A stretch of DNA of 64,000 nt, taken from NCBI RefSeq assembly GCF_030646115.1, contig NZ_JAUSMX010000002.1, positions 124,001 to 188,000 of the forward strand, given 5' to 3'. The stretch's first letter is position 1. Each line of letters opens with the position of its first letter. Under the pieces are notes generated by a model. The model did no database searches. It had not been told where the DNA came from and worked only from the letters and a program-made list of their open reading frames with translations. The translations under genes and the position numbers were made by a program. Below are positions 1 through 64,000 of the stretch, one piece after another. This stretch comes from Fluviicoccus sp. (lineage in GTDB: Bacteria > Pseudomonadota > Gammaproteobacteria > Pseudomonadales > Moraxellaceae).

Positions 1-66
1 CAGGCCATTGATGACGCCAAGAAAGAGGAAGAAGACCGGATACGGCGCTTGCAGGAAGATTCTTGA
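1..66 (+). CDS. C-terminal end of an unidentified protein (partial)
   Basis: Frame 1 is open from the window edge to a TGA at 64-66, giving 21 residues rich in Lys, Glu, Asp and Arg (AIDDAKKEEEDRIRRLQED in the middle). The charged, helical composition suits the tail of a real protein, but nothing identifies the family. The rest lies upstream of the window. Confidence 0.4.
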   Translation, partial: QAIDDAKKEEEDRIRRLQEDS

Positions 67-135
67 AAGTGCAGGTTGCGTGACTTGAGTTGTTAATGGA
101 GCCATCCATGGCTCTTGAATCAAGCGATCCAACTT

Positions 136-513
136 TCAGGAAAACACGCCCAACAGTTGCTTGGTCATCGCCACGCTGATGATGAACAGGAATACTGTCA
201 GGGCGGCCAGCAAAAACCCGGCTTTCTGTCCCTGGGTTTTCGCCTTGCGGAATGCCATGACGCCCAGCCCGATGTAAACCACCAGCAGCGCCAGCTTGAC
301 ATGGACAAACGGCGGGAAGAACCCGCCCGCCACCAGCATTCCAACGCCGGACAACAGCAGCAGCGTATCAATGATGTGCGGGCTGATACGCACCCATTTG
401 GCTTGCAGGCGTTGCGGCGTTTGCAGCAACCACATCCCCCTCACCATGAAGAAGACACCGCTCAACGCCACGCAGGTCATGTGCAGGTGTTTCAGGGCAA
501 TATAACCGTCCAT
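136..513 (-). CDS. SirB2 family membrane protein
   Basis: A 125-residue, very hydrophobic protein with four predicted membrane helices. The start, with KHLHMTCVALSG followed by FMVRG, is characteristic of the SirB2 family, a small inner-membrane family of unknown biochemical role named after a Salmonella invasion-expression factor. GGAGGT lies 8 bases before the ATG, which supports this start. It begins 3 bases after the bolA stop, so the two genes are almost certainly co-transcribed. Family assignment is firm; function is unknown. Confidence 0.8.
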   Translation of the reverse strand: MDGYIALKHLHMTCVALSGVFFMVRGMWLLQTPQRLQAKWVRISPHIIDTLLLLSGVGMLVAGGFFPPFVHVKLALLVVYIGLGVMAFRKAKTQGQKAGFLLAALTVFLFIISVAMTKQLLGVFS

Positions 514-516
514 AAC

Positions 517-828
517 CTACACCTCCCGCTGATGCTGGCAAGCGGGACTGGCCGGGGCCGCGCCGGTTTCCTGCCATTCTGCCGGGGTATAGGTATGCAG
601 CGCCAGAGCATGCAGTCCGGTTTTCAGTTCTTCCCCCAACACCGCATACACCGCCTGATGGCGTTGCACAGCGCGCTTGCCCGTGAATTCCGGCGACACC
701 AGAACCACCTTGAAATGGGTCTCGCGGTTGGGAGGGCCGCTGTGCATGTGGGATTCGTTGATGATTTCGAGGTGTTCCAGGGTCAGGGCCGCCTGCAGGC
801 GTTCCCGGATGGACTGTTGGCGCGACAT
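517..828 (-). CDS. bolA: BolA family protein
   Basis: A 103-residue protein with the BolA fold pattern. An N-terminal RERLQAAL helix is followed by HLEIINESHMHSG, then THFKVVLVSPEF, then RHQAVYAVLGEEL. BolA proteins partner with monothiol glutaredoxins in Fe-S/iron homeostasis and affect morphology and stress response. The HxH region and the conserved RH of the second helix are present. GGAG sits 8 bases before the ATG. It is the first gene of a two-gene unit with sirB2. It could be BolA proper or the IbaG-type paralogue; the length fits BolA better. Confidence 0.88.
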   Translation of the reverse strand: MSRQQSIRERLQAALTLEHLEIINESHMHSGPPNRETHFKVVLVSPEFTGKRAVQRHQAVYAVLGEELKTGLHALALHTYTPAEWQETGAAPASPACQHQREV

Positions 829-957
829 GGGCGTCTCCGGAGAAAGTGACTCATCGTATCACAAAAGTTTTTGCGCTCCGAATGCCGCCGGAGTATAAGA
901 AATGGACTAGAAGTTGGCACTATCGTACAACAACAAGATCAGGCAGAGGATACCGTC

Positions 958-2079
958 ATGGCCATTACCGTTGTCAGTAAAACACCCGATGAAGTCCGTT
1001 ACTTTCCGGAGGCCGGTGACCCCGCCGCGCAAATGACAGCACAGCACATGGAAGACTTGATCGAAATCTTCCAGACGCCGCTTTCCGGTGCGTACAACTG
1101 GGATTACAGCACGGCAGACGGACGCATCCGCAAGCTCTACAAATTGGGCAAGGAGTTGAACTGGAATGCCGATACCGACCTCGACTGGAGCCAGACCTAT
1201 TCCAAGGACCTGCCGCCCAGCGACATGGCCTACAACCCTTTTCACGGTTATGAGCCCTTCGAATCGCTGACTCCGGAAAAGCAATTGGAGTTCGGCTGGC
1301 ATTATCAGGCTTGGACCATTTCGCAATTTCTGCACGGGGAACAAGGCGCCCTGTTGGTTGCCTCGCAACTGGTGTCTTGCGCGCCCAGTTTTGACGCCAA
1401 GCTCTATGCATCCTCTCAAACCTTTGATGAAGCCCGGCATGTCGAAACCTTTAACCGCTATCTGCAGGACAAGATCGGGGTGATGTATCCGGTCAACCCG
1501 CACCTGAAGTTGCTGCTGGACAAGATTCTGGGGGATGCGCGCTGGGACCTGAAGTTCATTGGCATGCAAATCGTGATTGAAGGTTTGGCGCTGGCGGCTT
1601 TCAACACCATGCACATGACTTGCCTGGACCCGTTGCTGAAGGACATCATTTACCTGGTGACCCGCGATGAAGCCAGGCATGTGACTTTTGGCGTCAATTA
1701 TCTGGAATACATTGTGCAGCACCTGACGCCGCAAGAAATTGAGGAGCGGGCTCAGTTCGCCTATGAGGCTTGTGTGGTGATGCGTGAGAGGTTGATCGCT
1801 ACTGAGGTCTTTGCCGAGTTTGGTTGGGATGTGGATGCGGCGCGCAAGCACATGCTGGATGCGACTGTGATGCAGTATTTCAGCAAGTTCCTGTTTACCC
1901 GTATTGTGCCGAATCTGGCCCGTATCGGTTTGTTGACCGAGTCGGTGCGTCCCAAGTTTGAGGCGTTGGGGATTCTGGAATATGAGAATCTGGTGAGTGA
2001 CGGTGATGTGGATTGGGCGGCGCTTTCGCAGCCGCTTTATCCTGCGGGTGAGGCTGGTTCGGGGGCCAAGGCGGCTTGA
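958..2079 (+). CDS. Ferritin-like diiron protein, probable oxygenase/oxidase
   Basis: 373 residues from the ATG at 958, preceded by AGAGGA; an upstream in-frame extension to 871 has no such site. Two evenly spaced carboxylate-histidine sets are visible: Glu128 then Glu158-x-x-His161 (DEARH), and Glu208 then Glu238-x-x-His241 (DEARH). The 30-residue spacing in both halves is the arrangement of R2/ferritin-like four-helix diiron proteins, so two irons are expected to bind. The substrate is unknown: relatives include ribonucleotide reductase R2-like ligand-binding oxidases and N-oxygenases. No partner oxidoreductase is adjacent. The C-terminal 30 residues (GEAGSGAKAA) look unstructured. Confidence 0.7.
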   Translation: MAITVVSKTPDEVRYFPEAGDPAAQMTAQHMEDLIEIFQTPLSGAYNWDYSTADGRIRKLYKLGKELNWNADTDLDWSQTYSKDLPPSDMAYNPFHGYEPFESLTPEKQLEFGWHYQAWTISQFLHGEQGALLVASQLVSCAPSFDAKLYASSQTFDEARHVETFNRYLQDKIGVMYPVNPHLKLLLDKILGDARWDLKFIGMQIVIEGLALAAFNTMHMTCLDPLLKDIIYLVTRDEARHVTFGVNYLEYIVQHLTPQEIEERAQFAYEACVVMRERLIATEVFAEFGWDVDAARKHMLDATVMQYFSKFLFTRIVPNLARIGLLTESVRPKFEALGILEYENLVSDGDVDWAALSQPLYPAGEAGSGAKAA

Positions 2080-2141
2080 TAATGTTGTTCGGGTGGAATG
2101 GCGCTCTCCTGATTTCTGGGTACAGGGATTGCCGGGGCGCG

Positions 2142-2258
2142 AAAACCCCCGCGCTTTGCGCCGCCCCCTTTCCCAGGGGGCTTCAGGTAACAGGGAAAAA
2201 CTTCTTTAACATCGCCCCCTTGGAAAGGGGGCTGACGCGCAGCTGCGGGGGGGGTATC
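2142..2258. repeat. MITE/REPIN-like palindromic element
   Basis: About 117 bases of noncoding DNA with nested inverted repeats. The outer arms are AACCCCCGCGCTTTGCGC at the left and GCGCAGCTGCGGGGGG at the right (imperfect inverted repeat). The inner hairpins are GCCCCCTTTCCCAGGGGGC and GCCCCCTTGGAAAGGGGGC, separated by an A/T-richer spacer. The layout is that of short mobile palindromic elements. It lies between the ferritin-like gene and a convergent DUF4124 gene, where it may also act as a terminator. Only one copy of this type was noticed in the window. Confidence 0.55.
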
Positions 2259-2310
2259 TAATAAATAACTGCTCGGATCAGCACTCATTCTGTTGCTTCA
2301 AACCATTATT

Positions 2311-3006
2311 TCATTGTTGGAGTTTCCGATAGTTCATTACCGGAACCGATAGCTTAGGAGCATTGTGCACGTCCATTTTCCCACTATTTACTTCATCAAA
2401 GGCCTTATCACACCACTTGATTTTAGACCATGTATCTGCGCTAACTACAGGTGCCAAGTCCTTGGCATTTCTTAGTTTAACGGCAGCCTCAAGTTTACGT
2501 CGCATTGAAGCATCGTAGACTTGGGACGAAATCTTTCGCTGCAGCGTTATTATCGCTGCATTACGATTTCTCCAGTTAACAGCAGCCGTATTGTATCTGT
2601 TAAATGAAGAAGGGAGCGCGTTCAGACAAAGGGACTCAGTCTGCTGAACCAAATCTTCCATAATAATGATACCATTCAATGCCCTTTCTAACTCGACATC
2701 GACAACTGGTTTGCTCGGTGTTTTGCTGATGGGGGCTGCTGCTTGGGTTTTTTTCGCATCAACGCGCAAAGAATCATGTACTTGAGATGAGCCTATCTGC
2801 GTGTGTTCTTTTTTAGCAGATTCTGTAGCTTTTGATGATTGATTTGACTCACCCATGACAGTGAAGTCTGCGCCGACTTCCGTCGGTGGGCTGTCAGAAA
2901 AAATTATTTTGCCATCCTTTCCAATAATCTTATAAACAGGCTGAGCCAGTGCTGAGCCTGTTGCACAAATTAATATCGAAATAGAAAGTAAATTATTGAT
3001 TCTCAT
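2311..3006 (-). CDS. DUF4124 domain-containing exported protein
   Basis: 231 residues from the ATG at 3006, chosen because GGGA precedes it and it begins directly with a signal peptide (MRINNLLSISILICATGSALA). An ATG 12 bases upstream is possible. After cleavage, VYKIIGKDGKIIFSDSPP is the hallmark of the DUF4124 domain, a small beta module of periplasmic proteins with unknown role. A Ser/Lys-rich linker (about 60-105) leads to a helical C-terminal region. The gene is clearly more A+T-rich than its neighbours, which suggests acquisition by transfer. No specific function can be given. Confidence 0.65.
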   Translation of the reverse strand: MRINNLLSISILICATGSALAQPVYKIIGKDGKIIFSDSPPTEVGADFTVMGESNQSSKATESAKKEHTQIGSSQVHDSLRVDAKKTQAAAPISKTPSKPVVDVELERALNGIIIMEDLVQQTESLCLNALPSSFNRYNTAAVNWRNRNAAIITLQRKISSQVYDASMRRKLEAAVKLRNAKDLAPVVSADTWSKIKWCDKAFDEVNSGKMDVHNAPKLSVPVMNYRKLQQ

Positions 3007-3647
3007 AAAAAATCCCATCGAATTTAACGACCTGTCTATGGTCTACCTACCCCCTCCACACACAAGCCAATGATCAATTCTTCACGGTTGAGTTTGGTCT
3101 GACCGTGACTGACTTATGTCTGTCTCGCGAAGGTGGGTATTACCGGTTTAATGGTGGTGCAAACCTCACGCCGCCACGCCAATTCTTTTCGGCTGGAGCG
3201 CAGCATGATGAACCTGCACCACCCAATTAATGCGGGCCTTCATTCTCCGCCATGTTCAAGCTGGCATTTGCAGCAAGTGCAATGATCCAAAATGATTGAT
3301 TACTATCCGGTTTTACCACCTGATAGTCAATCCCTGGCACTCATCCAGTCCGGCCGGACTTTGAGCTTTTTCATCGCTACGAGATGGTCGCGTTCGCCTT
3401 ATGATTGTCCAAGGAGGAAGTCTCGTACGACTGCATCTATCGAAGTGGTACAAGACCCCTCCACCAGCCTTGCCTGTAACTCATAAAACGGGGGGAGACC
3501 CTGAGCGTCTCAGTTTAATATCAATCAGAATTCCTGATGATTACAATAAATATATATCTCTTTTCTTGTGGTGATCCAGACTTTATCATCCGCAGCGAAA
3601 TCCGGGAGCCTCGTACCCGGCATCCTTGACCTTGCGGAGTAAAATTC
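3007..3647. other. Intergenic region, no convincing gene
   Basis: About 640 bases separate the divergent DUF4124 and ferredoxin reductase genes. A 64-codon plus-strand frame (3292-3486) has no ribosome site or recognisable motif. A minus-strand stretch around 3400-3490 reads like a short helical peptide but has no usable start and an internal stop. A hairpin, GAGAC paired with GTCTC, lies at 3495-3511. The last 110 bases before the reductase are A/T-rich and probably carry its promoter. Possibly decayed gene remnants. Confidence 0.4.
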
Positions 3648-4421
3648 ATGTCTGCTTTCAATGAAGAAACCGTACTGAGCGTGCATCACTGGAATGACAC
3701 CCTGTTCAGTTTCACCACCACCCGCAACCCGACCCTGCGCTTCAAGACCGGCCAGTTCGTCATGATCGGCCTGCTGGTGGAAGGCAAGCCGCTGATGCGC
3801 GCCTACAGCGTGGTCAGCGCCCACTACGAGGATCATCTGGAGTTCTACAGCATCAAGGTGCAGAACGGCCCCCTCACCTCGCGCCTGCAACACCTGCAGG
3901 TTGGCGACAAGCTGCTGGTGTCGCGCAAGCCCACCGGCTCGCTGATCATGGACAACCTGCGTCCGGGCAAGAACCTGTACCTGCTGTCCACCGGCACCGG
4001 CCTGGCCCCGTTCATGAGCGTGGTGCGTGACCCCGAATTCTATGACGCTTTCGAAAAGATCATCCTCACCCACGGCGTGCGCTGGAAAAGTGAACTGGGC
4101 TATTTCGAACACATTACTGAAGACCTGCCGGAACATGAGCACTTTGGCGATCTGGTCAAGGAACAACTGATCTATTACCCGACCGTGACCCGCGAAGATT
4201 TCGAAAAGCAGGGCCGACTCACCGACCTGATTGAAAACGGCAAGTTCTTTGAAGATATCGGCCTGCCCGAGTTCGATCCGGAGTTTGACCGCATCATGAT
4301 CTGCGGCAGCCCGGCCATGCTGAAAGATCTGGTCGAGATTCTGGAAAAGCGCGGTTTTGTGGAAGGCACCAGTCACTCACCCGGTGACTATGTCATTGAA
4401 CGTGCGTTTGTCGAGAAGTAA
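3648..4421 (+). CDS. fpr: Ferredoxin--NADP reductase
   Basis: 257 residues, the usual length of bacterial Fpr of the Pseudomonas/Azotobacter type. The FAD domain has RAYSVVS at 51-57 (the RxYS flavin-binding motif). The NADP domain has STGTGLAPFMSVVRDP near 115-130. The chain ends in FVEK, as in this subfamily, where the C-terminal residues stack by the flavin. It shuttles electrons between NADPH and ferredoxin or flavodoxin in the cytoplasm, for Fe-S assembly and oxidative stress defence. GGAG is placed 8-11 bases before the ATG. It appears monocistronic and is followed by a strong hairpin. Confidence 0.93.
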   Translation: MSAFNEETVLSVHHWNDTLFSFTTTRNPTLRFKTGQFVMIGLLVEGKPLMRAYSVVSAHYEDHLEFYSIKVQNGPLTSRLQHLQVGDKLLVSRKPTGSLIMDNLRPGKNLYLLSTGTGLAPFMSVVRDPEFYDAFEKIILTHGVRWKSELGYFEHITEDLPEHEHFGDLVKEQLIYYPTVTREDFEKQGRLTDLIENGKFFEDIGLPEFDPEFDRIMICGSPAMLKDLVEILEKRGFVEGTSHSPGDYVIERAFVEK

Positions 4422-4429
4422 GCCTGCAA

Positions 4430-4459
4430 GGCGTTCCCCCGGTTTCCGGGTGGAACGCC
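4430..4459 (+). terminator. Hairpin downstream of fpr
   Basis: GGCGTTCC-CCCGG pairs with CCGGG-TGGAACGCC around a TTT loop, 8 bases after the fpr stop. No T-run follows, so it may be an mRNA-end stabiliser or a weak terminator rather than a classical intrinsic one. Confidence 0.55.
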
Positions 4460-4550
4460 CTCCCCGTTAACATTCCCTTTACATTCCGGTTGTAACAGTC
4501 TTCACTCAAAGCGGTCAAAACAAGAACCACCATCGCTGGAGACACCGCTC

Positions 4551-5198
4551 ATGGATAACCGCCCCGCCTGCCTGCATTGCCAGACCAATCGTCGTCGCCT
4601 CATAGGCGGAGGACTCGTTTTGGGTCTGGGCCTGTTGTTGCCAACGGTGAGTGAAGCCGCCGGCCATTTCCGTCAGTTTACTGGCGATATTCTCGTTGAT
4701 GGCCGTAAGGCCACGGCCCAAACCCGTATCCGGCCCAATTCCCGTATCGAAACCCGCTCCGGCGGCAGCGCCAGTTTTGTGATGGGCAATAATGCCTTTC
4801 TGTTGAAACCCGAATCCTCGGTGCATCTGGCCCGCGCGCAAGTGCGTTCTGGAGCCATTTCCGGCTTCCGTTTGCTGAGTGGGGCCATTCTCGGGGTTTT
4901 CGGGCCGGGTCCCAAAAAGCTGGTCACCACGACCGCCACCATCGGCATTCGCGGCACCGGCGTCTATTTTGAGTCCCGCCCGGAATCGAGTTATATCTGC
5001 CTGTGCTACGGAGCGATCGACCTGAATGCCAACATCGCGCCCCAAGCCTTGCAACCGGTGAGCGCCACGCACCATGAAGCCCGTAACATTGCAGCGGCGG
5101 GAGATATTCAACCGGCAGGCATGCTCAATCACACCGATGAGGAGTTGATCATGCTGGAAGATATGGTGGGAAGAAAGCCGCCATTCCTGACGGCTTGA
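4551..5198 (+). CDS. FecR-domain protein with twin-arginine signal
   Basis: 215 residues. The N-terminus has a CLHC pair (residues 7-10), then NRRRLIGGGL and a hydrophobic stretch ending near residue 37, which reads as a Tat-type signal. The mature part has the FecR/PF04773 beta-sandwich pattern: a central GSASFVMG, then ATIGIRGTGVYFE and CLCYG. Classical FecR proteins are membrane anti-sigma regulators; here there is no cytoplasmic anti-sigma domain and no sigma factor or TonB receptor nearby. It is therefore probably a periplasmic sensing or structural protein. The C-terminal quarter (HTDEELIMLEDM) is helical. Domain call good, function unknown. Confidence 0.6.
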   Translation: MDNRPACLHCQTNRRRLIGGGLVLGLGLLLPTVSEAAGHFRQFTGDILVDGRKATAQTRIRPNSRIETRSGGSASFVMGNNAFLLKPESSVHLARAQVRSGAISGFRLLSGAILGVFGPGPKKLVTTTATIGIRGTGVYFESRPESSYICLCYGAIDLNANIAPQALQPVSATHHEARNIAAAGDIQPAGMLNHTDEELIMLEDMVGRKPPFLTA

Positions 5199-5228
5199 TT
5201 GGACATTGGCGTTCTGCCAACCCCCGTT

Positions 5229-6065
5229 TTAACTGCGGGGGATGATGGCCGGCGCTTTGGGGGGATTGCGGCGGGCGGCTTCATAGAGCGGCAGCACGGT
5301 CGCCATTTGTCCTTGCAGTTCGTCAATGCGCTGGGCGCTGGACGGGTGAGTGCTGAGAAATGCCGGTGGTGCGCTCTTGTTGGCGGCATTCATCTTTTGC
5401 CACAGTGAGACCGAGGCCCGGGGGTCAAATCCGGCGCGCGCCATCAGCTCCACGCCCATGACATCGGACTCTGACTCCTGGCCGCGACTGTGCGGCAAGG
5501 TGAGTCCGAGGGTAGTGGCGGTTTGCAGCAGCGCCGCCTTTTTCGAATCCATATTGGTCAAGACTGCCAGCAAGGTCATGCCCGCTTGCTGGGCATAAGC
5601 CTGGGAAATGCGTTCACGCCCATGCTCGCGCAAGGCATGGGCAATTTCATGGCCCATGATGGCGGCGATTTCATCATCATTCAGTTTCAGGCGTTCAATA
5701 ATGCCGGTAAAGAACATGATCTTGCCGCCGGGTGCGCAATAGGCATTCAGCTCGTTACGCGTTTCCAGATTGACTTCCCAGCCCCAGCGCACGGCATCCG
5801 GCCGGAACACCGCCACTTGCGGCACCAGTCGGTCGGCAATGCGGCGAATTCGCTCCAGGGTGGCCTTGTCGGTGTTCAGGGTGCTCTTCTTCCGGGCAGC
5901 ATCCAGTTCACCCTTGTAGGATTGCAAGGCCATGGCATCGACTTGCGAGCTGGGCAACAGCAACAACTGTTTGCGGGTAATGCCGGTGGCGCCCTGCTGG
6001 GTGCTGCTGGTACAGGCGGTCAGGACAACCAGGGTTGGAACTACCAGCCATTTACGCCAGTTCAT
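5229..6065 (-). CDS. M48 family metalloprotease, lipoprotein
   Basis: 278 residues from the ATG at 6065, preceded by GAGG 9 bases away; an ATG 15 bases upstream lacks a ribosome site. A lipoprotein signal ends VVLTAC, so the protein is expected to be anchored in the envelope. The zinc motif HEIAHALREHGRE is followed by the third ligand region SRGQESESDVMGVELMARAG (Glu in ESESD). This matches the LoiP/YggG-BepA branch of M48 peptidases, which degrade misfolded outer-membrane or periplasmic proteins. No TPR domain follows, which makes it LoiP-like rather than BepA. Confidence 0.85.
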   Translation of the reverse strand: MNWRKWLVVPTLVVLTACTSSTQQGATGITRKQLLLLPSSQVDAMALQSYKGELDAARKKSTLNTDKATLERIRRIADRLVPQVAVFRPDAVRWGWEVNLETRNELNAYCAPGGKIMFFTGIIERLKLNDDEIAAIMGHEIAHALREHGRERISQAYAQQAGMTLLAVLTNMDSKKAALLQTATTLGLTLPHSRGQESESDVMGVELMARAGFDPRASVSLWQKMNAANKSAPPAFLSTHPSSAQRIDELQGQMATVLPLYEAARRNPPKAPAIIPRS

Positions 6066-6137
6066 GGCAGATAACCTCATGTGTGAGCAATAGTGACAGT
6101 GTAGCGCATGTCACCCGGCTAACCGTGTTGTGAATGG

Positions 6138-7667
6138 TTAACCGTGGCGGTATAGCTCGGCCAAACTGCGCACCCAGGGTCGATAGACCTGATGGAACAG
6201 CCGGTCATGTACGGCGGCGCGATCGGCGCGCGGGTAGAAAATGCGCACGATGCGGCTCATGGCCTGAACGGCGGTCGGGAAATCCGGATATACACCGGTA
6301 CCCACCGCCGCACAAATCGCGGCTCCCAATCCAGACGTTTCATGGGTATGGGGGCGGTGAATGGCCATGCCAAACACATCGGCGGCGGTTTGCATTACCG
6401 CATCGGATTGCGCCCCGCCACCGGCGGCAAACAGCATGGTGATGGGTTGCCGGGTATAGCGGGTGACATGCAACTGGCCGTCACGCAGGGCATACAGCAG
6501 CCCTTCCACCAGCGCCCGATACCAGTCAGCCTTGCTGTGCTGGGTGCTCAGACCCAGCAACGCGCCACGGGACAGGCTTTCACCACTGGACTGCACGCTG
6601 AGTCCCGGTTGCCACATCAGGCCTTTGGCCCCGGCCGGGGTTTGCATCAGCCACTGATCCAATACCGCCAGCCAGTCGCCGCCCCAGTCTTCAGCAGCCG
6701 AAATTTCCGGCCCGGCAATCTGGTCGCGGAAATAGCGCACCAAGGCAAAACCTTGCGGAATCTGGCTTTCCAGGCAGTATTCGCCCGGCACGGCCGCCGG
6801 ATAGGGCGGCATGGGCGGATTGATGGAAATATACTTGCGGGTAATGGTATTGAAGGTGGCCGTGGTGCCGAAGCTGAGCGCGCCCTGCCAGGGTGAAATG
6901 CACCCTGCCCCCAGCACTTCACAGGCCTTGTCTGCACCGGCTGCAATTACCGGCAGGTTGACCGGCAAACCGGTTTCCCGGGCGGCTGCCTCACTGATAT
7001 TTCCCAGCAAGCCACCGGCGGGCACCAGATCCGGCAGTTTGTCGCGGGGAACGCCCAGCGCCTGCCAGTGCCAACTCCAGGCGGCATGCCATTGGTGCTT
7101 CTTATAGTCGAAAGGAATGTAGCCGACCTGTGAGGGAACCGCATCGCGATAGAGGCCGGTCAGCCTGAAACTGAGATAACCGGACAGCAGCAGGAATTTG
7201 CGGGTCTTGCGCCAGGTTTCGGGGTCATGCACTGTCAACCAGTTGGCCTGGGCGCGACGGCGCAATTTATGGATGGTTTCCTGATGGCCGCTGATTTGGT
7301 GCAGTTTTTCCCAATAGCGCGGCAGCGGCGGCATTTCGGCCGCCTGACGTTCATCCAGCCAGAGAAAGGCCGGACGCAAGGGTTTGCCCTGATCATCCAC
7401 CACGACCACGGTGCCGCGCTGGGTGGTCAGGGTCGCAGCTTTCAGGGTGGCGGGATCAATGCCTTGCTGCCAAAGATTGCGGCAGGTCTGGGTGACGCAG
7501 TCCCAATAATAGTCGGCATCCTGCTCGGCCTGGCCCTGTTCCGGAGAACGATAGGGAGGATCGAAAATGATCTGGCTGCGTGCCAGCATTTCGCCATTGG
7601 CGTCAAAGACAAAGGAACGCAGGCTCTGGGTGCCACAGTCAATGCTGAGAAATCGGGCAGGATTCAT
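6138..7667 (-). CDS. FGGY family carbohydrate kinase
   Basis: About 509 residues from the ATG at 7667; an ATG at 7688 is equally possible, as neither has a clear ribosome site. The FGGY actin-like kinase fold is shown by SIDCGTQSLRSFVFDANG at the N-terminus (phosphate-binding loop), LTTQRGT and WLDERQA in domain I, AGADKACEVLGAGC (catalytic Asp of the GxxD box) and SFGTTATFNTI. The C-terminal half has AAGGGAQSDAVMQTAADVFG. Members phosphorylate glycerol, xylulose, ribulose or related polyols; the exact substrate cannot be read. Lying behind a GlpD-like dehydrogenase makes a glycerol- or dihydroxyacetone-type substrate plausible. Confidence 0.85.
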   Translation of the reverse strand: MNPARFLSIDCGTQSLRSFVFDANGEMLARSQIIFDPPYRSPEQGQAEQDADYYWDCVTQTCRNLWQQGIDPATLKAATLTTQRGTVVVVDDQGKPLRPAFLWLDERQAAEMPPLPRYWEKLHQISGHQETIHKLRRRAQANWLTVHDPETWRKTRKFLLLSGYLSFRLTGLYRDAVPSQVGYIPFDYKKHQWHAAWSWHWQALGVPRDKLPDLVPAGGLLGNISEAAARETGLPVNLPVIAAGADKACEVLGAGCISPWQGALSFGTTATFNTITRKYISINPPMPPYPAAVPGEYCLESQIPQGFALVRYFRDQIAGPEISAAEDWGGDWLAVLDQWLMQTPAGAKGLMWQPGLSVQSSGESLSRGALLGLSTQHSKADWYRALVEGLLYALRDGQLHVTRYTRQPITMLFAAGGGAQSDAVMQTAADVFGMAIHRPHTHETSGLGAAICAAVGTGVYPDFPTAVQAMSRIVRIFYPRADRAAVHDRLFHQVYRPWVRSLAELYRHG

Positions 7668-7717
7668 GGTTCGCCAACCGCTGGTCATGGCCCGGACCGG
7701 GCGTGTTTCTAGTTATG

Positions 7718-7744
7718 AAAACCCCGCCGGTAATGGGCGGGGTT
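7718..7744 (-). terminator. Hairpin between glpD-like and kinase genes
   Basis: Read on the minus strand, AACCCCGCC pairs with GGCGGGGTT around a 7-base loop and is followed by TTTTC. It sits 18 bases after the GlpD-like stop. It could end most transcripts and lower expression of the downstream kinase. Confidence 0.55.
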
Positions 7745-7762
7745 GACTGTATCTTTTTACGA

Positions 7763-9364
7763 TCAGGCTGCGGCGGCAACACGGACCGGTGCGGGAACAC
7801 TGTAGTAACGCTGCCAGATATCCCGGTAACGCACCACTTCAGCCTCCCAGCAAGCTTCTGTCCAGTCCTCATCCAGCGCCATGGCGCGGATGGTCGGCAG
7901 GCATTCTTCCGCTCCGTGCGGCATCAGCAAGCCCAAGCGAGTGCGGCGCAGCAGCAGGTCGTCCAGATGCGCAACCTGTTCGTGGCGCAGGGCCCAGCGC
8001 AACTCCGCCCACAGCGTCTGTGTGCCGGGAATTAGCTTGAGTTCGTCAGAGGGCATTTCCTGGACAAATCGCTCTGCCAGATAGCCGAATTTGCCGGTAA
8101 ACCGGCGGTACAGATCGTCAGTGCAATCCGGCAAGGCGACGGAGTTGGTCGGCTGCGTGAAAATACCGGCCTTGCGGTCACGGGTCTTCAAGCCGGGCAG
8201 CCAGATTTCGGCGGCGGTCAGCACATCCTGGGCAATTTGCCGGAATGTGGTCAGCTTGCCGCCGGAGACGCTGATCATGCCCTTCTCGGCCCACACGGCA
8301 TGATCGCGGCGTTCCTTGGACGGGTCCAGCCCCTTGCCGCTGCTGACAATGGGCCGCACACCGGCCCACGTGGCAATGATGTCAGCGTCGGTCAGATGCG
8401 CATTGGGGTACTCATGGTTGGCCGCCCGCAGCAGATACCGGACTTCCTCGGCCGTAATCACCGCTTCGTCATCCAGATCATCCTTGTGATCCAGGTCGGT
8501 GGTGCCGATTACCGTGCGCCCTTCCCAGCTGTAGATGAACATGGCGCGCTTGTCATCCGGATGGAACAGGATGACGGCGTCGTTCAATGGTATGCGCTCC
8601 GAGGAAACCACCAGATGACTGCCGCGTTGCGGACGCACGGATACGGTTTCTGAGGCTACATCCTGACGCATGCGGTTGACCCAGGCGCCCGTAGCGTTAA
8701 CAACGACTTTGGCGCGCAAATCGGCAGTTTCACCGGTCATTACATTACGCACTTGCAGGCCGGAGACCTGATCGCCGTTCAGCAGGGTTTTTTCGGACTT
8801 GACGTAGTTGATGGTGACCGCGCCGTCACGACGGGCTTCATCCAGTACACGCAGCACCAGACGCGTGTCGTCGGTCACGGCGTCGGTATAGCGGGATGCT
8901 CCTTGCAAACCAGCGCTGCGATAACCGGGCACCCGCTCCAGGAACTTCTTGGTGTTAAAGAATCCCCGATCATGAATGCCGGCGAGGAAATCATAAGCCA
9001 TCAGCAGGATGTAAAACGCCCAGCGGTTGGACTTGATGCCGCCGCCATCATAGTGGGCGAAGAAATAACTCATGCGGTCCACCAGACCGGGGGCCTCGTT
9101 GAGCAGGCGCTCACGCTCCACCAACGAGTGCCAGGTCAGACGGATGTCGCCCATGGCGATGTAGCGCAAGCCGCCGTGTACCATTTTGGAGGAACGGCTG
9201 GAAGTGCCGAAGGCGTAGTCCTGCTGCTCAATCAGCAACACCTTGCTGCCGGTGCGGGCGGCTTCCCGCGCCACACCGGCACCGGTAATGCCGCCGCCGA
9301 CCACGATAATGTCCCACTCCGTCTCCGGCAGCTGCTGCCAGAGCGTATTGCGATGATCAGTCAT
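7763..9364 (-). CDS. glpD: Glycerol-3-phosphate dehydrogenase-like FAD oxidoreductase
   Basis: 533 residues from the ATG at 9364; a TTG 24 bases upstream would overlap the previous gene. The N-terminus DIIVVGGGITGAGVAREAA is the FAD dinucleotide fold. TSSRSSKMVHGGLRYI is the conserved GlpD signature. Further on are TVIGTTDLDH and a C-terminal DAO-C helical domain with HDEQVAHLDDLLLRRTRLG-like sequence near 440-460. GlpD oxidises sn-glycerol-3-phosphate to DHAP at the membrane, feeding the quinone pool. At about 30 residues longer than E. coli GlpD and grouped with an AGPS-like enzyme, it could be the housekeeping GlpD or a paralogue for a modified glycerol phosphate. Confidence 0.85.
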   Translation of the reverse strand: MTDHRNTLWQQLPETEWDIIVVGGGITGAGVAREAARTGSKVLLIEQQDYAFGTSSRSSKMVHGGLRYIAMGDIRLTWHSLVERERLLNEAPGLVDRMSYFFAHYDGGGIKSNRWAFYILLMAYDFLAGIHDRGFFNTKKFLERVPGYRSAGLQGASRYTDAVTDDTRLVLRVLDEARRDGAVTINYVKSEKTLLNGDQVSGLQVRNVMTGETADLRAKVVVNATGAWVNRMRQDVASETVSVRPQRGSHLVVSSERIPLNDAVILFHPDDKRAMFIYSWEGRTVIGTTDLDHKDDLDDEAVITAEEVRYLLRAANHEYPNAHLTDADIIATWAGVRPIVSSGKGLDPSKERRDHAVWAEKGMISVSGGKLTTFRQIAQDVLTAAEIWLPGLKTRDRKAGIFTQPTNSVALPDCTDDLYRRFTGKFGYLAERFVQEMPSDELKLIPGTQTLWAELRWALRHEQVAHLDDLLLRRTRLGLLMPHGAEECLPTIRAMALDEDWTEACWEAEVVRYRDIWQRYYSVPAPVRVAAAA

Positions 9365-9380
9365 GTGTTTTGCCGCACTC

Positions 9381-10976
9381 TCAGTCAATCAACAGTTTGC
9401 CGGGGTTCAGACGCTGGTCGGCGTCAAAATGGCTGGCCAGGGCGCGCAATACGGCCATGCCCTGCTCGCCCTTTTCCGCCGGCAAATATTTGGCATGGTC
9501 ACGGCCCACGCCATGCTGGTGACTGATGGTGCCGCCATGACGGACAACCTCGTTGGAGGCAGCCGCTTTCAGCTTGGTCCAGCGCGCCAGGGTCTCGTCA
9601 TAGTCGCGGCCGACACGGAACACATAAGTGGTGTAGATGCTGGAGCCTTGTGCATACAGGTGCGACAGGTGGCTGAAGGCCAGAACCGGCTCCTTGTCGG
9701 CGGACAAGCCATCGCGCAGCGCCTGTTCCACATCGCGGGTATAGGACGTGACTTTCGGCCAGTCTACCGCTGTTTCCAGTGTGTCGACGGCATAACCCAG
9801 CTTCCACAGCGCTTCCCGGAGGTAAGGCGCCTTGAAGCGGTTTTGCTGCCAGCGGGTGCCCAGCGTTTTACCGGTGGGAACCGCTTCGTATTGCTTGAGG
9901 ATCTTGTTCAGTTCCAGCAAGGCATAACGGACTTTGCCATGCGAACCCGTGAAGCCAACAGTCAGCATGCACTTGCCTTCACCGGCACCGCGCCAGCTGA
10001 GCATTTTTTCGAGCCCGGCAATGGCTACCTTGTGCCCGGCCAGAATCAGTTGGGTGCGGGTTTCTTCCGAGTTGCTGACGCGCAGCATCGACAAGGGCAG
10101 TTTCTGCTGGGCGATTTCACGGACGGCGGCTTCGGCGCTGGCGAAATCGGGCAGGAAGTAAACCCGGAATTCTTCGCGTTCCGGCAGGCGGCTGACGCGG
10201 ACCGTGGCTTCGGTAATGACCCCGAAACGGCCTTCCGAACCCATCACGATTTCGCGGATGTCCGGACCGGCGCTGGATGCGGGCATGGTCGGCATCACCA
10301 GGCTGCCGCTCAGTGTTTCCATGCGGCCGCCGGCAAACAGTTGCTCTATGCGACCATATTGCAGGGATTGCTGGCCGCTGGAGCGGCTGGCAACCCATCC
10401 GCCCAGTGTCGACAACTCAAAGGATTGCGGAAAATGTCCCAGCGTGTAGCCATGCGGCTTCAACAGGGCTTCCAGTTGCGGTCCGGTAGCCCCGGCGCCG
10501 ATGGTGGCCAACTGGGAACTGCGGTCCAGATGAATCAGGTGGTTCAGGCGCGCCAGCGACAGGGTCAGCACCGGCCGGTTGTCTGGCAGCGGATTGATGT
10601 GACCCACCACCGAGGTGCCGCCGCCATAGGGAATAACGGTCCAGTCGTGCTGCTTGGCCAGGGCCAGCAATTCGGCGACCTGGGCGCTGCCGGTGGGAAA
10701 CGCCACACCATCCGGAAATACTTCAAACCGGCCGGAACGCATGGCCAGCCAGTCGGGCAAGCTTTGCCCACGGGCATGGCGGACGCGGGTCTCGGCGCCG
10801 GTATCAATCAGGGGGTGTTCGGGTAACCGGCTGGGCGGAACCATGGCAAGAACCTCGTCCAGCGAGGCGTCTTTCAACGGGGTTCCGGGCCCCAGCAGTT
10901 CTTCTAGGAAAACGCGGGCATTGGCGTGAATGGCCATGGAAACACGGCTATCACCCCAGCTGTTCCATTGGCGCAT
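9381..10976 (-). CDS. FAD-binding oxidase, alkyl-DHAP synthase-like
   Basis: 531 residues; GAGG lies 5 bases before the ATG. The opening MRQWNSWGDS is typical of the alkyldihydroxyacetonephosphate synthase (AGPS) branch of the PCMH/VAO flavoproteins. The FAD domain contains VIPYGGGTSVVGHINP and GCRxxS-type STLGGWVASRSSGQQS. The C-terminus has GGTISHQHGVGRDHAKYL, the region carrying the active-site histidines in AGPS. AGPS swaps the acyl chain of acyl-DHAP for a fatty alcohol to start ether-lipid synthesis; many bacterial homologues have unproven activity. It ends 16 bases before the GlpD-like start and follows a DUF4062 gene by 21 bases. Confidence 0.78.
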   Translation of the reverse strand: MRQWNSWGDSRVSMAIHANARVFLEELLGPGTPLKDASLDEVLAMVPPSRLPEHPLIDTGAETRVRHARGQSLPDWLAMRSGRFEVFPDGVAFPTGSAQVAELLALAKQHDWTVIPYGGGTSVVGHINPLPDNRPVLTLSLARLNHLIHLDRSSQLATIGAGATGPQLEALLKPHGYTLGHFPQSFELSTLGGWVASRSSGQQSLQYGRIEQLFAGGRMETLSGSLVMPTMPASSAGPDIREIVMGSEGRFGVITEATVRVSRLPEREEFRVYFLPDFASAEAAVREIAQQKLPLSMLRVSNSEETRTQLILAGHKVAIAGLEKMLSWRGAGEGKCMLTVGFTGSHGKVRYALLELNKILKQYEAVPTGKTLGTRWQQNRFKAPYLREALWKLGYAVDTLETAVDWPKVTSYTRDVEQALRDGLSADKEPVLAFSHLSHLYAQGSSIYTTYVFRVGRDYDETLARWTKLKAAASNEVVRHGGTISHQHGVGRDHAKYLPAEKGEQGMAVLRALASHFDADQRLNPGKLLID

Positions 10977-10997
10977 ATCAGCCTCATGGTAAAGGGG

Positions 10998-12044
10998 TTA
11001 ACTGGCGGGTCGGCTGGTGACCCGGCGGACATTGATGACATTGGCCATGTAACGTTCACCGGGCGCGGTCAGTTGCATCCACAAACGCTGGTCTCCCGGT
11101 CGGGCAACCTTTTGCAGCAGGCCCAGACTGAGGAATTGCATCTTGATGGTATTGAAGCACAGCGAGGTCACCTGGATATCCACCACGGCATGCGTCTTGG
11201 GATATTCGCGCTGAACATCCTGCAAGGCGCAACCCTGCAGGCGTTCATTGATTTTGGCCAGGATGATGTCTTCAGGCTGGGGCTGCAACAGGTGAGGACC
11301 GAAACTCACCAGCAACTCGTTCCATGATAGGCGGCTCTTGGAATAGATATCTTGACAATTGCCGCCAGCGTAGGCGCGGCACTTGTACTGTACTTCGAAC
11401 ACATCTTCGCCTTTGGCCAAACCTTCACTGCTGAGGGCGCTGCTGCGCAGCCATTTTTCCCGCTCTTGCTCAAGCTCTTGAACCCGCTGGCGCAACTGCT
11501 CGGTTTCTTTCTGAATTTCAAAGAGTTTATCGGGATTGCCCTTGCCGACCCGGATCCAGCCGGCGGCGGGATGACGGCGTATCAATTCGGGGGTGAATTG
11601 CTGCAACAGCATTTCCAGGTCACGGGCATTGCGCCAGTAGAGGATGGAGTCCCGTTCTCGCTGCAACAGCTTGCGGAAGTCCCCGAATTTAAGGCGGCCT
11701 TCCACGGTCTTTTCCTGCACTTCCGGCGGGCGGGTATCCGGACTCTCATGCATCAGGATCAGCATGGGTTTCTGCTTGGTGGCGGCGTACACGTATTCCA
11801 TGTGGATATAGCTGACGCCGGAAGGCATCAGTGAGCCGTAACGGCTTCCCAGCAGCAGCAGGTAATAGTCGCTTTCATCAATCTGACGTCGAATGGCCAC
11901 CATGGCGCCCAGACTCTGGTTGTGCTGTTCGAGCGTGGTGGGCAGGCATCCCAGTGCAGGCAGGGTTTGCGTGACAACGGCACGCTCCTCCCGCAGGTCG
12001 GAATAGGTGGCACTGATGAAGACTTGGTAGCGCTTGTCGGTCAC
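10998..12044 (-). CDS. DUF4062 domain-containing protein
   Basis: 348 residues starting at GTG (12044), with AGGA about 10 bases before it. The N-terminus, YQVFISATYSDLREERAVV followed by GAMVAIRRQIDESDYYLLLLGSRYGS, is the DUF4062 pattern. This is a Rossmann-like alpha/beta domain most often found ahead of STAND NTPases or other effectors. Here no NTPase follows: a coiled coil (about 172-200) leads to a C-terminal domain of about 140 residues that I do not recognise. Cytoplasmic, no signal. It is the first gene of the minus-strand run with the AGPS-like, GlpD-like and FGGY genes. A sensing or regulatory role is only a guess. Confidence 0.65.
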   Translation of the reverse strand: MTDKRYQVFISATYSDLREERAVVTQTLPALGCLPTTLEQHNQSLGAMVAIRRQIDESDYYLLLLGSRYGSLMPSGVSYIHMEYVYAATKQKPMLILMHESPDTRPPEVQEKTVEGRLKFGDFRKLLQRERDSILYWRNARDLEMLLQQFTPELIRRHPAAGWIRVGKGNPDKLFEIQKETEQLRQRVQELEQEREKWLRSSALSSEGLAKGEDVFEVQYKCRAYAGGNCQDIYSKSRLSWNELLVSFGPHLLQPQPEDIILAKINERLQGCALQDVQREYPKTHAVVDIQVTSLCFNTIKMQFLSLGLLQKVARPGDQRLWMQLTAPGERYMANVINVRRVTSRPAS

Positions 12045-12222
12045 TGTCAGTCGATCCTGAATTATTTATCGGCCGGCCAGATAGGGATCAATGGCCGAGC
12101 ATCTCTCGTAGTTTTCACCAGACGATACCACTTGAACCCGGTGTTGACCAGTCCGACTGCTGTCCGGCAATTGCTACAACGATAAGGAAGTAAATGAAAA
12201 ACAAACATAATTTGTATGAACG

Positions 12223-12253
12223 GTGCGAATTTCCGCACAGTTTTCCCGGAAAA
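12223..12253 (-). terminator. Twin hairpins after murI
   Basis: Immediately past the murI stop on the minus strand are TTTTCC-G-GGAAAA and then GTGCG-GAAATT-CGCAC. The second has a five-pair stem and no long T-run, so termination is likely but not certain. Confidence 0.4.
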
Positions 12254-13087
12254 TCAACTCACCGAGATGCAATAAGCCGATACTTCTTCGCCAAAAAACA
12301 CGCTGGCGGGCCGGTTGAACAATTCGGGATTTTCAGTGGTCAGGAAAGTCCGGCTGCCCGAGCGGGTTAAACGCGCATCCATTTCCGGGTGACGGCCCAG
12401 GTATTCCCGCATGCTATCCGCCACAATGCGGCCCTGGCATAGCAGGCTGATGTGCGCAGGCAGGTACTGGCGGATTTTGGGCGTCAGTAGCGGATAATGC
12501 GTGCAGCCCAGAATGACGGTATCAATATCCGGGGACTGCTCCAGCAAGGCCTTGACATGCCGTTCGACAAAATAGTCGGCTCCCGGACTGTCCTGCTCGC
12601 CGTTTTCAACCAGCGGCACCCACATGGGGCAGGCTTGCTGGAAAACGCGGACATGGGGATACAGTTTCGCCAGTTCCAGGACGTAGGACTCTGACTTCAC
12701 GGTGCCCGGTGTCGCCAGTACCCCGACATGACCGGTTTTGGTCAGTTCTCCGATGGCCTCCACACTGGGGCGAATGACCCCCAGCACCCGTTTTTGCGCC
12801 CCCAGCAGCGGCAAGTCATGCTGCTGGATGGTGCGCAAGGCCTTGGCCGAGGCGGTATTGCAGGCCAGGATGACCAGCTCGCAACCCTGATCAAAGAGAT
12901 ATTCCACACTTTCGAGGGTAAAACGGTACACGGTATCGAAGGACCGCGTTCCGTAGGGTGAACGGGCATTGTCGCCAAGATACAGGTAGTCGTATTCCGG
13001 CAAGGTCTTCACCAGTTCACGCAAAACGGTCAGGCCGCCGAAGCCGGAGTCAAAGACACCGATCGGACTGGAATAAGGAGTAGGCAT
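12254..13087 (-). CDS. murI: Glutamate racemase
   Basis: 277 residues. PIGVFDSGFGGLTVLREL is the family start, containing the conserved Asp-Ser pair. The two catalytic cysteines are in VILACNTASAKALR and VILGCTHYPLL. The enzyme converts L- to D-glutamate for peptidoglycan precursors in the cytoplasm. Length is normal. It lies downstream of tRNA-Gly, from which an intrinsic terminator separates it, so it should have its own promoter in the 70-base gap. Confidence 0.96.
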   Translation of the reverse strand: MPTPYSSPIGVFDSGFGGLTVLRELVKTLPEYDYLYLGDNARSPYGTRSFDTVYRFTLESVEYLFDQGCELVILACNTASAKALRTIQQHDLPLLGAQKRVLGVIRPSVEAIGELTKTGHVGVLATPGTVKSESYVLELAKLYPHVRVFQQACPMWVPLVENGEQDSPGADYFVERHVKALLEQSPDIDTVILGCTHYPLLTPKIRQYLPAHISLLCQGRIVADSMREYLGRHPEMDARLTRSGSRTFLTTENPELFNRPASVFFGEEVSAYCISVS

Positions 13088-13156
13088 AATTGTTTCAGCA
13101 GCTTGGGATGCGGCTGATGATAGCCCAGTCGCGGGCGGCGTGGTAAAGCCGGGACG

Positions 13157-13189
13157 AAAAAAAACCGACCCTCGTGGAGGACCGGTTTA
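13157..13189 (-). terminator. Intrinsic terminator of tRNA-Gly
   Basis: On the minus strand AACCGGTCCTC pairs imperfectly with GAGGGTCGGTT around CAC and runs straight into eight T residues. It lies just downstream of the tRNA. Confidence 0.88.
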
Positions 13190-13196
13190 GAAAGCT

Positions 13197-13272
<76 letters not shown>

Positions 13273-13383
13273 TTCGCGTCAATGACTTGTCAGTGACTTG
13301 GTGGTGCGTATTTTAAGAATCCGGCGGGAAGTGTCAATACCGGTTTGTATCGGATGCCGGTATTTTAGCCATAAACCCTGAAA

Positions 13384-14766
13384 TCAGTTTCGACGCCAGG
13401 TGGTCCCCTGCCGCGAGTCCTCCAGAACAATGCCGGTTTCCAGCAGATAGGCGCGAATGCGGTCGGCTTCGGCATAATCACGTTCAGCCTTGGCGGTGTT
13501 ACGGGCCTGGATCAGGGTTTCAATGTCTTCCGGCAGCAAGCCATGTTCTGACTCGCCCTGCAGGAACTTTTGGGCGTCATCCTGCAACAGGCCCAGAACG
13601 GCCCCGAGCTCGCGCAGGCGGCCTGCCAGACCAGCAGCGATTTCCGCACCCCCGGATTTTTCAGCCCGATTGATGTCCCGCGCCAATTCGAAGAGCACGG
13701 CCAAAGCTTCCGGGGTGTTGAAGTCATCGTCCATGGCCTGACGGAAGCGTTCGGCGTACTCTTCACCCCCATTGGCGGGAATAACCGGCAAACCCTTGAT
13801 AGTATGGTAAAAACGCTCAAGTGAACTGCGCGCCTGGTTCAGCGCGTCATCCGAAAAATTCAAGGGGCTGCGATAGTGGCTGGAGACGATGAAGTAGCGC
13901 AGCACCTCGGGCGGGAACAGTTTGAGGACGTCACGAATGGTAAAGAAGTTGCCCAGGGACTTGGACATTTTCTCTTCGTTGACCTGCACAAAGCCGACAT
14001 GCATCCAGGTATTGACGTATTTTTCACCGGTGGCGCCTTCGGACTGGGCAATTTCGTTCTCATGGTGCGGGAACTGCAAATCACCGCCGCCGCCGTGAAT
14101 GTCAAAATGATTGCCCAGGCAGCAGGTGGACATGGCCGAGCATTCAATATGCCAGCCCGGACGGCCGTTGCCCCAAGGGGAAGGCCAGAACGGTTCACCG
14201 GGCTTGGCGGCTTTCCACAACACGAAGTCCAGCGGCGAGCGCTTGGCCTCCTCGACCTCCACCCGCGCCCCTGATTGCAGTTCGTCGAGGTTGCGGCGCG
14301 CCAGACGGCCATAGGACGGGAACTTGGCGACTTCAAAATAGACATCACCATTGGGTGCGGGATAGGCAAGATGGTTATCCACCAGACGCTCCACCATGCT
14401 GACAATACCGGGTACGTGTTCGGTGGCTTTGGGTTCCATGTCCGGCTTGGCAACTCCCAGTGCAGCCGCGTCTTCATCCATGGCGGCGATGAAACGGCCG
14501 GTCAGGGCTTCTATGCTTTCGCCATTTTCTTGGGCGCGTTTGATGATCTTGTCGTCAATATCGGTAATGTTTCTTACATAATCAACATGATAGCCTACAC
14601 TTCTCAAGTAACGTGTAATGACGTCAAAAGACACCAGCACACGGGCGTGGCCGATATGGCAATAGTCATAGACCGTCATGCCGCAGACATACATGCGGAT
14701 ATGGCCTTCATGAATCGGCTTGAACTCTTCTTTTTGTCGGCTTTCTGTGTTGTAAATCACTAACAT
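13384..14766 (-). CDS. cysS: Cysteinyl-tRNA synthetase
   Basis: 460 residues from the ATG at 14766, preceded by GGAAG. This start gives [18 protein letters not shown], the usual CysRS beginning; an upstream ATG adds eight unlikely residues. The class I HIGH motif is YCHIGHARV and the KMSKS motif is [10 protein letters not shown]. Zinc ligands include the cysteine of [10 protein letters not shown], a cysteine in the ECSAMS region and the His/Glu pair in [10 protein letters not shown]. It charges tRNA-Cys in the cytoplasm. It is divergent from kdsD, with about 120 bases of shared promoter region. Confidence 0.97.
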
Positions 14767-14889
14767 GCTGTTACTTCCGAAAGTTGCCATGACACGGTTG
14801 CGTGGATTATAGAGGAGAGCCGTGCCGTGGTACTACCATCCACGCAGAGGCTGGGCGATAATTGCCGGCTTGTTAGCAGGAAAATGACT

Positions 14890-15861
14890 ATGTCCGACTT
14901 CAATTTTGTCGCAGTCGGTTTGCGGGTGGTCGCTGTGGAAATGGCCGCCCTCGAAAACCTGAAACCCCAGATCAACGAACAATTCCGCCAGGCCTGCGAG
15001 CTGATGCTGGCCTGCAAGGGCCGCATCGTCGTAACCGGCATGGGCAAGTCCGGACATATCGGCAGCAAGATGGCGGCCACCCTCGCCTCCACCGGCACCC
15101 CGTCCTTCTTTGTGCACCCGGGTGAAGCCAGTCATGGCGACCTGGGCATGATTACCGGTCAGGATGTGGTGATCGCCATTTCCAATTCCGGCGAAACCGC
15201 TGAAGTGCTGACCATTGTGCCGCTGATCAAACGTATGCATGCCAAACTGATCAGCATGACCGCCAATGAAGCTTCCAGCCTGGCGCAACTGGCGGATGTA
15301 CATCTGGAAATCGGGCGCAGTGAAGAGGCCTGTTCGCTGGGATTGGCCCCGACCTCCAGCACCACAGCCACGCTGGTTTTGGGCGATGCGCTGGCGGTGG
15401 CCCTGTTGGAGGCCCGTGGCTTTACCGCTGAGGACTTTGCCTTGTCGCACCCCGGCGGCTCCCTGGGACGCAAGCTGCTGCTGAAGGTTTCTGACCTGAT
15501 GCACAAAGGCGACGGCGTACCGGTGGTGGCGGAAGACACGCTGATTCGTGACGCCCTGCTGGAAATGACGCGCAAGGGCTTGGGCATGACCGCCGTGGTG
15601 GATGCCGACGGCCGACTCACCGGAATTTATACGGACGGTGACTTGCGGCGCTGCCTGGACCGGGATTTTGATATCCGCAGCATGCATATCAGGGATGTGA
15701 TGAATGCCCGGCCGAAAACGATTTCCCCCAACTTGCTGGCGGTGGAAGCCGTGGCGATGATGGAAGAAAAGAAGATCAATGGTGTGATCGTGGTGGGAGC
15801 GGACGGCAAGCCGGTCGGCGCCCTCAACATGCACGACCTGCTGAAAGCCGGAGTGGTGTAA
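14890..15861 (+). CDS. kdsD: D-arabinose-5-phosphate isomerase
   Basis: 323 residues from the ATG at 14890, chosen over an ATG six bases upstream because AGGA is then nine bases away. An N-terminal SIS sugar-phosphate isomerase domain (about 40-170) has VVTGMGKSGHIGSKMAATL and SHGDLGMI. Two CBS domains (about 205-320) follow. The enzyme interconverts ribulose-5-phosphate and arabinose-5-phosphate, the first step to Kdo for lipopolysaccharide. It opens the operon kdsD-kdsC-lptC-lptA-lptB, with a 2-base gap to kdsC. This is the housekeeping gene rather than GutQ, judging by context. Confidence 0.95.
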   Translation: MSDFNFVAVGLRVVAVEMAALENLKPQINEQFRQACELMLACKGRIVVTGMGKSGHIGSKMAATLASTGTPSFFVHPGEASHGDLGMITGQDVVIAISNSGETAEVLTIVPLIKRMHAKLISMTANEASSLAQLADVHLEIGRSEEACSLGLAPTSSTTATLVLGDALAVALLEARGFTAEDFALSHPGGSLGRKLLLKVSDLMHKGDGVPVVAEDTLIRDALLEMTRKGLGMTAVVDADGRLTGIYTDGDLRRCLDRDFDIRSMHIRDVMNARPKTISPNLLAVEAVAMMEEKKINGVIVVGADGKPVGALNMHDLLKAGVV

Positions 15862-15863
15862 TC

Positions 15864-16394
15864 ATGTTGTCTGTACGAATTACCGAGAAAGCCCGCCAGA
15901 TCCGTTTGCTGGCGCTTGATGTGGATGGGGTGCTGACGGACGGCCGCCTGTATTTCACCGAAGACGGTCAGGAAATCAAGACCTTCGACTCGCAGGACGG
16001 CCACGGCATCAAGCTGCTGCAGAAAACCGGGATCGTTTGCGCCATTATTACCGGCCGCACCAGCCAGCTGGTGGAGCGTCGCGCCCGCAACCTGGGCATT
16101 ACCCTGCTGTTGCAAGGCAGGGAAGACAAACTGGTGGCGCTGAAGGAACTGTCGGTGCAGTTGGGTATTCCGCTGGAAGAAATGGCCTATGTTGGTGATG
16201 ACTGGCCCGACCTGCCCGCCATTCGCGCCGCCGGTTTGGGTGTGGCCGTGGCCAATGCCCACCGCGAAGTGCGTCGCTATGCCGATTTTGTGTCATTGGC
16301 CACCGGCGGCCGGGGCGCCGTGCGGGAGGTTTGTGACCTCATTCTGGAAGCCCAGGGGCGTTATGAAGAGGCGCTTGCGCCTTATCTGGAGTAG
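15864..16394 (+). CDS. kdsC: 3-deoxy-D-manno-octulosonate 8-phosphate phosphatase
   Basis: 176 residues, a C0-type HAD phosphatase without a cap. Motif I is LALDVDGVLTDG, the substrate-loop region is FDSQDGHGIKLLQ, motif II is ITGRTS, and motif IV is YVGDDWPDLP. It dephosphorylates Kdo-8-phosphate in the Kdo branch of LPS synthesis and works as a tetramer. Translation is coupled to kdsD upstream and lptC downstream, each 2 bases away. Confidence 0.95.
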   Translation: MLSVRITEKARQIRLLALDVDGVLTDGRLYFTEDGQEIKTFDSQDGHGIKLLQKTGIVCAIITGRTSQLVERRARNLGITLLLQGREDKLVALKELSVQLGIPLEEMAYVGDDWPDLPAIRAAGLGVAVANAHREVRRYADFVSLATGGRGAVREVCDLILEAQGRYEEALAPYLE

Positions 16395-16396
16395 GC

Positions 16397-16963
16397 ATGG
16401 ATATCCGCAACGTGGTGAGCCTCTCCGGCGGCTTGTTGCTGCTTGGGGCCGCCGGTTATTTCTGGGGAGGGTTCGGCAAGATGTCGCTGCGACCCACGGT
16501 GCCGGTCGTGACCGGCCTGCCGGATTATGAAGTAACCGGTATTACCGGGTTGCGTACCGATGCGCGCGGTCAGGTCAGCGAAAAACTGACGGCGCAGTCC
16601 CTTAAACACTTTCCGGACAACGATCAGGGCGAGGTGCAGGCCCCGGTATTAAGCATGTATCAGGACGGCCGGGCCCGCTGGGAATTGACAGCGGATCGCG
16701 CCTTGACCCGGCTGGATAACCAGGAACTGGAGTTGCGTGGTAAGGTGCATGGCCGCAGTCTGGCCGGTAATATTCCGATTAGCCTTGAAACCGAATTTCT
16801 GGTCGCCAACCGTACCAGCCAGGTGATGAGCAGCACCGCACCAATAGTCGTGCGCAACGGTGTCAACATGCTCAGCAGTCAGGGATTCCGTGCCGATATT
16901 CAATCGGGAGTGCTCGTGCTTCCGGCCCAAGTCAGGGGAAATTATGTTCTTCCGTCCCGCTAG
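16397..16963 (+). CDS. lptC: LPS export system protein LptC
   Basis: 188 residues with one N-terminal membrane anchor (VVSLSGGLLLLGAAGYFWGG) and a periplasmic beta-jellyroll. Conserved stretches include DYEVTGITGLRTDARGQV and ALTRLDNQELELRGKV. LptC links the LptBFG ABC transporter to LptA in the LPS bridge. It overlaps lptA by 20 bases. The LptF and LptG partners are not in this window. Confidence 0.9.
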   Translation: MDIRNVVSLSGGLLLLGAAGYFWGGFGKMSLRPTVPVVTGLPDYEVTGITGLRTDARGQVSEKLTAQSLKHFPDNDQGEVQAPVLSMYQDGRARWELTADRALTRLDNQELELRGKVHGRSLAGNIPISLETEFLVANRTSQVMSSTAPIVVRNGVNMLSSQGFRADIQSGVLVLPAQVRGNYVLPSR

Positions 16964-17474
16964 TGCGGCGCTGTTGCTGTGGGTTTCGGGTCAGGTTCTG
17001 GCCTTGCCCGGCGATCGTGACCAGCCGATCAGTGTTTCCGCCGATCAGGCCACCTTCAATGAAAAAACTGGAACGGTTTTTTACACCGGCCATATCCTCA
17101 TTCAACAAGGCACGCTGAAAATTACGGCCGATGAACTGGTGGTGACGACCGATGCCACCAAGGGTACGGTAATCAGCGCCGTGGCCAAAGGCAACCCGGC
17201 GTCTTTCGAGCAACAGCCGCGCCCGGATCACGGCCCGGCCATTGCCGAAGCTGCCCAGGTCACCTATCAAGCTGTGGATGGCATCATCACCCTGGACGGC
17301 AACGCCCGCCTGCGTCAGGAAGGCGCCAGCTTTCAGGGCGCGCGCATCAGTTACAGCATGGATCGGGGTGAAATTGAAGCCAAGGGCGACAAGCAGAACC
17401 GGGTGCAACTGGTTTTCCCGCCTCCGGCCAAGGCCAGCCGCCTGAACAAGCGTTTGGGTGAGGAGAAGCCATGA
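16944..17474 (+). CDS. lptA: LPS transport periplasmic protein LptA
   Basis: 176 residues from the ATG at 16944, which has AGGGGAA upstream inside the end of lptC and begins a signal peptide cleaved after VLALP. The mature OstA/LptA jellyroll shows [35 protein letters not shown] and [14 protein letters not shown]. It forms the periplasmic bridge carrying LPS to the outer membrane. The stop overlaps the lptB start (ATGA). Confidence 0.93.
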
Positions 17475-18193
17475 GGTTGCGCGCTGAAAACCTCGCCAAA
17501 AGTTACAAAGGCCGCACAGTGGTCAAGGATGTCAGCCTGTCGGTGGAACAGTCGCAGATTGTGGGCTTGCTGGGACCGAACGGAGCCGGTAAAACTACCA
17601 GTTTCTACATGATTGTGGGCTTGGTGCCCATGGACGCCGGACGCATAACGCTGGGTGATGAAGACCTGTCGCTGCTGTCCATGCACGGCCGCGCCCGCAA
17701 GGGCATCGGTTATTTGCCGCAAGAAGCGTCCATCTTCCGCAAGCTGACCGTGGAAGACAACATCATGGCCATTTTGCAGACGCGCAAGGAACTGACTAAA
17801 CCTCAGCGTCAGGAAAAAATGGAAGAGTTGTTGAACGAGTTTCACATCACCCATATTCGTAAAAGCCTGGGCATGAGTCTTTCCGGGGGTGAACGCCGCC
17901 GCGCCGAGATTGCCCGCGCCCTCGCCGCCGAACCTGCCTTCATCCTGCTGGATGAACCCTTTGCCGGGGTGGACCCGATTTCGGTGGCGGATATCAAAAG
18001 CATCATTACCCACCTGAAACAGCGCGGCATTGGTGTGCTGATTACCGATCACAACGTGCGTGAAACGCTGGATATCTGCGAGCGCGCCTACATCGTCAAC
18101 AGTGGTGTGATGATTGCCGAAGGCACGCCGCAGGAAGTGCTGGAAAACGAAACCGTGCGCAGGGTCTATCTCGGCGACAAATTCACTCTTTGA
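17471..18193 (+). CDS. lptB: LPS export ABC transporter ATP-binding protein
   Basis: 240 residues. Walker A is GPNGAGKTT, the Q-loop region is [12 protein letters not shown], the ABC signature is LSGGERRR, Walker B is [12 protein letters not shown] and the switch histidine is in TDHNVRETL. As in LptB, it powers LPS extraction from the inner membrane with LptF/LptG. It is the last LPS gene; rpoN and hpf, which often follow in gammaproteobacteria, are absent here. Confidence 0.97.
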
Positions 18194-18206
18194 CAGGAAA
18201 GCCCCC

Positions 18207-19412
18207 ATGCGCAGCCGCCAGGCCAGCCTGTCCTTTATCCTGATTACGGTGTTTCTGGATGTGCTGGGCATTGGCCTGATGTTGCCGGTGCTGCCCTCCC
18301 TGGTGGGTTCGCTCACCACCTCCCATGACAATCAGGCGATGTGGTTTGGTGCGCTGACCGTCACCTACGGCATCATGCAGTTCCTGTGTTCGCCCTTGCT
18401 GGGGGCCTTGAGCGACCGTTACGGGCGGCGGCCGGTGTTGTTGCTGTCGATGGCCGGGCTGGGCTTCAGTTATATCGTCACCTCCCTCACCCATTCGCTG
18501 GTGCTGTTGCTGCTGTCACGCGTGGTCAGCGGCGGCACCGGCGCCAGTTTTTCGGTTGCGAATGCCTATGTGGCGGATGTCACCCCGGCGGAGCATCGCG
18601 GCAAGGCCTTTGGCGCACTGGGTGCGGCGTTTGGCGTCGGTTTCATTTTCGGGCCGATGGTGGGCGGTTTGCTGGGGGCCATCGACTTGCGCTTGCCGTT
18701 CATGGTGGCGGCATGTCTCTCCTTTTTGAATGTGTTGTATGGCTGGCTGGTGTTGCCGGAATCACTGCCGCCTGAGCGCCGGGCTCCCCTCACCCTGAAA
18801 CGCGTTAATCCGTTCAGTGCGCTGGGACATCTGGGCGAGTTGAAGGGCGTGTCGGCGCTGGTGCTGGTGTTTGTATTTTCAGGTTTCGCCCAGTTCATTT
18901 TGCAAAATACCTGGGTGCTGTATACCGAGTTCCGGTTTGGCTGGACGCCCTGGCAAAACGGTGTGGCGTTGTTTGTGGTGGGCATGACCTCGGCCGTGGT
19001 GCAAGGCGTGCTGATGGGGCGGTTGCTGAAGCGCTTTGGTGAAGTGAAGATCATCATGTTCGGCTTGTGTTCGTCGATGACGGCCTATGTGCTTTACGGG
19101 CTGATTACAGATGGTCTCTGGCTGTATCCGGTGATTGTGGCCAACTTCCTGTCCTTTGCGGTGACTCCGGCGTTGCAGACGTTGATTTCCCGAGCCGCTG
19201 CCGCGAATGAGCAAGGTGTGGTGCAAGGCTCGCTGAATGCCATCAACAGCATTATGCTGGTGATTGCGCCGTTAGTGGGCGCCAGTATTTTGGCTGCGGT
19301 GGGGCATTTGCATCCGGGTGATTGGCGGATGGGGTCTACTTTCTTTTTGAGTGCTTGCCTGCAGTTGGTGGCGTTGGTGGTGACGGTGAGGCATTTTCGG
19401 AAGTTGGGATGA
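18207..19412 (+). CDS. MFS transporter, TetA-like family
   Basis: 401 residues from the ATG at 18207, with CAGGAAAG upstream, 13 bases after lptB. It has twelve predicted membrane helices. The start SFILITVFLDVLGIGLMLPV and the loop 2-3 motif GALSDRYGRRPVLLL are those of the TCR/Tet branch of the major facilitator superfamily; VSGGTGASFSVANAYVADV matches helix 5 motif C. Such proteins export small molecules by proton antiport, but tetracycline resistance cannot be inferred. Expression is likely to run on from the lpt operon. Confidence 0.85.
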   Translation: MRSRQASLSFILITVFLDVLGIGLMLPVLPSLVGSLTTSHDNQAMWFGALTVTYGIMQFLCSPLLGALSDRYGRRPVLLLSMAGLGFSYIVTSLTHSLVLLLLSRVVSGGTGASFSVANAYVADVTPAEHRGKAFGALGAAFGVGFIFGPMVGGLLGAIDLRLPFMVAACLSFLNVLYGWLVLPESLPPERRAPLTLKRVNPFSALGHLGELKGVSALVLVFVFSGFAQFILQNTWVLYTEFRFGWTPWQNGVALFVVGMTSAVVQGVLMGRLLKRFGEVKIIMFGLCSSMTAYVLYGLITDGLWLYPVIVANFLSFAVTPALQTLISRAAAANEQGVVQGSLNAINSIMLVIAPLVGASILAAVGHLHPGDWRMGSTFFLSACLQLVALVVTVRHFRKLG

Positions 19413-19594
19413 GCCGATGGTGATAAGGAAGCAGAGGCAGTTTGGATTTATATCGTTGCCCAGGCAGCCAAAGCGTTTGTTTTTGCCGTTGGATACGGTT
19501 TCAGGGCTGGTTGCTGCCGGGTCGCAACTCATGTATAGCGATGATATAGTTTCTGACCCCGTTTCCTGATGCCACGATGCCACTTTTATTATGG

Positions 19595-20035
19595 TCAATA
19601 TAATTCAAATATGTTTTCAAAAACAGCGGATTGTAATTGCCTGCATTCATTAATAAGGTCTTCTCTATTTGGTAGTTGAAGTCTCGTTTTAGCCCTATAT
19701 TCAAGTTTTTTTGTCTTATAATTCAGAGCCAAGGCTTCAATACAATTAGTTTTAAATGGTAATTGTTGACCGGTACTTTTCGAGAACTCGAGCAGAGCTT
19801 CTAAGTTATGTCCTACCCCCTTAAGCTCACCAATGCTTCTCCCTTTTTTATACAAATAAGCTTTTAGCATCAATTCAGCAGCGTGCCCAAGAAGGTAATA
19901 TATGACCATTGAATAATTTGTTTTTGTTGGGAATGTGTTTGAAAGGGTTATTGCAGCTTCTAAAAATTCCGATGACAAAGAATAGAGCGTACCATCATCT
20001 TCTAATCCATCACCATCCACAGAGAAAATATCCAT
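19595..20035 (-). CDS. HEPN-like protein
   Basis: 146 residues from the ATG at 20035; a GTG at 20047 is also possible. All-helical. The block YYLLGHAAELMLKAYLYKKG followed by GVGHNLEALLEF resembles HEPN-fold proteins, which include many toxin-type RNases. The Arg-to-His spacing is not the canonical Rx4-6H, so RNase activity is doubtful. The gene is strongly A+T-rich compared with its neighbours. It begins 15 bases after the stop of an equally A+T-rich lipoprotein gene, and the pair looks horizontally acquired. Function unknown. Confidence 0.5.
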   Translation of the reverse strand: MDIFSVDGDGLEDDGTLYSLSSEFLEAAITLSNTFPTKTNYSMVIYYLLGHAAELMLKAYLYKKGRSIGELKGVGHNLEALLEFSKSTGQQLPFKTNCIEALALNYKTKKLEYRAKTRLQLPNREDLINECRQLQSAVFENIFELY

Positions 20036-20050
20036 CAACCCTAGCACCCT

Positions 20051-20623
20051 TCAATAAGCCCATGATGGCAGTATAAATTGAACCTCCGACCTTTTATCGC
20101 CACTTTTATTCTCATACTCTCCAACACCTAGGAACATTAGAAAATCGGTATTCAGCTTTTGCCCTACTAGCGGCCTTGTATTGTGCCAATACACACTCGC
20201 TGTAATCGGAATAAATGGATTGGAGTAGAGTGCTTTATAAACCTGGATTTCTTTTCCATTTTCATCTTTAATGCCATCAATTGGTATCACTTGGAGGCAT
20301 TGAAAAGATGTGCTTAGAATTGTGCCGCTATCCCTGCCCACAGGGTCTTCAAGAAAGTATGAAAATCCTTTCATCGATTTTTCTGTGACTCGTCCTTCTT
20401 GAAATGCAGACATTAGATGAAGCATACTTTTAACTCTGATTAACAGATCAGGGCTGTAACTGGTGGCAAGCATCTTTTTTTTGATAGTCTCAAATCTCTC
20501 ATTTAACTTTTCCGCATGGGCCTTTTCTTCAGCATCTTTTTGCCTATACAATTCGGCTTTGTGGCTATTAGAGGCACATCCAGAAAATACCAATACGATG
20601 AAAAGCACGACTAATTTATTCAT
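20051..20623 (-). CDS. Predicted lipoprotein, no recognised family
   Basis: 190 residues from the ATG at 20623, with AGGGAA just upstream. MNKLVVLFIVLVFSGCAS is a clear lipoprotein signal with lipobox VFSGC. A charged helical stretch (about 22-50, KDAEEKAHAEKLNERFE) precedes a globular part ending in EVQFILPSWAY. I do not recognise the domain. A+T-rich. It lies upstream of the HEPN-like gene in an apparent two-gene unit, isolated between converging tet-type exporter and divergent purB. Confidence 0.6.
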   Translation of the reverse strand: MNKLVVLFIVLVFSGCASNSHKAELYRQKDAEEKAHAEKLNERFETIKKKMLATSYSPDLLIRVKSMLHLMSAFQEGRVTEKSMKGFSYFLEDPVGRDSGTILSTSFQCLQVIPIDGIKDENGKEIQVYKALYSNPFIPITASVYWHNTRPLVGQKLNTDFLMFLGVGEYENKSGDKRSEVQFILPSWAY

Positions 20624-20639
20624 GTATTCCCTATATATT

Positions 20640-22277
<1,638 letters not shown>

Positions 22278-22278
<1 letters not shown>

Positions 22279-23054
22279 TGGACGTCATCCTTCAGGAACA
22301 CCTTGATGGCATTGCCCGCGAACACGGCATCACCATTTTGTGGGCCAGCGAAGCGGGCAATCGCGCCTGGGGGATTCCGTCGTCGGACAGCCGCTATGTG
22401 GTGCGTTTCATTTATGTCCATGAGCCCGCCCATTATCTGCGCGTGTTCGACAAACGGGATGTGATTGAGTTGTCCGGTGACGGGCCATTCGATTTTCTCG
22501 GTTGGGACATCAAGAAGGCCCTGGGGATGCTTCGCAAGTCGCATCCCGTCCTGCGGGAGTGGCTGTCGTCGGTAATGGTGTACCGTCAGCATGAGGCCGG
22601 GATGCAGCCGTTGCGGGAATTGTTTGACGATACCCTGCTACCCTCTGTTGCCGGTATTCATTATCTGTCACTGGCCAAGGACTACATCACCAAGCTGGCG
22701 GAAGACCGTGACCTGCGCTTGATGCGCTATGTGTCAATGTTCCGCGACCTGCTGGCCTGCCAGTGGGTCATCCGCCATGGCACACAACCGCCCATGGATT
22801 TTAGGGCGCTGCTGGATGAGTTTCTGCCGGGTGGAGATATCCGGGAACAGGTGGATGAACTGCTTGAGTTGAAGGCTCAAGTTCGTGAAGCCGAAATGAT
22901 TCCACCGCAGCCGGATCTGGATGAGTATCTGTTGCGCCTTTACGGACAGTTGCAGCGCAGATTGCCGGGACAAATTGCGGTTATGGAAACGGAGCGTTTT
23001 GATGAGTGCTTCCGCAGTATTCTGAAGATGGTTCATCCGGACTGGCATATTTAA
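22278..23054 (+). CDS. PF10127-type nucleotidyltransferase-fold protein lacking catalytic aspartates
   Basis: 258 residues from the ATG that overlaps the purB stop. The fold is that of the predicted nucleotidyltransferase family PF10127 (RlaP-like): ILWASEAGNRAWGIPSSDS, then VRFIYVH, then FLGWDIKKALGMLRKSHPVL and EWLSS. In normal members the motif reads GSR..G..S.DSDYDVRF, with two metal-binding aspartates. Here the same positions are Arg39 and Val41 (DSRYVVRF) and Gly-Ser is Gly-Asn. The codons (CGC, GTG) are unambiguous, and the frame is intact and conserved elsewhere. It is therefore probably a non-catalytic, perhaps binding or regulatory, member. Confidence 0.75.
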
Positions 23055-23059
23055 CAATT

Positions 23060-23127
23060 GTAGGTCGGGCTTCAGCCCGACAACACTCTCCGATCGAAGG
23101 GCGGTGTCGGGCTGAAGCCCGACCTAC
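23060..23127. repeat. REPIN-like pair of palindromes
   Basis: GTCGGGCTTCAGCCCGAC at 23064-23081 and its reverse complement GTCGGGCTGAAGCCCGAC at 23106-23123, each flanked by GTAG or CTAC, face each other across 24 bases. Each copy is itself a hairpin. This is the doublet layout of REP/REPIN elements, normally mobilised by RAYT transposases. It lies between the coupled purB unit and roxA and may also act as a transcript end. Confidence 0.8.
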
Positions 23128-23206
23128 AGACCTTCCTACAGGCAATTCTCCCCCCTGCCGCGTTATAATCAGCGTTTACTCCTCCCGACTGGACGAAACG
23201 GACGCC

Positions 23207-24400
23207 ATGACCCATACCTCCCCGATTCCCCTGCCGCACCTGGGCGGCCTCACGGCTGACGAGTTCCTCCGCGACTATTGGCAAAAGAAACCCTTGCTGG
23301 TGCGCAACGCCTTCCCCGATCTGCCGGAACTAGTGGGACGTGATGACCTCTTCGAACTGGCCCAGGAAGACGGCATCGAAGCCCGGATCGTGCTGGAAAA
23401 AGACGGCAAGAAACCCTGGGAATTGCGCAAGGGCCCTTTCACCCCCAAGCAATACAAACAACTGCCGAAAACGCATTGGACCTTGCTGGTGCAGGCCGTG
23501 GATCACTATTTGCCCGAACTGGCGGCTTACTGGGAAGCGTTTTCGTTCGTTCCCGGCTGGCGTACCGACGACATCATGATTTCCTCCGCGCCGGTGGGCG
23601 GTTCGGTGGGGCCGCATTATGACCAATACGATGTGTTCCTGGTGCAGGGGCAAGGTCAGCGGCGCTGGCAACTGGGCGAAAAGTGCGACAGCCACTCCCC
23701 GTGTCTGGCGGACACGCCGCTGCGCATCCTCAAGGACATGCCGGTTACCTTTGATGAAGTCGTCAATCCCGGTGATCTGTTGTATGTGCCCCCAGGCCTG
23801 GCCCACTTCGGCGTGGCGCAAAATGACTGCCTGACCTTCTCCTTCGGTTTCCGCGCCCCGATTCTCAGCCATGTGCTGGAACAACTGGTGGATGCCGCTC
23901 TGGAGTCGGCGGGTACGGACAAGCTTTACGCCGATCCCGGATTGACGCCACAGGCGCACCCCGGCTGGCTGAATCCGGTGCATTTGCAGTCGCTGAAAGC
24001 GCAGGTGCTGGACCTGCTGCGTGACCACAGCCGCCTGGACGCGGTGCTGGCCCCCTTCCTGAGTGAGCCCAAGTATTCCGACTACGAGCCGGTGGGTGAT
24101 GATATTTCTCCCGAAGACTTGCTGCACACACTACAGTCCGGGGCACTACTGTGCCGTGATCCGGCTTCGCGCATCATTTATCTGGGTGAAGAGGGCCACG
24201 CCGACCAGTTGTTCATCAACGGTGAGGCGGTGACCGACCTGCCGGACAGCCGCTTCGTCGCCAAGCTGGCCGACCATCGGCAACTGGGCTGGGAAGACTT
24301 GCAGGATTGGCTGGCGGATGCTGATAATCTGGAATGGCTCTGTCAACAGATTGCACAGGGTTTCTGGCTGATTATGGGAGAAGAAGACGATGCCGAATGA
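23207..24400 (+). CDS. roxA: 50S ribosomal protein uL16 3-hydroxylase
   Basis: 397 residues from the ATG at 23207; a longer in-frame reading from 23006 runs through the repeat and is not credible. It is a JmjC/cupin Fe(II)/2-oxoglutarate oxygenase of the YcfD/RoxA family. The iron ligands are His137 and Asp139 (GPHYDQYDVF) and His200 (PPGLAHFG). Characteristic stretches are LRDYWQKKPLLVRNAFP and a C-terminal winged-helix region. It hydroxylates an arginine of ribosomal protein uL16. The next gene starts within its last 11 bases. Confidence 0.93.
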   Translation: MTHTSPIPLPHLGGLTADEFLRDYWQKKPLLVRNAFPDLPELVGRDDLFELAQEDGIEARIVLEKDGKKPWELRKGPFTPKQYKQLPKTHWTLLVQAVDHYLPELAAYWEAFSFVPGWRTDDIMISSAPVGGSVGPHYDQYDVFLVQGQGQRRWQLGEKCDSHSPCLADTPLRILKDMPVTFDEVVNPGDLLYVPPGLAHFGVAQNDCLTFSFGFRAPILSHVLEQLVDAALESAGTDKLYADPGLTPQAHPGWLNPVHLQSLKAQVLDLLRDHSRLDAVLAPFLSEPKYSDYEPVGDDISPEDLLHTLQSGALLCRDPASRIIYLGEEGHADQLFINGEAVTDLPDSRFVAKLADHRQLGWEDLQDWLADADNLEWLCQQIAQGFWLIMGEEDDAE

Positions 24401-25049
24401 CAACAATAACGCACCGGAAACGGTTGATCTGGACGCCCCGATCCCGTTTACCACGGAAGGCTTGCCCGAACATCTGGAGGTCGTCAAAGCCCCCCAGCCC
24501 GGTTGGGACGGTGACGAGCCGTCGGCGCCCAAAGAGCCGGTCACCTTGCCGGAGTTTGAACTGGGTCGGGATGACGTGCTGATTCCCTTGCCGACGCTGG
24601 ACCATTTGCGACTGGCGGCGGTGCAATTGCTGGGTCAGGCTCAACGTGAAGTGCTGTTGGTGACGCCGGATCTGGAGTCACCCCGCTTCAACAATGAGGA
24701 GTTCTTATCCGCCCTCTCCGCCTTTGTGCGCACCAGCCGCCATACCGTAACCCGCATCCTGGTGGGAAATCCGGATGATGCTGTGCGTGAGGGCCACAAG
24801 CTGATCAGCATGATTCACCGGCTTTCCAGCCGTATTGAAATCCGTCAGCTCAGCGCCGACGATTTTGATCCGGAAGTGTCTTGGATGCTGGCCGACCACT
24901 GGGCGGTGCTGCGCTGTACCGACCGCAGCCCGTGGCAAGGCGGCTTGACGCCGAAAGACGCGGCGCACGGCCGCCGCTACCGTGATTTGTTCCAGTCGTG
25001 GTGGGAACGTGGCACCGTGATCCCGGATTTTCGTAACCTGAAAATCTGA
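24390..25049 (+). CDS. Conserved hypothetical protein (C-terminal domain of GNAT-linked family)
   Basis: 219 residues, GGAG upstream, overlapping roxA by 11 bases. The first 60 residues are acidic and Pro-rich; a globular alpha/beta region follows (REVLLVTPDLESPRFNNEEF, then TRILVGNPDDAVREGH, then DRSPWQGGL). I recall that in Pseudomonas the gene after the RoxA homologue encodes an acetyltransferase with a C-terminal domain of this kind. Here only that domain seems present. The sequence has a phospholipase-D-like flavour without HKD motifs. Function unknown, but a link to roxA is suggested by overlap. Confidence 0.55.
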   Translation: MPNDNNNAPETVDLDAPIPFTTEGLPEHLEVVKAPQPGWDGDEPSAPKEPVTLPEFELGRDDVLIPLPTLDHLRLAAVQLLGQAQREVLLVTPDLESPRFNNEEFLSALSAFVRTSRHTVTRILVGNPDDAVREGHKLISMIHRLSSRIEIRQLSADDFDPEVSWMLADHWAVLRCTDRSPWQGGLTPKDAAHGRRYRDLFQSWWERGTVIPDFRNLKI

Positions 25050-25084
25050 AGATACTGACTTGGCAACCAAGCAAAATTGCTTAT

Positions 25085-25097
25085 ACAGTCCGACTGT
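25085..25097. promoter_or_regulatory. Perfect inverted repeat ahead of the dienoyl-CoA reductase gene
   Basis: ACAGTC-C-GACTGT, a perfect six-base-arm palindrome 27 bases before the start codon, inside the only intergenic gap (74 bases) of this stretch. It is placed like an operator overlapping a promoter; a fatty-acid-responsive TetR regulator would fit the genes, but that is inference. Confidence 0.4.
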
Positions 25098-25123
25098 CTG
25101 ACAACTTTGATGGGGATTAGGGT

Positions 25124-25921
25124 ATGAGCATTTTTGTTCCGGGTTTGTTGAAAGGCCAAACGGCTGTCATTACCGGCGGCAGTTCCGGCATTAATCTGGG
25201 TATTGCCAAACGTTTTGCGGAACATGGCGCCAACATCGCCATTATTGCCCGCAATCCGGAGCGTCTGGAGCAGGCTTGCGCCGAGATTGGCGCACTGAAC
25301 GGCGGCCAGGTGATGGCTTGTCCGGCGGATGTGCGTAACTTCGAGGATCTGGACAAGCAGATTACGGCAGCCGCGGAACGATTCGGTCCGGTGGACCTGG
25401 TGGTCGCCGGGGCTGCCGGCAACTTCACCGCCCCGGCTGCAACCATGAGCGCCAACGCCTTTGCCGCCGTCATCAGTATTGACCTGCTGGGCACCTTCAA
25501 TTGCTGGCGGGCGGCGCATCGCCACCTGCGCACGCCCGGTGCGCGGCTGATTGCCATTTCCGCTCCGCAAGGGCAATATCCAATGCTGATGCAATCGCAC
25601 GCCTGCGCTGCCAAGGCCGGGATTGAACAACTGGTGCGGGCGCTGGCCGCCGAATGGGGGCCGCAGGGCGTCACCGTCAATGCCATTTCACCCGGTTTTG
25701 TGGCCGATACCAAAGGCGGCACCATCATGGGTGAAGAGCTGGCGAAGCGCTCCATTGCCGGTCTGCCGGTAGCCCGCTGGACCACGGTGGACGAAATGGC
25801 CGATCTGGCGCTGTTTATGGCCACCCCCGCCGCCTCCTACATGACCGGGCAGATCCTGGCGCTGGATGGCGGCATCTCGGTGCTGGGCGGCGGATATTTT
25901 ACTCAACTGTTCAAAGGATAA
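25124..25921 (+). CDS. SDR oxidoreductase, 2,4-dienoyl-CoA reductase-like
   Basis: 265 residues. Rossmann motif ITGGSSGINLGIAKRFAEHG (NADPH-binding), then VVAGAAGNF in place of NNAG. The active-site region SAPQGQYPMLMQSHACAAKAG keeps the Lys but has Ala at the usual Tyr position. That is expected of the dienoyl-CoA reductase (DECR) branch and not of ordinary SDR dehydrogenases. EWGPQGVTVNAISPG follows. The reaction would be NADPH-dependent reduction of 2,4-dienoyl-CoA during oxidation of unsaturated fatty acids. The isomerase/hydratase gene begins 3 bases later, which supports the role. Confidence 0.78.
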   Translation: MSIFVPGLLKGQTAVITGGSSGINLGIAKRFAEHGANIAIIARNPERLEQACAEIGALNGGQVMACPADVRNFEDLDKQITAAAERFGPVDLVVAGAAGNFTAPAATMSANAFAAVISIDLLGTFNCWRAAHRHLRTPGARLIAISAPQGQYPMLMQSHACAAKAGIEQLVRALAAEWGPQGVTVNAISPGFVADTKGGTIMGEELAKRSIAGLPVARWTTVDEMADLALFMATPAASYMTGQILALDGGISVLGGGYFTQLFKG

Positions 25922-25924
25922 ATC

Positions 25925-26671
25925 ATGCTGCTTTCCCGCGATTCCCTGACGCTGACCCGTGAAGGTGATGTCTTCCGCATCACCATGACGGATACCGCCA
26001 ATGACAACACCTTCTCGCATGCCGTGCTGGATGACTGGAACGCCGCCCTGGATCTGGTCAGCCAGACCGCCGGCAATGCCGCACTGGTGATTGGCAGTGC
26101 TTCGCCGAAAACCTTCAGCACCGGCATCAATCTGGGCTGGATCGTGACCCAGCCGCGTGCCGAGGTGGATCGTTTCCTGCATCGTTTTGATGAATTGTTC
26201 CTGCGGGTAGCCACCCTGAACCTGCCCACCATTGCCGAAATCAATGGCAACTGCTACGCAGGCGGAGCCATTCTGGCGGCCGCTTGTGATTTCCGGCTGA
26301 TGCGTTCCGATCGCGGTCGCTTCTGCTATACCGAAGTGAAAATCCGCCTGCCCTTCACCCCGGTGATGATGGAAGTGGTGCGGCTGTTGCCCAACGCCCA
26401 GGCCATGTTTGAACTGTCGGTGACGGCGGATGCCTGGGGCGGGGAATTGTGCGCGGCGCGTGGTGTAGTGGATGCAGCTGTGACCGCAGAAGATCTGCCG
26501 CTGTTGGCGTTGGAGCGTGCCGCACAGTTGGCCACCAAGGATCGCCCCACCTACACCGCCATCAAGCGCGGCATCCGCGACCGGGTGAATACCATGGCCG
26601 TGGAACGCGGGCTCAGCGAACCGGCTAAGCTGGGGTTGCAGCCGGACAGTAATCCCTTCGGCAAAATGTAA
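25925..26671 (+). CDS. Enoyl-CoA hydratase/isomerase family protein
   Basis: 248 residues of crotonase fold. The CoA/oxyanion-hole segments are SPKTFSTGINLGWI and INGNCYAGGAILAAACDFRL. The usual hydratase Glu of the second active-site helix is replaced in YTEVKIRLPFTPVM by a different layout resembling delta3,delta2-enoyl-CoA isomerases. With the adjacent dienoyl-CoA reductase it would complete the auxiliary pathway that feeds polyunsaturated acyl-CoA into beta-oxidation. Hydratase activity cannot be excluded. GGAT precedes the ATG. Confidence 0.8.
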   Translation: MLLSRDSLTLTREGDVFRITMTDTANDNTFSHAVLDDWNAALDLVSQTAGNAALVIGSASPKTFSTGINLGWIVTQPRAEVDRFLHRFDELFLRVATLNLPTIAEINGNCYAGGAILAAACDFRLMRSDRGRFCYTEVKIRLPFTPVMMEVVRLLPNAQAMFELSVTADAWGGELCAARGVVDAAVTAEDLPLLALERAAQLATKDRPTYTAIKRGIRDRVNTMAVERGLSEPAKLGLQPDSNPFGKM

Positions 26672-26717
26672 GCTTTGTTGCGGGGATGCATGACGTGTCC
26701 CCGCAACATACCCATGT

Positions 26718-27956
26718 CTAGCGTGTGAACTGCTCCACCGCCTTGTACTCCGCCCCCTGTACCCCCAGATGCTGGTTCAACCAGCGCGCCGACGCACGTT
26801 GCGCCATCTTGTCCCGCCAGTCATCCGCCCAGCGGCTGTGTTTGCGAATGGTTTCCAGCCCGTACACCATGGGAAATTGCAGCACCGGAGCCAGTCCCCA
26901 TACGCCGGGTTTGGGCAGGCCGTGGTTGCGATAGGTATCACCGGGCAGGAAGAACCAGGTCATGCCCAGACTCAGCCAATAATCCATAGATTTGCGCAGG
27001 AAGGTGAAACCGGTATCGGCATCGCCAGGGGCAAATGACTGTACATAGGAATGCGCCAGGCTGCGGCCATCTTCACCAGCCTTTTTCGGCCCCTTGATGA
27101 AAGAAGCAAACAACAGGCTCAAGCCCTCTTCCACCGTGGACGGATACCAGCGCGGCTGCACCCCCATGACATGGCCCACATAGCGCCAGAAGTGCATCAT
27201 CGACTCGATTTCCTCACGGCTGGCGCGATAGCCCATCACCTTCAGGCCAATGCCGGGGGCAATGCTGCCGGCAATCAGGGTCAGCAAGGCATCCCCTTGA
27301 CTGATGGGCATGCCCCACGCTTCCAGATCCCATTGCGGGTGACGCAGCAAGCCCTTGCGCACAAACACATGCATCAGACGCACCTTCACGGCCGTTTTCA
27401 CGCCGATGCCGCCGCTTTTCATGGCCTCCGGGGATGAGACATCGCGCCAGAACGAGGCGGTTTCCAGAAAGCGGCGATTGGCGGATTCACCGGCATAAGC
27501 ACCGGTAAAAATCAGCGGCTTGGTGACGGAGTTTTCCTGATAGGCATCCAGCGTGATGGAGCCCAGGAAATTGTAGAGTTGCGGTCCATAATGCCGGAAT
27601 ACGCGCGCGCCCTGCTCCACCCGCCTCCAGTCCAGCCAGGCCGGAGCCTGTTCAAATTCGGCAAACAGCTGTTTCAGGCTCTCAGGCGCATCAGGAACGG
27701 CATGCACGCCCTCCGCCAACGCCTTCTCAACCATGGCGCGACCAGCGGCTTGACCTTGCTTGAGGTAAACCTCTTCCACAAAACGCTCCGCCACCGGATC
27801 GGCGTCGTAGTAGGACTGCGCCCAGGTGCGAATGACTTCATCGGGTAATTTCGGGTCTTGCCTGAACAGGACACGTGCCAAGCGCATGCGCCAGACATTC
27901 AGCGGTTTTTGGACGTTTTCGAAGTACTGGAACTCGGTGGGAATGCGTGAGGACAT
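26718..27956 (-). CDS. MpaB/Lcp-type oxygenase (DUF2236)
   Basis: 412 residues, GGAG 7 bases before the ATG, no signal peptide. The family (ER-bound oxygenase MpaB / rubber oxygenase Lcp) is recognised by NRRFLETASFWRDV (conserved Arg and Thr) followed by VKVRLMHVFVRKG, whose His is the expected haem ligand. EVYLKQGQAAGRAMV and SYVQSFAPGDADTGFTFLRKS are also typical. Members are mostly b-type haem proteins that cleave isoprenoid double bonds or have unknown roles. The cytoplasmic form found here is common in lipid-rich Gammaproteobacteria; the substrate is unknown. Confidence 0.75.
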   Translation of the reverse strand: MSSRIPTEFQYFENVQKPLNVWRMRLARVLFRQDPKLPDEVIRTWAQSYYDADPVAERFVEEVYLKQGQAAGRAMVEKALAEGVHAVPDAPESLKQLFAEFEQAPAWLDWRRVEQGARVFRHYGPQLYNFLGSITLDAYQENSVTKPLIFTGAYAGESANRRFLETASFWRDVSSPEAMKSGGIGVKTAVKVRLMHVFVRKGLLRHPQWDLEAWGMPISQGDALLTLIAGSIAPGIGLKVMGYRASREEIESMMHFWRYVGHVMGVQPRWYPSTVEEGLSLLFASFIKGPKKAGEDGRSLAHSYVQSFAPGDADTGFTFLRKSMDYWLSLGMTWFFLPGDTYRNHGLPKPGVWGLAPVLQFPMVYGLETIRKHSRWADDWRDKMAQRASARWLNQHLGVQGAEYKAVEQFTR

Positions 27957-28097
27957 GCGGTTACTCCATCAACAGGAAATAATATTCTCGTTTTCCCGGT
28001 CAGTTTCACCGCTAACTTACAAACTGTCAATAAGGATTGGACGAGCGTCCGGATTATGCGGCGATGTTGATTTTATCGCCGCACTGGAGGCTCCCCT

Positions 28098-29270
28098 TCA
28101 GGCCTCGGGTTTGTCCGAAGGCTTTTCCTGAGGTTGGGGGGCATCCGGATTCCAGACAAAAGGAAAGCGCAGTTGTTTCCAGAAGCCGTCCGGCACATAG
28201 TCGCCCAGTACGCCGTAATCCGAAGGCCATTTGCGCTCGGTTTTCACCGCCGTCCCGAACAGATGGTCGAGAAAGGCAAAATGGGCGGCGTAATTGCGGT
28301 CCAGCGCTTCGGGATCCTGCGAATGGTGCCAGTGGTGAAAATTGGGGGTCACGATGACATATTTCAGCGGGCCGAGGCTGACCTTGACGTTGGCATGGTT
28401 GAACACCGCCTGGAAGCCCACGACAATGATGTAGGCATCAATCACGTCTTTGGAGAAGCCCAGCACGAAGACCGGCGCCAGCACCAACACACGGGTGATC
28501 AGCAACTCCAGAATGTGCTGTCGCGAGCCTGCCAGCCAGTCCATGCTTTTGACACTGTGATGCACGGCATGCAGTCGCCACAGCAGCGGTACTTCGTGGT
28601 AGGCGCGGTGTGTCCAGTATTGCACCAAGTCGGCGGCAAGGATGATCAGGAACAACGCCGGCCAGAACGGCAGCGCCTGCACCCAGCCCTGAATGCCGTC
28701 CTTGACCGCCCAGCCCAGCATCCCCTGCAGCGCATGGTTAGTCACCAGCAACACCAGCCCTACACCCAGATGATTGACCATGAAGTGCTGCAGGTCGGTT
28801 TGCCATTCCGGCCGGAATACGGCCTGCTTGCGGTGCGGGAACATTTTTTCAATCAGGATAAAAACCAGGGTCGACTTCAGCAGGTCCAGGATCAGCCAGT
28901 CGAGACCGATATAGGGCGTGTTGTCGGCAAAATCCCCGACAGGAACCCGGTGGCCGCCCATCATGGCCGCCAGGATAATCAGGAAAAATGCTGAGCCTGA
29001 CAACCATCTCGTCCGGTCCAGAACAATGTTGAACAGCGAAATCGCTCCGCCGCTCATCAGGCTCCAGAACAGTACCTGCCGCAACAGTTCAACGTTATAG
29101 ACCTTTCGTAATTCCGGGGTGGTCAGGTAGGCGGGGAAATGGAAAGCCAGCACGCCCAGGAAGGACAGGATGGCCAGCCCGAGAGCGATGATGCCGGACA
29201 CCATGCCGACGCCGCGTGGCAGGTGCCCGCTGCTTTCGGACAGGCGGTTGAGTTCGTCGAGTTCACGCAT
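28098..29270 (-). CDS. Sterol desaturase / fatty acid hydroxylase family protein
   Basis: 390 residues with about six membrane helices. The histidine boxes of the family are present: HRAYHE, LHAVHHS and HHWHHSQD, with a late HFAFLDHLFG. These bind two irons in integral-membrane hydroxylases and desaturases acting on lipids or hopanoid/sterol-like substrates. GGGA lies about 10 bases before the ATG. It shares the strand and probably the transcript direction with the GFA gene upstream (23-base gap). Substrate not predictable. Confidence 0.88.
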   Translation of the reverse strand: MRELDELNRLSESSGHLPRGVGMVSGIIALGLAILSFLGVLAFHFPAYLTTPELRKVYNVELLRQVLFWSLMSGGAISLFNIVLDRTRWLSGSAFFLIILAAMMGGHRVPVGDFADNTPYIGLDWLILDLLKSTLVFILIEKMFPHRKQAVFRPEWQTDLQHFMVNHLGVGLVLLVTNHALQGMLGWAVKDGIQGWVQALPFWPALFLIILAADLVQYWTHRAYHEVPLLWRLHAVHHSVKSMDWLAGSRQHILELLITRVLVLAPVFVLGFSKDVIDAYIIVVGFQAVFNHANVKVSLGPLKYVIVTPNFHHWHHSQDPEALDRNYAAHFAFLDHLFGTAVKTERKWPSDYGVLGDYVPDGFWKQLRFPFVWNPDAPQPQEKPSDKPEA

Positions 29271-29293
29271 GCGGATTCGTCCCTGACTGGGTT

Positions 29294-29695
29294 TTATTGA
29301 GGTTTCATGGCGCTGTAGCGCGGCAGACCGTCGGTCACGGTTTCCCAGTCGGCCTTGGAGTCGATGTAGATATGATAGGCATTTTCACAGCGAAAAGGCG
29401 TCTCAATGGTGCCTAGCCGCAGACGGATCACGCCGGGCAAGTCGTCGCGGGCGCTGTAGAGCGGACTGCCGCAATGACTGCAAAAGACGCGGGCTTTGTG
29501 GGGAACCGCCCGATACTCCTTCAGCAGCTCCCTGCCCTGCGTGATGCGAAACTGTCCGGCATGGACAGGACTGACGGCAACATAAGCCGATCCTTGGGCT
29601 TTACGGCACATGGAGCAGTGACACATCGAGATTTCTTCAATCCGGCCGTCATATTCATAACGGATTCCGTTGCAAAGGCAGCCGCCAGTCAGCAT
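29294..29695 (-). CDS. GFA family protein
   Basis: 133 residues with the zinc-binding cysteine pattern of the GFA/CENP-V fold: GGCLCNGIRYEY, CHCSMCRKAQGSAY and FCSHCGSPLYS. The prototype (S-(hydroxymethyl)glutathione synthase) binds formaldehyde-glutathione adducts, but most members have unknown substrates. GGGGA precedes the ATG. It starts 14 bases after the AHSA1 gene stop, so the two are likely co-transcribed. Confidence 0.88.
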   Translation of the reverse strand: MLTGGCLCNGIRYEYDGRIEEISMCHCSMCRKAQGSAYVAVSPVHAGQFRITQGRELLKEYRAVPHKARVFCSHCGSPLYSARDDLPGVIRLRLGTIETPFRCENAYHIYIDSKADWETVTDGLPRYSAMKPQ

Positions 29696-29709
29696 ATCCA
29701 GGTTTCCCC

Positions 29710-30156
29710 TTATTCCGTGACTTCTGCTTCAATCAGTTTGGCCAGCAGCACCAGCGATTCCTGCCATCCGAGATAACACATCTCGACGGGGATGACGTCC
29801 GGAATACCTTCCTGAACCACCTGCATCTCGGTTCCGCAAGCCACCGCCTTCAGGGACACCGTTACCTGGATGACTCCCGGCAGGTTGGGATCGTCGAACT
29901 TGTCGGTATAGCGGATCAGTTCATTGGGGATCAACTCCAGGTATTCACCACCAAAAGTATGGCTGTGCTGGTTGGAAAAGTTGGTGAAGGACATCCGGAA
30001 TGTGCCGCCAACCCGTGGCTCCATATGATGCATAACGCCGGTAAAACCATTGGGCGGAAGCCACTTGACCATGGCGTCAGCGGTGAGGAATGCACGATAG
30101 ACCCTTTCCGGGGGTGCCCGCAGCACGCGGTGAATGCGAACGGTATTGGTAGCCAT
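29710..30156 (-). CDS. SRPBCC (AHSA1-like) protein
   Basis: 148 residues from the ATG at 30156, with GGGAG upstream; a longer reading to 30204 starts inside a terminator region. HRVLRAPPERVYRAFLTADAMVKWLPPNGF and GGTFRMSF are characteristic of the Bet v1/START-like AHSA1 family, a hydrophobic-ligand or chaperone-cochaperone fold. The end, GWQESLVLLAKLIEAE, is the usual long C-terminal helix. No specific ligand is known. Confidence 0.85.
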   Translation of the reverse strand: MATNTVRIHRVLRAPPERVYRAFLTADAMVKWLPPNGFTGVMHHMEPRVGGTFRMSFTNFSNQHSHTFGGEYLELIPNELIRYTDKFDDPNLPGVIQVTVSLKAVACGTEMQVVQEGIPDVIPVEMCYLGWQESLVLLAKLIEAEVTE

Positions 30157-30191
30157 ATCTGTTTCTCCCTGAGTTCGGGAAATACTACAAC

Positions 30192-30225
30192 AAAAAACCC
30201 GCATCGTTGCCGATACGGGTTTTTT
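30192..30225 (-). terminator. Bidirectional intrinsic terminator after fadB-like gene
   Basis: AAAAAACCCGCATCG pairs with CGATACGGGTTTTTT (one mismatch) around TTGC, with a T-run on each strand. It lies 25 bases beyond the multifunctional fatty-acid-oxidation gene. Confidence 0.9.
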
Positions 30226-30249
30226 GTTTACAACCTTGAAGTCAAAACC

Positions 30250-32433
30250 TTACTGGAAGGTTTCGCCCTTCTCGGCCATATCACGCAGCAGTTTCGGCGG
30301 CGTGAAACGCTCGCCATGCTTGGCTGCCAGTTCATCGGCGCGACTGACAAACTCCTTCACGCCAATGAAGTTGACATACTGCAACTGACCGCCGGTCCAA
30401 GGCGCCATGCCGATGCCGAAGATGGAGCCGATGTTGGCGTCAGCCACCGAGCGCAGCACACCTTCTTCGAAGCAACGCACCGCTTCAATCGACTGGCGAT
30501 ACAGCAGGCGTTCCTTCAACTCTTCAAACTCGGCCACGGATGGCTGTGCCTTGTCGGCCTTCATGAAGTGCTTGGCAAGTTCCGGCCAGATGAACTTCTT
30601 GCCATCAGCCGGATACTCGTAGAAGCCCGCGCCGTCCTTCTTGCCCGGACGCTTGAACTCGTTGAGCATCTTGTCGATGACTGGGACCGCAGCGTCAACC
30701 GGCAAAGGCGGCAGGCCTTCGGCGGCCAGATCCTTCTCGGTCTGCACACGGACTTTGCGGGTCAGCTCCAGGTTCACTTCGTCCAGCACGGCCAGCGGGC
30801 CAATCGGCATACCGGCTTGCGCAGCGGCTTGCTCGATGGAGACCGGGCTCCAGCCTTCGGCCAGCATGTTCACGCCTTCCATGCAGAAGGTGCCGAACAC
30901 GCGGCTGGTGAAGAAACCACGGCTGTCGTTGACGACAATCGGGGTCTTCTTGATCTGGAGGACATAGTCAAAGGCTTTGGCCAGCGCTTCGTCGCCGGTT
31001 TCCTTGCCCATGATGATTTCCACCAGCGGCATCTTGTCGACGGGCGAGAAGAAATGCAGGCCGATGTAGTTTTTGGCGTTGCGCGAGGCTTCGGCCAGAC
31101 CGGTGATCGGCAGCGTCGAGGTGTTGGAGGCCATCACCAGTTCCGCGCCGCAGGCGGCTTCGGCGCGCTTGGTGACATCGGCCTTGATCTTGCGGTCTTC
31201 GAACACGGCTTCAATCACCAGATCCGCACCGGCCAGCAGGCTGTAATCGGTGGTGGCGGTAATCAGCGCCAGCTTCTCGGCGGCGGCTTCCTTGGTCATT
31301 TGACCCTTGGAAACACGCTTTTCCAACAGCTTCTGGGTGTAGGCCTTGCCACGGTCGGCAGCATCCTGGGCGGCATCAATCAGCACCACTTCAATGCCGG
31401 ACATCGCGGACACATAGGCAATGCCCTGACCCATCATGCCAGCACCGAGGATACCGACCTTCTTGCTCTTCCACTCGGGGTAGGTTGTCTTGGAAGGGCG
31501 CGAGCCGCCGCCGTTGATCTTCTGCAGATCAAAGAAGAAGGCCTTGATCATGTTCTTCGAGTGCTTGCCGACAGCCAGCTTGGTGAAGTAACGGCCTTCG
31601 ATCTTCAGCGCGCTGTCGAAATCGACTTGGGCGCCTTCCACGGCGGCGCACATGATCGCCTTCGGCGCGGGATAGTTGTCCTGGGCGCCCTTCAGCTGCT
31701 TGCGCAGATTGGAGGGGAATGCGGGCAGGTTCATCGCCAGCGCCGGGGTGCTGGGTGTACCGCCGGGCATCTTGTATCCCTTGGCATCCCAGGCTTGCTG
31801 GGCGGCCGGGTTGGCGAGGATCCAGGCGCGGGCCTTGGCCAGCATGTCTTCCGGAGTCTCGGCGATTTCGTCGATGATGCCGGTGGACAGCGCCTTGGCG
31901 GGCTTCATGCGCTGGCCTTGCATCAGCACGTTCATCAGACCGTTCTGGATGCCCAGCATGCGCACGATCCGGGTGACGCCGCCGCCACCGGGCAACAGGC
32001 CCAGGCTGACTTCGGGCAGGCCGAACTCGGCCTTGGGGTTGTTCAGGGCGATACGGCGATGGCAAGCCAGCGCGATTTCAAGACCGCCACCGAGGGCGGT
32101 GCCATTGAGGGCGGCCACAACGGGCTTGCCCAGGGTTTCCAGCACGCGCAATTGTCGCTTGATCTCGGTGACACCGGCTTCAAACTCGGCGGCATGTTCC
32201 GGACCGGCCTGGATCAGCGTCTTTAGGTCGCCGCCGGCAAAGAAGGTCTTCTTGGCGGAAGTGACGATCACGCCCTTGATGTCGGCCTTTTCGGCTTGCA
32301 GGCGGGCCACAGTGTCAGCCATGGAGCGGGTGTACAGCTCGTTCATGGTGTTGGCGGACGAAGTCGGGTCGTCCAGGGTCAGGGTGACGATATTGTCCGC
32401 GTCTTTTTCCCAACGGATAGCTGTCTGGGTCAT
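30250..32433 (-). CDS. Fatty acid oxidation multifunctional protein (enoyl-CoA hydratase / 3-hydroxyacyl-CoA dehydrogenase)
   Basis: 727 residues, close to FadB/FadJ. The N-terminal crotonase domain has KKTFFAGGDLKTL and ALNGTALGGGLEIALACHRRI, with the catalytic Glu in GLPEVSLGLLPGGGG. The dehydrogenase starts at KVGILGAGMMGQGIAY (Rossmann) and has the catalytic His in YIGLHFFSPVDKMPLVEI. It ends with two C-terminal 3HCDH domains. It works with the thiolase encoded just upstream. The epimerase/isomerase function of E. coli FadB is not evident, so this is the FadB-like paralogue type seen in Pseudomonas and Acinetobacter. Confidence 0.93.
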   Translation of the reverse strand: MTQTAIRWEKDADNIVTLTLDDPTSSANTMNELYTRSMADTVARLQAEKADIKGVIVTSAKKTFFAGGDLKTLIQAGPEHAAEFEAGVTEIKRQLRVLETLGKPVVAALNGTALGGGLEIALACHRRIALNNPKAEFGLPEVSLGLLPGGGGVTRIVRMLGIQNGLMNVLMQGQRMKPAKALSTGIIDEIAETPEDMLAKARAWILANPAAQQAWDAKGYKMPGGTPSTPALAMNLPAFPSNLRKQLKGAQDNYPAPKAIMCAAVEGAQVDFDSALKIEGRYFTKLAVGKHSKNMIKAFFFDLQKINGGGSRPSKTTYPEWKSKKVGILGAGMMGQGIAYVSAMSGIEVVLIDAAQDAADRGKAYTQKLLEKRVSKGQMTKEAAAEKLALITATTDYSLLAGADLVIEAVFEDRKIKADVTKRAEAACGAELVMASNTSTLPITGLAEASRNAKNYIGLHFFSPVDKMPLVEIIMGKETGDEALAKAFDYVLQIKKTPIVVNDSRGFFTSRVFGTFCMEGVNMLAEGWSPVSIEQAAAQAGMPIGPLAVLDEVNLELTRKVRVQTEKDLAAEGLPPLPVDAAVPVIDKMLNEFKRPGKKDGAGFYEYPADGKKFIWPELAKHFMKADKAQPSVAEFEELKERLLYRQSIEAVRCFEEGVLRSVADANIGSIFGIGMAPWTGGQLQYVNFIGVKEFVSRADELAAKHGERFTPPKLLRDMAEKGETFQ

Positions 32434-32466
32434 GGTGTTATCTCTCTGAATACTTTAGGCCGGGGC

Positions 32467-33681
32467 TCAAACGCGTTCGATGATGGTGGCGATACCCATG
32501 CCACCGCCCACGCACAGGGTGCACAGCGCGCGCTTCAGGCCGCGACGCTCCAGCTCGTCCAGCGCGATCTGCACAATCATGCAGCCGGTGGCGCCCAGCG
32601 GGTGACCCATGGCGATGGAGCCGCCGTTGACGTTGACGATGTCGTCTTTGATGCCCATGTCCTTCATGAAGCGCATGGCCACCGAGGCGAAGGCTTCATT
32701 GATTTCCCACAGGTCGATGTCCTTGGCTTCCAGACCGGCTTTGGCCAGCGCCTTGCGGGCGGCGGGAGCCGGACCGGTCAGCATGATGGTCGGGTCAGCG
32801 CCGGACACGGCGGTGGCGATGATCTTGGCGCGGGGCTTCAGGCCCAACTTCTTGCCAGTGGCTTCGTTGCCGATCAGCATCAATGCTGCGCCGTCAACGA
32901 TACCGGAGGAGTTGCCGGGGGTGTGGACGTGCTCGATCTTCTCGATCCAGTTGTACTTTTGCAGGGCCACGGCGTTGAAGCCGCCCATCTCGCCCATCAT
33001 GGCGAATGAGGGATTCAGACCGGCGAGGCCTTCCAGCGTGGAATTGGCCTTGATGAATTCGTCTTCAGCCAGGATGGTCAGGCCGTTGATGTCCTTGACC
33101 GGTACAATCGACTTCTTGAACAGGCCTTCGGCGCGGGCATGAGCGGCGCGCTTCTGTGACTGCAGGGCGAAGTTGTCGATGTCGGTGCGGCTGAAGCCTT
33201 CAATGGTGGCGATCAGGTCGGCGCCAATGCCTTGGGGCACAAAACCGGTTTCGAGGTTAGTCTCCGGGTCCATCGCCCAGGCTCCGCCATCGGAACCCAT
33301 CGGCAGGCGGGACATGGACTCAACACCGCCCACAACTACCAGGTCTTCAAAACCGGAGCGGATCTTCATCGCACCCAGGTTGACCGCTTCCAGACCGGAG
33401 GCGCAGAATCGGTTCAACTGCACACCGGCAGTGGTGTCGTTCCAGCCGGCTTTCAGCGCGGCGGTCTTGGCAACGTCTGCGCCCTGGTCGCCGACCGGAG
33501 TCACACAACCCAGCACCACGTCGTCGATGTAATTCTTGATTTCCGCGCCGTTGCGTTCTTCCAGCGCGTGCATCAGGCCCACCACCAGATCAACCGGTTT
33601 TACCGTATGCAGGGAGCCGTCTTTCTTGCCCTTGCCACGCGGCGTGCGCACGCCGTCATATATATAAGCTTCTGTTGTCAT
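32467..33681 (-). CDS. Acetyl-CoA C-acyltransferase (thiolase)
   Basis: 404 residues from the ATG at 33681, which has GAGGT 8 bases upstream; a longer reading to 33756 is not supported. The catalytic cysteine is in [12 protein letters not shown], the His in [20 protein letters not shown], and the second cysteine in [10 protein letters not shown]. It performs the final thiolytic step of beta-oxidation (or the reverse condensation). With the FadB-like gene 33 bases downstream it forms a thiolase-first operon. A phaA-type acetoacetyl role is possible but less likely given the partner. Confidence 0.93.
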
Positions 33682-33714
33682 CCGTTGTACCTCGCGGGGG
33701 GTGGGTTGGGACAG

Positions 33715-33738
33715 GCTCGCCCAAGTTTTTGGACGAGC
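33715..33738 (-). promoter_or_regulatory. Hairpin/dyad in the thiolase leader
   Basis: GCTCG-C-CCAA pairs with TTGG-A-CGAGC around GTTT, 34-57 bases before the thiolase start codon; a second dyad CCAAGC...GCTTGG lies near 33763-33783. These are candidate binding sites for a fatty-acid-sensing regulator or leader structures. No promoter elements can be assigned with confidence. Confidence 0.3.
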
Positions 33739-34007
33739 GTATTGCAAGTCGCGCAATTATTACCAAGCGCCCGCTTGCTTGGCAAGGAAAAATTGCAAGG
33801 AATCTATTTCCGGGTGTTTCTGTTGCACTTGGGTAAGGCCTGCGTTTAAATCAAAATCAATAACTTGACCTCTTGAGGTAGGGTGTTTATCTTTGAATGG
33901 ATTTTGACATGGACTGTTGGAAATAGAGCAAGATCAGGTCTTGATCGGCAGGGGCTTGCCGGACAGGTTTTCCAGCTCACACTATTTTAATAATCAGAGT
34001 CTCAGGT

Positions 34008-35390
34008 ATGGCTGAACCCACACAACCGCTGCATCAACTGTTGGAGATTGGGGCCAAACACACCCGGATGCTGGCGTTTATTGTGGCTGCCAGCATTTTT
34101 GCCGCCGGTATCTTCGGTGGTGTCTACTCCACCCGCTTTATTGCCTTTATCCCTCTGGCGCTGGTGGTGCCTTATTTCCAGACCTGGATGCACCGAAGGT
34201 TGCTGAAGTCAGTGCCGACACAGGCCCTGGCGGTTACACTGCTGCTGGATGGGTTGATCACGGGTTTTGGCATTGCGGCCTTGCAATATGCCTTGGTGCC
34301 GATGCTGGTTTTCATTGCCATGCTCAATGCGACCGTGCTTTCTTTCGGCAGCTTGTTCCTGTGGATTTTTACCGGTTTTTTCTGCCTGCTCGGCGCCCTG
34401 TTTGGCGGCTTGGTTCTGGGGCTGGACCATCATGTCACCGCGATACCGACATCCATGACTCTGGTATCGCTGATTGGCGCCGCTTTGTATTTCGGGTTCT
34501 CGTCCTTTCATTCCCGCGAACAGTCCCGCGCCCTGCTGGTGGCTAAAAACCAAATTCTCCAGCAGCAGGAAGAACACTTCCAGACCTCGCGCAAGTTGAT
34601 CAAGTACCTGCCCCCGCAGGTGTGGGAATCCATTTTTACCGGCAAGCGTGATGCCCGCCTGCAAACGCAGCGTAAAAAGCTGACCATATTCTTCTCAGAC
34701 ATCAAGGACTTCACCGAAACTTCGGATGAAATGCCTCCGGATGCCCTGACCGAGATGCTGAATACATACTTTGAACATATGTCGAAGATTGCCTTGCGCT
34801 ACGGCGGCACCATCGACAAGTTCATTGGTGATGCCATCCTGATTTTCTACGGCGACCCCACGTCACGGGGAGCCAAGGAAGATGCTACCGCCTGTGTCTC
34901 CATGGCGGTGGATATGCGTCGGGAAATGCAGATTTTGCGCCAGAAATGGCAAAGCATGGGTATCGAGCGCCCGTTGCACATTCGCATGGGCATTACCACC
35001 GGTTATTGCCACGTCGGCAACTTCGGCTCGGAAAGCCGCATGAGCTACACCATTATCGGCCGGGACGCCAATCTGGCAGCCCGCCTGCAAAGCGTAGCCT
35101 CACCCGATGAAATCCTGATTTCGCACGAGACTTACATGCTGGTGCGTGACCGTATCCTCTGCAAGGAAAAAGGTGCTGTTACCCTTCGTGGCATTGCCAA
35201 GCCGGTCCAGGTTTGGGAAGTTGTCGATTTCACATCAGAAACTCAGGAGACGTCCATGTGGGTAGAGCATGAGCTGAATGGATTCGCCATGCACATGGAT
35301 ATCAACAAGATTCGTAATTATGACAAGGAGCGTGTTATCAAGGCTCTGGATCAGGCAGCCCAGAAACTGAAGAACACGCCCATTCTTTAG
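34008..35390 (+). CDS. cyaB: MASE2-anchored class III adenylate cyclase
   Basis: 460 residues. Residues 20-165 form six membrane helices of a MASE2 sensor, then a coiled linker leads to the cyclase domain (from about 225). Metal-binding Asp231 is in FFSDIKDFTE and Asp275 in KFIGDAILIF. Lys271 and the Thr in YTIIGRDANLAAR fit adenine specificity; the transition-state Asn and Arg of NLAAR are present. Length and layout match Pseudomonas CyaB, which makes cAMP for Vfr-dependent virulence and twitching. GGTATG is at the start. It converges on hptB across a bidirectional terminator. Confidence 0.92.
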   Translation: MAEPTQPLHQLLEIGAKHTRMLAFIVAASIFAAGIFGGVYSTRFIAFIPLALVVPYFQTWMHRRLLKSVPTQALAVTLLLDGLITGFGIAALQYALVPMLVFIAMLNATVLSFGSLFLWIFTGFFCLLGALFGGLVLGLDHHVTAIPTSMTLVSLIGAALYFGFSSFHSREQSRALLVAKNQILQQQEEHFQTSRKLIKYLPPQVWESIFTGKRDARLQTQRKKLTIFFSDIKDFTETSDEMPPDALTEMLNTYFEHMSKIALRYGGTIDKFIGDAILIFYGDPTSRGAKEDATACVSMAVDMRREMQILRQKWQSMGIERPLHIRMGITTGYCHVGNFGSESRMSYTIIGRDANLAARLQSVASPDEILISHETYMLVRDRILCKEKGAVTLRGIAKPVQVWEVVDFTSETQETSMWVEHELNGFAMHMDINKIRNYDKERVIKALDQAAQKLKNTPIL

Positions 35391-35432
35391 AGCTGTTTGT
35401 GATGCGAAGACAAGTGTGTTGTTGCACTCCAT

Positions 35433-35461
35433 AAAAAACCCCGGCTGTGCCGGGGTTTTTT
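35433..35461. terminator. Bidirectional terminator between cyaB and hptB
   Basis: AAAAAACCCCGGC pairs perfectly with GCCGGGGTTTTTT around TGT, serving both converging genes. Confidence 0.95.
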
Positions 35462-35480
35462 ATGATTATTTCGACGCCAG

Positions 35481-35813
35481 TCAATCCACCAGCTTGCGAA
35501 GTTCGCGATCCACGATGCTGAACTCGGCCTCCACGGCTTCAATAAGCGCTTCACAGTCCGCCAGACCGCCGGCTTTGGCGGCAAGTTCCAGCTTCTCACA
35601 AAGCGCCGTCAAGTCATTGGCTCCAAGATTGGCGCTGGCTCCCTTCAGGCTGTGTGCAGCCTGACGGCCTCCGTTATTGTCATTAGCCTGAAAGGCCTGA
35701 CGAATCAGCTGCAGCCGCAGCCGGGCATCCTGAAGGTATGTTTCCACCAAAACCTTGAACTCCCCTTCCAGGACTTCTTTCAACTCATTGAGTTGCAATG
35801 CGTCGAGATGCAC
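35481..35813 (-). CDS. hptB: Histidine phosphotransfer protein HptB
   Basis: 110 residues, GTG start with GGGGA upstream. The phosphoryl-accepting His54 lies in AHSLKGASANLGA, the HPt signature. Gene order hsbA-hsbR-hptB is that of Pseudomonas aeruginosa PA3347-PA3345, where HptB collects phosphate from several hybrid kinases (including RetS-family ones) and passes it to HsbR to control biofilm and motility. The kinases are not encoded nearby. Confidence 0.9.
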   Translation of the reverse strand: MHLDALQLNELKEVLEGEFKVLVETYLQDARLRLQLIRQAFQANDNNGGRQAAHSLKGASANLGANDLTALCEKLELAAKAGGLADCEALIEAVEAEFSIVDRELRKLVD

Positions 35814-35834
35814 GGCCTATTCCCCTGTTAGTAA

Positions 35835-37511
35835 TTACAGCCAGTTCCACTCAAATTCGACCCGCACGCAGTTACCGGGCTCCAGAAACTCCATTTTTCG
35901 GCAAAGTGACTCAATCAGGCGGATGCCGCGACCATAATAGTGAGTAATGCCGCCATCGGCTGAAGCTCCATGTCCACCCATGAAGCCGGGGCCAGTATCC
36001 CTGACTTCCAGAATCAGCACCCCGCCCTTTTCATTGGGGGCATGATTCATGTCAAAACGGATGGAGCCAGCCTCCAGTTCGTTCAACCGGTCATGACGCA
36101 AGGCATAATAGGTTGCGAAACCGTCGGCATTGCTTTTCAAGGCAGAATCCAGACCCAGAATGCCGTGCTCAAGCGCATTGGAATACAACTCTGCAAGAAT
36201 GGTGTTCAGAGTGTTGGTGTACGGCTTGAGGCCCGGAACCTGAATCAGGAAATGGGTCAATAACGGCACCGGGTCAAACAGGCGCAACGAGTCGGTTCCG
36301 AATTCACAGTTGAATGACCAGTCTGCCAATCCGCGATGCACCATGCGCGGTTTGATGGACAACGGTTGCTCCAGGGACAGCGTCGGGGCTTCCTGCATCC
36401 GGACTTCAATCAGGGTGTGATCGTCGTTCTGCTCTTCACTTTCAACTTCAAATTCACGTACCCCTTTGAGGATACGGTCAAATACGCTGCCTTCCGGCTC
36501 GGCTTCCTTGAAAATCTCGATCAGGCGGTCAAGGCCGAACATGTCGCCATCACGGCCCTGAGTTTCAATCAGACCGTCGGACCAGAGATAGATCACATCA
36601 TCCGGGTCCATCTCATAGATGTTGGGTTCGTAACGGAATTGCGAGGCGCCCAGAATGCCCAGCGGCAAATGCTTGGAGGCTATCTGCTTCAAAAGCCCGG
36701 TGCGTTCATTGAAAATGACGCCTTCGGGCAGGCCGCCGGCCCAGACCTCAATGCTGCGGTTGCGGAAGCTGAGTTGAACTGCCGTTGCGCAGCAGAAAAC
36801 GCCGATGGGCAGAATGCTCTTCAGCTTGCCATTGACCTCGCGCAGCACATCTTCCAGGGCAAACCCCTTGGACACCATGCCGTGGAAAACTTCAGCCAGC
36901 GGCAAGGCGCCAATGGCGGCAGGCAGGCCGTGGCCGGTGAAGTCACCCAGCAGCACCAGCAAGTCCCCGTTGGGCTGGCGGGCGGCCAGCACCACATCGC
37001 CGTTAAAAATGGCTTTGGGGGATATCAGATAACGGATGTTGGGCGAGTTGAGCACGCCGTAATGAGCAATCTTGTCGAAGATGCTCTTGGCGGCGATTTG
37101 CTCCTGCACCAGATGTTCGCGCTGACGCTGGATTTCCGTGTGCAAGCGGCGCATGCGGGAAAAGGCATGGATCTTGGCCTTGATCACCACCGGGTTATAC
37201 GGCTTACTCAGGAAATCATCCCCGCCCGCCTCCAGGCATTCCGCGAGGTCACTGGCTTCGTTCAGTGATGTCAGGAAGATGATGGGAACCAGATCTTCAC
37301 CGGCAATCCGGCGAATTTGCCGGGCGGCTTCGATGCCGTTCAGGTTGGGCATCATGACATCAAGCAGCAGTATGTCGGGACGCTGTTCTTCATAGAGCCG
37401 GACAGCCTCTTCGCCATCCACCGCCAGGGTTACTTCATGTCCCAGGCGCTTGATCAGGTTGGCAAGTATGAGGCGGTCGCTCGGATTATCTTCGGCAATG
37501 AGCAAACGCAA
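35835..37511 (-). CDS. hsbR: Response regulator HsbR (receiver-PP2C phosphatase-kinase)
   Basis: 558 residues, TTG start with AGGA 9-10 bases upstream. Domains in order are: a receiver domain with phosphoryl-acceptor Asp51 (ILLLDVMMPNLNG) and TSLN/KPYNP switch residues; a SpoIIE-type PP2C phosphatase (about 180-380) with LLGDFTGHGLPAAIGALP and WSDGLIETQG; and a C-terminal HATPase (about 400-558) with AELYSNALEHGILG and VRDTGPGF. It phosphorylates or dephosphorylates the anti-anti-sigma factor HsbA, depending on input from HptB. The rare TTG start, 14 bases after the hsbA stop, would keep its level below HsbA. Confidence 0.92.
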   Translation of the reverse strand: MRLLIAEDNPSDRLILANLIKRLGHEVTLAVDGEEAVRLYEEQRPDILLLDVMMPNLNGIEAARQIRRIAGEDLVPIIFLTSLNEASDLAECLEAGGDDFLSKPYNPVVIKAKIHAFSRMRRLHTEIQRQREHLVQEQIAAKSIFDKIAHYGVLNSPNIRYLISPKAIFNGDVVLAARQPNGDLLVLLGDFTGHGLPAAIGALPLAEVFHGMVSKGFALEDVLREVNGKLKSILPIGVFCCATAVQLSFRNRSIEVWAGGLPEGVIFNERTGLLKQIASKHLPLGILGASQFRYEPNIYEMDPDDVIYLWSDGLIETQGRDGDMFGLDRLIEIFKEAEPEGSVFDRILKGVREFEVESEEQNDDHTLIEVRMQEAPTLSLEQPLSIKPRMVHRGLADWSFNCEFGTDSLRLFDPVPLLTHFLIQVPGLKPYTNTLNTILAELYSNALEHGILGLDSALKSNADGFATYYALRHDRLNELEAGSIRFDMNHAPNEKGGVLILEVRDTGPGFMGGHGASADGGITHYYGRGIRLIESLCRKMEFLEPGNCVRVEFEWNWL

Positions 37512-37525
37512 GGCGGCGATTCCTG

Positions 37526-37831
37526 CTACAGGATGGTGAACAATTGTTCGAAATTGGAGATGGCCAGTATCTTTTTGACATCGGCATTACAATTGATAAT
37601 GCGGACGTTGGAACTGTCGCCACCGGCATGATCACGCAACAGCAGCAACATTCCCAGCGCCGAACTGTCCAGATAGGTGGTGTCTTTCAGGTCTACCACA
37701 AAGGTAACCATGTCATTCGGGGCCTGTTCATAGGCTCCCCGGAATTCCTGGTGGGTACTAAAGTCAAAGCGGCCCTTGATTTTTATGATCAGTTCTTTGC
37801 CGTCAGCCGAACTCGCTGTCAGTACTGCCAT
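37526..37831 (-). CDS. hsbA: Anti-anti-sigma factor HsbA (STAS domain)
   Basis: 101 residues from the ATG at 37831, with GGGAG 8 bases upstream; a GTG three codons earlier is less likely. STAS fold with the switch serine in YLDSSALGMLLLL: Ser56, the same number reported for the phosphorylated serine of P. aeruginosa HsbA. There, HsbA partners FlgM or the diguanylate cyclase HsbD according to phosphorylation, choosing between swimming and surface attachment. First gene of the hsbA-hsbR-hptB operon. Confidence 0.92.
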   Translation of the reverse strand: MAVLTASSADGKELIIKIKGRFDFSTHQEFRGAYEQAPNDMVTFVVDLKDTTYLDSSALGMLLLLRDHAGGDSSNVRIINCNADVKKILAISNFEQLFTIL

Positions 37832-38141
37832 TCTGCCCACTCCCTCTCACTTGTACAGTATGGAATCACATCGCCATTCTAGTTTTTATTCATAACGGAC
37901 CGCTTGATGCGTTGGCGCAGTCCATCTTTGATTCTAGACAGAATTGGCGGAGCGCAACAGTCTCACATGCACAAAATCGTGCTCCTCCTCACGGTTTTTA
38001 CACTGTTTGGACAATCCCCGACCGTATGCAGCATGCACTTATTTGTCTTCGGCGTCCACAACGCTCCAAAATGCCCGGAATAGCGAAATCCGGACCATCC
38101 GCTACACTCAGGTTCATGCGGGCTCAGTTTCAGGAGTAATA
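37832..38141. other. Divergent intergenic region hsbA / patatin
   Basis: About 310 bases must hold promoters for the hsbA operon and the patatin gene. A plus-strand open frame continuous with the patatin gene begins at 37944 but lacks a ribosome site and family similarity. No other gene or clear palindrome is seen. Confidence 0.4.
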
Positions 38142-39335
38142 ATGACTTCCAGCCATACCCCTACGATCGGTCTGGTGCTTTCAGGCGGTGGAGCCAGGGC
38201 CGCTTATCAGGTCGGCGTGCTCAAGGCAGTCAGTGAATTGCTGCCGCCGGTTTGCTTCAACCCGTTTCCGGTGATTTGCGGAACTTCTGCAGGCGGGCTG
38301 AATGCCGTCAGCCTGGCGTGTCATGCCGACTGCCTGCAGGATGCTGTGGCGCATCTGGAATCAGTCTGGGCCAATTTCAGGACACATCAGGTCTATCGTA
38401 CTGACTGGCCTGGCGTTTTGAGATGCGCCTTGCGCTTCATGTGGACGATGGCATTTGGCCGCATGCGGAATGACCGCCCGGTTTCCTTGCTGGACAACAG
38501 TCCCTTGCGTGACTTGCTGTCCAGCCAATTGCCGCTGTCACGCATTGGTGATGTCATTGAGTCCGGATTTCTGAAAGCGATCTGTATCACGGCGTCCGGT
38601 TATACCAGCGGCGAATCCGTCAGTTTTTTCCAGGGGATACAACACCTGGACGGCTGGAACCGAGCACGCCGGATCGGCATCAAAACCCAAATCAGCATTG
38701 ATCATTTGCTGGCTTCCTCAGCGATACCACTGCTCTTTCCCGCCATTCACCTGAATCGGGAGTTTTTTGGTGACGGTGCATTACGGCAACTGGCGCCCAT
38801 CAGCCCGGCCCTGCATTTGGGGGCTGAGAAAGTGCTGGTCGTCGGTGTCAGCAGTGATGGTGAAAGGAAGCAACGCGAAAAAACCACGATTTATCCCAGT
38901 ATTGCGCAAGTCGTGGCCAACATTCTCAACAGCTCGTTCATTGACAGTCTTGAAAGCGATATTGAGCGGCTGATGCGCATCAATCGGACCATCAGTCATA
39001 TTCCGGAGGAGATACGCGCCCGGCATGTGACGCTGAAACATGTGGATGTGCTGGTGATTTCACCGGCGGGCAAGACGCTGGACCGCATTGCCATGCGACA
39101 TGCCCGGTATTTGCCGAAAAGCATCCGCACCTTTGTCAGCGGATCGGGGGCCACCAAACGCAGCGGGTCGGGTGTACTCAGTTACTTGTTGTTCGAGTCG
39201 TCGTATTGTCAGGAATTGATCCAACTGGGTTATGACGATGCCATGATGAAAAAGGGCGAGCTGAAGGCGTTCCTTGGTTTGCCGAGCCATGAATCGGACA
39301 ACGTCCTGATTTTTCCCAGGTCCGGCACGGCGTGA
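38142..39335 (+). CDS. Patatin-like phospholipase family protein
   Basis: 397 residues from the ATG at 38142, with AGGAG seven bases upstream. The oxyanion loop is LVLSGGGARAAYQVGVL, the nucleophile is Ser49 in GTSAGG, and the second dyad residue is Asp211 in FFGDGALRQ. It is thus a Ser-Asp lipid acyl hydrolase. No signal peptide. The C-terminal 160 residues, with ISHIPEEIRARHVTLKHVDV, match the long bacterial patatins. It probably turns over membrane phospholipid or storage lipid; the substrate is unknown. Confidence 0.9.
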   Translation: MTSSHTPTIGLVLSGGGARAAYQVGVLKAVSELLPPVCFNPFPVICGTSAGGLNAVSLACHADCLQDAVAHLESVWANFRTHQVYRTDWPGVLRCALRFMWTMAFGRMRNDRPVSLLDNSPLRDLLSSQLPLSRIGDVIESGFLKAICITASGYTSGESVSFFQGIQHLDGWNRARRIGIKTQISIDHLLASSAIPLLFPAIHLNREFFGDGALRQLAPISPALHLGAEKVLVVGVSSDGERKQREKTTIYPSIAQVVANILNSSFIDSLESDIERLMRINRTISHIPEEIRARHVTLKHVDVLVISPAGKTLDRIAMRHARYLPKSIRTFVSGSGATKRSGSGVLSYLLFESSYCQELIQLGYDDAMMKKGELKAFLGLPSHESDNVLIFPRSGTA

Positions 39336-39422
39336 TAAGTCGGACATCCTTGTCCTGCATGAGACAGGATCATTATACGGACTGAGGCGTCCGCTGCCGA
39401 TGTGACATATTGCCGCAGGCGG

Positions 39423-39965
39423 TCAGGCCCGGACCGGGAATTTCCCCAGCTTGCGTTGCAAGGTGCGCCGGTGCATTTTCAGGGCGCGCGCTGTCGCGGA
39501 GATGTTGCCCTCGTGCTCCTGCAATACCTTGTGGATGTGTTCCCACTCCAGCCGCTCGACAGACATCGGATCGTCCGGAACATCCAGTTCCGTGCTGCCT
39601 TCAGTACGGCCGAAAGCCTGGATGATGTCATCCGGGGTGGCCGGCTTGGCCAGATAATGCACGGCGCCCAGCTTGATTGCTTCGACGGCGGTGGCAATGC
39701 TGGCATAACCCGTCAGCACCACGATCCGGGTCTGGTCGTCCAGCTCATGCAGATATTTCACCAGTTCAAGACCGGATGCGCCCGGCATGCGCAAATCCAC
39801 GACGGCAAACTCCGGGGGATTGTATTTTGCGGTCAGCATGCCCTGCTCAGCCGATTCGGCCGTCAGTACTTCAAAGCCGCGCCGCTGCATGGCGCGCTGC
39901 AATACTTGGCGAAAGGTTTCATCGTCGTCCACCAGCAGCAGCAGCGGCCGGATTTCGTTATTCAT
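39423..39965 (-). CDS. roxR: Redox response regulator RoxR (RegA/PrrA/ActR family)
   Basis: 180 residues. The receiver domain has phospho-acceptor Asp57 in FAVVDLRMPGASG and the KPATPDD switch lysine. A short linker precedes a Fis-type helix-turn-helix, HEGNISATARALKMHRRTLQRKL, which is nearly invariant in RegA-type regulators. It overlaps the end of roxS by 8 bases. Orthologues activate alternative terminal oxidases (CioAB in Pseudomonas) and other redox genes. Confidence 0.93.
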   Translation of the reverse strand: MNNEIRPLLLLVDDDETFRQVLQRAMQRRGFEVLTAESAEQGMLTAKYNPPEFAVVDLRMPGASGLELVKYLHELDDQTRIVVLTGYASIATAVEAIKLGAVHYLAKPATPDDIIQAFGRTEGSTELDVPDDPMSVERLEWEHIHKVLQEHEGNISATARALKMHRRTLQRKLGKFPVRA

Positions 39966-41223
39966 GGAGCTCCCCGAGAATTGGCAGGCTGACAGTCACA
40001 ATTGTTCCCCCCCCTTCGCGCGGGCTGATCCGGACCTCCCCGCCATGACGCTCCACGGTGGCATTGGACAGCAACAAGCCGATGCCCATGCCATTCTCGG
40101 TGCTGGACCTGACAATACGGCTTCCAGCAACCGGCATCAGGTCTGCAGCCAGTCCTGGTCCGCGATCGCGAATCTCCAGCCTGACCCGGCCCTGCCGAAT
40201 CTGATAGCGCAGTGAGACATCCTCGGGAGAAACGTCTGCGGCGTTATTCAGCAAATTCAGCAGGGCCTGCTCCAGTTGCCGGTCAACCGCTATCTGGCCG
40301 GCATTCGGGGACATCATTAGCGGACGTTGTATTTTGACGGTCGGCCGCAACAGGCTGAAGTGTTCCAGCACCCGTTCGGTAAAATCGATGAGCGGCATGG
40401 GCTCTGCATCGGTGCTACCTTGCCTGACCTCCAGCACCATGCGCACCAGCTTTTCCTTGCAGACCCCGATTTGTTGTTGCACCAGCCTGACATCCGCTTT
40501 CAGGTTTTCGGGCACGTCCTGCTCCAGATCGGCCATCACCACGGCCATGGTTGCCAACGGGGTACCCAGTTCATGGGCAGTTCCTGCCGCCAATGTCGCC
40601 AGCGCCAGAATTTGCTCCTGACGCAGATTTTGTTCCCTGACCAGCCTGAGCGTCTGCAAACTCCCTTTCAATCGCGACGAGAGATAGGTGACGAAACCCG
40701 TGATCAGGCAGGCGCTGATAATGAAGTTGACCCACATGCCGAACAAGTGCAATGAAATCTGGCTGGTCATGGCAGCCGACGGCTCCGGCAGCGGGATACT
40801 GTTATCCATGAGGCTGCCGTACAGGAATATAGTCAGGATAACCAGGCAGCAGGTATAAGCCACCGGCACCATGACGGCGGCAATCGCCAGCGGCACCAGG
40901 AATAATGATACGAAGGGGTTGAATGCGCCGCCGGTAAAATACAGCATGACCGCCAGCGCCAGGGTGTCAAAGGTGAACTGCAGCGCCAGTTGATCGGGCG
41001 GAGTTTCACCCGTTTGCTCTCGTGCCAGACACCACATGGACCAGATATTGAACAACAGTTGCAGCACCAGCATTAAGCATAACGGCAATAGCGGCAAGTG
41101 CATGCCCAGACCGGCCTCCGCCAGTGCGATTGCCAGGGACTGCCCGGTAATGGCCAGCCAGCGCAACGCAATCAGCAAGGCCAAAGGCGATTGCAGCAGC
41201 AACTTGAAATAGGGCGGCGTCAT
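39958..41223 (-). CDS. roxS: Redox sensor histidine kinase RoxS (RegB/PrrB family)
   Basis: 421 residues with six N-terminal membrane helices. The quinone-site motif GGAFNPF is at 98-104. The phospho-histidine is His217 in AGTAHELGTPLATMAVV. The redox cysteine equivalent to RegB Cys265 is Cys255 in QIGVCKEKL. The ATPase N, G1 and G2 boxes (NLLNNAADVSP, IRDRGPGL, GMGIGLLLSNATVERHGG) are complete. All the known redox-sensing features are therefore retained. First gene of roxS-roxR. Confidence 0.94.
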   Translation of the reverse strand: MTPPYFKLLLQSPLALLIALRWLAITGQSLAIALAEAGLGMHLPLLPLCLMLVLQLLFNIWSMWCLAREQTGETPPDQLALQFTFDTLALAVMLYFTGGAFNPFVSLFLVPLAIAAVMVPVAYTCCLVILTIFLYGSLMDNSIPLPEPSAAMTSQISLHLFGMWVNFIISACLITGFVTYLSSRLKGSLQTLRLVREQNLRQEQILALATLAAGTAHELGTPLATMAVVMADLEQDVPENLKADVRLVQQQIGVCKEKLVRMVLEVRQGSTDAEPMPLIDFTERVLEHFSLLRPTVKIQRPLMMSPNAGQIAVDRQLEQALLNLLNNAADVSPEDVSLRYQIRQGRVRLEIRDRGPGLAADLMPVAGSRIVRSSTENGMGIGLLLSNATVERHGGEVRISPREGGGTIVTVSLPILGELHE

Positions 41224-41343
41224 GGGACTTCAATCTGGTGGCAACAGGCAGTGTGCGATGATGCTGTGGCATTCCCCCTGCCGTCAAATCCGTTACAATC
41301 GGCCGCGACAAAATGCCGCACCCTGTTTCCCGAGAAAACCGCC

Positions 41344-44300
41344 ATGACTCAAGCCTTGCTGACCACCCTCGCCTCCCTGCCCACCGGCCCGCAGGATCGC
41401 AAGACCTGGGCCTCGCTGTCCGGTTCCGGCATGGGTTTGGCCATTGCCGAAGCGGTCCGTGCCTGGCAGGGGCCGGTGTTGCTGGTGACGGCGGACAGCC
41501 AGCAGGCGGCGCGTCTGGAGGAGGAAGTCCGGTTTTTCAGTCAGGATGAAGTGCCGGTGCTGCACTTCCCGGACTGGGAAACCCTGCCCTATGACCAACT
41601 CTCTCCGCACCAGGACATTATTTCCGACCGGTTGCGCATTCTCGCCAGCCTGTCGGGCCTGCAGCGCGGACTGGTCATCACCAGCATCACGACTCTGGCC
41701 CAGCGCCTGGCTCCGGCGACCTGGCTGGCGGCGCAAAGCTTCAGCCTGAAATGCGGGCAGCGCTTCGACCTCGACCAGACCCGGTTGCAGCTGGAGGCGG
41801 TGGGCTATCACGCCGTGGAAACGGTTTACGAGCATGGCGAATATGCGGTGCGCGGCAGCCTGATGGATATATTCCCCATGGGCGCCACGGCGCCGGTGCG
41901 TATCGAACTGTTTGATGATGAAATCGAGAGTTTGCGCCTGTTCAGCCCGGACAATCAGCGCACCACCGAAAGCATTACCCAGCTGGAGCTGTTGCCTGCG
42001 CGCGAATACCCCTTCGACAAGCCCGCCGTGCGCCGCTTCAAGGATCAGTGGGCAAACAGTTTTGAAGGCGACCCCAAATTCTGCCCGGTGTACCGTGACG
42101 TCAGCAGCGGGCTGGCCTCTGCCGGCATTGAGTACTATCTGCCGTTGTTTTTCGAATCGACGGCGACCCTGCTGGATTACCTGCCGGGCAATGCCCTGAT
42201 GGCGCTGGAGTCCGGCATACAGCCGCAGCTGGAACATTTCTGGCTGGAAGTGCAGAGCCGTTACGAAGATCGCCGCCATGACCGGCAACAGCCGATTTTA
42301 CCGCCGGAACGCCTGTTCCTGCGGGAGAACGAACTGTTTACCGGATTGAACCGTTTTGCGCGACTGACACTCAACAGCTCGATGGAAACCGGCAAGCCCG
42401 GGACAGTCAACCTGCCGCTGACCGAGCCTCCTGCCCTTCCGGTGGATCGCAGCGAACAGCCGCTGGCGGTGCTGGCTGCTTATATTTCCTCGCAGCCGCG
42501 TGTCTTGATGTGCGCTGAAAGCGCCGGTCGCCGGGAAAGCCTGCTGGAGCTGTTGAAGCCCTTGGCCGTCAAGCCGCAGATGGTTTCGGGCTGGTCAGAA
42601 TTCCTGGCCGGGGATGCGCCCTTTGCCCTGACCGTGGCGCCGCTGGAACGGGGTTTATGCCTGCCGGGACTGACGGTCATCGCGGAGTCCCAGTTGTTCG
42701 GCCAGCGGGTCATGCAACGCCGGCGCCGGAAGGCCGTTACCGGCGAGGCCGCCGCCGAACTGGCCATCCGCAGCCTGAGTGAACTGACGCCGGGCTCGCC
42801 GGTTGTGCATATCGATCATGGCGTCGGCCGTTACCAAGGCCTGGTGACGCTGGACATGGACGGCCAGGTGCAGGAGTTCCTGTTGCTGGAGTATGCGAAC
42901 CATGCCAAGTTGTATGTCCCGGTTGCCAGCCTGCACCTGATTGCCCGGTATACCGGCGCAGATGATGCCCATGCGCCGCTGCACCGACTCGGCACCGAAA
43001 ACTGGAGCCGTGAGAAGCGCAAGGCCGCCGAGCAGATTCATGATGTGGCCGCTGAGCTGCTGAATATCAGCGCCCGACGTGCTTCGCGGCCGGGGTATGC
43101 CTTCCGGATGGAAGAAGCAGAATATGCCCGTTTTTCCAGCGGCTTTCCCTTCGAGGAAACAGCCGACCAATCCAATGCAATTCTCGCCACCCTCGCCGAT
43201 ATGCGCGCCCCGCGACCGATGGATCGACTGGTATGCGGCGATGTCGGTTTCGGCAAGACGGAGGTGGCGATGCGCGCCGCTTTTGTTGCAATTCAGGACG
43301 GCAAACAGGTGGCTGTGCTGGTGCCGACAACCTTGCTGGCGCAACAGCATTATGAAAATTTCCGTGATCGTTTTGCCGACTGGCCGGTCAGGATTGAAGT
43401 GTTGTCGCGCTTCCGCACCGCCAAAGAGCAGCAGGCCGCACTGGAGGCTCTGGAGGACGGCAAGATCGACATCATTATCGGCACCCACAAGTTGCTGCAG
43501 GACAGTGTAGGTTTCAAGCAACTGGGGTTGATGATCGTGGATGAAGAGCACCGCTTTGGTGTCCGCCACAAGGAAGCCTTGAAAAACCGGCGCGCCGATG
43601 TCGACATGCTGACCCTTACCGCCACCCCCATTCCCCGCACCCTGAACATGGCGCTGTCCGGCCTGCGTGACCTGTCCATCATCGCCACCCCGCCCGCCAA
43701 GCGGCTGGCGGTGAAGACCTTTGTCCAGGAACACACCCCGGCCATCATCAAGGAGGCCATCCTCCGTGAACTGCTGCGCGGCGGTCAGGCGTATTATCTG
43801 CACAATGATGTGGCGACCATCGAGAAATGTGCTGCCGACCTTCAGGGTCTTATTCCCGAAGCCCGCATCGGTATTGCCCACGGCCAGATGCGTGAGCGCG
43901 AACTCGAACAGGTGATGCAACAGTTTTACCACAAGCAATTCAACGTGCTGGTGTGCTCCACCATTATTGAAACCGGCATCGACATACCGTCCGCCAACAC
44001 CATTCTCATGGAGCGCGCCGACAAGCTGGGACTGGCGCAGTTGCACCAGCTGCGCGGCCGTGTCGGGCGTTCGCACCACCAGGCCTACGCCTATCTGCTG
44101 ACCCCGAACAAGAAAGCCCTGACTGTGGATGCTGAAAAACGGTTGGAAGCGATCCAGCGCGCCGGAGAACTCGGCGCCGGTTTCGCCCTAGCCAGTGAAG
44201 ATCTGGAAATTCGCGGCGCGGGGGAACTGTTGGGCGAAGAACAAAGCGGGAACCTGCATGCTGTCGGTTTCACCTTGTATATGGAAATGCTGGAGCGCGC

Positions 44301-44790
44301 GGTCAAGGCGATCAAGGCCGGAAAAGCACCGAACCTGGACCAGCCGCTCGAACTGACGGCCGAGGTCAACCTGCGCATGTCGGCCCTGATTCCGGATGAC
44401 TACCTGCCGGATGTCCATAACCGCTTGCTGATGTACAAGCGCATCAGCCATGCGGAAACAGTGGAGGCAATGGATGAATTGCAGGTGGAAATGATCGACC
44501 GCTTCGGCCTGCTGCCCGCACCCGCCAAAAACCTGTTTGCCTCCCACCGGCTGAAACTGCAAGCGGCGGCTCTGGGCATTCGCAAGATTGACATCGGCCC
44601 GCAAGGCGGCCGGATGGAATTTGCCCGTGACACTAAAGTGCAGCCGATCACCCTCATCAAACTGCTGCAAAGCCAGCCGGCGCAGTTTCGCATGGAAGGC
44701 GGCGACAAGCTCCGCATCAGTGTCAACCTCACCGAGCCGGAGAAACGGTTACAGTACATGGAGGATTTGCTGAAGAAGCTGGGAGGATAA
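41344..44790 (+). CDS. mfd: Transcription-repair coupling factor
   Basis: 1148 residues, the same length as E. coli Mfd. An N-terminal UvrB-homology module includes DWETLPYDQLSPHQDI and MDIFPMGATAP. A RNA-polymerase-interaction domain lies near 475-545 (SPVVHIDHGVGRYQGL). A RecG-type motor has Walker A CGDVGFGKTEVAMRAAF and DEEHRFG. The translocation-repair motif LHQLRGRVGRS and the C-terminal TRCF domain follow. It removes stalled RNA polymerase and recruits UvrA at lesions. A longer open reading upstream (to 41098) is noncoding extension. Confidence 0.97.
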   Translation: MTQALLTTLASLPTGPQDRKTWASLSGSGMGLAIAEAVRAWQGPVLLVTADSQQAARLEEEVRFFSQDEVPVLHFPDWETLPYDQLSPHQDIISDRLRILASLSGLQRGLVITSITTLAQRLAPATWLAAQSFSLKCGQRFDLDQTRLQLEAVGYHAVETVYEHGEYAVRGSLMDIFPMGATAPVRIELFDDEIESLRLFSPDNQRTTESITQLELLPAREYPFDKPAVRRFKDQWANSFEGDPKFCPVYRDVSSGLASAGIEYYLPLFFESTATLLDYLPGNALMALESGIQPQLEHFWLEVQSRYEDRRHDRQQPILPPERLFLRENELFTGLNRFARLTLNSSMETGKPGTVNLPLTEPPALPVDRSEQPLAVLAAYISSQPRVLMCAESAGRRESLLELLKPLAVKPQMVSGWSEFLAGDAPFALTVAPLERGLCLPGLTVIAESQLFGQRVMQRRRRKAVTGEAAAELAIRSLSELTPGSPVVHIDHGVGRYQGLVTLDMDGQVQEFLLLEYANHAKLYVPVASLHLIARYTGADDAHAPLHRLGTENWSREKRKAAEQIHDVAAELLNISARRASRPGYAFRMEEAEYARFSSGFPFEETADQSNAILATLADMRAPRPMDRLVCGDVGFGKTEVAMRAAFVAIQDGKQVAVLVPTTLLAQQHYENFRDRFADWPVRIEVLSRFRTAKEQQAALEALEDGKIDIIIGTHKLLQDSVGFKQLGLMIVDEEHRFGVRHKEALKNRRADVDMLTLTATPIPRTLNMALSGLRDLSIIATPPAKRLAVKTFVQEHTPAIIKEAILRELLRGGQAYYLHNDVATIEKCAADLQGLIPEARIGIAHGQMRERELEQVMQQFYHKQFNVLVCSTIIETGIDIPSANTILMERADKLGLAQLHQLRGRVGRSHHQAYAYLLTPNKKALTVDAEKRLEAIQRAGELGAGFALASEDLEIRGAGELLGEEQSGNLHAVGFTLYMEMLERAVKAIKAGKAPNLDQPLELTAEVNLRMSALIPDDYLPDVHNRLLMYKRISHAETVEAMDELQVEMIDRFGLLPAPAKNLFASHRLKLQAAALGIRKIDIGPQGGRMEFARDTKVQPITLIKLLQSQPAQFRMEGGDKLRISVNLTEPEKRLQYMEDLLKKLGG

Positions 44791-44987
44791 ATGCAAGCGG
44801 GTTGACGGCCCGCCCGACAGACTGCCGGTTTTTTCAGATAATGCGGCCTGTCGTGACTTATCAATGACAGTACCGATTCGGTATCATCGCCGGGTCTTTG
44901 TGTGCTGACCGGGTCTCAATCTGAAGATCCGGCGCACTGATTTTCCACCCGGCCCGTTTGGGCCATACCGACAAGAAGAAAGAAGAC

Positions 44988-46271
44988 ATGTCCCATTTGA
45001 CCGAAGAACAAGCCCATGCCTTCATGATGCGCCTGCTGACCCGCATGAGTCAGTCTGGCGGCTCTGACCTGTTCATCTCCAGCGACTTTCCGCCCAGCAT
45101 GAAAGCTAACGGAGAGATGCAGCCGCTGAGCAGCCAGAAACTGACCGGTGAAATCACCCGTGACTTGGCCCACGCCATCATGAACGAAACGCAGCGTGCT
45201 GAGTTTGCCAAGGAAATGGAATGCAACTTCGCTATCAATGTTCCAGACGTTTCCCGCTTTCGGGTCAATGTTTTCGTGCAGCAGCAATGTGTGGGCATGG
45301 TAATCCGCACCATTTCTTCGGAAATTCCCACGTTTGAGAAGTTGTCGCTGCCCGAAACGCTAAAAGACCTGATCATGCAGAAACGCGGGCTGGTGCTGGT
45401 GGTCGGCGGAACCGGTTCGGGTAAGTCCACTTCGCTGGCCGCGATGATTGATCATCGCAACAGCACCTCCAAGGGCCACATCATCACCGTGGAAGACCCT
45501 GTTGAATATGTGCACCGGCCGAAGCAATCGCTGATCACCCATCGCGAAGTGGGCGTGGACACCCATAGCTGGCACCACGCGCTGAAAAACACCCTGCGTC
45601 AGGCTCCTGATGTCATTCTCATTGGCGAAATCCGTGACGCAGAAACCATGGAACATGCCATTGCCTTCGCCGAAACCGGACACTTGTGCCTGGGCACGCT
45701 GCACGCCAACAACACCAACCAGACCTTTGACCGCATAATCAACTTTTTCCCGGATGAGCGCCGCAACCAGTTGTTGATGGATTTGTCGGCCAACCTGCGC
45801 GGCATTGTCTCGCAACGCTTGGTGCGCACGGAGGACGGCAAGGGGCGTCGCGCCGCCATCGAAATCCTGTTGAATACACAAATGGTGTCCGAACTGATCT
45901 TCAAGGGCGAGTTCCATGAAATCAAACCGATCATGGAAAAATCCCGTGAACTGGGGATGCGCACCTTCGACTGGGCCTTGTTCGAACTGTACAACGAGGG
46001 CCATATCGCCTATGAAGAGGCGATTCGTAATGCGGACTCGGCCAATCAACTTCGCCTGAACATCAAGTTGAAAAGCCAGCGCGGAGAGCCGAAAAACTTC
46101 CAGTCGGCGGCAGCGGCGGCGTCTTCTTCATTGTCTTTTGACAAGTCCTCGCCGGAGGAAATGGACGCCAAACGTAAGGAAGAACTGGAACAGCAGAAGA
46201 TGAACAAGTGGATGATGGAGAAAAAGCTGGCCGCCCAGAAGTTGCAACTTCAGGATGCTCCGGACAAATAA
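44988..46271 (+). CDS. pilU: Type IV pilus retraction ATPase PilU
   Basis: 427 residues from the ATG at 44988; a TTG 30 bases upstream is an alternative. MSQSGGSDLFISSDFPPSMKANG is the PilU start. Walker A is GGTGSGKST, followed by EDPVEYVH, the Asp box GEIRDAETM and the His box ETGHLCLGTLHANN. PilU helps PilT retract pili during twitching. Its C-terminal 60 residues are a charged coiled tail longer than that of Pseudomonas PilU. pilT is not adjacent, unlike the usual pilTU pair. Confidence 0.94.
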   Translation: MSHLTEEQAHAFMMRLLTRMSQSGGSDLFISSDFPPSMKANGEMQPLSSQKLTGEITRDLAHAIMNETQRAEFAKEMECNFAINVPDVSRFRVNVFVQQQCVGMVIRTISSEIPTFEKLSLPETLKDLIMQKRGLVLVVGGTGSGKSTSLAAMIDHRNSTSKGHIITVEDPVEYVHRPKQSLITHREVGVDTHSWHHALKNTLRQAPDVILIGEIRDAETMEHAIAFAETGHLCLGTLHANNTNQTFDRIINFFPDERRNQLLMDLSANLRGIVSQRLVRTEDGKGRRAAIEILLNTQMVSELIFKGEFHEIKPIMEKSRELGMRTFDWALFELYNEGHIAYEEAIRNADSANQLRLNIKLKSQRGEPKNFQSAAAAASSSLSFDKSSPEEMDAKRKEELEQQKMNKWMMEKKLAAQKLQLQDAPDK

Positions 46272-46375
46272 CGCCTTGAAACGATTTTCCCAAAGAGAAT
46301 CATTGCGCAGGGATGCGCGGCGAAACACTATAGAAGTCCTCGTTACAAACCAAGCCAGGACACGGGGATAACGGT

Positions 46376-46972
46376 ATGCCCGAGCTGATTGCCTCACCGC
46401 CCGCCAAGCGCTTGTTTCTGGCGCTTCCCATTCCCACTCAGCTGAAATCTACGATAAAAAACATTCAAAAGCCTTGGCAATCCCTTGATTTACCAGTCAA
46501 TTGGCAGGGGGGGAAGCTGCTGCACCTGACACTGGTTTTCCTGGGGGAACAGCCTGTTGACCGGATTGATATCCTGACGGAACTCATGGAAAACGTCGGT
46601 CGGCAAACGGCGCGCTTCCGCTTGCAACTGGAGGCTCCGGGTGCGTTTCCCTCTTTTGGCCACCCGCAAGTATTGTGGATGGGTGTTGAACCGTCCATGG
46701 CATTGATCCGCTTGCAGCGGCAACTGGTGCTGGAACTGGAGTCAGCCGGTTTCGCCCGCGAGGTACATCCTTATCACCCGCACATCACGATCGGGCGTTG
46801 CCCGCATGAGCTTTCACGCCCTGACCGGCAGCGCGTGCAGGCCGTGTTATCCAAACCGCCGGTATTAGTTGGGGAATCCGGCTGGGAAGTAGACCGCATG
46901 CATCTGTATGAAAGTCATTATGACGAACACGGCCTGCATTACACCCCGCTCAGCGGGATCATGCTTCCCTGA
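46376..46972 (+). CDS. thpR: RNA 2',3'-cyclic phosphodiesterase (2H family)
   Basis: 198 residues with the two HxTx motifs of 2H phosphoesterases: HLTLVF (near 50) and HPHITIGR (near 133). RLFLALPIP at the start and GVEPSMALIRLQ are typical of ThpR/LigT. It hydrolyses 2',3'-cyclic phosphates on RNA and can ligate tRNA halves in vitro. Convergent with the nuclease gene, 9 bases apart. Confidence 0.93.
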   Translation: MPELIASPPAKRLFLALPIPTQLKSTIKNIQKPWQSLDLPVNWQGGKLLHLTLVFLGEQPVDRIDILTELMENVGRQTARFRLQLEAPGAFPSFGHPQVLWMGVEPSMALIRLQRQLVLELESAGFAREVHPYHPHITIGRCPHELSRPDRQRVQAVLSKPPVLVGESGWEVDRMHLYESHYDEHGLHYTPLSGIMLP

Positions 46973-46981
46973 ATCCGGGTT

Positions 46982-48055
46982 TTACCGGCGGCATAAGGAG
47001 GCGCAGGGAACGCCGTCATTATTGCCGTCAATGGCGGTATTGCCGCAATGCCGCAGCTGGAATTCGGCTTCGGCGCAACTTTTCATTTTGGAGCAAGATT
47101 TCACGGGTTGGCATGAAAAAGCCTCCGCAGCCTCTGCTGGCATCGGCAAGGACTCCGGTGGCATTACGGGCACTGTTTCGGGTTCCTGCTTTTCAACGGT
47201 CTGAACCTGAATCGGTTGAGCCGGCTTTTCCACGATCTCCTCGTTCTTTCCGGTGCGGATCAACTCCGGGTCCTGCCCGTACAAGCGGATAAATGGATTG
47301 TCCTGACCCTGGATTTTGGCAATCCGGCGGTTGCGCTCCATTTCCCAATCGTCCGGCGGGTCCATCCGGTTCCAGGCGGCGTACAGCTTGCGGTCTTGGC
47401 CGGATAACCGGAAACCGTAAGTTTTCTCCATGTAAAACATCGTGCGTGCAATTTCGCCTTTCACATATTCCGGAGGTTCGGCGCGCCGGATGGATTCATC
47501 GACTTCCATGGTGCAGGCGCCATATTCACGCTTCTCCCCAGGAACTTCGCCCCAGTTGAAATTCGAACGGTCGCCATTGACCTCGCCAATGGCCGGATAC
47601 AAATTGTTCAGGTCATTGTGCGCGGTATTGAAAACCGGATCCTTGGCTTCGCAACATTTGCGTCCGGACATCTTGCTGCCGCAGATCTTCTCAGGTTCGC
47701 GCCAGCAGGCCCTGAAGTTCCCGAACTGGTGCGCCGGCATGACATGCTCGGCTTCAATGCGCGAGGCGCGCTCCGGGTTCTTGCGGGGTTGATAACCGCA
47801 ACTGTTCCAATCCACCTTGCGCGATTTCGGGCTATAGGAGCAACCACAATAGAAAGTCAGCGCATGTCCTTGATAAACTTCAGAATACAATCTTTTTTTG
47901 GCCAGCTCGAAGGTAGCCGGGGTATCAGGCAGGTTTTCCGGGCGCTCCACCGCATTTCCGGAATCGGGCGGGTTCAGCAGTTGTTTGAGATCTTCCAGCG
48001 AACACGCCGATAACAGCAGGCATGACAATAAGAACAACCACCTATAATTCAACAT
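46982..48055 (-). CDS. EndA-type endonuclease lipoprotein with excalibur-like tail
   Basis: 357 residues from the ATG at 48055, with GGA 9 bases upstream and a lipoprotein signal ending LLSAC. The endonuclease I fold is shown by LTFYCGCSYS, SRIEAEHVMPAHQFG (catalytic His), HNDLNNLYPAIGEVNGDRSN and MFYMEKTYGFRL. A Pro/Glu-rich linker leads to a C-terminal Cys-rich excalibur-like motif, Asp343, Asn345, Asp347, Cys351, whose usual final Glu is Ala. It would degrade extracellular or periplasmic DNA from an envelope anchor. E. coli EndA is shorter and soluble. Confidence 0.85.
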   Translation of the reverse strand: MLNYRWLFLLSCLLLSACSLEDLKQLLNPPDSGNAVERPENLPDTPATFELAKKRLYSEVYQGHALTFYCGCSYSPKSRKVDWNSCGYQPRKNPERASRIEAEHVMPAHQFGNFRACWREPEKICGSKMSGRKCCEAKDPVFNTAHNDLNNLYPAIGEVNGDRSNFNWGEVPGEKREYGACTMEVDESIRRAEPPEYVKGEIARTMFYMEKTYGFRLSGQDRKLYAAWNRMDPPDDWEMERNRRIAKIQGQDNPFIRLYGQDPELIRTGKNEEIVEKPAQPIQVQTVEKQEPETVPVMPPESLPMPAEAAEAFSCQPVKSCSKMKSCAEAEFQLRHCGNTAIDGNNDGVPCASLCRR

Positions 48056-48113
48056 CTTGTATCCATTATTGAAAGTTGAAACGGAGGTGTGCCAAGCCTC
48101 CGCAGTCATCGCC

Positions 48114-49127
48114 TCAGACGGTGATCAAGCGCCGAATGCCTTCCTCGGCCGCAATCCATTGCGGGTGGCGGGGCAACTCGCTCCAGCCCAGGCGGCGTCG
48201 GCCCTTGAGGGCGGCAAAACGCGATTGATCGGGCAGCGGTTTGCTCTCCCGGGATTCCAGCACCTGGATAGCCGCTTCGGGCTTGTTGCAGACCAGCACC
48301 ATGTCGCAGCCGGCGGAAATCGCAGCCTCCGCACGGTCGGCAAAAGAACCGGCGACCCCCGCCCCTTCCATGCTCAGGTCGTCCGAGAAAATGACCCCGC
48401 GAAAGCCGATTTTCTTACGCAGAATTTCCTGTAGCCATACAGGCGAAAAACCGGCTGGCCGGTCATCAACTTCCGGGAAAATGACATGGGCGGGCATGAT
48501 GCCCTGCAAGGCTGAAGCCAAGGCGACAAAGGGCTTCAGGTCATGGGCCTCGATGTCAGCCATGGAGCGGGTGTCTACCGGAATGGCGACATGGGAGTCC
48601 GCCGCAATGGCGCCATGACCGGGGAAATGTTTGCCGGTGGCCGCCATGCCTGCATCCTGCATGCCCTTGATGAAGGGGCCGAGCAAGGCAATGGCTATTT
48701 CAGGCTCACTATGGAACGACCGGTTGCCGATAACCTGGCTGATGCCGCAATCCAGGTCCAGAATGGGTGCGAAACTGATGTCCACGCCAACGGACAGTAC
48801 TTCCGTAGCCATCAACCAGCCCCATTCGTAAGCCAGCTGCCGGGCTTTTTCCGGACTGAGGGAGAACTGATCGCCCAGCGTCTTCATCGGCGGGATTTTC
48901 ACAAAGCCTTCCCGAAAACGCTGCACCCTGCCCCCTTCCTGGTCCACCGCCAGAATTAGCTCGGGACGGACAGCGCGAATCTGGGCCGCCAAGGCCTGAA
49001 TCTGTTCCGGGCCAACAAAATTCCGGGCAAAAAAAATCACCCCGCCGGTCTGCGGATGACGCAAAACTTCACGTTCCACGGCGGTCAGTTCCAGCCCCTG
49101 TACATCCAGCATTACTGAACCGATCAT
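48114..49127 (-). CDS. nagZ: Beta-N-acetylhexosaminidase
   Basis: 337 residues from the ATG at 49127, with GGAGGT seven bases upstream; a GTG at 49142 is less likely. Glycoside hydrolase family 3 NagZ motifs: GVIFFARNF, LILAVDQEGGRVQRF, TGKHFPGHG and IFSDDLSMEGA, the last carrying the nucleophile Asp. It removes GlcNAc from muropeptides in cell-wall recycling and is cytoplasmic. In many relatives this affects AmpC induction, but no ampC is in the window. Confidence 0.96.
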   Translation of the reverse strand: MIGSVMLDVQGLELTAVEREVLRHPQTGGVIFFARNFVGPEQIQALAAQIRAVRPELILAVDQEGGRVQRFREGFVKIPPMKTLGDQFSLSPEKARQLAYEWGWLMATEVLSVGVDISFAPILDLDCGISQVIGNRSFHSEPEIAIALLGPFIKGMQDAGMAATGKHFPGHGAIAADSHVAIPVDTRSMADIEAHDLKPFVALASALQGIMPAHVIFPEVDDRPAGFSPVWLQEILRKKIGFRGVIFSDDLSMEGAGVAGSFADRAEAAISAGCDMVLVCNKPEAAIQVLESRESKPLPDQSRFAALKGRRRLGWSELPRHPQWIAAEEGIRRLITV

Positions 49128-49285
49128 GATGTTTACCTCCACCAGTCTTCAAGCGGGCAATAATAACGAAGACACTACGATAAAGCCTGTGTTTTTTAAG
49201 GGAGTCCGGCTATAAAAACCCTTGGGCTGTCTCTATAATCCGTGGATGTCGGCAATCCGCCGCGCGCGACCTCATCAAGAATCTC

Positions 49286-51418
49286 ATGGCATTGATCAAG
49301 CGTAAAAAAATTGTTGTCTGGGCAGCTGCCTTCGGTGGCGCCGTGTTCTTTACAGCCGTGTTTGCCAAACAGGCCTCGGCTCCCGCACAGCTTGAACCCA
49401 ATGCCGATGAGAAAAAGGCCGCTCGCAGCAGCGTTGTCCTGCTCCGGCACTTGCATTACGAGCACCGCAATTTCAACGATGCTCTTTCGTCACAGGTGTT
49501 GGACCGCTACATCAAGGACCTGGATGGAACGCGCAGCTATTTCCTGGCCAGCGATATTGCATCGTTCCAGATGTATCGCCTGACGCTGGATGATGAAATC
49601 AAGCGCGGTGACCTGGATAATGTTTTCGGGATGTACGGCCGCTTCCAGAAGCGCGTCAGCGAACGCCTGGACTTTGTCCTGACGACACTGGGGCGCGGTG
49701 TCGGCAAAATGGATTTTACCAATCACCAGTCACTTGAAACCAAACGCGATAACGTGCCGTGGGCGCGAAATACGTCTGAACTTGATGATTTGTGGCGTAA
49801 ACGCCTGATGTCCGCCGTGATTAGCCTGAGGTTGACCGGCAAGAGTGACGAAGACATTCAAAAGCTGCTGATCAAGCGTTACCAGAACCAGTTGAACAAC
49901 CTGGCGCGCACCAAGCCGGACGATGTTTTCCAGGCGTTCATGAATTCGCTCGCCGAAACCTATGACCCGCATACGGAATACTTCTCCCCGCGGTCATCCG
50001 AGAATTTCAACATCAACATGAGCCTGTCGCTGGAAGGGATTGGCGCCGTGTTGCAGAACGATGATGAGTACACCAAGATTGTCCGCCTGGTGCCTGCCGG
50101 ACCGGCCGAGAAATCCAGTCAGCTGGCGCCCGGTGACCGTATCATTGCCATTGCCCAGGGCAGCGAGGACTTTGTGGATGTCGTGGGCTGGCGTATTGAT
50201 GAGGTCGTGGACCTGATTCGCGGCCCCAAGGGCAGCCAGGTGCGGCTGCAGGTGATTCCCGCCAGCGCCAAGGATGAACACCAGACCAAGACCGTTTCCA
50301 TTGTCCGTAATACGATCAAGCTGGAAGAACAGGCGGCCCAGAAGCGGGTAATCGAAATCACCCGTAATGACAAGGTTTATCGCCTCGGCGTGATCAAGCT
50401 CCCGACTTTTTATGCCGATTTTCAGGGCATGCAGAATGGTGACCCCAATTACCGCAGCACCACGCGAGATGTCAAACGCCTGATTGCGGAACTGAAGGCA
50501 GAGAAAATTGACGGCATGGTGCTTGATTTGCGCAACAACGGCGGCGGCTCGCTGACGGAAGCCAATTCGCTGGTGGGATTGTTTATTGAAACCGGCCCAA
50601 CAGTACAGATCCGCAGTGCAGGCGGTGAGGTCGAAGTGATGGGGGATTCCGACCCCGCCGTGGATTATGACGGCCCGCTGACTGTCATGGTCAACCGGCT
50701 TTCCGCCTCGGCCGCCGAGATTTTTGCCGGCGCCATACAGGATTATGGGCGGGGCCTTGTGGTCGGCTCCACTAGTTTCGGCAAGGGCACGGTCCAGTCC
50801 CTGCGTGACTTGAACCATGGCCAGTTGAAAGTGACTGAGGCCAAGTTCTACCGGATTTCCGGCGCCAGCACCCAGCATCGTGGCGTTGAGCCGGACGTTT
50901 ACTTTCCGAATGTCTATGACAACAAGGACATTGGCGAGTCCGCACTGGAAAATGCCTTGCCTTGGGATACCATTCCCCCAGCCCGGTTTCTGCCGTACAG
51001 CGGGTACGACAAACAGATCAGCCGCTTGCGAGTCCTTTCCCAGCAACGGCAATCTGCCGATCCGGATTTCAAGTATCTGAATGCGCAAATTGCGCTGGCG
51101 GACACCCTGAAAAAGAACTCGGTTATCTCGTTGAACGAGAAGGCGCGTCAGCAAGAGCAGAAAGAACTGGATGAGAAACGCCTGGCCATTGAAAACGCCC
51201 GTCGTCAGGAAAAGGGTCAGGAGTTGCTGAAAACCTGGCGTGAAGCGGAGGCGGCCAACGATGCCGACGGCAATCCTGACACGGTCGAAGCTCCTGATCC
51301 CGGCGCGAAGGAAAAGCCCGAAGATGAGGCCTACGTACGTGAAGCCGGTCAGGTGTTGCTTGACGCTGTTCTGGCTCCGCCGCTCAAGGTAGTGCGTTCA
51401 ACCAGTCTCCCCCGCTAA
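49286..51418 (+). CDS. prc: Carboxy-terminal (tail-specific) protease Prc
   Basis: 710 residues with an N-terminal signal/anchor. Order: signal (about 1-28), helical lid, PDZ domain (LSLEGIGAVLQNDDEYTKIV to about residue 330), then an S41 domain. The catalytic Ser475 in LSASAAEIFAGA and Lys500 in SFGKGTVQSLRDL are 25 apart, as in E. coli Prc. YFLASDIASFQMYR is also typical. It trims or degrades periplasmic proteins, including peptidoglycan hydrolases. The end overlaps the converging GGCT gene by 35 bases. Confidence 0.96.
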   Translation: MALIKRKKIVVWAAAFGGAVFFTAVFAKQASAPAQLEPNADEKKAARSSVVLLRHLHYEHRNFNDALSSQVLDRYIKDLDGTRSYFLASDIASFQMYRLTLDDEIKRGDLDNVFGMYGRFQKRVSERLDFVLTTLGRGVGKMDFTNHQSLETKRDNVPWARNTSELDDLWRKRLMSAVISLRLTGKSDEDIQKLLIKRYQNQLNNLARTKPDDVFQAFMNSLAETYDPHTEYFSPRSSENFNINMSLSLEGIGAVLQNDDEYTKIVRLVPAGPAEKSSQLAPGDRIIAIAQGSEDFVDVVGWRIDEVVDLIRGPKGSQVRLQVIPASAKDEHQTKTVSIVRNTIKLEEQAAQKRVIEITRNDKVYRLGVIKLPTFYADFQGMQNGDPNYRSTTRDVKRLIAELKAEKIDGMVLDLRNNGGGSLTEANSLVGLFIETGPTVQIRSAGGEVEVMGDSDPAVDYDGPLTVMVNRLSASAAEIFAGAIQDYGRGLVVGSTSFGKGTVQSLRDLNHGQLKVTEAKFYRISGASTQHRGVEPDVYFPNVYDNKDIGESALENALPWDTIPPARFLPYSGYDKQISRLRVLSQQRQSADPDFKYLNAQIALADTLKKNSVISLNEKARQQEQKELDEKRLAIENARRQEKGQELLKTWREAEAANDADGNPDTVEAPDPGAKEKPEDEAYVREAGQVLLDAVLAPPLKVVRSTSLPR

Positions 51419-51764
51419 CCGGTTCCAGCCCGGCCAATGGCCGGGCATACCAATATACCCAAGCATCAAGCCACAACCCACCCTGCCATTGAACCGGCGT
51501 CAGGATGCGCCGGTATTCAGGATTTTCCCCCAGAACCTCTTCATAAGCATCCAGTTTTTCCCATAGGCATTCAGGAATGCCGTAAATATCCCCGACAACA
51601 GGATCTTGGCCAGGTCCCAGCGCCGGATACCAGCCGACCCGGTAAAGCTGTCCACTGACAACACCTGAACCCAGATAATGCCCCTGCTCAGCCAGCCACT
51701 GCCCTTGCGGAGTCCCGGCCTGCGGACGCAGACTGCCGTAAACAAACAGGAAGGAGTTTTCCAT
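51384..51764 (-). CDS. Gamma-glutamylcyclotransferase-like protein
   Basis: 126 residues with the AIG2/GGCT fold: FLFVYGSLRPQAG carries the GSL substrate loop, GYLGSG-type GHYLGSGVVSGQLYRVGWYPAL follows, and Glu in LDAYEEVLGENPEY is the expected catalytic acid region. Members split gamma-glutamyl amines or glutathione to 5-oxoproline. It converges on prc with a 35-base overlap of coding ends. Confidence 0.9.
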   Translation of the reverse strand: MENSFLFVYGSLRPQAGTPQGQWLAEQGHYLGSGVVSGQLYRVGWYPALGPGQDPVVGDIYGIPECLWEKLDAYEEVLGENPEYRRILTPVQWQGGLWLDAWVYWYARPLAGLEPVSGGDWLNALP

Positions 51765-51809
51765 GTCACTGCCTTTGCTGATTGACCGGTAATTACCGGG
51801 TTAACGTAC

Positions 51810-51834
51810 AAAAAAAAAGGGAGCATCGGCTCCC
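51810..51834 (-). terminator. Intrinsic terminator of sppA operon
   Basis: On the minus strand GGGAGC pairs with GCTCCC around CGAT and runs into nine T residues, 22 bases after the sppA stop. Confidence 0.92.
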
Positions 51835-51855
51835 GTTCTTGTTTCAGTTGCCGCC

Positions 51856-52821
51856 TTAACGAAGTTTCAACCCACCGCCCAGATCCAGGCGGGCGGCAAT
51901 TGTTTCGCCCATGCTGGCTCCCAGCTTGCGGATCATGTTGTCGAACGGGTTCTTCCGGGTGGAATAGTCCACCAGTTCCTCGGAACCCGCTTGTTTGGCA
52001 ACCGATTTCACCGACCCCAAACCATCCGCCAGCCCCAGTTCCACAGCTTGCTGACCGGTCCAGAACAGGCCCGAGAACATCTCGGGAGTCTCCTTCAGGC
52101 GCTGGCCACGGCCTTGCTTGACCGCCGTGATGAACTGCTGGTGGATAGTATCCAGCAGTTTCTGCACGTGGGCTTTTTCCTCAGGGCTGACCGAAGCCAT
52201 GGGGTTGAGGATGGCCTTGTGCTGCCCGGCGGTCATGGTGCGGTCTTCAATGCCGATTTTCTGGGCCAGCGCCTGTGCCCCGAAGCCCGGCATGATGACA
52301 CCGATAGAGCCTACCAGACTGGCCGGGCTGACATAGATCTGGTCAGCAGCAGCGGCAATATAATATGCGCCGGAAGCCCCGATATCCGTGATGACCGCAT
52401 AGACCTTCTTGTCCTTGTGTTCTGCCTTGAGCTTGCGGATTTCGTCATAAACGTAAGCTGACTGCACCGGGCTGCCGCCCGGACTGTTGATGCGCAACAG
52501 CACCGCCTTGCTGTGCTTGGCCTCGAAAGCGGACTGCAAGCCGTCAATAATATCATCGGCATTGGCGTCACTGTCATCGGCAATTTCACCGCTGATATCG
52601 ACAACCGCCACATGATCCTTGCCAAAATCCGCCGCTCCTGAACTTCCGCCGGGTGAAAAAATCATGCCGAGAATAACCAGCAGATAGACAAAGGTCAGCA
52701 ACTTGAAGAAGACACCCCAGCGCCGTGAGCGCCGTTGCTCCTCCACGGAAGCCATGACCGCCTTTTCCAGAATTTGCCACTCTTTGCCCGAATTGTTGGG
52801 GGGCGAAGGCCATTCACTCAT
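51856..52821 (-). CDS. sppA: Signal peptide peptidase SppA-like, S49 family
   Basis: About 321 residues; the ATG at 52821 has GAG seven bases upstream, and an ATG six bases before it is possible. One membrane helix (FKLLTFVYLLVILGMIF) precedes the S49 domain. The catalytic Ser is expected in DIGASGAYYIAAAADQIY and the Lys in LLRINSPGGSP-adjacent or GSIGVIMP segments of the short form. It degrades cleaved signal peptides in the inner membrane. Last gene of rluC-HAD-sppA. Confidence 0.9.
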   Translation of the reverse strand: MSEWPSPPNNSGKEWQILEKAVMASVEEQRRSRRWGVFFKLLTFVYLLVILGMIFSPGGSSGAADFGKDHVAVVDISGEIADDSDANADDIIDGLQSAFEAKHSKAVLLRINSPGGSPVQSAYVYDEIRKLKAEHKDKKVYAVITDIGASGAYYIAAAADQIYVSPASLVGSIGVIMPGFGAQALAQKIGIEDRTMTAGQHKAILNPMASVSPEEKAHVQKLLDTIHQQFITAVKQGRGQRLKETPEMFSGLFWTGQQAVELGLADGLGSVKSVAKQAGSEELVDYSTRKNPFDNMIRKLGASMGETIAARLDLGGGLKLR

Positions 52822-52887
52822 GTTCATTCTCGGGGATTGATAGGGTTGCTTAGCTTAATAAGGCCCTGAGCCTGCAAATGCAAGGCT

Positions 52888-53535
52888 TCAGACAAGGTGT
52901 TGATACAGTTCCGATACATGGTCGACGATAACGCGAGGCTGATGCGGCAGCAACAACTCAACCGCATGAGCGCCATAGCTGACCCCGATGCCGGGCATCT
53001 CCAGTTGCCTGGCCATGGCCAGGTCATAAGTGGTGTCGCCGATCATAATCGCCTGATCCACCCGTTTGCCGGTGTGGGCCAGAATCTGGCTCAGCATAAG
53101 CGGGTCGGGTTTGGATGCGCTCTCATCCGCACAACGCGTAATAATGAAATGATCAACGAGGCCCGTCTGGGCCAGCACCCGGTCCAGGCCGATGCGTGTC
53201 TTGCCCGTGGCTACCGCTAGCAGGCGGTTTTCATTCAGCAATTGTTCCAGCAGTTCGAGGGCGCCGGGGAACAATCTGCTCTTTTCCTCACTGCCGGCGA
53301 CGAAATGCCAGGCATAGCGCTGACGCAGCAACTCCCGGACATCGTCATTGGCGTCAGGAAACAATTGGCGGATGGCAATCGGCAGCGCCAAGCCGATGAT
53401 GTGGCGGCAGTCTGCTGCTGCCGGTACTGGCTGCAACAGGTCGCGCGCGGCTTCCTGAAGACTGTCCACGATATGGGCGGCCGAATCCATCAGCGTGCCG
53501 TCCCAGTCAAAAATAATCAGTTCAGGCTTTGACAA
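52888..53535 (-). CDS. HAD family phosphatase, phosphoglycolate phosphatase-like
   Basis: 215 residues. Motif I LIIFDWDGTLMDSA carries the nucleophile, motif II is AVATGKTR, motif III is ASKPDP and motif IV is MIGDTTYDLAMAR. A C1-type alpha-helical cap lies between motifs I and II. It is the HAD hydrolase commonly found between rluC and sppA in Pseudomonas-like genomes; its substrate (phosphoglycolate or another sugar phosphate) is not set by sequence. Overlaps rluC by 14 bases. Confidence 0.9.
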   Translation of the reverse strand: MSKPELIIFDWDGTLMDSAAHIVDSLQEAARDLLQPVPAAADCRHIIGLALPIAIRQLFPDANDDVRELLRQRYAWHFVAGSEEKSRLFPGALELLEQLLNENRLLAVATGKTRIGLDRVLAQTGLVDHFIITRCADESASKPDPLMLSQILAHTGKRVDQAIMIGDTTYDLAMARQLEMPGIGVSYGAHAVELLLPHQPRVIVDHVSELYQHLV

Positions 53536-54481
53536 GGCGCAGGTACTCCAGCACAGCTTGTAATTCGGGCGCCGGCGGGCAGCTGAACTTCAAGGGTTCG
53601 GTTTTGCCGGACAAGGTCAACGTCAAATCACGGGCATGCAGGAACAGGCGGTTAAGTCCCCAACTGCGGGCAGCCTTGCCGGCGTCGTCATGACCGTACT
53701 TTTCGTCCCCCAGAATGGGATGTCCCAGATACTGGGCATGCACCCGGATCTGGTGCGTGCGGCCGGTCAGCGGTGAGGCTTCAACCAGTGTGGCGTGCCC
53801 AAAACGTTCAATCACACGGAACACGGTTTCGGAAGGCTTGCCGTCGTCACGCACCCGCACAATGCGCTCGCCGGAAGGCAGGGTGCTCTTGTGCAGCGGC
53901 GCTGTCACCTTGTGCTGGCCCCCTTTCAGGTTGCCTTCCAGCAAAGCCACATAGGTCTTGCGGATGCGGCCCTGACGCAGTTGTTCGTGCAGGTCTCGCA
54001 GCACGCTGCGCTTCTCGGAAACCAACAATAGACCCGAAGTGTCACGATCCAGACGATGCACCAGCTCCAGAAACTCCTTTTCCGGGAAAAGTACGCGCAG
54101 GGCTTCAATCAGGCCGAACGGCAGGTTGCTGCCGCCATGAACGGCCAGCCCTGCAGGCTTGTTGACCACAATCAGCCCGTCCTGGTGATACATGATGCGT
54201 TCACGCAACTGCTGCGCCAGATGCGGGCTGGGCGTCGGGGCCGCCGGCACTTCCGGCAGGCGGATTGGCGGCACCCGGATCACATCCCCGGCCTGAATAC
54301 GGTATTCTGCCTTGATGCGGCCTTTGTTGACTCGCACTTCTCCTTTGCGAACAATGCGATAGACCAGCGTACGCGGGGCTCCCTTAAGCGCGGTGATCAA
54401 AAAATTATCAATTCGCTGGCCCTCCTCGCCGTCCTTGACGGTAATGAAACGGACTGCTGAAGAAGTATCGGGTTGATTCAT
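53522..54481 (-). CDS. rluC: 23S rRNA pseudouridine synthase RluC
   Basis: 319 residues from the ATG at 54481; an open frame running to 54715 enters the rne leader and is not credible. An S4 RNA-binding domain (QRIDNFLITALKGAPRTLVYR) is followed by the RluA-type catalytic domain with HRLDRDTSGLLLV (catalytic Asp) and GRTHQIRVHAQYLGHPI. It modifies U955, U2504 and U2580 in E. coli 23S rRNA. Divergent from rne, as in most Gammaproteobacteria. Confidence 0.95.
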   Translation of the reverse strand: MNQPDTSSAVRFITVKDGEEGQRIDNFLITALKGAPRTLVYRIVRKGEVRVNKGRIKAEYRIQAGDVIRVPPIRLPEVPAAPTPSPHLAQQLRERIMYHQDGLIVVNKPAGLAVHGGSNLPFGLIEALRVLFPEKEFLELVHRLDRDTSGLLLVSEKRSVLRDLHEQLRQGRIRKTYVALLEGNLKGGQHKVTAPLHKSTLPSGERIVRVRDDGKPSETVFRVIERFGHATLVEASPLTGRTHQIRVHAQYLGHPILGDEKYGHDDAGKAARSWGLNRLFLHARDLTLTLSGKTEPLKFSCPPAPELQAVLEYLRLVKA

Positions 54482-54903
54482 AAAAAGAGTGTGAGTTCCG
54501 GAAAGAGTCTGATATATTCGGCAATTGCCGGCCCCTCGCGTTACCTGCAATACGGTCCGCTGCTGACAGCGGTGAAGGTAACTGATGGCGAGCGGATTAT
54601 ATAGGCAAACTGATTGCTTGTACGGGCTTTTCCTGCGGGAACCGTGAATCCCGAAAGGTCCGGGACAATAGATAAAGTGTGGCGGCGAACGCCGCTTAAA
54701 TTTCCACCGGCACAACGCCGTGGGCTGCGGGAAACGAATTTTCGGAAAGTCGTGTTTACGATTTTCAGCGCCGGAACTCTCAGAAAGAGGCCGGCCCCAG
54801 TTGACAAGTCATTCAGGCCGGACCAGAAGTCCGTAGCCAGTGCCGGAAACGGCTCGTTAACCCCTGCCCCGTGCGTGTGTCACTTTAAGGTGACTACGTA
54901 ACA
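54482..54903 (+). promoter_or_regulatory. rne upstream region and structured leader
   Basis: 422 noncoding bases between the divergent rluC and rne genes. Visible structures are: GTTACC...GGTAAC near 54540-54582; GTGGCG/CGCCGC near 54680-54694; CCGGCC (54791-54796) with GGCCGG (54816-54821); and GTCAC-TTTAAG-GTGAC (54879-54894), whose loop and arm contain the ribosome site AAGG, 13 bases before the ATG. In E. coli the rne leader is a target of RNase E for autoregulation; a similar role is inferred here from position, length and structure. No promoter is assigned. Confidence 0.55.
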
Positions 54904-57900
54904 ATGAAACGCATGCTGATTAATGCGACGCATTCGGAAGAAACCCGCGTCGCCCTCGTAGACGGACAGCGTCTGTACGATTTTGATCTTGAACACCACG
55001 CCCGCGTCCAGAAAAAAGCCAACATCTATAAAGGACGCATCACCCGCGTCGAACCCAGCCTTGAGGCAGCATTTGTCGATTTCGGCGCTGACCGTCACGG
55101 CTTCCTGCCGCTGAAGGAAATCGCCCGCGAATACTTCAACAAGAATCCCCGTGATGTCGGTCGCGTCACCATCCGCGAAGCGATCCAGGAAGGCCAGGAA
55201 ATCATCCTCCAGGTCGAAAAGGAAGAGCGTGGCAACAAGGGCGCCGCCCTCTCCACCTTCATCTCGCTGGCCGGTCGCTATCTGGTGCTGATGCCGAACA
55301 ACCCCCGCGCAGGTGGCATTTCCCGCCGCATTGAGGGTGAAGAGCGCGAAGAGCTGAAGGAAGCGCTGAACTCCATCAACGTTCCCAACGACATGGGTGT
55401 AATCGTCCGCACCGCAGGACTGGGCCGCTCCCCGGAAGAACTGCAGTGGGATCTGGATTACCTGCTCAGCCTGTGGAAGTCGATCAACGAAGCCGCCGTC
55501 GGCAAGACTTCGCCCTTCCTGATCTATCAGGAGTCGAATGTCATCATCCGCGCCATTCGTGACTATCTGCGTGACGACATCAACGAAGTGCTGATCGACA
55601 GCGAACCCGCCTTCAACCAGGCCATGGAGTTCGTGCGCAAGGTGATGCCGCATTACCAGAGTAAGATCCGCCTTTATAAGGATGCGGTGCCGCTGTTCAA
55701 CCGCTACCAGATCGAGAGCCAGATCGAGACGGCTTACCAGCGCGAAGTGAAACTGCCTTCCGGCGGCTCCATTGTCATCGATCCGACTGAGGCCCTGGTT
55801 TCCATCGACATCAATTCGTCCCGCTCCACCAAAGGCAGCGATATCGAAGAAACCGCCCTCAACACCAACCTCGAAGCGGCTGAAGAAATCGCGCGTCAAT
55901 TGCGCTTGCGTGATATCGGCGGCCTGATTGTCATCGACTTCATCGACATGGTTCCGCCCAAGCACCAACGCATGGTGGAAGACAAGTTGCGTGATTCGCT
56001 GGCCATGGACCGCGCCCGCATCCAGATTGGCCGTATTTCCCGTTTCGGTCTGCTGGAGTTGTCGCGTCAGCGCCTGCGTCCTTCGCTGGAAGAGACCACC
56101 GGTCTGGTCTGCCCGCGCTGCAACGGCACCGGCGTCATCCGCGACGTGCGTTCGCTGGGCCTGTCGATCATGCGGGTGATTGAAGAAGAAGTACTGAAAG
56201 ATCGCAGCGCTGAAATCCGCGCTCAGGTGCCGGTCACGGTCGCAGCGTTCCTGCTCAATGAAAAGCGCGCCGCCCTGGCCACCCTGGAAAGCCGCAGCGG
56301 TGTACGTGTGGTCATCCTGCCGAATCCGCATCTGGAAACCCCGCACTACGAAGTCACCCGTTTCCGTGATGACCAGGTGGAAGAAGGCGCCGAAGCTCCG
56401 TCCTCCTACCAGTTGGTCGAAGCCTTCCAGCCGACAGTGGAAGACAACGGCTTGAACCGTCGTGAAGAACGTTCGCCTGCCCGTCGTCAGGAACCGGCCG
56501 TGAAGATGGCTCAACCGGAAACGCAGGCCCCCGCCCCCCGCCAGCGCGATGAAAAGGCTGCCGCCCGCCCGGTAGAAGCTCCTGTTGCACCTGCACCCGT
56601 CGTGGATGCCCAGGCTGAAGGTTCACCGACTCGCAAAGGCTTCTTTGCCTGGTTTGCCAACCTGTTCAACAACGGACAGAGCGCTGAAGATGAAGTGAAT
56701 GCCAAGCTGCAGGCCATCAGCGGCGAGACCGTAACGCAGGCTCAGACTTCGGTTGAAGAAGCCCCGGCCGCTCCTGCGCCCTCCCGCCAGAACCGTGACC
56801 GTAATGGCCGCAACCGTAATGGCGACCGTTACCGTAATGACCGCCAGGGTGAGCGTCAGGACAGGCCGGAACGCGCCGAGCGCCAGGAACCCCGTCAGGA
56901 CACCGCCGCCATGGCAGGTTCTTCCGAGGCCGGTGATCAGCCGCAACCCAATGCTAACCGCCGTGAACGTCCGGTGCGTGAAAACCGTGAGCCTCGCGAA
57001 AACCGCGAACCTCGGGAAGCACGTGAGCCGCGCGAGGGTCGGGAAAACCGTGAACCGCGTGAGCCACGCGACCGTCAACCGCGCCAGCCGCGTCAGCCAC
57101 GCCCCGAGTTGCAGGCTGACAGCGTAGTCCATGCAGAGTACCCGATTGCGGTCACCGAGTCGGTTGAACAAGGCCTGGTGGCGCCGGTTGAAACCGATGT
57201 CATTGCAACGGTTGAAGGTGAGGAGCCGCAACAGCGCCGCCCCCGCCGTGACCGTTTCGGCAATCGTCGCAATAACCGTGGCCCTCGCGAGCGTGACAAC
57301 CGTGTACTGGTGGATGCGGGCCTGATGGCTGCTCCCGAAGGTGGTGATGCGCCGCTGATGGCCGATGCCCTGGAGAGCCCGGTTGAGCCGGTCAACACTC
57401 CGTCGGTGTCCATGCCGGCCATTCCGGTCGGTGCGATGAACCCCATCGTGGCTGACCTGATTGCTGCAGAAGCTGAAGCCGAGGCTGGTCTTGCTGCTGC
57501 CGCGACTCCACAAGCTGAGCCTGCTGACTCTGCGATTGAAGCTCCACTGCCGGTGACGGAGTCCGAACCGGAACCGGTTGTAGCTCCTGTTGCTGAGGCG
57601 CCGGTGGCCGAACCGGTACCGGAAGCGCGTTCGCAGAGTACAGTGACGCGGATGGTGGAAGATGTTCCGGCTGCGGCAGCGGTTGCTGAAGTAACCCCGG
57701 AAGTTGAGGAGCAACCCAAGCGCGCCGCCAACGACCCGCGTGAGCGTCGCCGCCGGGAACGTGAAAATGCCGAGGCGGCAGTTCGCGCTGAAGCTGAACG
57801 CGTGGCCCGTGAAGCCGAAGAAGCAGCCCGACTGGCAGAAGAGGCATTGCGCCCGGCTCCGGTTGTTGAACCGGAAGCATCTGTTGCCGTTGTTGAGGCC

Positions 57901-58404
57901 GTGGCCGTAGAAGCTGTGGCAGCCGCCAAGACCTGGCATACCGTGGGCGAATACATTGCCGCCTTCCTGCCGGGACAACCGGCTCCTGTCAGCAGCACGG
58001 AAGTGATTTCTGCGTTCTTTGCAGCGCAGAAAGCCCAACTTTCCGCCGTTGAACCTGCCGCCGAGTCTGTTTCCGTGGGTACGGCAGCTGAAACGGTTGT
58101 GGCAGATGCACCTGCGGAGATCATTGCAGTCGAGCCTGATGTCGAGACTCCGGTTGATACGGTCGTTGCAGAACCGGTGGCAGATGCTCCGACTGAAGCC
58201 GTTGCTGAGGTGGCCTTGGAAACCCCAGCGGTTGTTGAAGCAGCGGCCCCCGCCACTGCGCTGGCCGTTCCGTCTTGCACGGTCGCCGAGTACGTGGCGA
58301 CCTGGTTGCCGGACCAACCGAAACCCGTCACAGGCGCGGAAGTTATTTCCGCCTTCTTCGCGGCCATGAAGAAGCACGCCGAAACGGTTGCCAATCCGGA
58401 CTAA
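54904..58404 (+). CDS. rne: Ribonuclease E
   Basis: 1166 residues. The catalytic half (1-about 520) has [18 protein letters not shown], an S1 domain ([23 protein letters not shown]), Mg-binding Asp in [13 protein letters not shown] and VIDFIDM, and the zinc-link cysteines in CPRCNGTG. The C-terminal half is low-complexity: an Arg-rich repeat block (REPREN-type, about 680-740) expected to bind RNA, Ala/Glu/Pro/Val-rich linkers, and two near-identical modules starting at Thr1013 and Thr1126, each with an EVISAFFAA core. It is the core of the RNA degradosome at the inner membrane. The scaffold half is unlike that of E. coli. Confidence 0.96.
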
Positions 58405-58421
58405 TCCCGGATTGCACCACA

Positions 58422-58454
58422 CAACAAAGGAGCCTGACGGCTCCTTTGTTGTTT
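58422..58454 (+). terminator. Intrinsic terminator of rne
   Basis: CAACAAAGGAGCC pairs perfectly with GGCTCCTTTGTTG around a TGAC loop, followed by TTT, 17 bases after the stop. Confidence 0.88.
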
Positions 58455-58595
58455 CCGGGAATCACATCTTGAGCATAGCCTCTCTTCGGCATCTGCGGCC
58501 CGACCGTTTGGAATTTGATGACCTGAATTCCAGCTTGACGAACGATCCGCTCACGATATAGTGAAATGACCATACATCTGAACGGGTAATATCCC

Positions 58596-59285
58596 ATGAA
58601 TAATAATCAACTCTGTTGCGGCCTGATGTTGCTGGCTGCTTTCTCGGGAAACAGTCAGGCCTTTGACATGGCTTTGGGTGTTAAGGGCGGCACTTTGGGA
58701 CTGGGGGCTGAAGCCACTTTCAAACTGCACGAAAAAATCAACTTGCGGGCGGCATTGAACACCTACACGGAGACAGATACCTTTACGGAGGACGGTATTA
58801 ATTACAACGGTGAAATGAAGCTGGGCACCTATGGCCTCACTGCCGACTGGCACCCGTTCAGCGGCTCATTCCGTCTCTCCGCCGGCATCATGAGCAATGG
58901 CAATGAATTCAATCTGGTGGCTGACTGCAAGCAGGCTTGCGATATTGACGGCAGCCAGTACACCAGCGATCCGGTCAACCCCGGCCAGGTCACGGCGGTT
59001 ATCGATTTCAAATCAATGTCACCCTATGCCGGTATCGGCTGGGGGAATGCCATGAGCGGTGGCAAGTGGTATGTCGGAGCCGATGTCGGGGTGCTCTTCC
59101 AGGGAACACCTCAAGCCGCGCTCACCGCTAGCGGCGTCTTCCGTAACCAGCTTAATATCCCGGTTTCGTCTTCCAACCCGGTTTTCCAGGCCCAATTGCA
59201 GAATGAAGAAACCACATTGCAGGAAGAGATGAACTCCTACGATATGTACCCGGTGCTGAATCTGTCATTGGGCTACCGTTTCTGA
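58596..59285 (+). CDS. Predicted outer-membrane beta-barrel protein
   Basis: 229 residues with a signal peptide (cleavage near SQAFD). Alternating hydrophobic strands (LGVKGGTLGLGAEATF, LGTYGLTADWHPF, FRLSAGIMSN, MSPYAGIGWGN, WYVGADVGVLF) end in LNLSLGYRF; a C-terminal Phe is the usual BAM recognition residue. It resembles a family of small outer-membrane proteins of unknown function in Gammaproteobacteria. GGGTAATATCCC precedes the ATG. Isolated between the rne terminator and the yebC gene. Confidence 0.7.
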   Translation: MNNNQLCCGLMLLAAFSGNSQAFDMALGVKGGTLGLGAEATFKLHEKINLRAALNTYTETDTFTEDGINYNGEMKLGTYGLTADWHPFSGSFRLSAGIMSNGNEFNLVADCKQACDIDGSQYTSDPVNPGQVTAVIDFKSMSPYAGIGWGNAMSGGKWYVGADVGVLFQGTPQAALTASGVFRNQLNIPVSSSNPVFQAQLQNEETTLQEEMNSYDMYPVLNLSLGYRF

Positions 59286-59475
59286 CATACGGCGCTGAGG
59301 CTGGAACCAACTTCCGCTAACCCGGTGAATGCCTGGACCTCATCAGGCAAACACCGGCGCTCTGCATTGATCATTGCCCCTACTTGCCAGCTGATTGCTC
59401 AGGGGGCAAAATCGCCAGTCCCTGCCTGATCAGGGCATGTCTTCAATTCAATCCTTTTATACCAAGAGAATTCCC

Positions 59476-60180
59476 ATGGGCGCCCAGTGGAAAGCCAAAC
59501 ATAAAGAAGCCGCCGCCAATGCCAAAGGCAAAGTATTCGGCAAGTTGTCCAAGGAAATCATGATTGCGGCGCGTAATGGCGCAGACCCGGCCATGAACGC
59601 CAAGCTGCGGATGGCTGTTGAACAGGCCAAAAAGGCTTCGATGCCGCGTGAAACCCTGGAGCGCGCCATCAAGAAAGGCGCCGGCTTGCTGGGCGAAAGC
59701 GTGCATTTCGAGCGTCTGACCTATGAAGGTTTTACCCCGCATCAGGTGCCGGTCATTGTGGAATGCCTGACTGACAACATCAACCGCACTGTTTCCGAAA
59801 TCCGGGTGCTGTTCCGCAAGGGACATCTGGGAGTTTCCGGTTCCGTGGCTTGGGATTTTGACCACGTCGGCATGATTGAGGCGGTGCCTTCCCAACCCGA
59901 TGCCGATGCCGAACTGGCCGCCATCGAGGCCGGAGCGCAGGAGTTTGAGCCGGGTGATGACGGTGAAATCCTGTTCCTGACCGATCTCGCCGATCTGGAT
60001 GCCGTCAGCCATGCCCTGCCGCAATTCGGATTCACCGTGCATTCCGCCAAGCTGGGCTATCGCGCCAAGAATCCGGTTACGGTCAGCAGCGATGCCGATC
60101 GGGAAGAGGTCGAGGCATTTCTGGAAGCCCTGGACAGCCATGATGACGTGCAACATGTCTATGTCGGACTTGCCGGTTAA
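59476..60180 (+). CDS. YebC/PmpR family regulator (YeeN-like)
   Basis: 234 residues from the ATG at 59476, with AGAGA upstream; a longer reading from 59395 is not supported. The start [20 protein letters not shown], rather than the AGHSKW of YebC, places it in the YeeN-like branch. [21 protein letters not shown] and [17 protein letters not shown] are conserved in the TACO1/YebC fold. Members act as translation or transcription modulators; recent work on the family points to relief of ribosome stalling. The catalytic role, if any, is unknown. Confidence 0.85.
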
Positions 60181-60303
60181 AGCCACATCATATTTTGGGA
60201 CGATGGTCTTAATTTGTCCGCAGAACACAATGGCGGGCGGTGTATGATACCTGCAATCCGTACAATAACTTTGCCCCACCGTTCAGACTTAAGGTAGCCC
60301 GAC

Positions 60304-61518
60304 ATGAGCCGATTCACCACCATCCTCAAAGCCAAGGCCCAACTTGCCGCACTCAAAGTGGCGGTTACCGTTTTACCGGCCCCCCGCCCCATTGTGTTAC
60401 TGGGTGCGGACTCCGCGTTAAAGCTGTGTGACACGATTTCCCATGTCGGGGCGAAGCGGGTGTTGGTGGTGACGGATGCGGTACTGCACAAGCTGGGCGT
60501 CATTGCCCCGTTGTCGGCGCGTCTGGAGCAATTGGGTATTGATACGCTGGTGTTTACCGGGGTCACGCCTGATCCGACGTTCAGTGTGGTGGATCATGGC
60601 TTGGCCATGCTGCGCTCCGGCCGTTGCGATGCCGTACTGGCTGTAGGCGGTGGCTCGTCGATCGATGCCGCCAAGGTGATCGCCCTCGCCGCTTCCAATC
60701 AGAAAACCCCGCAGCAGCTGATTGGTGTACTGAAGGCCCGCAAGCCTTCGCTACCACTGTTTGTGGTGCCGTCCACTGCCGGTACCGGTTCAGAAGTCAC
60801 CATCGGCGCGGTGATATCCGACGATGTCACACACCAGAAAGGCATCGTGATTGATCCGAAGGTGGTTCCGGTGGCGACCGCCCTCGATCCGTTGATCATG
60901 AAAGGCATGCCGCGCAGCATTACCGCCGATACCGGCATTGATGCCCTGACCCATGCCGTGGAAGCCTGGATGGCGAATTTTGCAACAACAGAGTCCGATT
61001 ACTTCGCCGGGGCCGCCGTACGCATGATCTTCAATCAACTGCCCGTGTCTTATGCTGACGGCGCCAACCTTGAAGCCCGTGAGGCTATGGCATTGGCCTC
61101 CCATTATGGTGGATTGGCCATCAGCGCGGCCGGTCTGGGTTATGTGCATGCCATTGCCCACCAACTGGGGGCTTATTACCGCATTCCTCACGGTCGCGCC
61201 AATGCCATTGTTTTACCGTATATCCTTGACTTCAACCGTGATGTTTCCGAGAGCCGTCTTGCGACTTTGGCGCGAATCTCCGGCCTCACGGACAGTTCGG
61301 TGCAGGATGGCCAGGCGGCCGATATCTTCATTGCCCACGTCAAGCAACTGCTGAAGGATCTGAATATTGACACCCGTATTCCGGGGATGAATGAGGCCGA
61401 TTTCCCGGCCATGGTGACGGCGGCCTTTGCAGAATGCCATGGCACCTATTCAGTGCCCAAGTACATGGACGCGGCTGATGTCACCGCCATTCTGCGGGCG
61501 CTGCAACAGGCCTCCTGA
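60304..61518 (+). CDS. Iron-containing alcohol dehydrogenase
   Basis: 404 residues with AAGG upstream of the ATG. The NAD-binding GGGSSIDAAKVIA and the metal-site region (DTGIDALTHAVEAWM, HAIAHQLGAYYRIPHGRANAIVLPY) are intact, giving the Asp and three His ligands of the Fe-ADH family. It belongs to the medium group that reduces or oxidises primary alcohols and aldehydes, possibly lactaldehyde- or long-chain-specific. No neighbouring aldehyde dehydrogenase, so the physiological substrate is open. Confidence 0.9.
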   Translation: MSRFTTILKAKAQLAALKVAVTVLPAPRPIVLLGADSALKLCDTISHVGAKRVLVVTDAVLHKLGVIAPLSARLEQLGIDTLVFTGVTPDPTFSVVDHGLAMLRSGRCDAVLAVGGGSSIDAAKVIALAASNQKTPQQLIGVLKARKPSLPLFVVPSTAGTGSEVTIGAVISDDVTHQKGIVIDPKVVPVATALDPLIMKGMPRSITADTGIDALTHAVEAWMANFATTESDYFAGAAVRMIFNQLPVSYADGANLEAREAMALASHYGGLAISAAGLGYVHAIAHQLGAYYRIPHGRANAIVLPYILDFNRDVSESRLATLARISGLTDSSVQDGQAADIFIAHVKQLLKDLNIDTRIPGMNEADFPAMVTAAFAECHGTYSVPKYMDAADVTAILRALQQAS

Positions 61519-61545
61519 AGTATGCAGGCGCGGGGCCGCCTGCCA

Positions 61546-64000
61546 TCAGTATTTGAGGTTATAAAAGAGGTCCAGGGCGTTTTCCAGCGAGGAAACCGCC
61601 TCCAGATACAGGCTCTGGTTGATCTTGTAGCGCAAAGTCACTTTGCTTACCGGGGTGAAGACACCCACCCCGTAGCGCAGGTAGAGCCGGGGGCTGAGAT
61701 AGCCCGAAACCGTAAAGCTGGTGTCATCGCCGCTCCCTTCCGCATCCAGCGACACATCTTCCAGTCCGACAATATTCCCAATGTCCGAGGCAATGCCCTG
61801 CCCGCCCCGGATTCCCAGACTCAAGGCGGCGGAAGTCAGCAAGGCGGTATCGTTGCCGCCGCCTACACTCAACCGGCCTTCCTGATACAACGGCCTGCCG
61901 ATCAACAGGTAGCCCAGCATTTCGTCCTGGGTCATGGGAGTATCAGAAATCAGTTGCATCGTTGGCGCATTGGCCCGGCCTTCCACCCGAACGCCCACGA
62001 CTTTATCACCGACTGTTTTCACCGCTTCAATACTGAGCGCCGGTTGCGTCACCGGACCGGCAAACAGCAGTCGGCCTTGGCGAATGGTCAGTTTTTGGCC
62101 ATAGGCTTCGTAGCGTGGCTCCTTGTTACCACCGGCCTTGAGATCAATTTCACCATGGGCCTGCAACCCGCGTTGCTTTTGCTGTTGCAGGCGCAACTGC
62201 CCTGACAAGTCACTGGACAAGCCGAAACCTTCAAACCGCACCTTATCCTGCAGCAATAACTCGATATCGGCATTGATATCCCACTTGCGCATGCTTTTGG
62301 CGAGCTTCGCACGGGCCTTGCCGTCTTCCGTATTGATAACTCGGATATCCGCTGACAGCGGCACGGCCTGGTCCGAGAGTGTCTGCGGTTTCAGCAACGC
62401 CGATGGAACCTCGACCTTGCCGCGTATGTCCACGACATACGGCTCTACCTTGATATTCAGATCCGGATTGACCGTAGCCAGAATTGTTGGCTTTTGCCGT
62501 AGTTCCAGTCCGGTTCCACTCAAATGCAGGTTCAGGGAAGGCTCACCCCGCCATTCCGCCAAGCCCTCAACCAGGGCTTTGCCGGGCCCGCTGAAGAAAC
62601 TGCCGTCCAGCTTGGCTTCCTTGCCGCGAATGGCGATATTCATGCCGATCTGTTTCAGGTCCAGCGGTGCATCACGGGCGCTGAGTTCACCCCCGCTCAG
62701 GGTGAAGTCGCCGTAAAAGTCCGGCCCGGTCAACTCGCCGCTCAAACCACCAGACAGGTTCATTTCACCGTTCAAGTGGCGCATGCCGGGGAAGAACGGC
62801 TTGAAAATGGCCAGATTGACCTTTTCAAGCAGCAGTGCGCCGTTGATCAGATAGGGTTTGGTTGAAGGGTCCAGCCAGGCTTCAACATAACCCTGACCAA
62901 TATGCGGGGCTTCGGTTTCAAAGCGGATTCGAATTTTCTCGCCTTCCGTGACCATTTTCAGGCCCAGCCGGTCATAGGGCAGCGTGATGGGGTCATCATC
63001 CTCCTGCGCCAGGCCGATGGCGCCCTGACGGGTGTTCAGAGTCAAGCCCAGCTCCGGCAGGCTGCCCTGCTTCCAGTCAACAGATCCCTCGCCTTCCAGC
63101 GTACCTTTCCAAGCCAGTCCTTCCGGAAACAATGGTGTGAAGCGATCCATTTCCAGGCCTTGCAGGCTGAGTCCGGCATGGGCCTGCTGCGGACTGAGCA
63201 CGACCTCATCGGTGGTGCAGATACGTGCCGGTGCGGAAGACCAGCAATGCGCGCCAGCCGTCAGCTTCCGCTCCGCGGTCAGCCATTGCAGGGGCAAGTC
63301 ACCTTCATCCTGTTCCAGAACAGAGCTGTCAACAGCCACGGTACTGGACAGGCTTTTGCCGCGCCAGTCCGATGAACCGGCGGCACTGTCGCTGAGCGAA
63401 CCTTCCAGCACCCCTTCCGCGGTTACCCGATCGGCCTCGATCTGCCAGCTGATGCGGTGAGCGAACCTGGAACCTTCCAGCACCAGCATCGTGTCTGGAA
63501 TGAAGCGTGAACCGTAGGCCAGATCATGGGCATGCAGTTGCAGGAAACCGTTTTCCAGAGCCAGGGCAGGCAAATAGCCGCTGGCGCTGAAGGTCTCTGC
63601 GGAAGCGCCCAGTCCGGTCAGCTTTTCACCGATCAAGTTGAGACTGATACCGGGCTTGGCCTGTTCGCCTTGCAAGCTTACAACTCCGTTTACGGAGCCT
63701 GTCAGGCGATTGTCGAGCAAGGACAGATCTTGCAATGACGAGTTAAGCGACATATCCCATTGGTGGCTCCAAAGACCGCCTTCAATATCGACATGGTCCG
63801 TGCCCCAGTCCGCCTGAAATGCCTGGGTTTTAAAGTCCGGAAGGGCTACGCCGGGCTTGATCTGCAACAGCAGGTCGCCTTGCAGGGCCAGGGGTTGATC
63901 GCGCAGCTGGCCGCTGAGGTTGATATGACGGACGCCGATTTCATGGTTATCCGGCCGCAGCTGACCCGATGCATCCACCGCGCCGCTGACCACTGCAGGC
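61546..64000 (-). CDS. tamB: Translocation and assembly module protein TamB (C-terminal part)
   Basis: The frame is open from the window edge to a TGA at 61546, about 818 residues; the N-terminus with its membrane anchor lies outside. The sequence is repetitive beta, rich in short strands, as in the AsmA-like groove of TamB. It ends with the DUF490 domain: DEMLGYLLIGRPL, LSLGIRGGQG, DDTSFTVSGYLSPRLYLRYGVGVF and a final LFYNLKY. TamB spans the periplasm and moves phospholipids or assists outer-membrane protein assembly with TamA. Confidence 0.93.
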   Translation of the reverse strand, partial: PAVVSGAVDASGQLRPDNHEIGVRHINLSGQLRDQPLALQGDLLLQIKPGVALPDFKTQAFQADWGTDHVDIEGGLWSHQWDMSLNSSLQDLSLLDNRLTGSVNGVVSLQGEQAKPGISLNLIGEKLTGLGASAETFSASGYLPALALENGFLQLHAHDLAYGSRFIPDTMLVLEGSRFAHRISWQIEADRVTAEGVLEGSLSDSAAGSSDWRGKSLSSTVAVDSSVLEQDEGDLPLQWLTAERKLTAGAHCWSSAPARICTTDEVVLSPQQAHAGLSLQGLEMDRFTPLFPEGLAWKGTLEGEGSVDWKQGSLPELGLTLNTRQGAIGLAQEDDDPITLPYDRLGLKMVTEGEKIRIRFETEAPHIGQGYVEAWLDPSTKPYLINGALLLEKVNLAIFKPFFPGMRHLNGEMNLSGGLSGELTGPDFYGDFTLSGGELSARDAPLDLKQIGMNIAIRGKEAKLDGSFFSGPGKALVEGLAEWRGEPSLNLHLSGTGLELRQKPTILATVNPDLNIKVEPYVVDIRGKVEVPSALLKPQTLSDQAVPLSADIRVINTEDGKARAKLAKSMRKWDINADIELLLQDKVRFEGFGLSSDLSGQLRLQQQKQRGLQAHGEIDLKAGGNKEPRYEAYGQKLTIRQGRLLFAGPVTQPALSIEAVKTVGDKVVGVRVEGRANAPTMQLISDTPMTQDEMLGYLLIGRPLYQEGRLSVGGGNDTALLTSAALSLGIRGGQGIASDIGNIVGLEDVSLDAEGSGDDTSFTVSGYLSPRLYLRYGVGVFTPVSKVTLRYKINQSLYLEAVSSLENALDLFYNLKY

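What the first reader, a model, noticed from the sequence alone, without database searches (positions are those of the whole stretch)
57931..58402. Duplicated module at the C-terminus of RNase E
Two blocks starting at Thr1013 and Thr1126 share TVxEYxA, then LPxQPxPV, then EVISAFFAA and a Lys, roughly two-thirds identical, in an otherwise low-complexity tail. The second ends at the protein terminus. In E. coli the last part of RNase E binds PNPase; here the repeats look like tandem docking motifs for a degradosome partner. I do not know of a description of this motif.
Basis: partly seen in the sequence, partly recalled or inferred. Interest (0 to 1): 0.6.

Follow-up and report, generated by a model that had tools for sequence, protein, structure and literature searches.

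The report
Duplicated helical docking module in RNase E
The tail of this bacterium's main RNA-cutting enzyme carries two copies of a small, probably helical module that recurs in the same enzyme in related bacteria and probably docks an unidentified partner of the RNA-degrading machine.

Summary
Residues 1013-1049 and 1126-1162 of RNase E (gene 54904-58404, 1166 aa) are 22/37 identical, 20/29 over the core. A self-scan of the tail scores them 106, against at most 70 in 300 shuffles.

The block is a module of about 40 aa. By an iterated profile it is in 37 of 62 RNase E proteins that I collected from the window's family, in 8 of 15 genera, always C-terminal to an NDPR motif; 22 readable tails lack it. 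Records of the sister genus are titled Agitococcus or Moraxellaceae. An order-level search gave no hit of RNase E length outside the family. AlphaFold2 predicts a two-helix hairpin.

Most likely it is a degradosome docking microdomain, duplicated here. PNPase is a poor candidate: in P. aeruginosa it binds NDPR, and RhlB binds AR1; like motifs lie upstream. The partner is unknown. PNPase, RNase R, Hfq and PcnB occur with and without the module.

A 2014 survey lists an unnamed 25-aa Acinetobacter motif that is probably one form of it; I did not see its logo. The link to genus g15 (Acinetobacter-like) rests on position, not score. A new variant of a known kind.

The parts
54904..58404 (+). rne, RNase E, 1166 aa; catalytic domain about residues 1-490, noncatalytic scaffold tail after that
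   Evidence: Pfam RNase_E_G 1.4e-102, RNase_E_G_Thio 3.6e-32, S1 1.5e-10; NCBIfam PRK10811 886 bits (under its cut-off of 908), TIGR00757 547.7 bits (cut-off 325.95)
56632..56673 (+). [14 protein letters not shown], residues 577-590, probable membrane-targeting helix
   Evidence: position checked; conserved block in four g1+g5 tails (rank 6); the assignment as MTS is by recalled analogy
57235..57297 (+). Arg-rich [21 protein letters not shown], residues 778-798, AR1-like (RhlB and RNA site in P. aeruginosa)
   Evidence: position checked; in the most conserved 25-mer of four g1+g5 tails; function by analogy with PMC11964227 (passages)
57709..57858 (+). NDPR motif and following charged stretch, residues 936-985 ([16 protein letters not shown]...), likely PNPase site
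   Evidence: PNPase binding of NDPR shown in P. aeruginosa, PMC11964227 (passages)
57940..58050 (+). module copy 1, residues 1013-1049
   Evidence: AF2 helices at model residues 8-15 and 25-43, pLDDT of the first four blocks of ten 79-93
58051..58278 (+). AEPV-rich linker between the copies, predicted disordered
   Evidence: entropy 2.80 bits over residues 1051-1117; pLDDT blocks 45-52, rising to 62 before copy 2
58279..58401 (+). module copy 2, residues 1126-1166, to the C-terminus
   Evidence: AF2 two-helix hairpin, mean pLDDT 78.6, pTM 0.54; pLDDT blocks 84-93 in the tandem model

Best explanation
The two blocks are copies of a helical-hairpin microdomain of the RNase E scaffold, seen in my searches only in the window's family (Moraxellaceae), and they most likely dock a protein partner of the RNA degradosome other than PNPase. 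Shown: the sequence duplication; recurrence in RNase E of related genera, C-terminal to NDPR in 37 of 37 proteins; absence from 22 readable tails. Predicted: two short helices joined by a turn, carried on disordered linkers. Inferred: the hydrophobic positions (T-V-G-E-F/Y-I...L-P and V-I..F..A) form a binding face; a partner in the cell docks there; two copies raise avidity or recruit two molecules. The partner is not identified.
For: Chance excluded. Same module in RNase E of all 4 sampled g5 genomes, 2 copies in two and 1 copy in two. A profile of these blocks and the window's (8 in all) found the RNase E tail of genus g9 in a 249-genome six-frame search, best E 3.3e-5 for a genome. A 12-module profile then hit g7 (4e-10) and g10 (3e-9) in a 62-protein set. 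Leave-one-genus-out profiles, best score per protein: g9 31-48 bits, g7 23-29, g10 48, g12 27-36, g11 8-20, against shuffle maxima of 1.4, 0.8, -0.3, -0.2 and 4.4; for the window with both g1 and g5 left out, 9.1 and 6.5 against 4.9. Iterated, 44 copies in 37 of 62 proteins. The first module follows NDPR in 37 of 37. AF2 hairpin. Among 25-mers of the tail the module ranks 3rd in four g1+g5 proteins, 5th in g10+g12 and 1st in g15.
Against: No binding data. No candidate partner follows the module: PNPase 19/19, RNase R 18/19, Hfq 18/19, PcnB 19/19 genomes, 10 with and 9 without the module. In g9, g11 and g7 the module is not among the eight best conserved 25-mers of the tail. For g15 the leave-out score does not beat shuffles (best 2.5 against 2.2; five of nine below zero; in two of nine the best hit is not at the module), and the best ungapped 23-mer between g15 and g9 modules is weak (mean 22, maximum 43). 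The second copies of g7 and g9 score 3-20 when left out. Conservation over the linker between the window and G004 is modest (module 1 17/34, module 2 18/38, linker 20/54). Twenty-two readable family tails do without it.
Confidence: 0.58

Rival explanations
1. The hairpin binds itself: modules from neighbouring chains or the two copies of one chain pair into a helical bundle and cluster RNase E tetramers, feeding condensate-like foci.
For: Predicted two-helix element of about 40 aa with hydrophobic positions; two copies in one chain in 7 of 37 module-bearing proteins; no tested partner follows its presence. The resemblance to dimerisation hairpins such as RIIa is recalled only.
Against: The tandem model has pTM 0.36, which gives no support for the two copies packing together.
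Confidence: 0.2
2. It is an extra PNPase site: NDPR and the hairpin together make one bipartite PNPase-binding surface, the two copies serving the PNPase trimer.
For: The first module lies C-terminal to NDPR, the PNPase SLiM of P. aeruginosa, in 37 of 37 module-bearing proteins (PMC11964227 passages); PNPase is encoded in 19 of 19 genomes tested.
Against: 22 of 22 readable module-less tails keep NDPR without the module, and mutating NDPR abolished direct PNPase binding in P. aeruginosa, whose quoted NDPR site has no such module. In the window module 2 lies 183 residues after NDPR.
Confidence: 0.12
3. Old leftover of repeat expansion: the modules are drifting repeat units of the tail with no dedicated role.
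For: RNase E tails gain and lose tandem repeats readily (PMC4435900 passages); copy number varies from 0 to 2; modest conservation over the linker in the nearest pairs.
Against: The blocks are less biased than the linker and keep aromatic residues, which PMC4435900 says are underrepresented in the biased regions (passages); third codon positions differ while the protein pattern holds; the module is recognisable on both sides of the deepest split of the tree.
Confidence: 0.07

Closest known systems
Motif 26 of Ait-Bara et al. 2014 (PMC4435900): 25 aa, Acinetobacter only, unnamed
   Same: Noncatalytic tail of RNase E; width 25; in nine g15 proteins the best conserved 25-mer of the tail is the module segment (mean 0.92)
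   Different: Identity not verified, as the logo and supplements were not seen. The passages read do not link it to Psychrobacter or other genera. That MEME run allowed at most one copy per protein, so a duplication would not show
NDPR SLiM (motif 12), PNPase site of P. aeruginosa RNase E (PMC11964227)
   Same: Same part of the tail, same order, protein-docking element
   Different: Different sequence; present separately upstream of the module
Motif 22 of PMC4435900: 23 aa, Acinetobacter and Psychrobacter
   Same: Listed for RNase E tails of two genera of the family
   Different: Probably not the module: in 63 of 63 g15 x g9 pairs the best shared 23-mer is the IEQMVNTGA-type segment near residue 580-690; genus names of g15 and g9 are recalled
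E. coli PNPase-binding end of RNase E
   Same: C-terminal position
   Different: The E. coli sequence quoted in PMC11964227 does not resemble the module by eye; no Pfam family beyond catalytic domains and one sub-threshold hit was listed for the whole protein, and none for the 8 modules

Membership tests
RNase E (Rne/Rng family) | S1, RNase E/G catalytic and thioredoxin-like small domains | tested here: met
   the E. coli-type equivalog PRK10811 is 22 bits under its cut-off
RNase E scaffold microdomain / SLiM | Discrete conserved element in the noncatalytic tail | tested here: met
   conservation rank high in g1+g5, g15 and g10+g12 but not in the top eight in g9, g11, g7
RNase E scaffold microdomain / SLiM | Binds a defined protein or RNA partner | not testable with these tools
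   no interaction data; no multi-chain prediction offered
Motif 26 of PMC4435900 | 25-aa motif of Acinetobacter RNase E tails | tested here: inconclusive
   best conserved 25-mer of g15 is the module segment; the published logo was not seen; g15 module not above shuffles by score
NDPR PNPase-binding SLiM | NDPR sequence within the element | tested here: not met
   the only NDPR of the window protein is at residue 943, outside both blocks
Named Pfam or PDB domain | Significant profile or fold match | tested here: inconclusive
   no Pfam match for any of 8 blocks; PDB profile best E 0.062; Foldseek best E 4.4; VIA best Z 2.2, rmsd 3.5, 42 aligned; PHROGs and PADLOC not searched
RIIa-type dimerisation hairpin | Homodimeric four-helix bundle | not tested
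   recalled analogy only

The most novel reading that the evidence does not exclude
The module is a small folded domain that defines a family-specific degradosome: in Moraxellaceae it recruits an RNA-metabolism protein not known as a degradosome subunit, or self-assembles RNase E into bodies, and was lost in one group of genera and doubled in others to tune that recruitment.
Probability: 0.3. Interest if true: 0.62.

Novelty: new variant of a known kind. Interest (0 to 1): 0.42.

Why it matters
Degradosome composition differs between bacteria through fast-changing docking motifs in the RNase E tail. For this family, which includes Acinetobacter and Moraxella (recalled taxonomy), five searches of the held library listed no paper whose title or abstract start describes RNase E tail partners. 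A defined 40-aa module with natural zero-, one- and two-copy relatives gives a direct handle: remove it and ask which protein leaves RNase E.

Tried and rejected
Hits outside RNase E with the first profile: the g13 hit that I read out (L139) looks like ribosomal protein L11 methyltransferase (recalled pattern). I take it as chance, and by inference the other weak hits in g13 and at G000:C15 in the window genome; I fetched stretches of three of those but did not read them out. g15 hits in open frames of about 540-610 aa, covering mostly profile positions 17-45 with E 0.016-0.4 in the listed rows, were taken as chance and not identified.

Order-level search: 36 of 293 genomes matched at E <= 0.05. 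Ten are of the window's family; the other 26 have best E 0.005 and open frames of at most 619 aa, shorter than any complete RNase E collected here. I did not identify these ORFs. Other orders were covered only by the pattern-based scan, which found 4 loci, all titled Agitococcus or Moraxellaceae, and which missed g9, so it is insensitive.

PDB by sequence and by fold (Foldseek; VIA-align): no convincing relative; this does not show the fold is new. The PutA match (E 0.0058) covers part of module 1 and mostly the biased linker and is rejected.

Partner by co-occurrence: PNPase 19/19, RNase R 18/19, Hfq 18/19, PcnB 19/19. The one genome without an RNase R or Hfq match is G026, 93% complete and lacking the module. 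No discrimination. RhlB, RhlE and enolase were not searched. PMC11617691 (passages) says Hfq tails are long in Moraxellaceae and cites work in which Hfq co-localises with RNase E; it says nothing on this module in those passages.

Order of duplication: a tree of 8 short modules pairs the two window copies (support 0.80) and the two G004 copies (0.88) but not those of G030. Too little signal to say whether the doubling is old or repeated.

Phage mimic: the only two matches of a g15 module in 50,697 phage records are annotated 'rne' on records of about 220 kb titled Acinetobacter phage, probably host chromosome.

Selection and dropped rows: of 95 genomes with a catalytic-domain match I collected RNase E from the window and 60 others chosen to span genera, plus G158 because it was the best g9 hit; 62 proteins. 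So 37 of 62 is not an unbiased frequency. Three (G012, G079, G007) are cut off or broken before the end of the tail and are counted neither way; 37 present and 22 absent remain. G030 is in two pieces around an N run; only its C-terminal piece was used. Of 15 loci read out, eight on the minus strand were misread by my script and gave nothing; six showed the module in RNase E and one was L139. One search printed 7 of 63 pairs; one search counted all 63.

Full report
What is there. The gene at 54904-58404 (+) encodes RNase E, 1166 aa, with the usual catalytic domains up to about residue 490. The tail holds, in order, a probable membrane helix (residues 577-590), Arg-rich stretches with an AR1-like block (778-798), AEPV-rich sequence, an NDPR motif (943) and then the two blocks. 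The blocks start at Thr1013 and Thr1126, are 22 of 37 identical without gaps, and stand far above shuffled tails (106 against at most 70 in 300). Only 15 of 37 third codon positions agree, so the likeness is kept at protein level.

Who has it. The window genome belongs to family f1. Four records of its genus g5 are titled Agitococcus (two) or Moraxellaceae bacterium (two), so f1 is taken as Moraxellaceae. All four sampled g5 genomes carry the module at the end of RNase E: two copies in G004 and G030, one in G019 and G061. A profile of the eight g1 and g5 blocks (A1) searched against 249 family genomes hits RNase E of genus g9, best E 3.3e-5 for a whole genome. Six of these loci read out as IRGTVGEFIxAxLP..., about 300-320 aa before the C-terminus. 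A profile of 12 modules extends to g7 and g10, and weakly to g11 and g12. Iterated, it finds 44 copies in 37 of 62 collected RNase E proteins: g1 1/1, g5 4/4, g7 4/4, g9 7/7, g10 2/2, g11 7/7, g12 3/3, g15 9/9; none in g2 (7), g3 (3), g4 (2), g6 (3), g14 (1) or the 6 readable g13 tails; g8 (1) and two g13 proteins are unreadable.

How safe the homology is. Each genus was left out of the model and its tails scored against 52-81 shuffles. g9, g7, g10 and g12 score far above (23-48 bits for the best hit of each protein, shuffles at most 1.4), g11 above (8-20 against 4.4), and the window moderately above with both g1 and g5 left out (9.1 and 6.5 against 4.9); g5 gives best scores of 5.2-16.0 against 0.5. 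The second copies of g7 and g9 are weaker: 19.6, 18.2, 12.1 and 3.0. For g15 the best score, 2.5, is no better than the shuffle maximum of 2.2, five of nine proteins score below zero, and in two of nine the best hit lies elsewhere; g15 and g9 modules share no strong ungapped 23-mer (mean 22, maximum 43). There the case is positional: the block sits between the two NDPR motifs, where the module lies in the sister genera, and it is the best conserved 25-mer of the g15 tail (0.92). The counts for g15 therefore come from an iterated profile that had already taken g15 in.

Anatomy and history. In all 32 module-bearing proteins of g7, g9, g10, g11, g12 and g15 the order is NDPR, module, second NDPR; three of four g7 proteins and one of seven g9 proteins have a second module after the second NDPR. 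In the window and g5 one NDPR is followed by one or two modules. The genera g2, g3, g4, g6 and g13, nearest to g1 and g5 in a catalytic-domain tree, have NDPR but no module (21 of 21 readable tails), as has the single g14 genome. Since the module occurs on both sides of the deepest split, presence in the ancestor and loss in one group is the simpler reading. The tree is midpoint-rooted, however, and the node joining the module-less genera has support 0.46. Outside the family, none of 26 matching genomes in an order-level search of 293 has its match in an open frame of RNase E length.

Structure. With 42 aligned modules AlphaFold2 gives two helices, model residues 8-15 and 26-42, mean pLDDT 78.6, pTM 0.54. 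In the 160-aa tandem, predicted with 15 rows, both modules are confident (pLDDT blocks 79-93) and the linker is not (45-62); pTM is 0.36, so nothing is said about packing between copies.

How it most likely works. Shown: a conserved, repeated element in the scaffold tail, less biased than its surroundings. Predicted: a helical hairpin. Inferred: a docking surface for a degradosome partner. PNPase is disfavoured because the SLiM shown to bind it in P. aeruginosa is NDPR, and RhlB uses AR1 there (PMC11964227, passages); like elements exist upstream in this protein. The module is thus an addition to that set. Its partner is open: PNPase, RNase R, Hfq and PcnB are encoded with and without the module (10 and 9 genomes; [quoted passage not shown] Self-association is the main rival.

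Literature. PMC4435900 (passages) mapped 30 MEME motifs with at most one occurrence per sequence. Motif 22 (23 aa, Acinetobacter and Psychrobacter) is most likely the IEQMVNTGA-type segment, the best shared 23-mer in 63 of 63 g15 x g9 pairs. Motif 26 (25 aa, Acinetobacter) is probably the g15 form of the module. I could not see the logos. The passages of PMC6538622 (one from the abstract) speak of the catalytic domain of A. baumannii RNase E, not its tail. PMC11617691 (passages) deals with Hfq of A. baumannii. Five searches of the held library (15 of 18 papers listed) listed no paper whose title or abstract start describes partners of an RNase E tail in this family.

Verdict. It is a new variant of a known kind (RNase E docking microdomains), with one form probably noted before without function.

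Noticed in passing
RNase E of g9, g11, g7 (e.g. L146, L147, L098, L107): Other conserved segments of the RNase E tail: SYKNMIENVAEQLLP-type and FNLTTPK-type near the C-terminus, and NYGYxPL between module and second NDPR.
   Followed up: no
RNase E C-termini of g15, g10, g12: RPRRPRGRPPKK-type, AT-hook-like basic end at the C-terminus of these RNase E proteins.
   Followed up: no
PcnB of G063, G006, G010: The open frame of poly(A) polymerase is 658-762 aa in these g9, g7 and g11 genomes against 450-591 aa in the other 16 tested, suggesting a long extra tail.
   Followed up: no
CAKLQF020000005.1 and CAKLQH020000005.1 (phage collection): Records of about 220 kb titled Acinetobacter phage carry an annotated rne gene; probably chromosomal contigs labelled as phage.
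   Followed up: no
G019:C22:52555-54516: A second RNase R-like stretch with three stop codons, a possible decayed paralogue.
   Followed up: no
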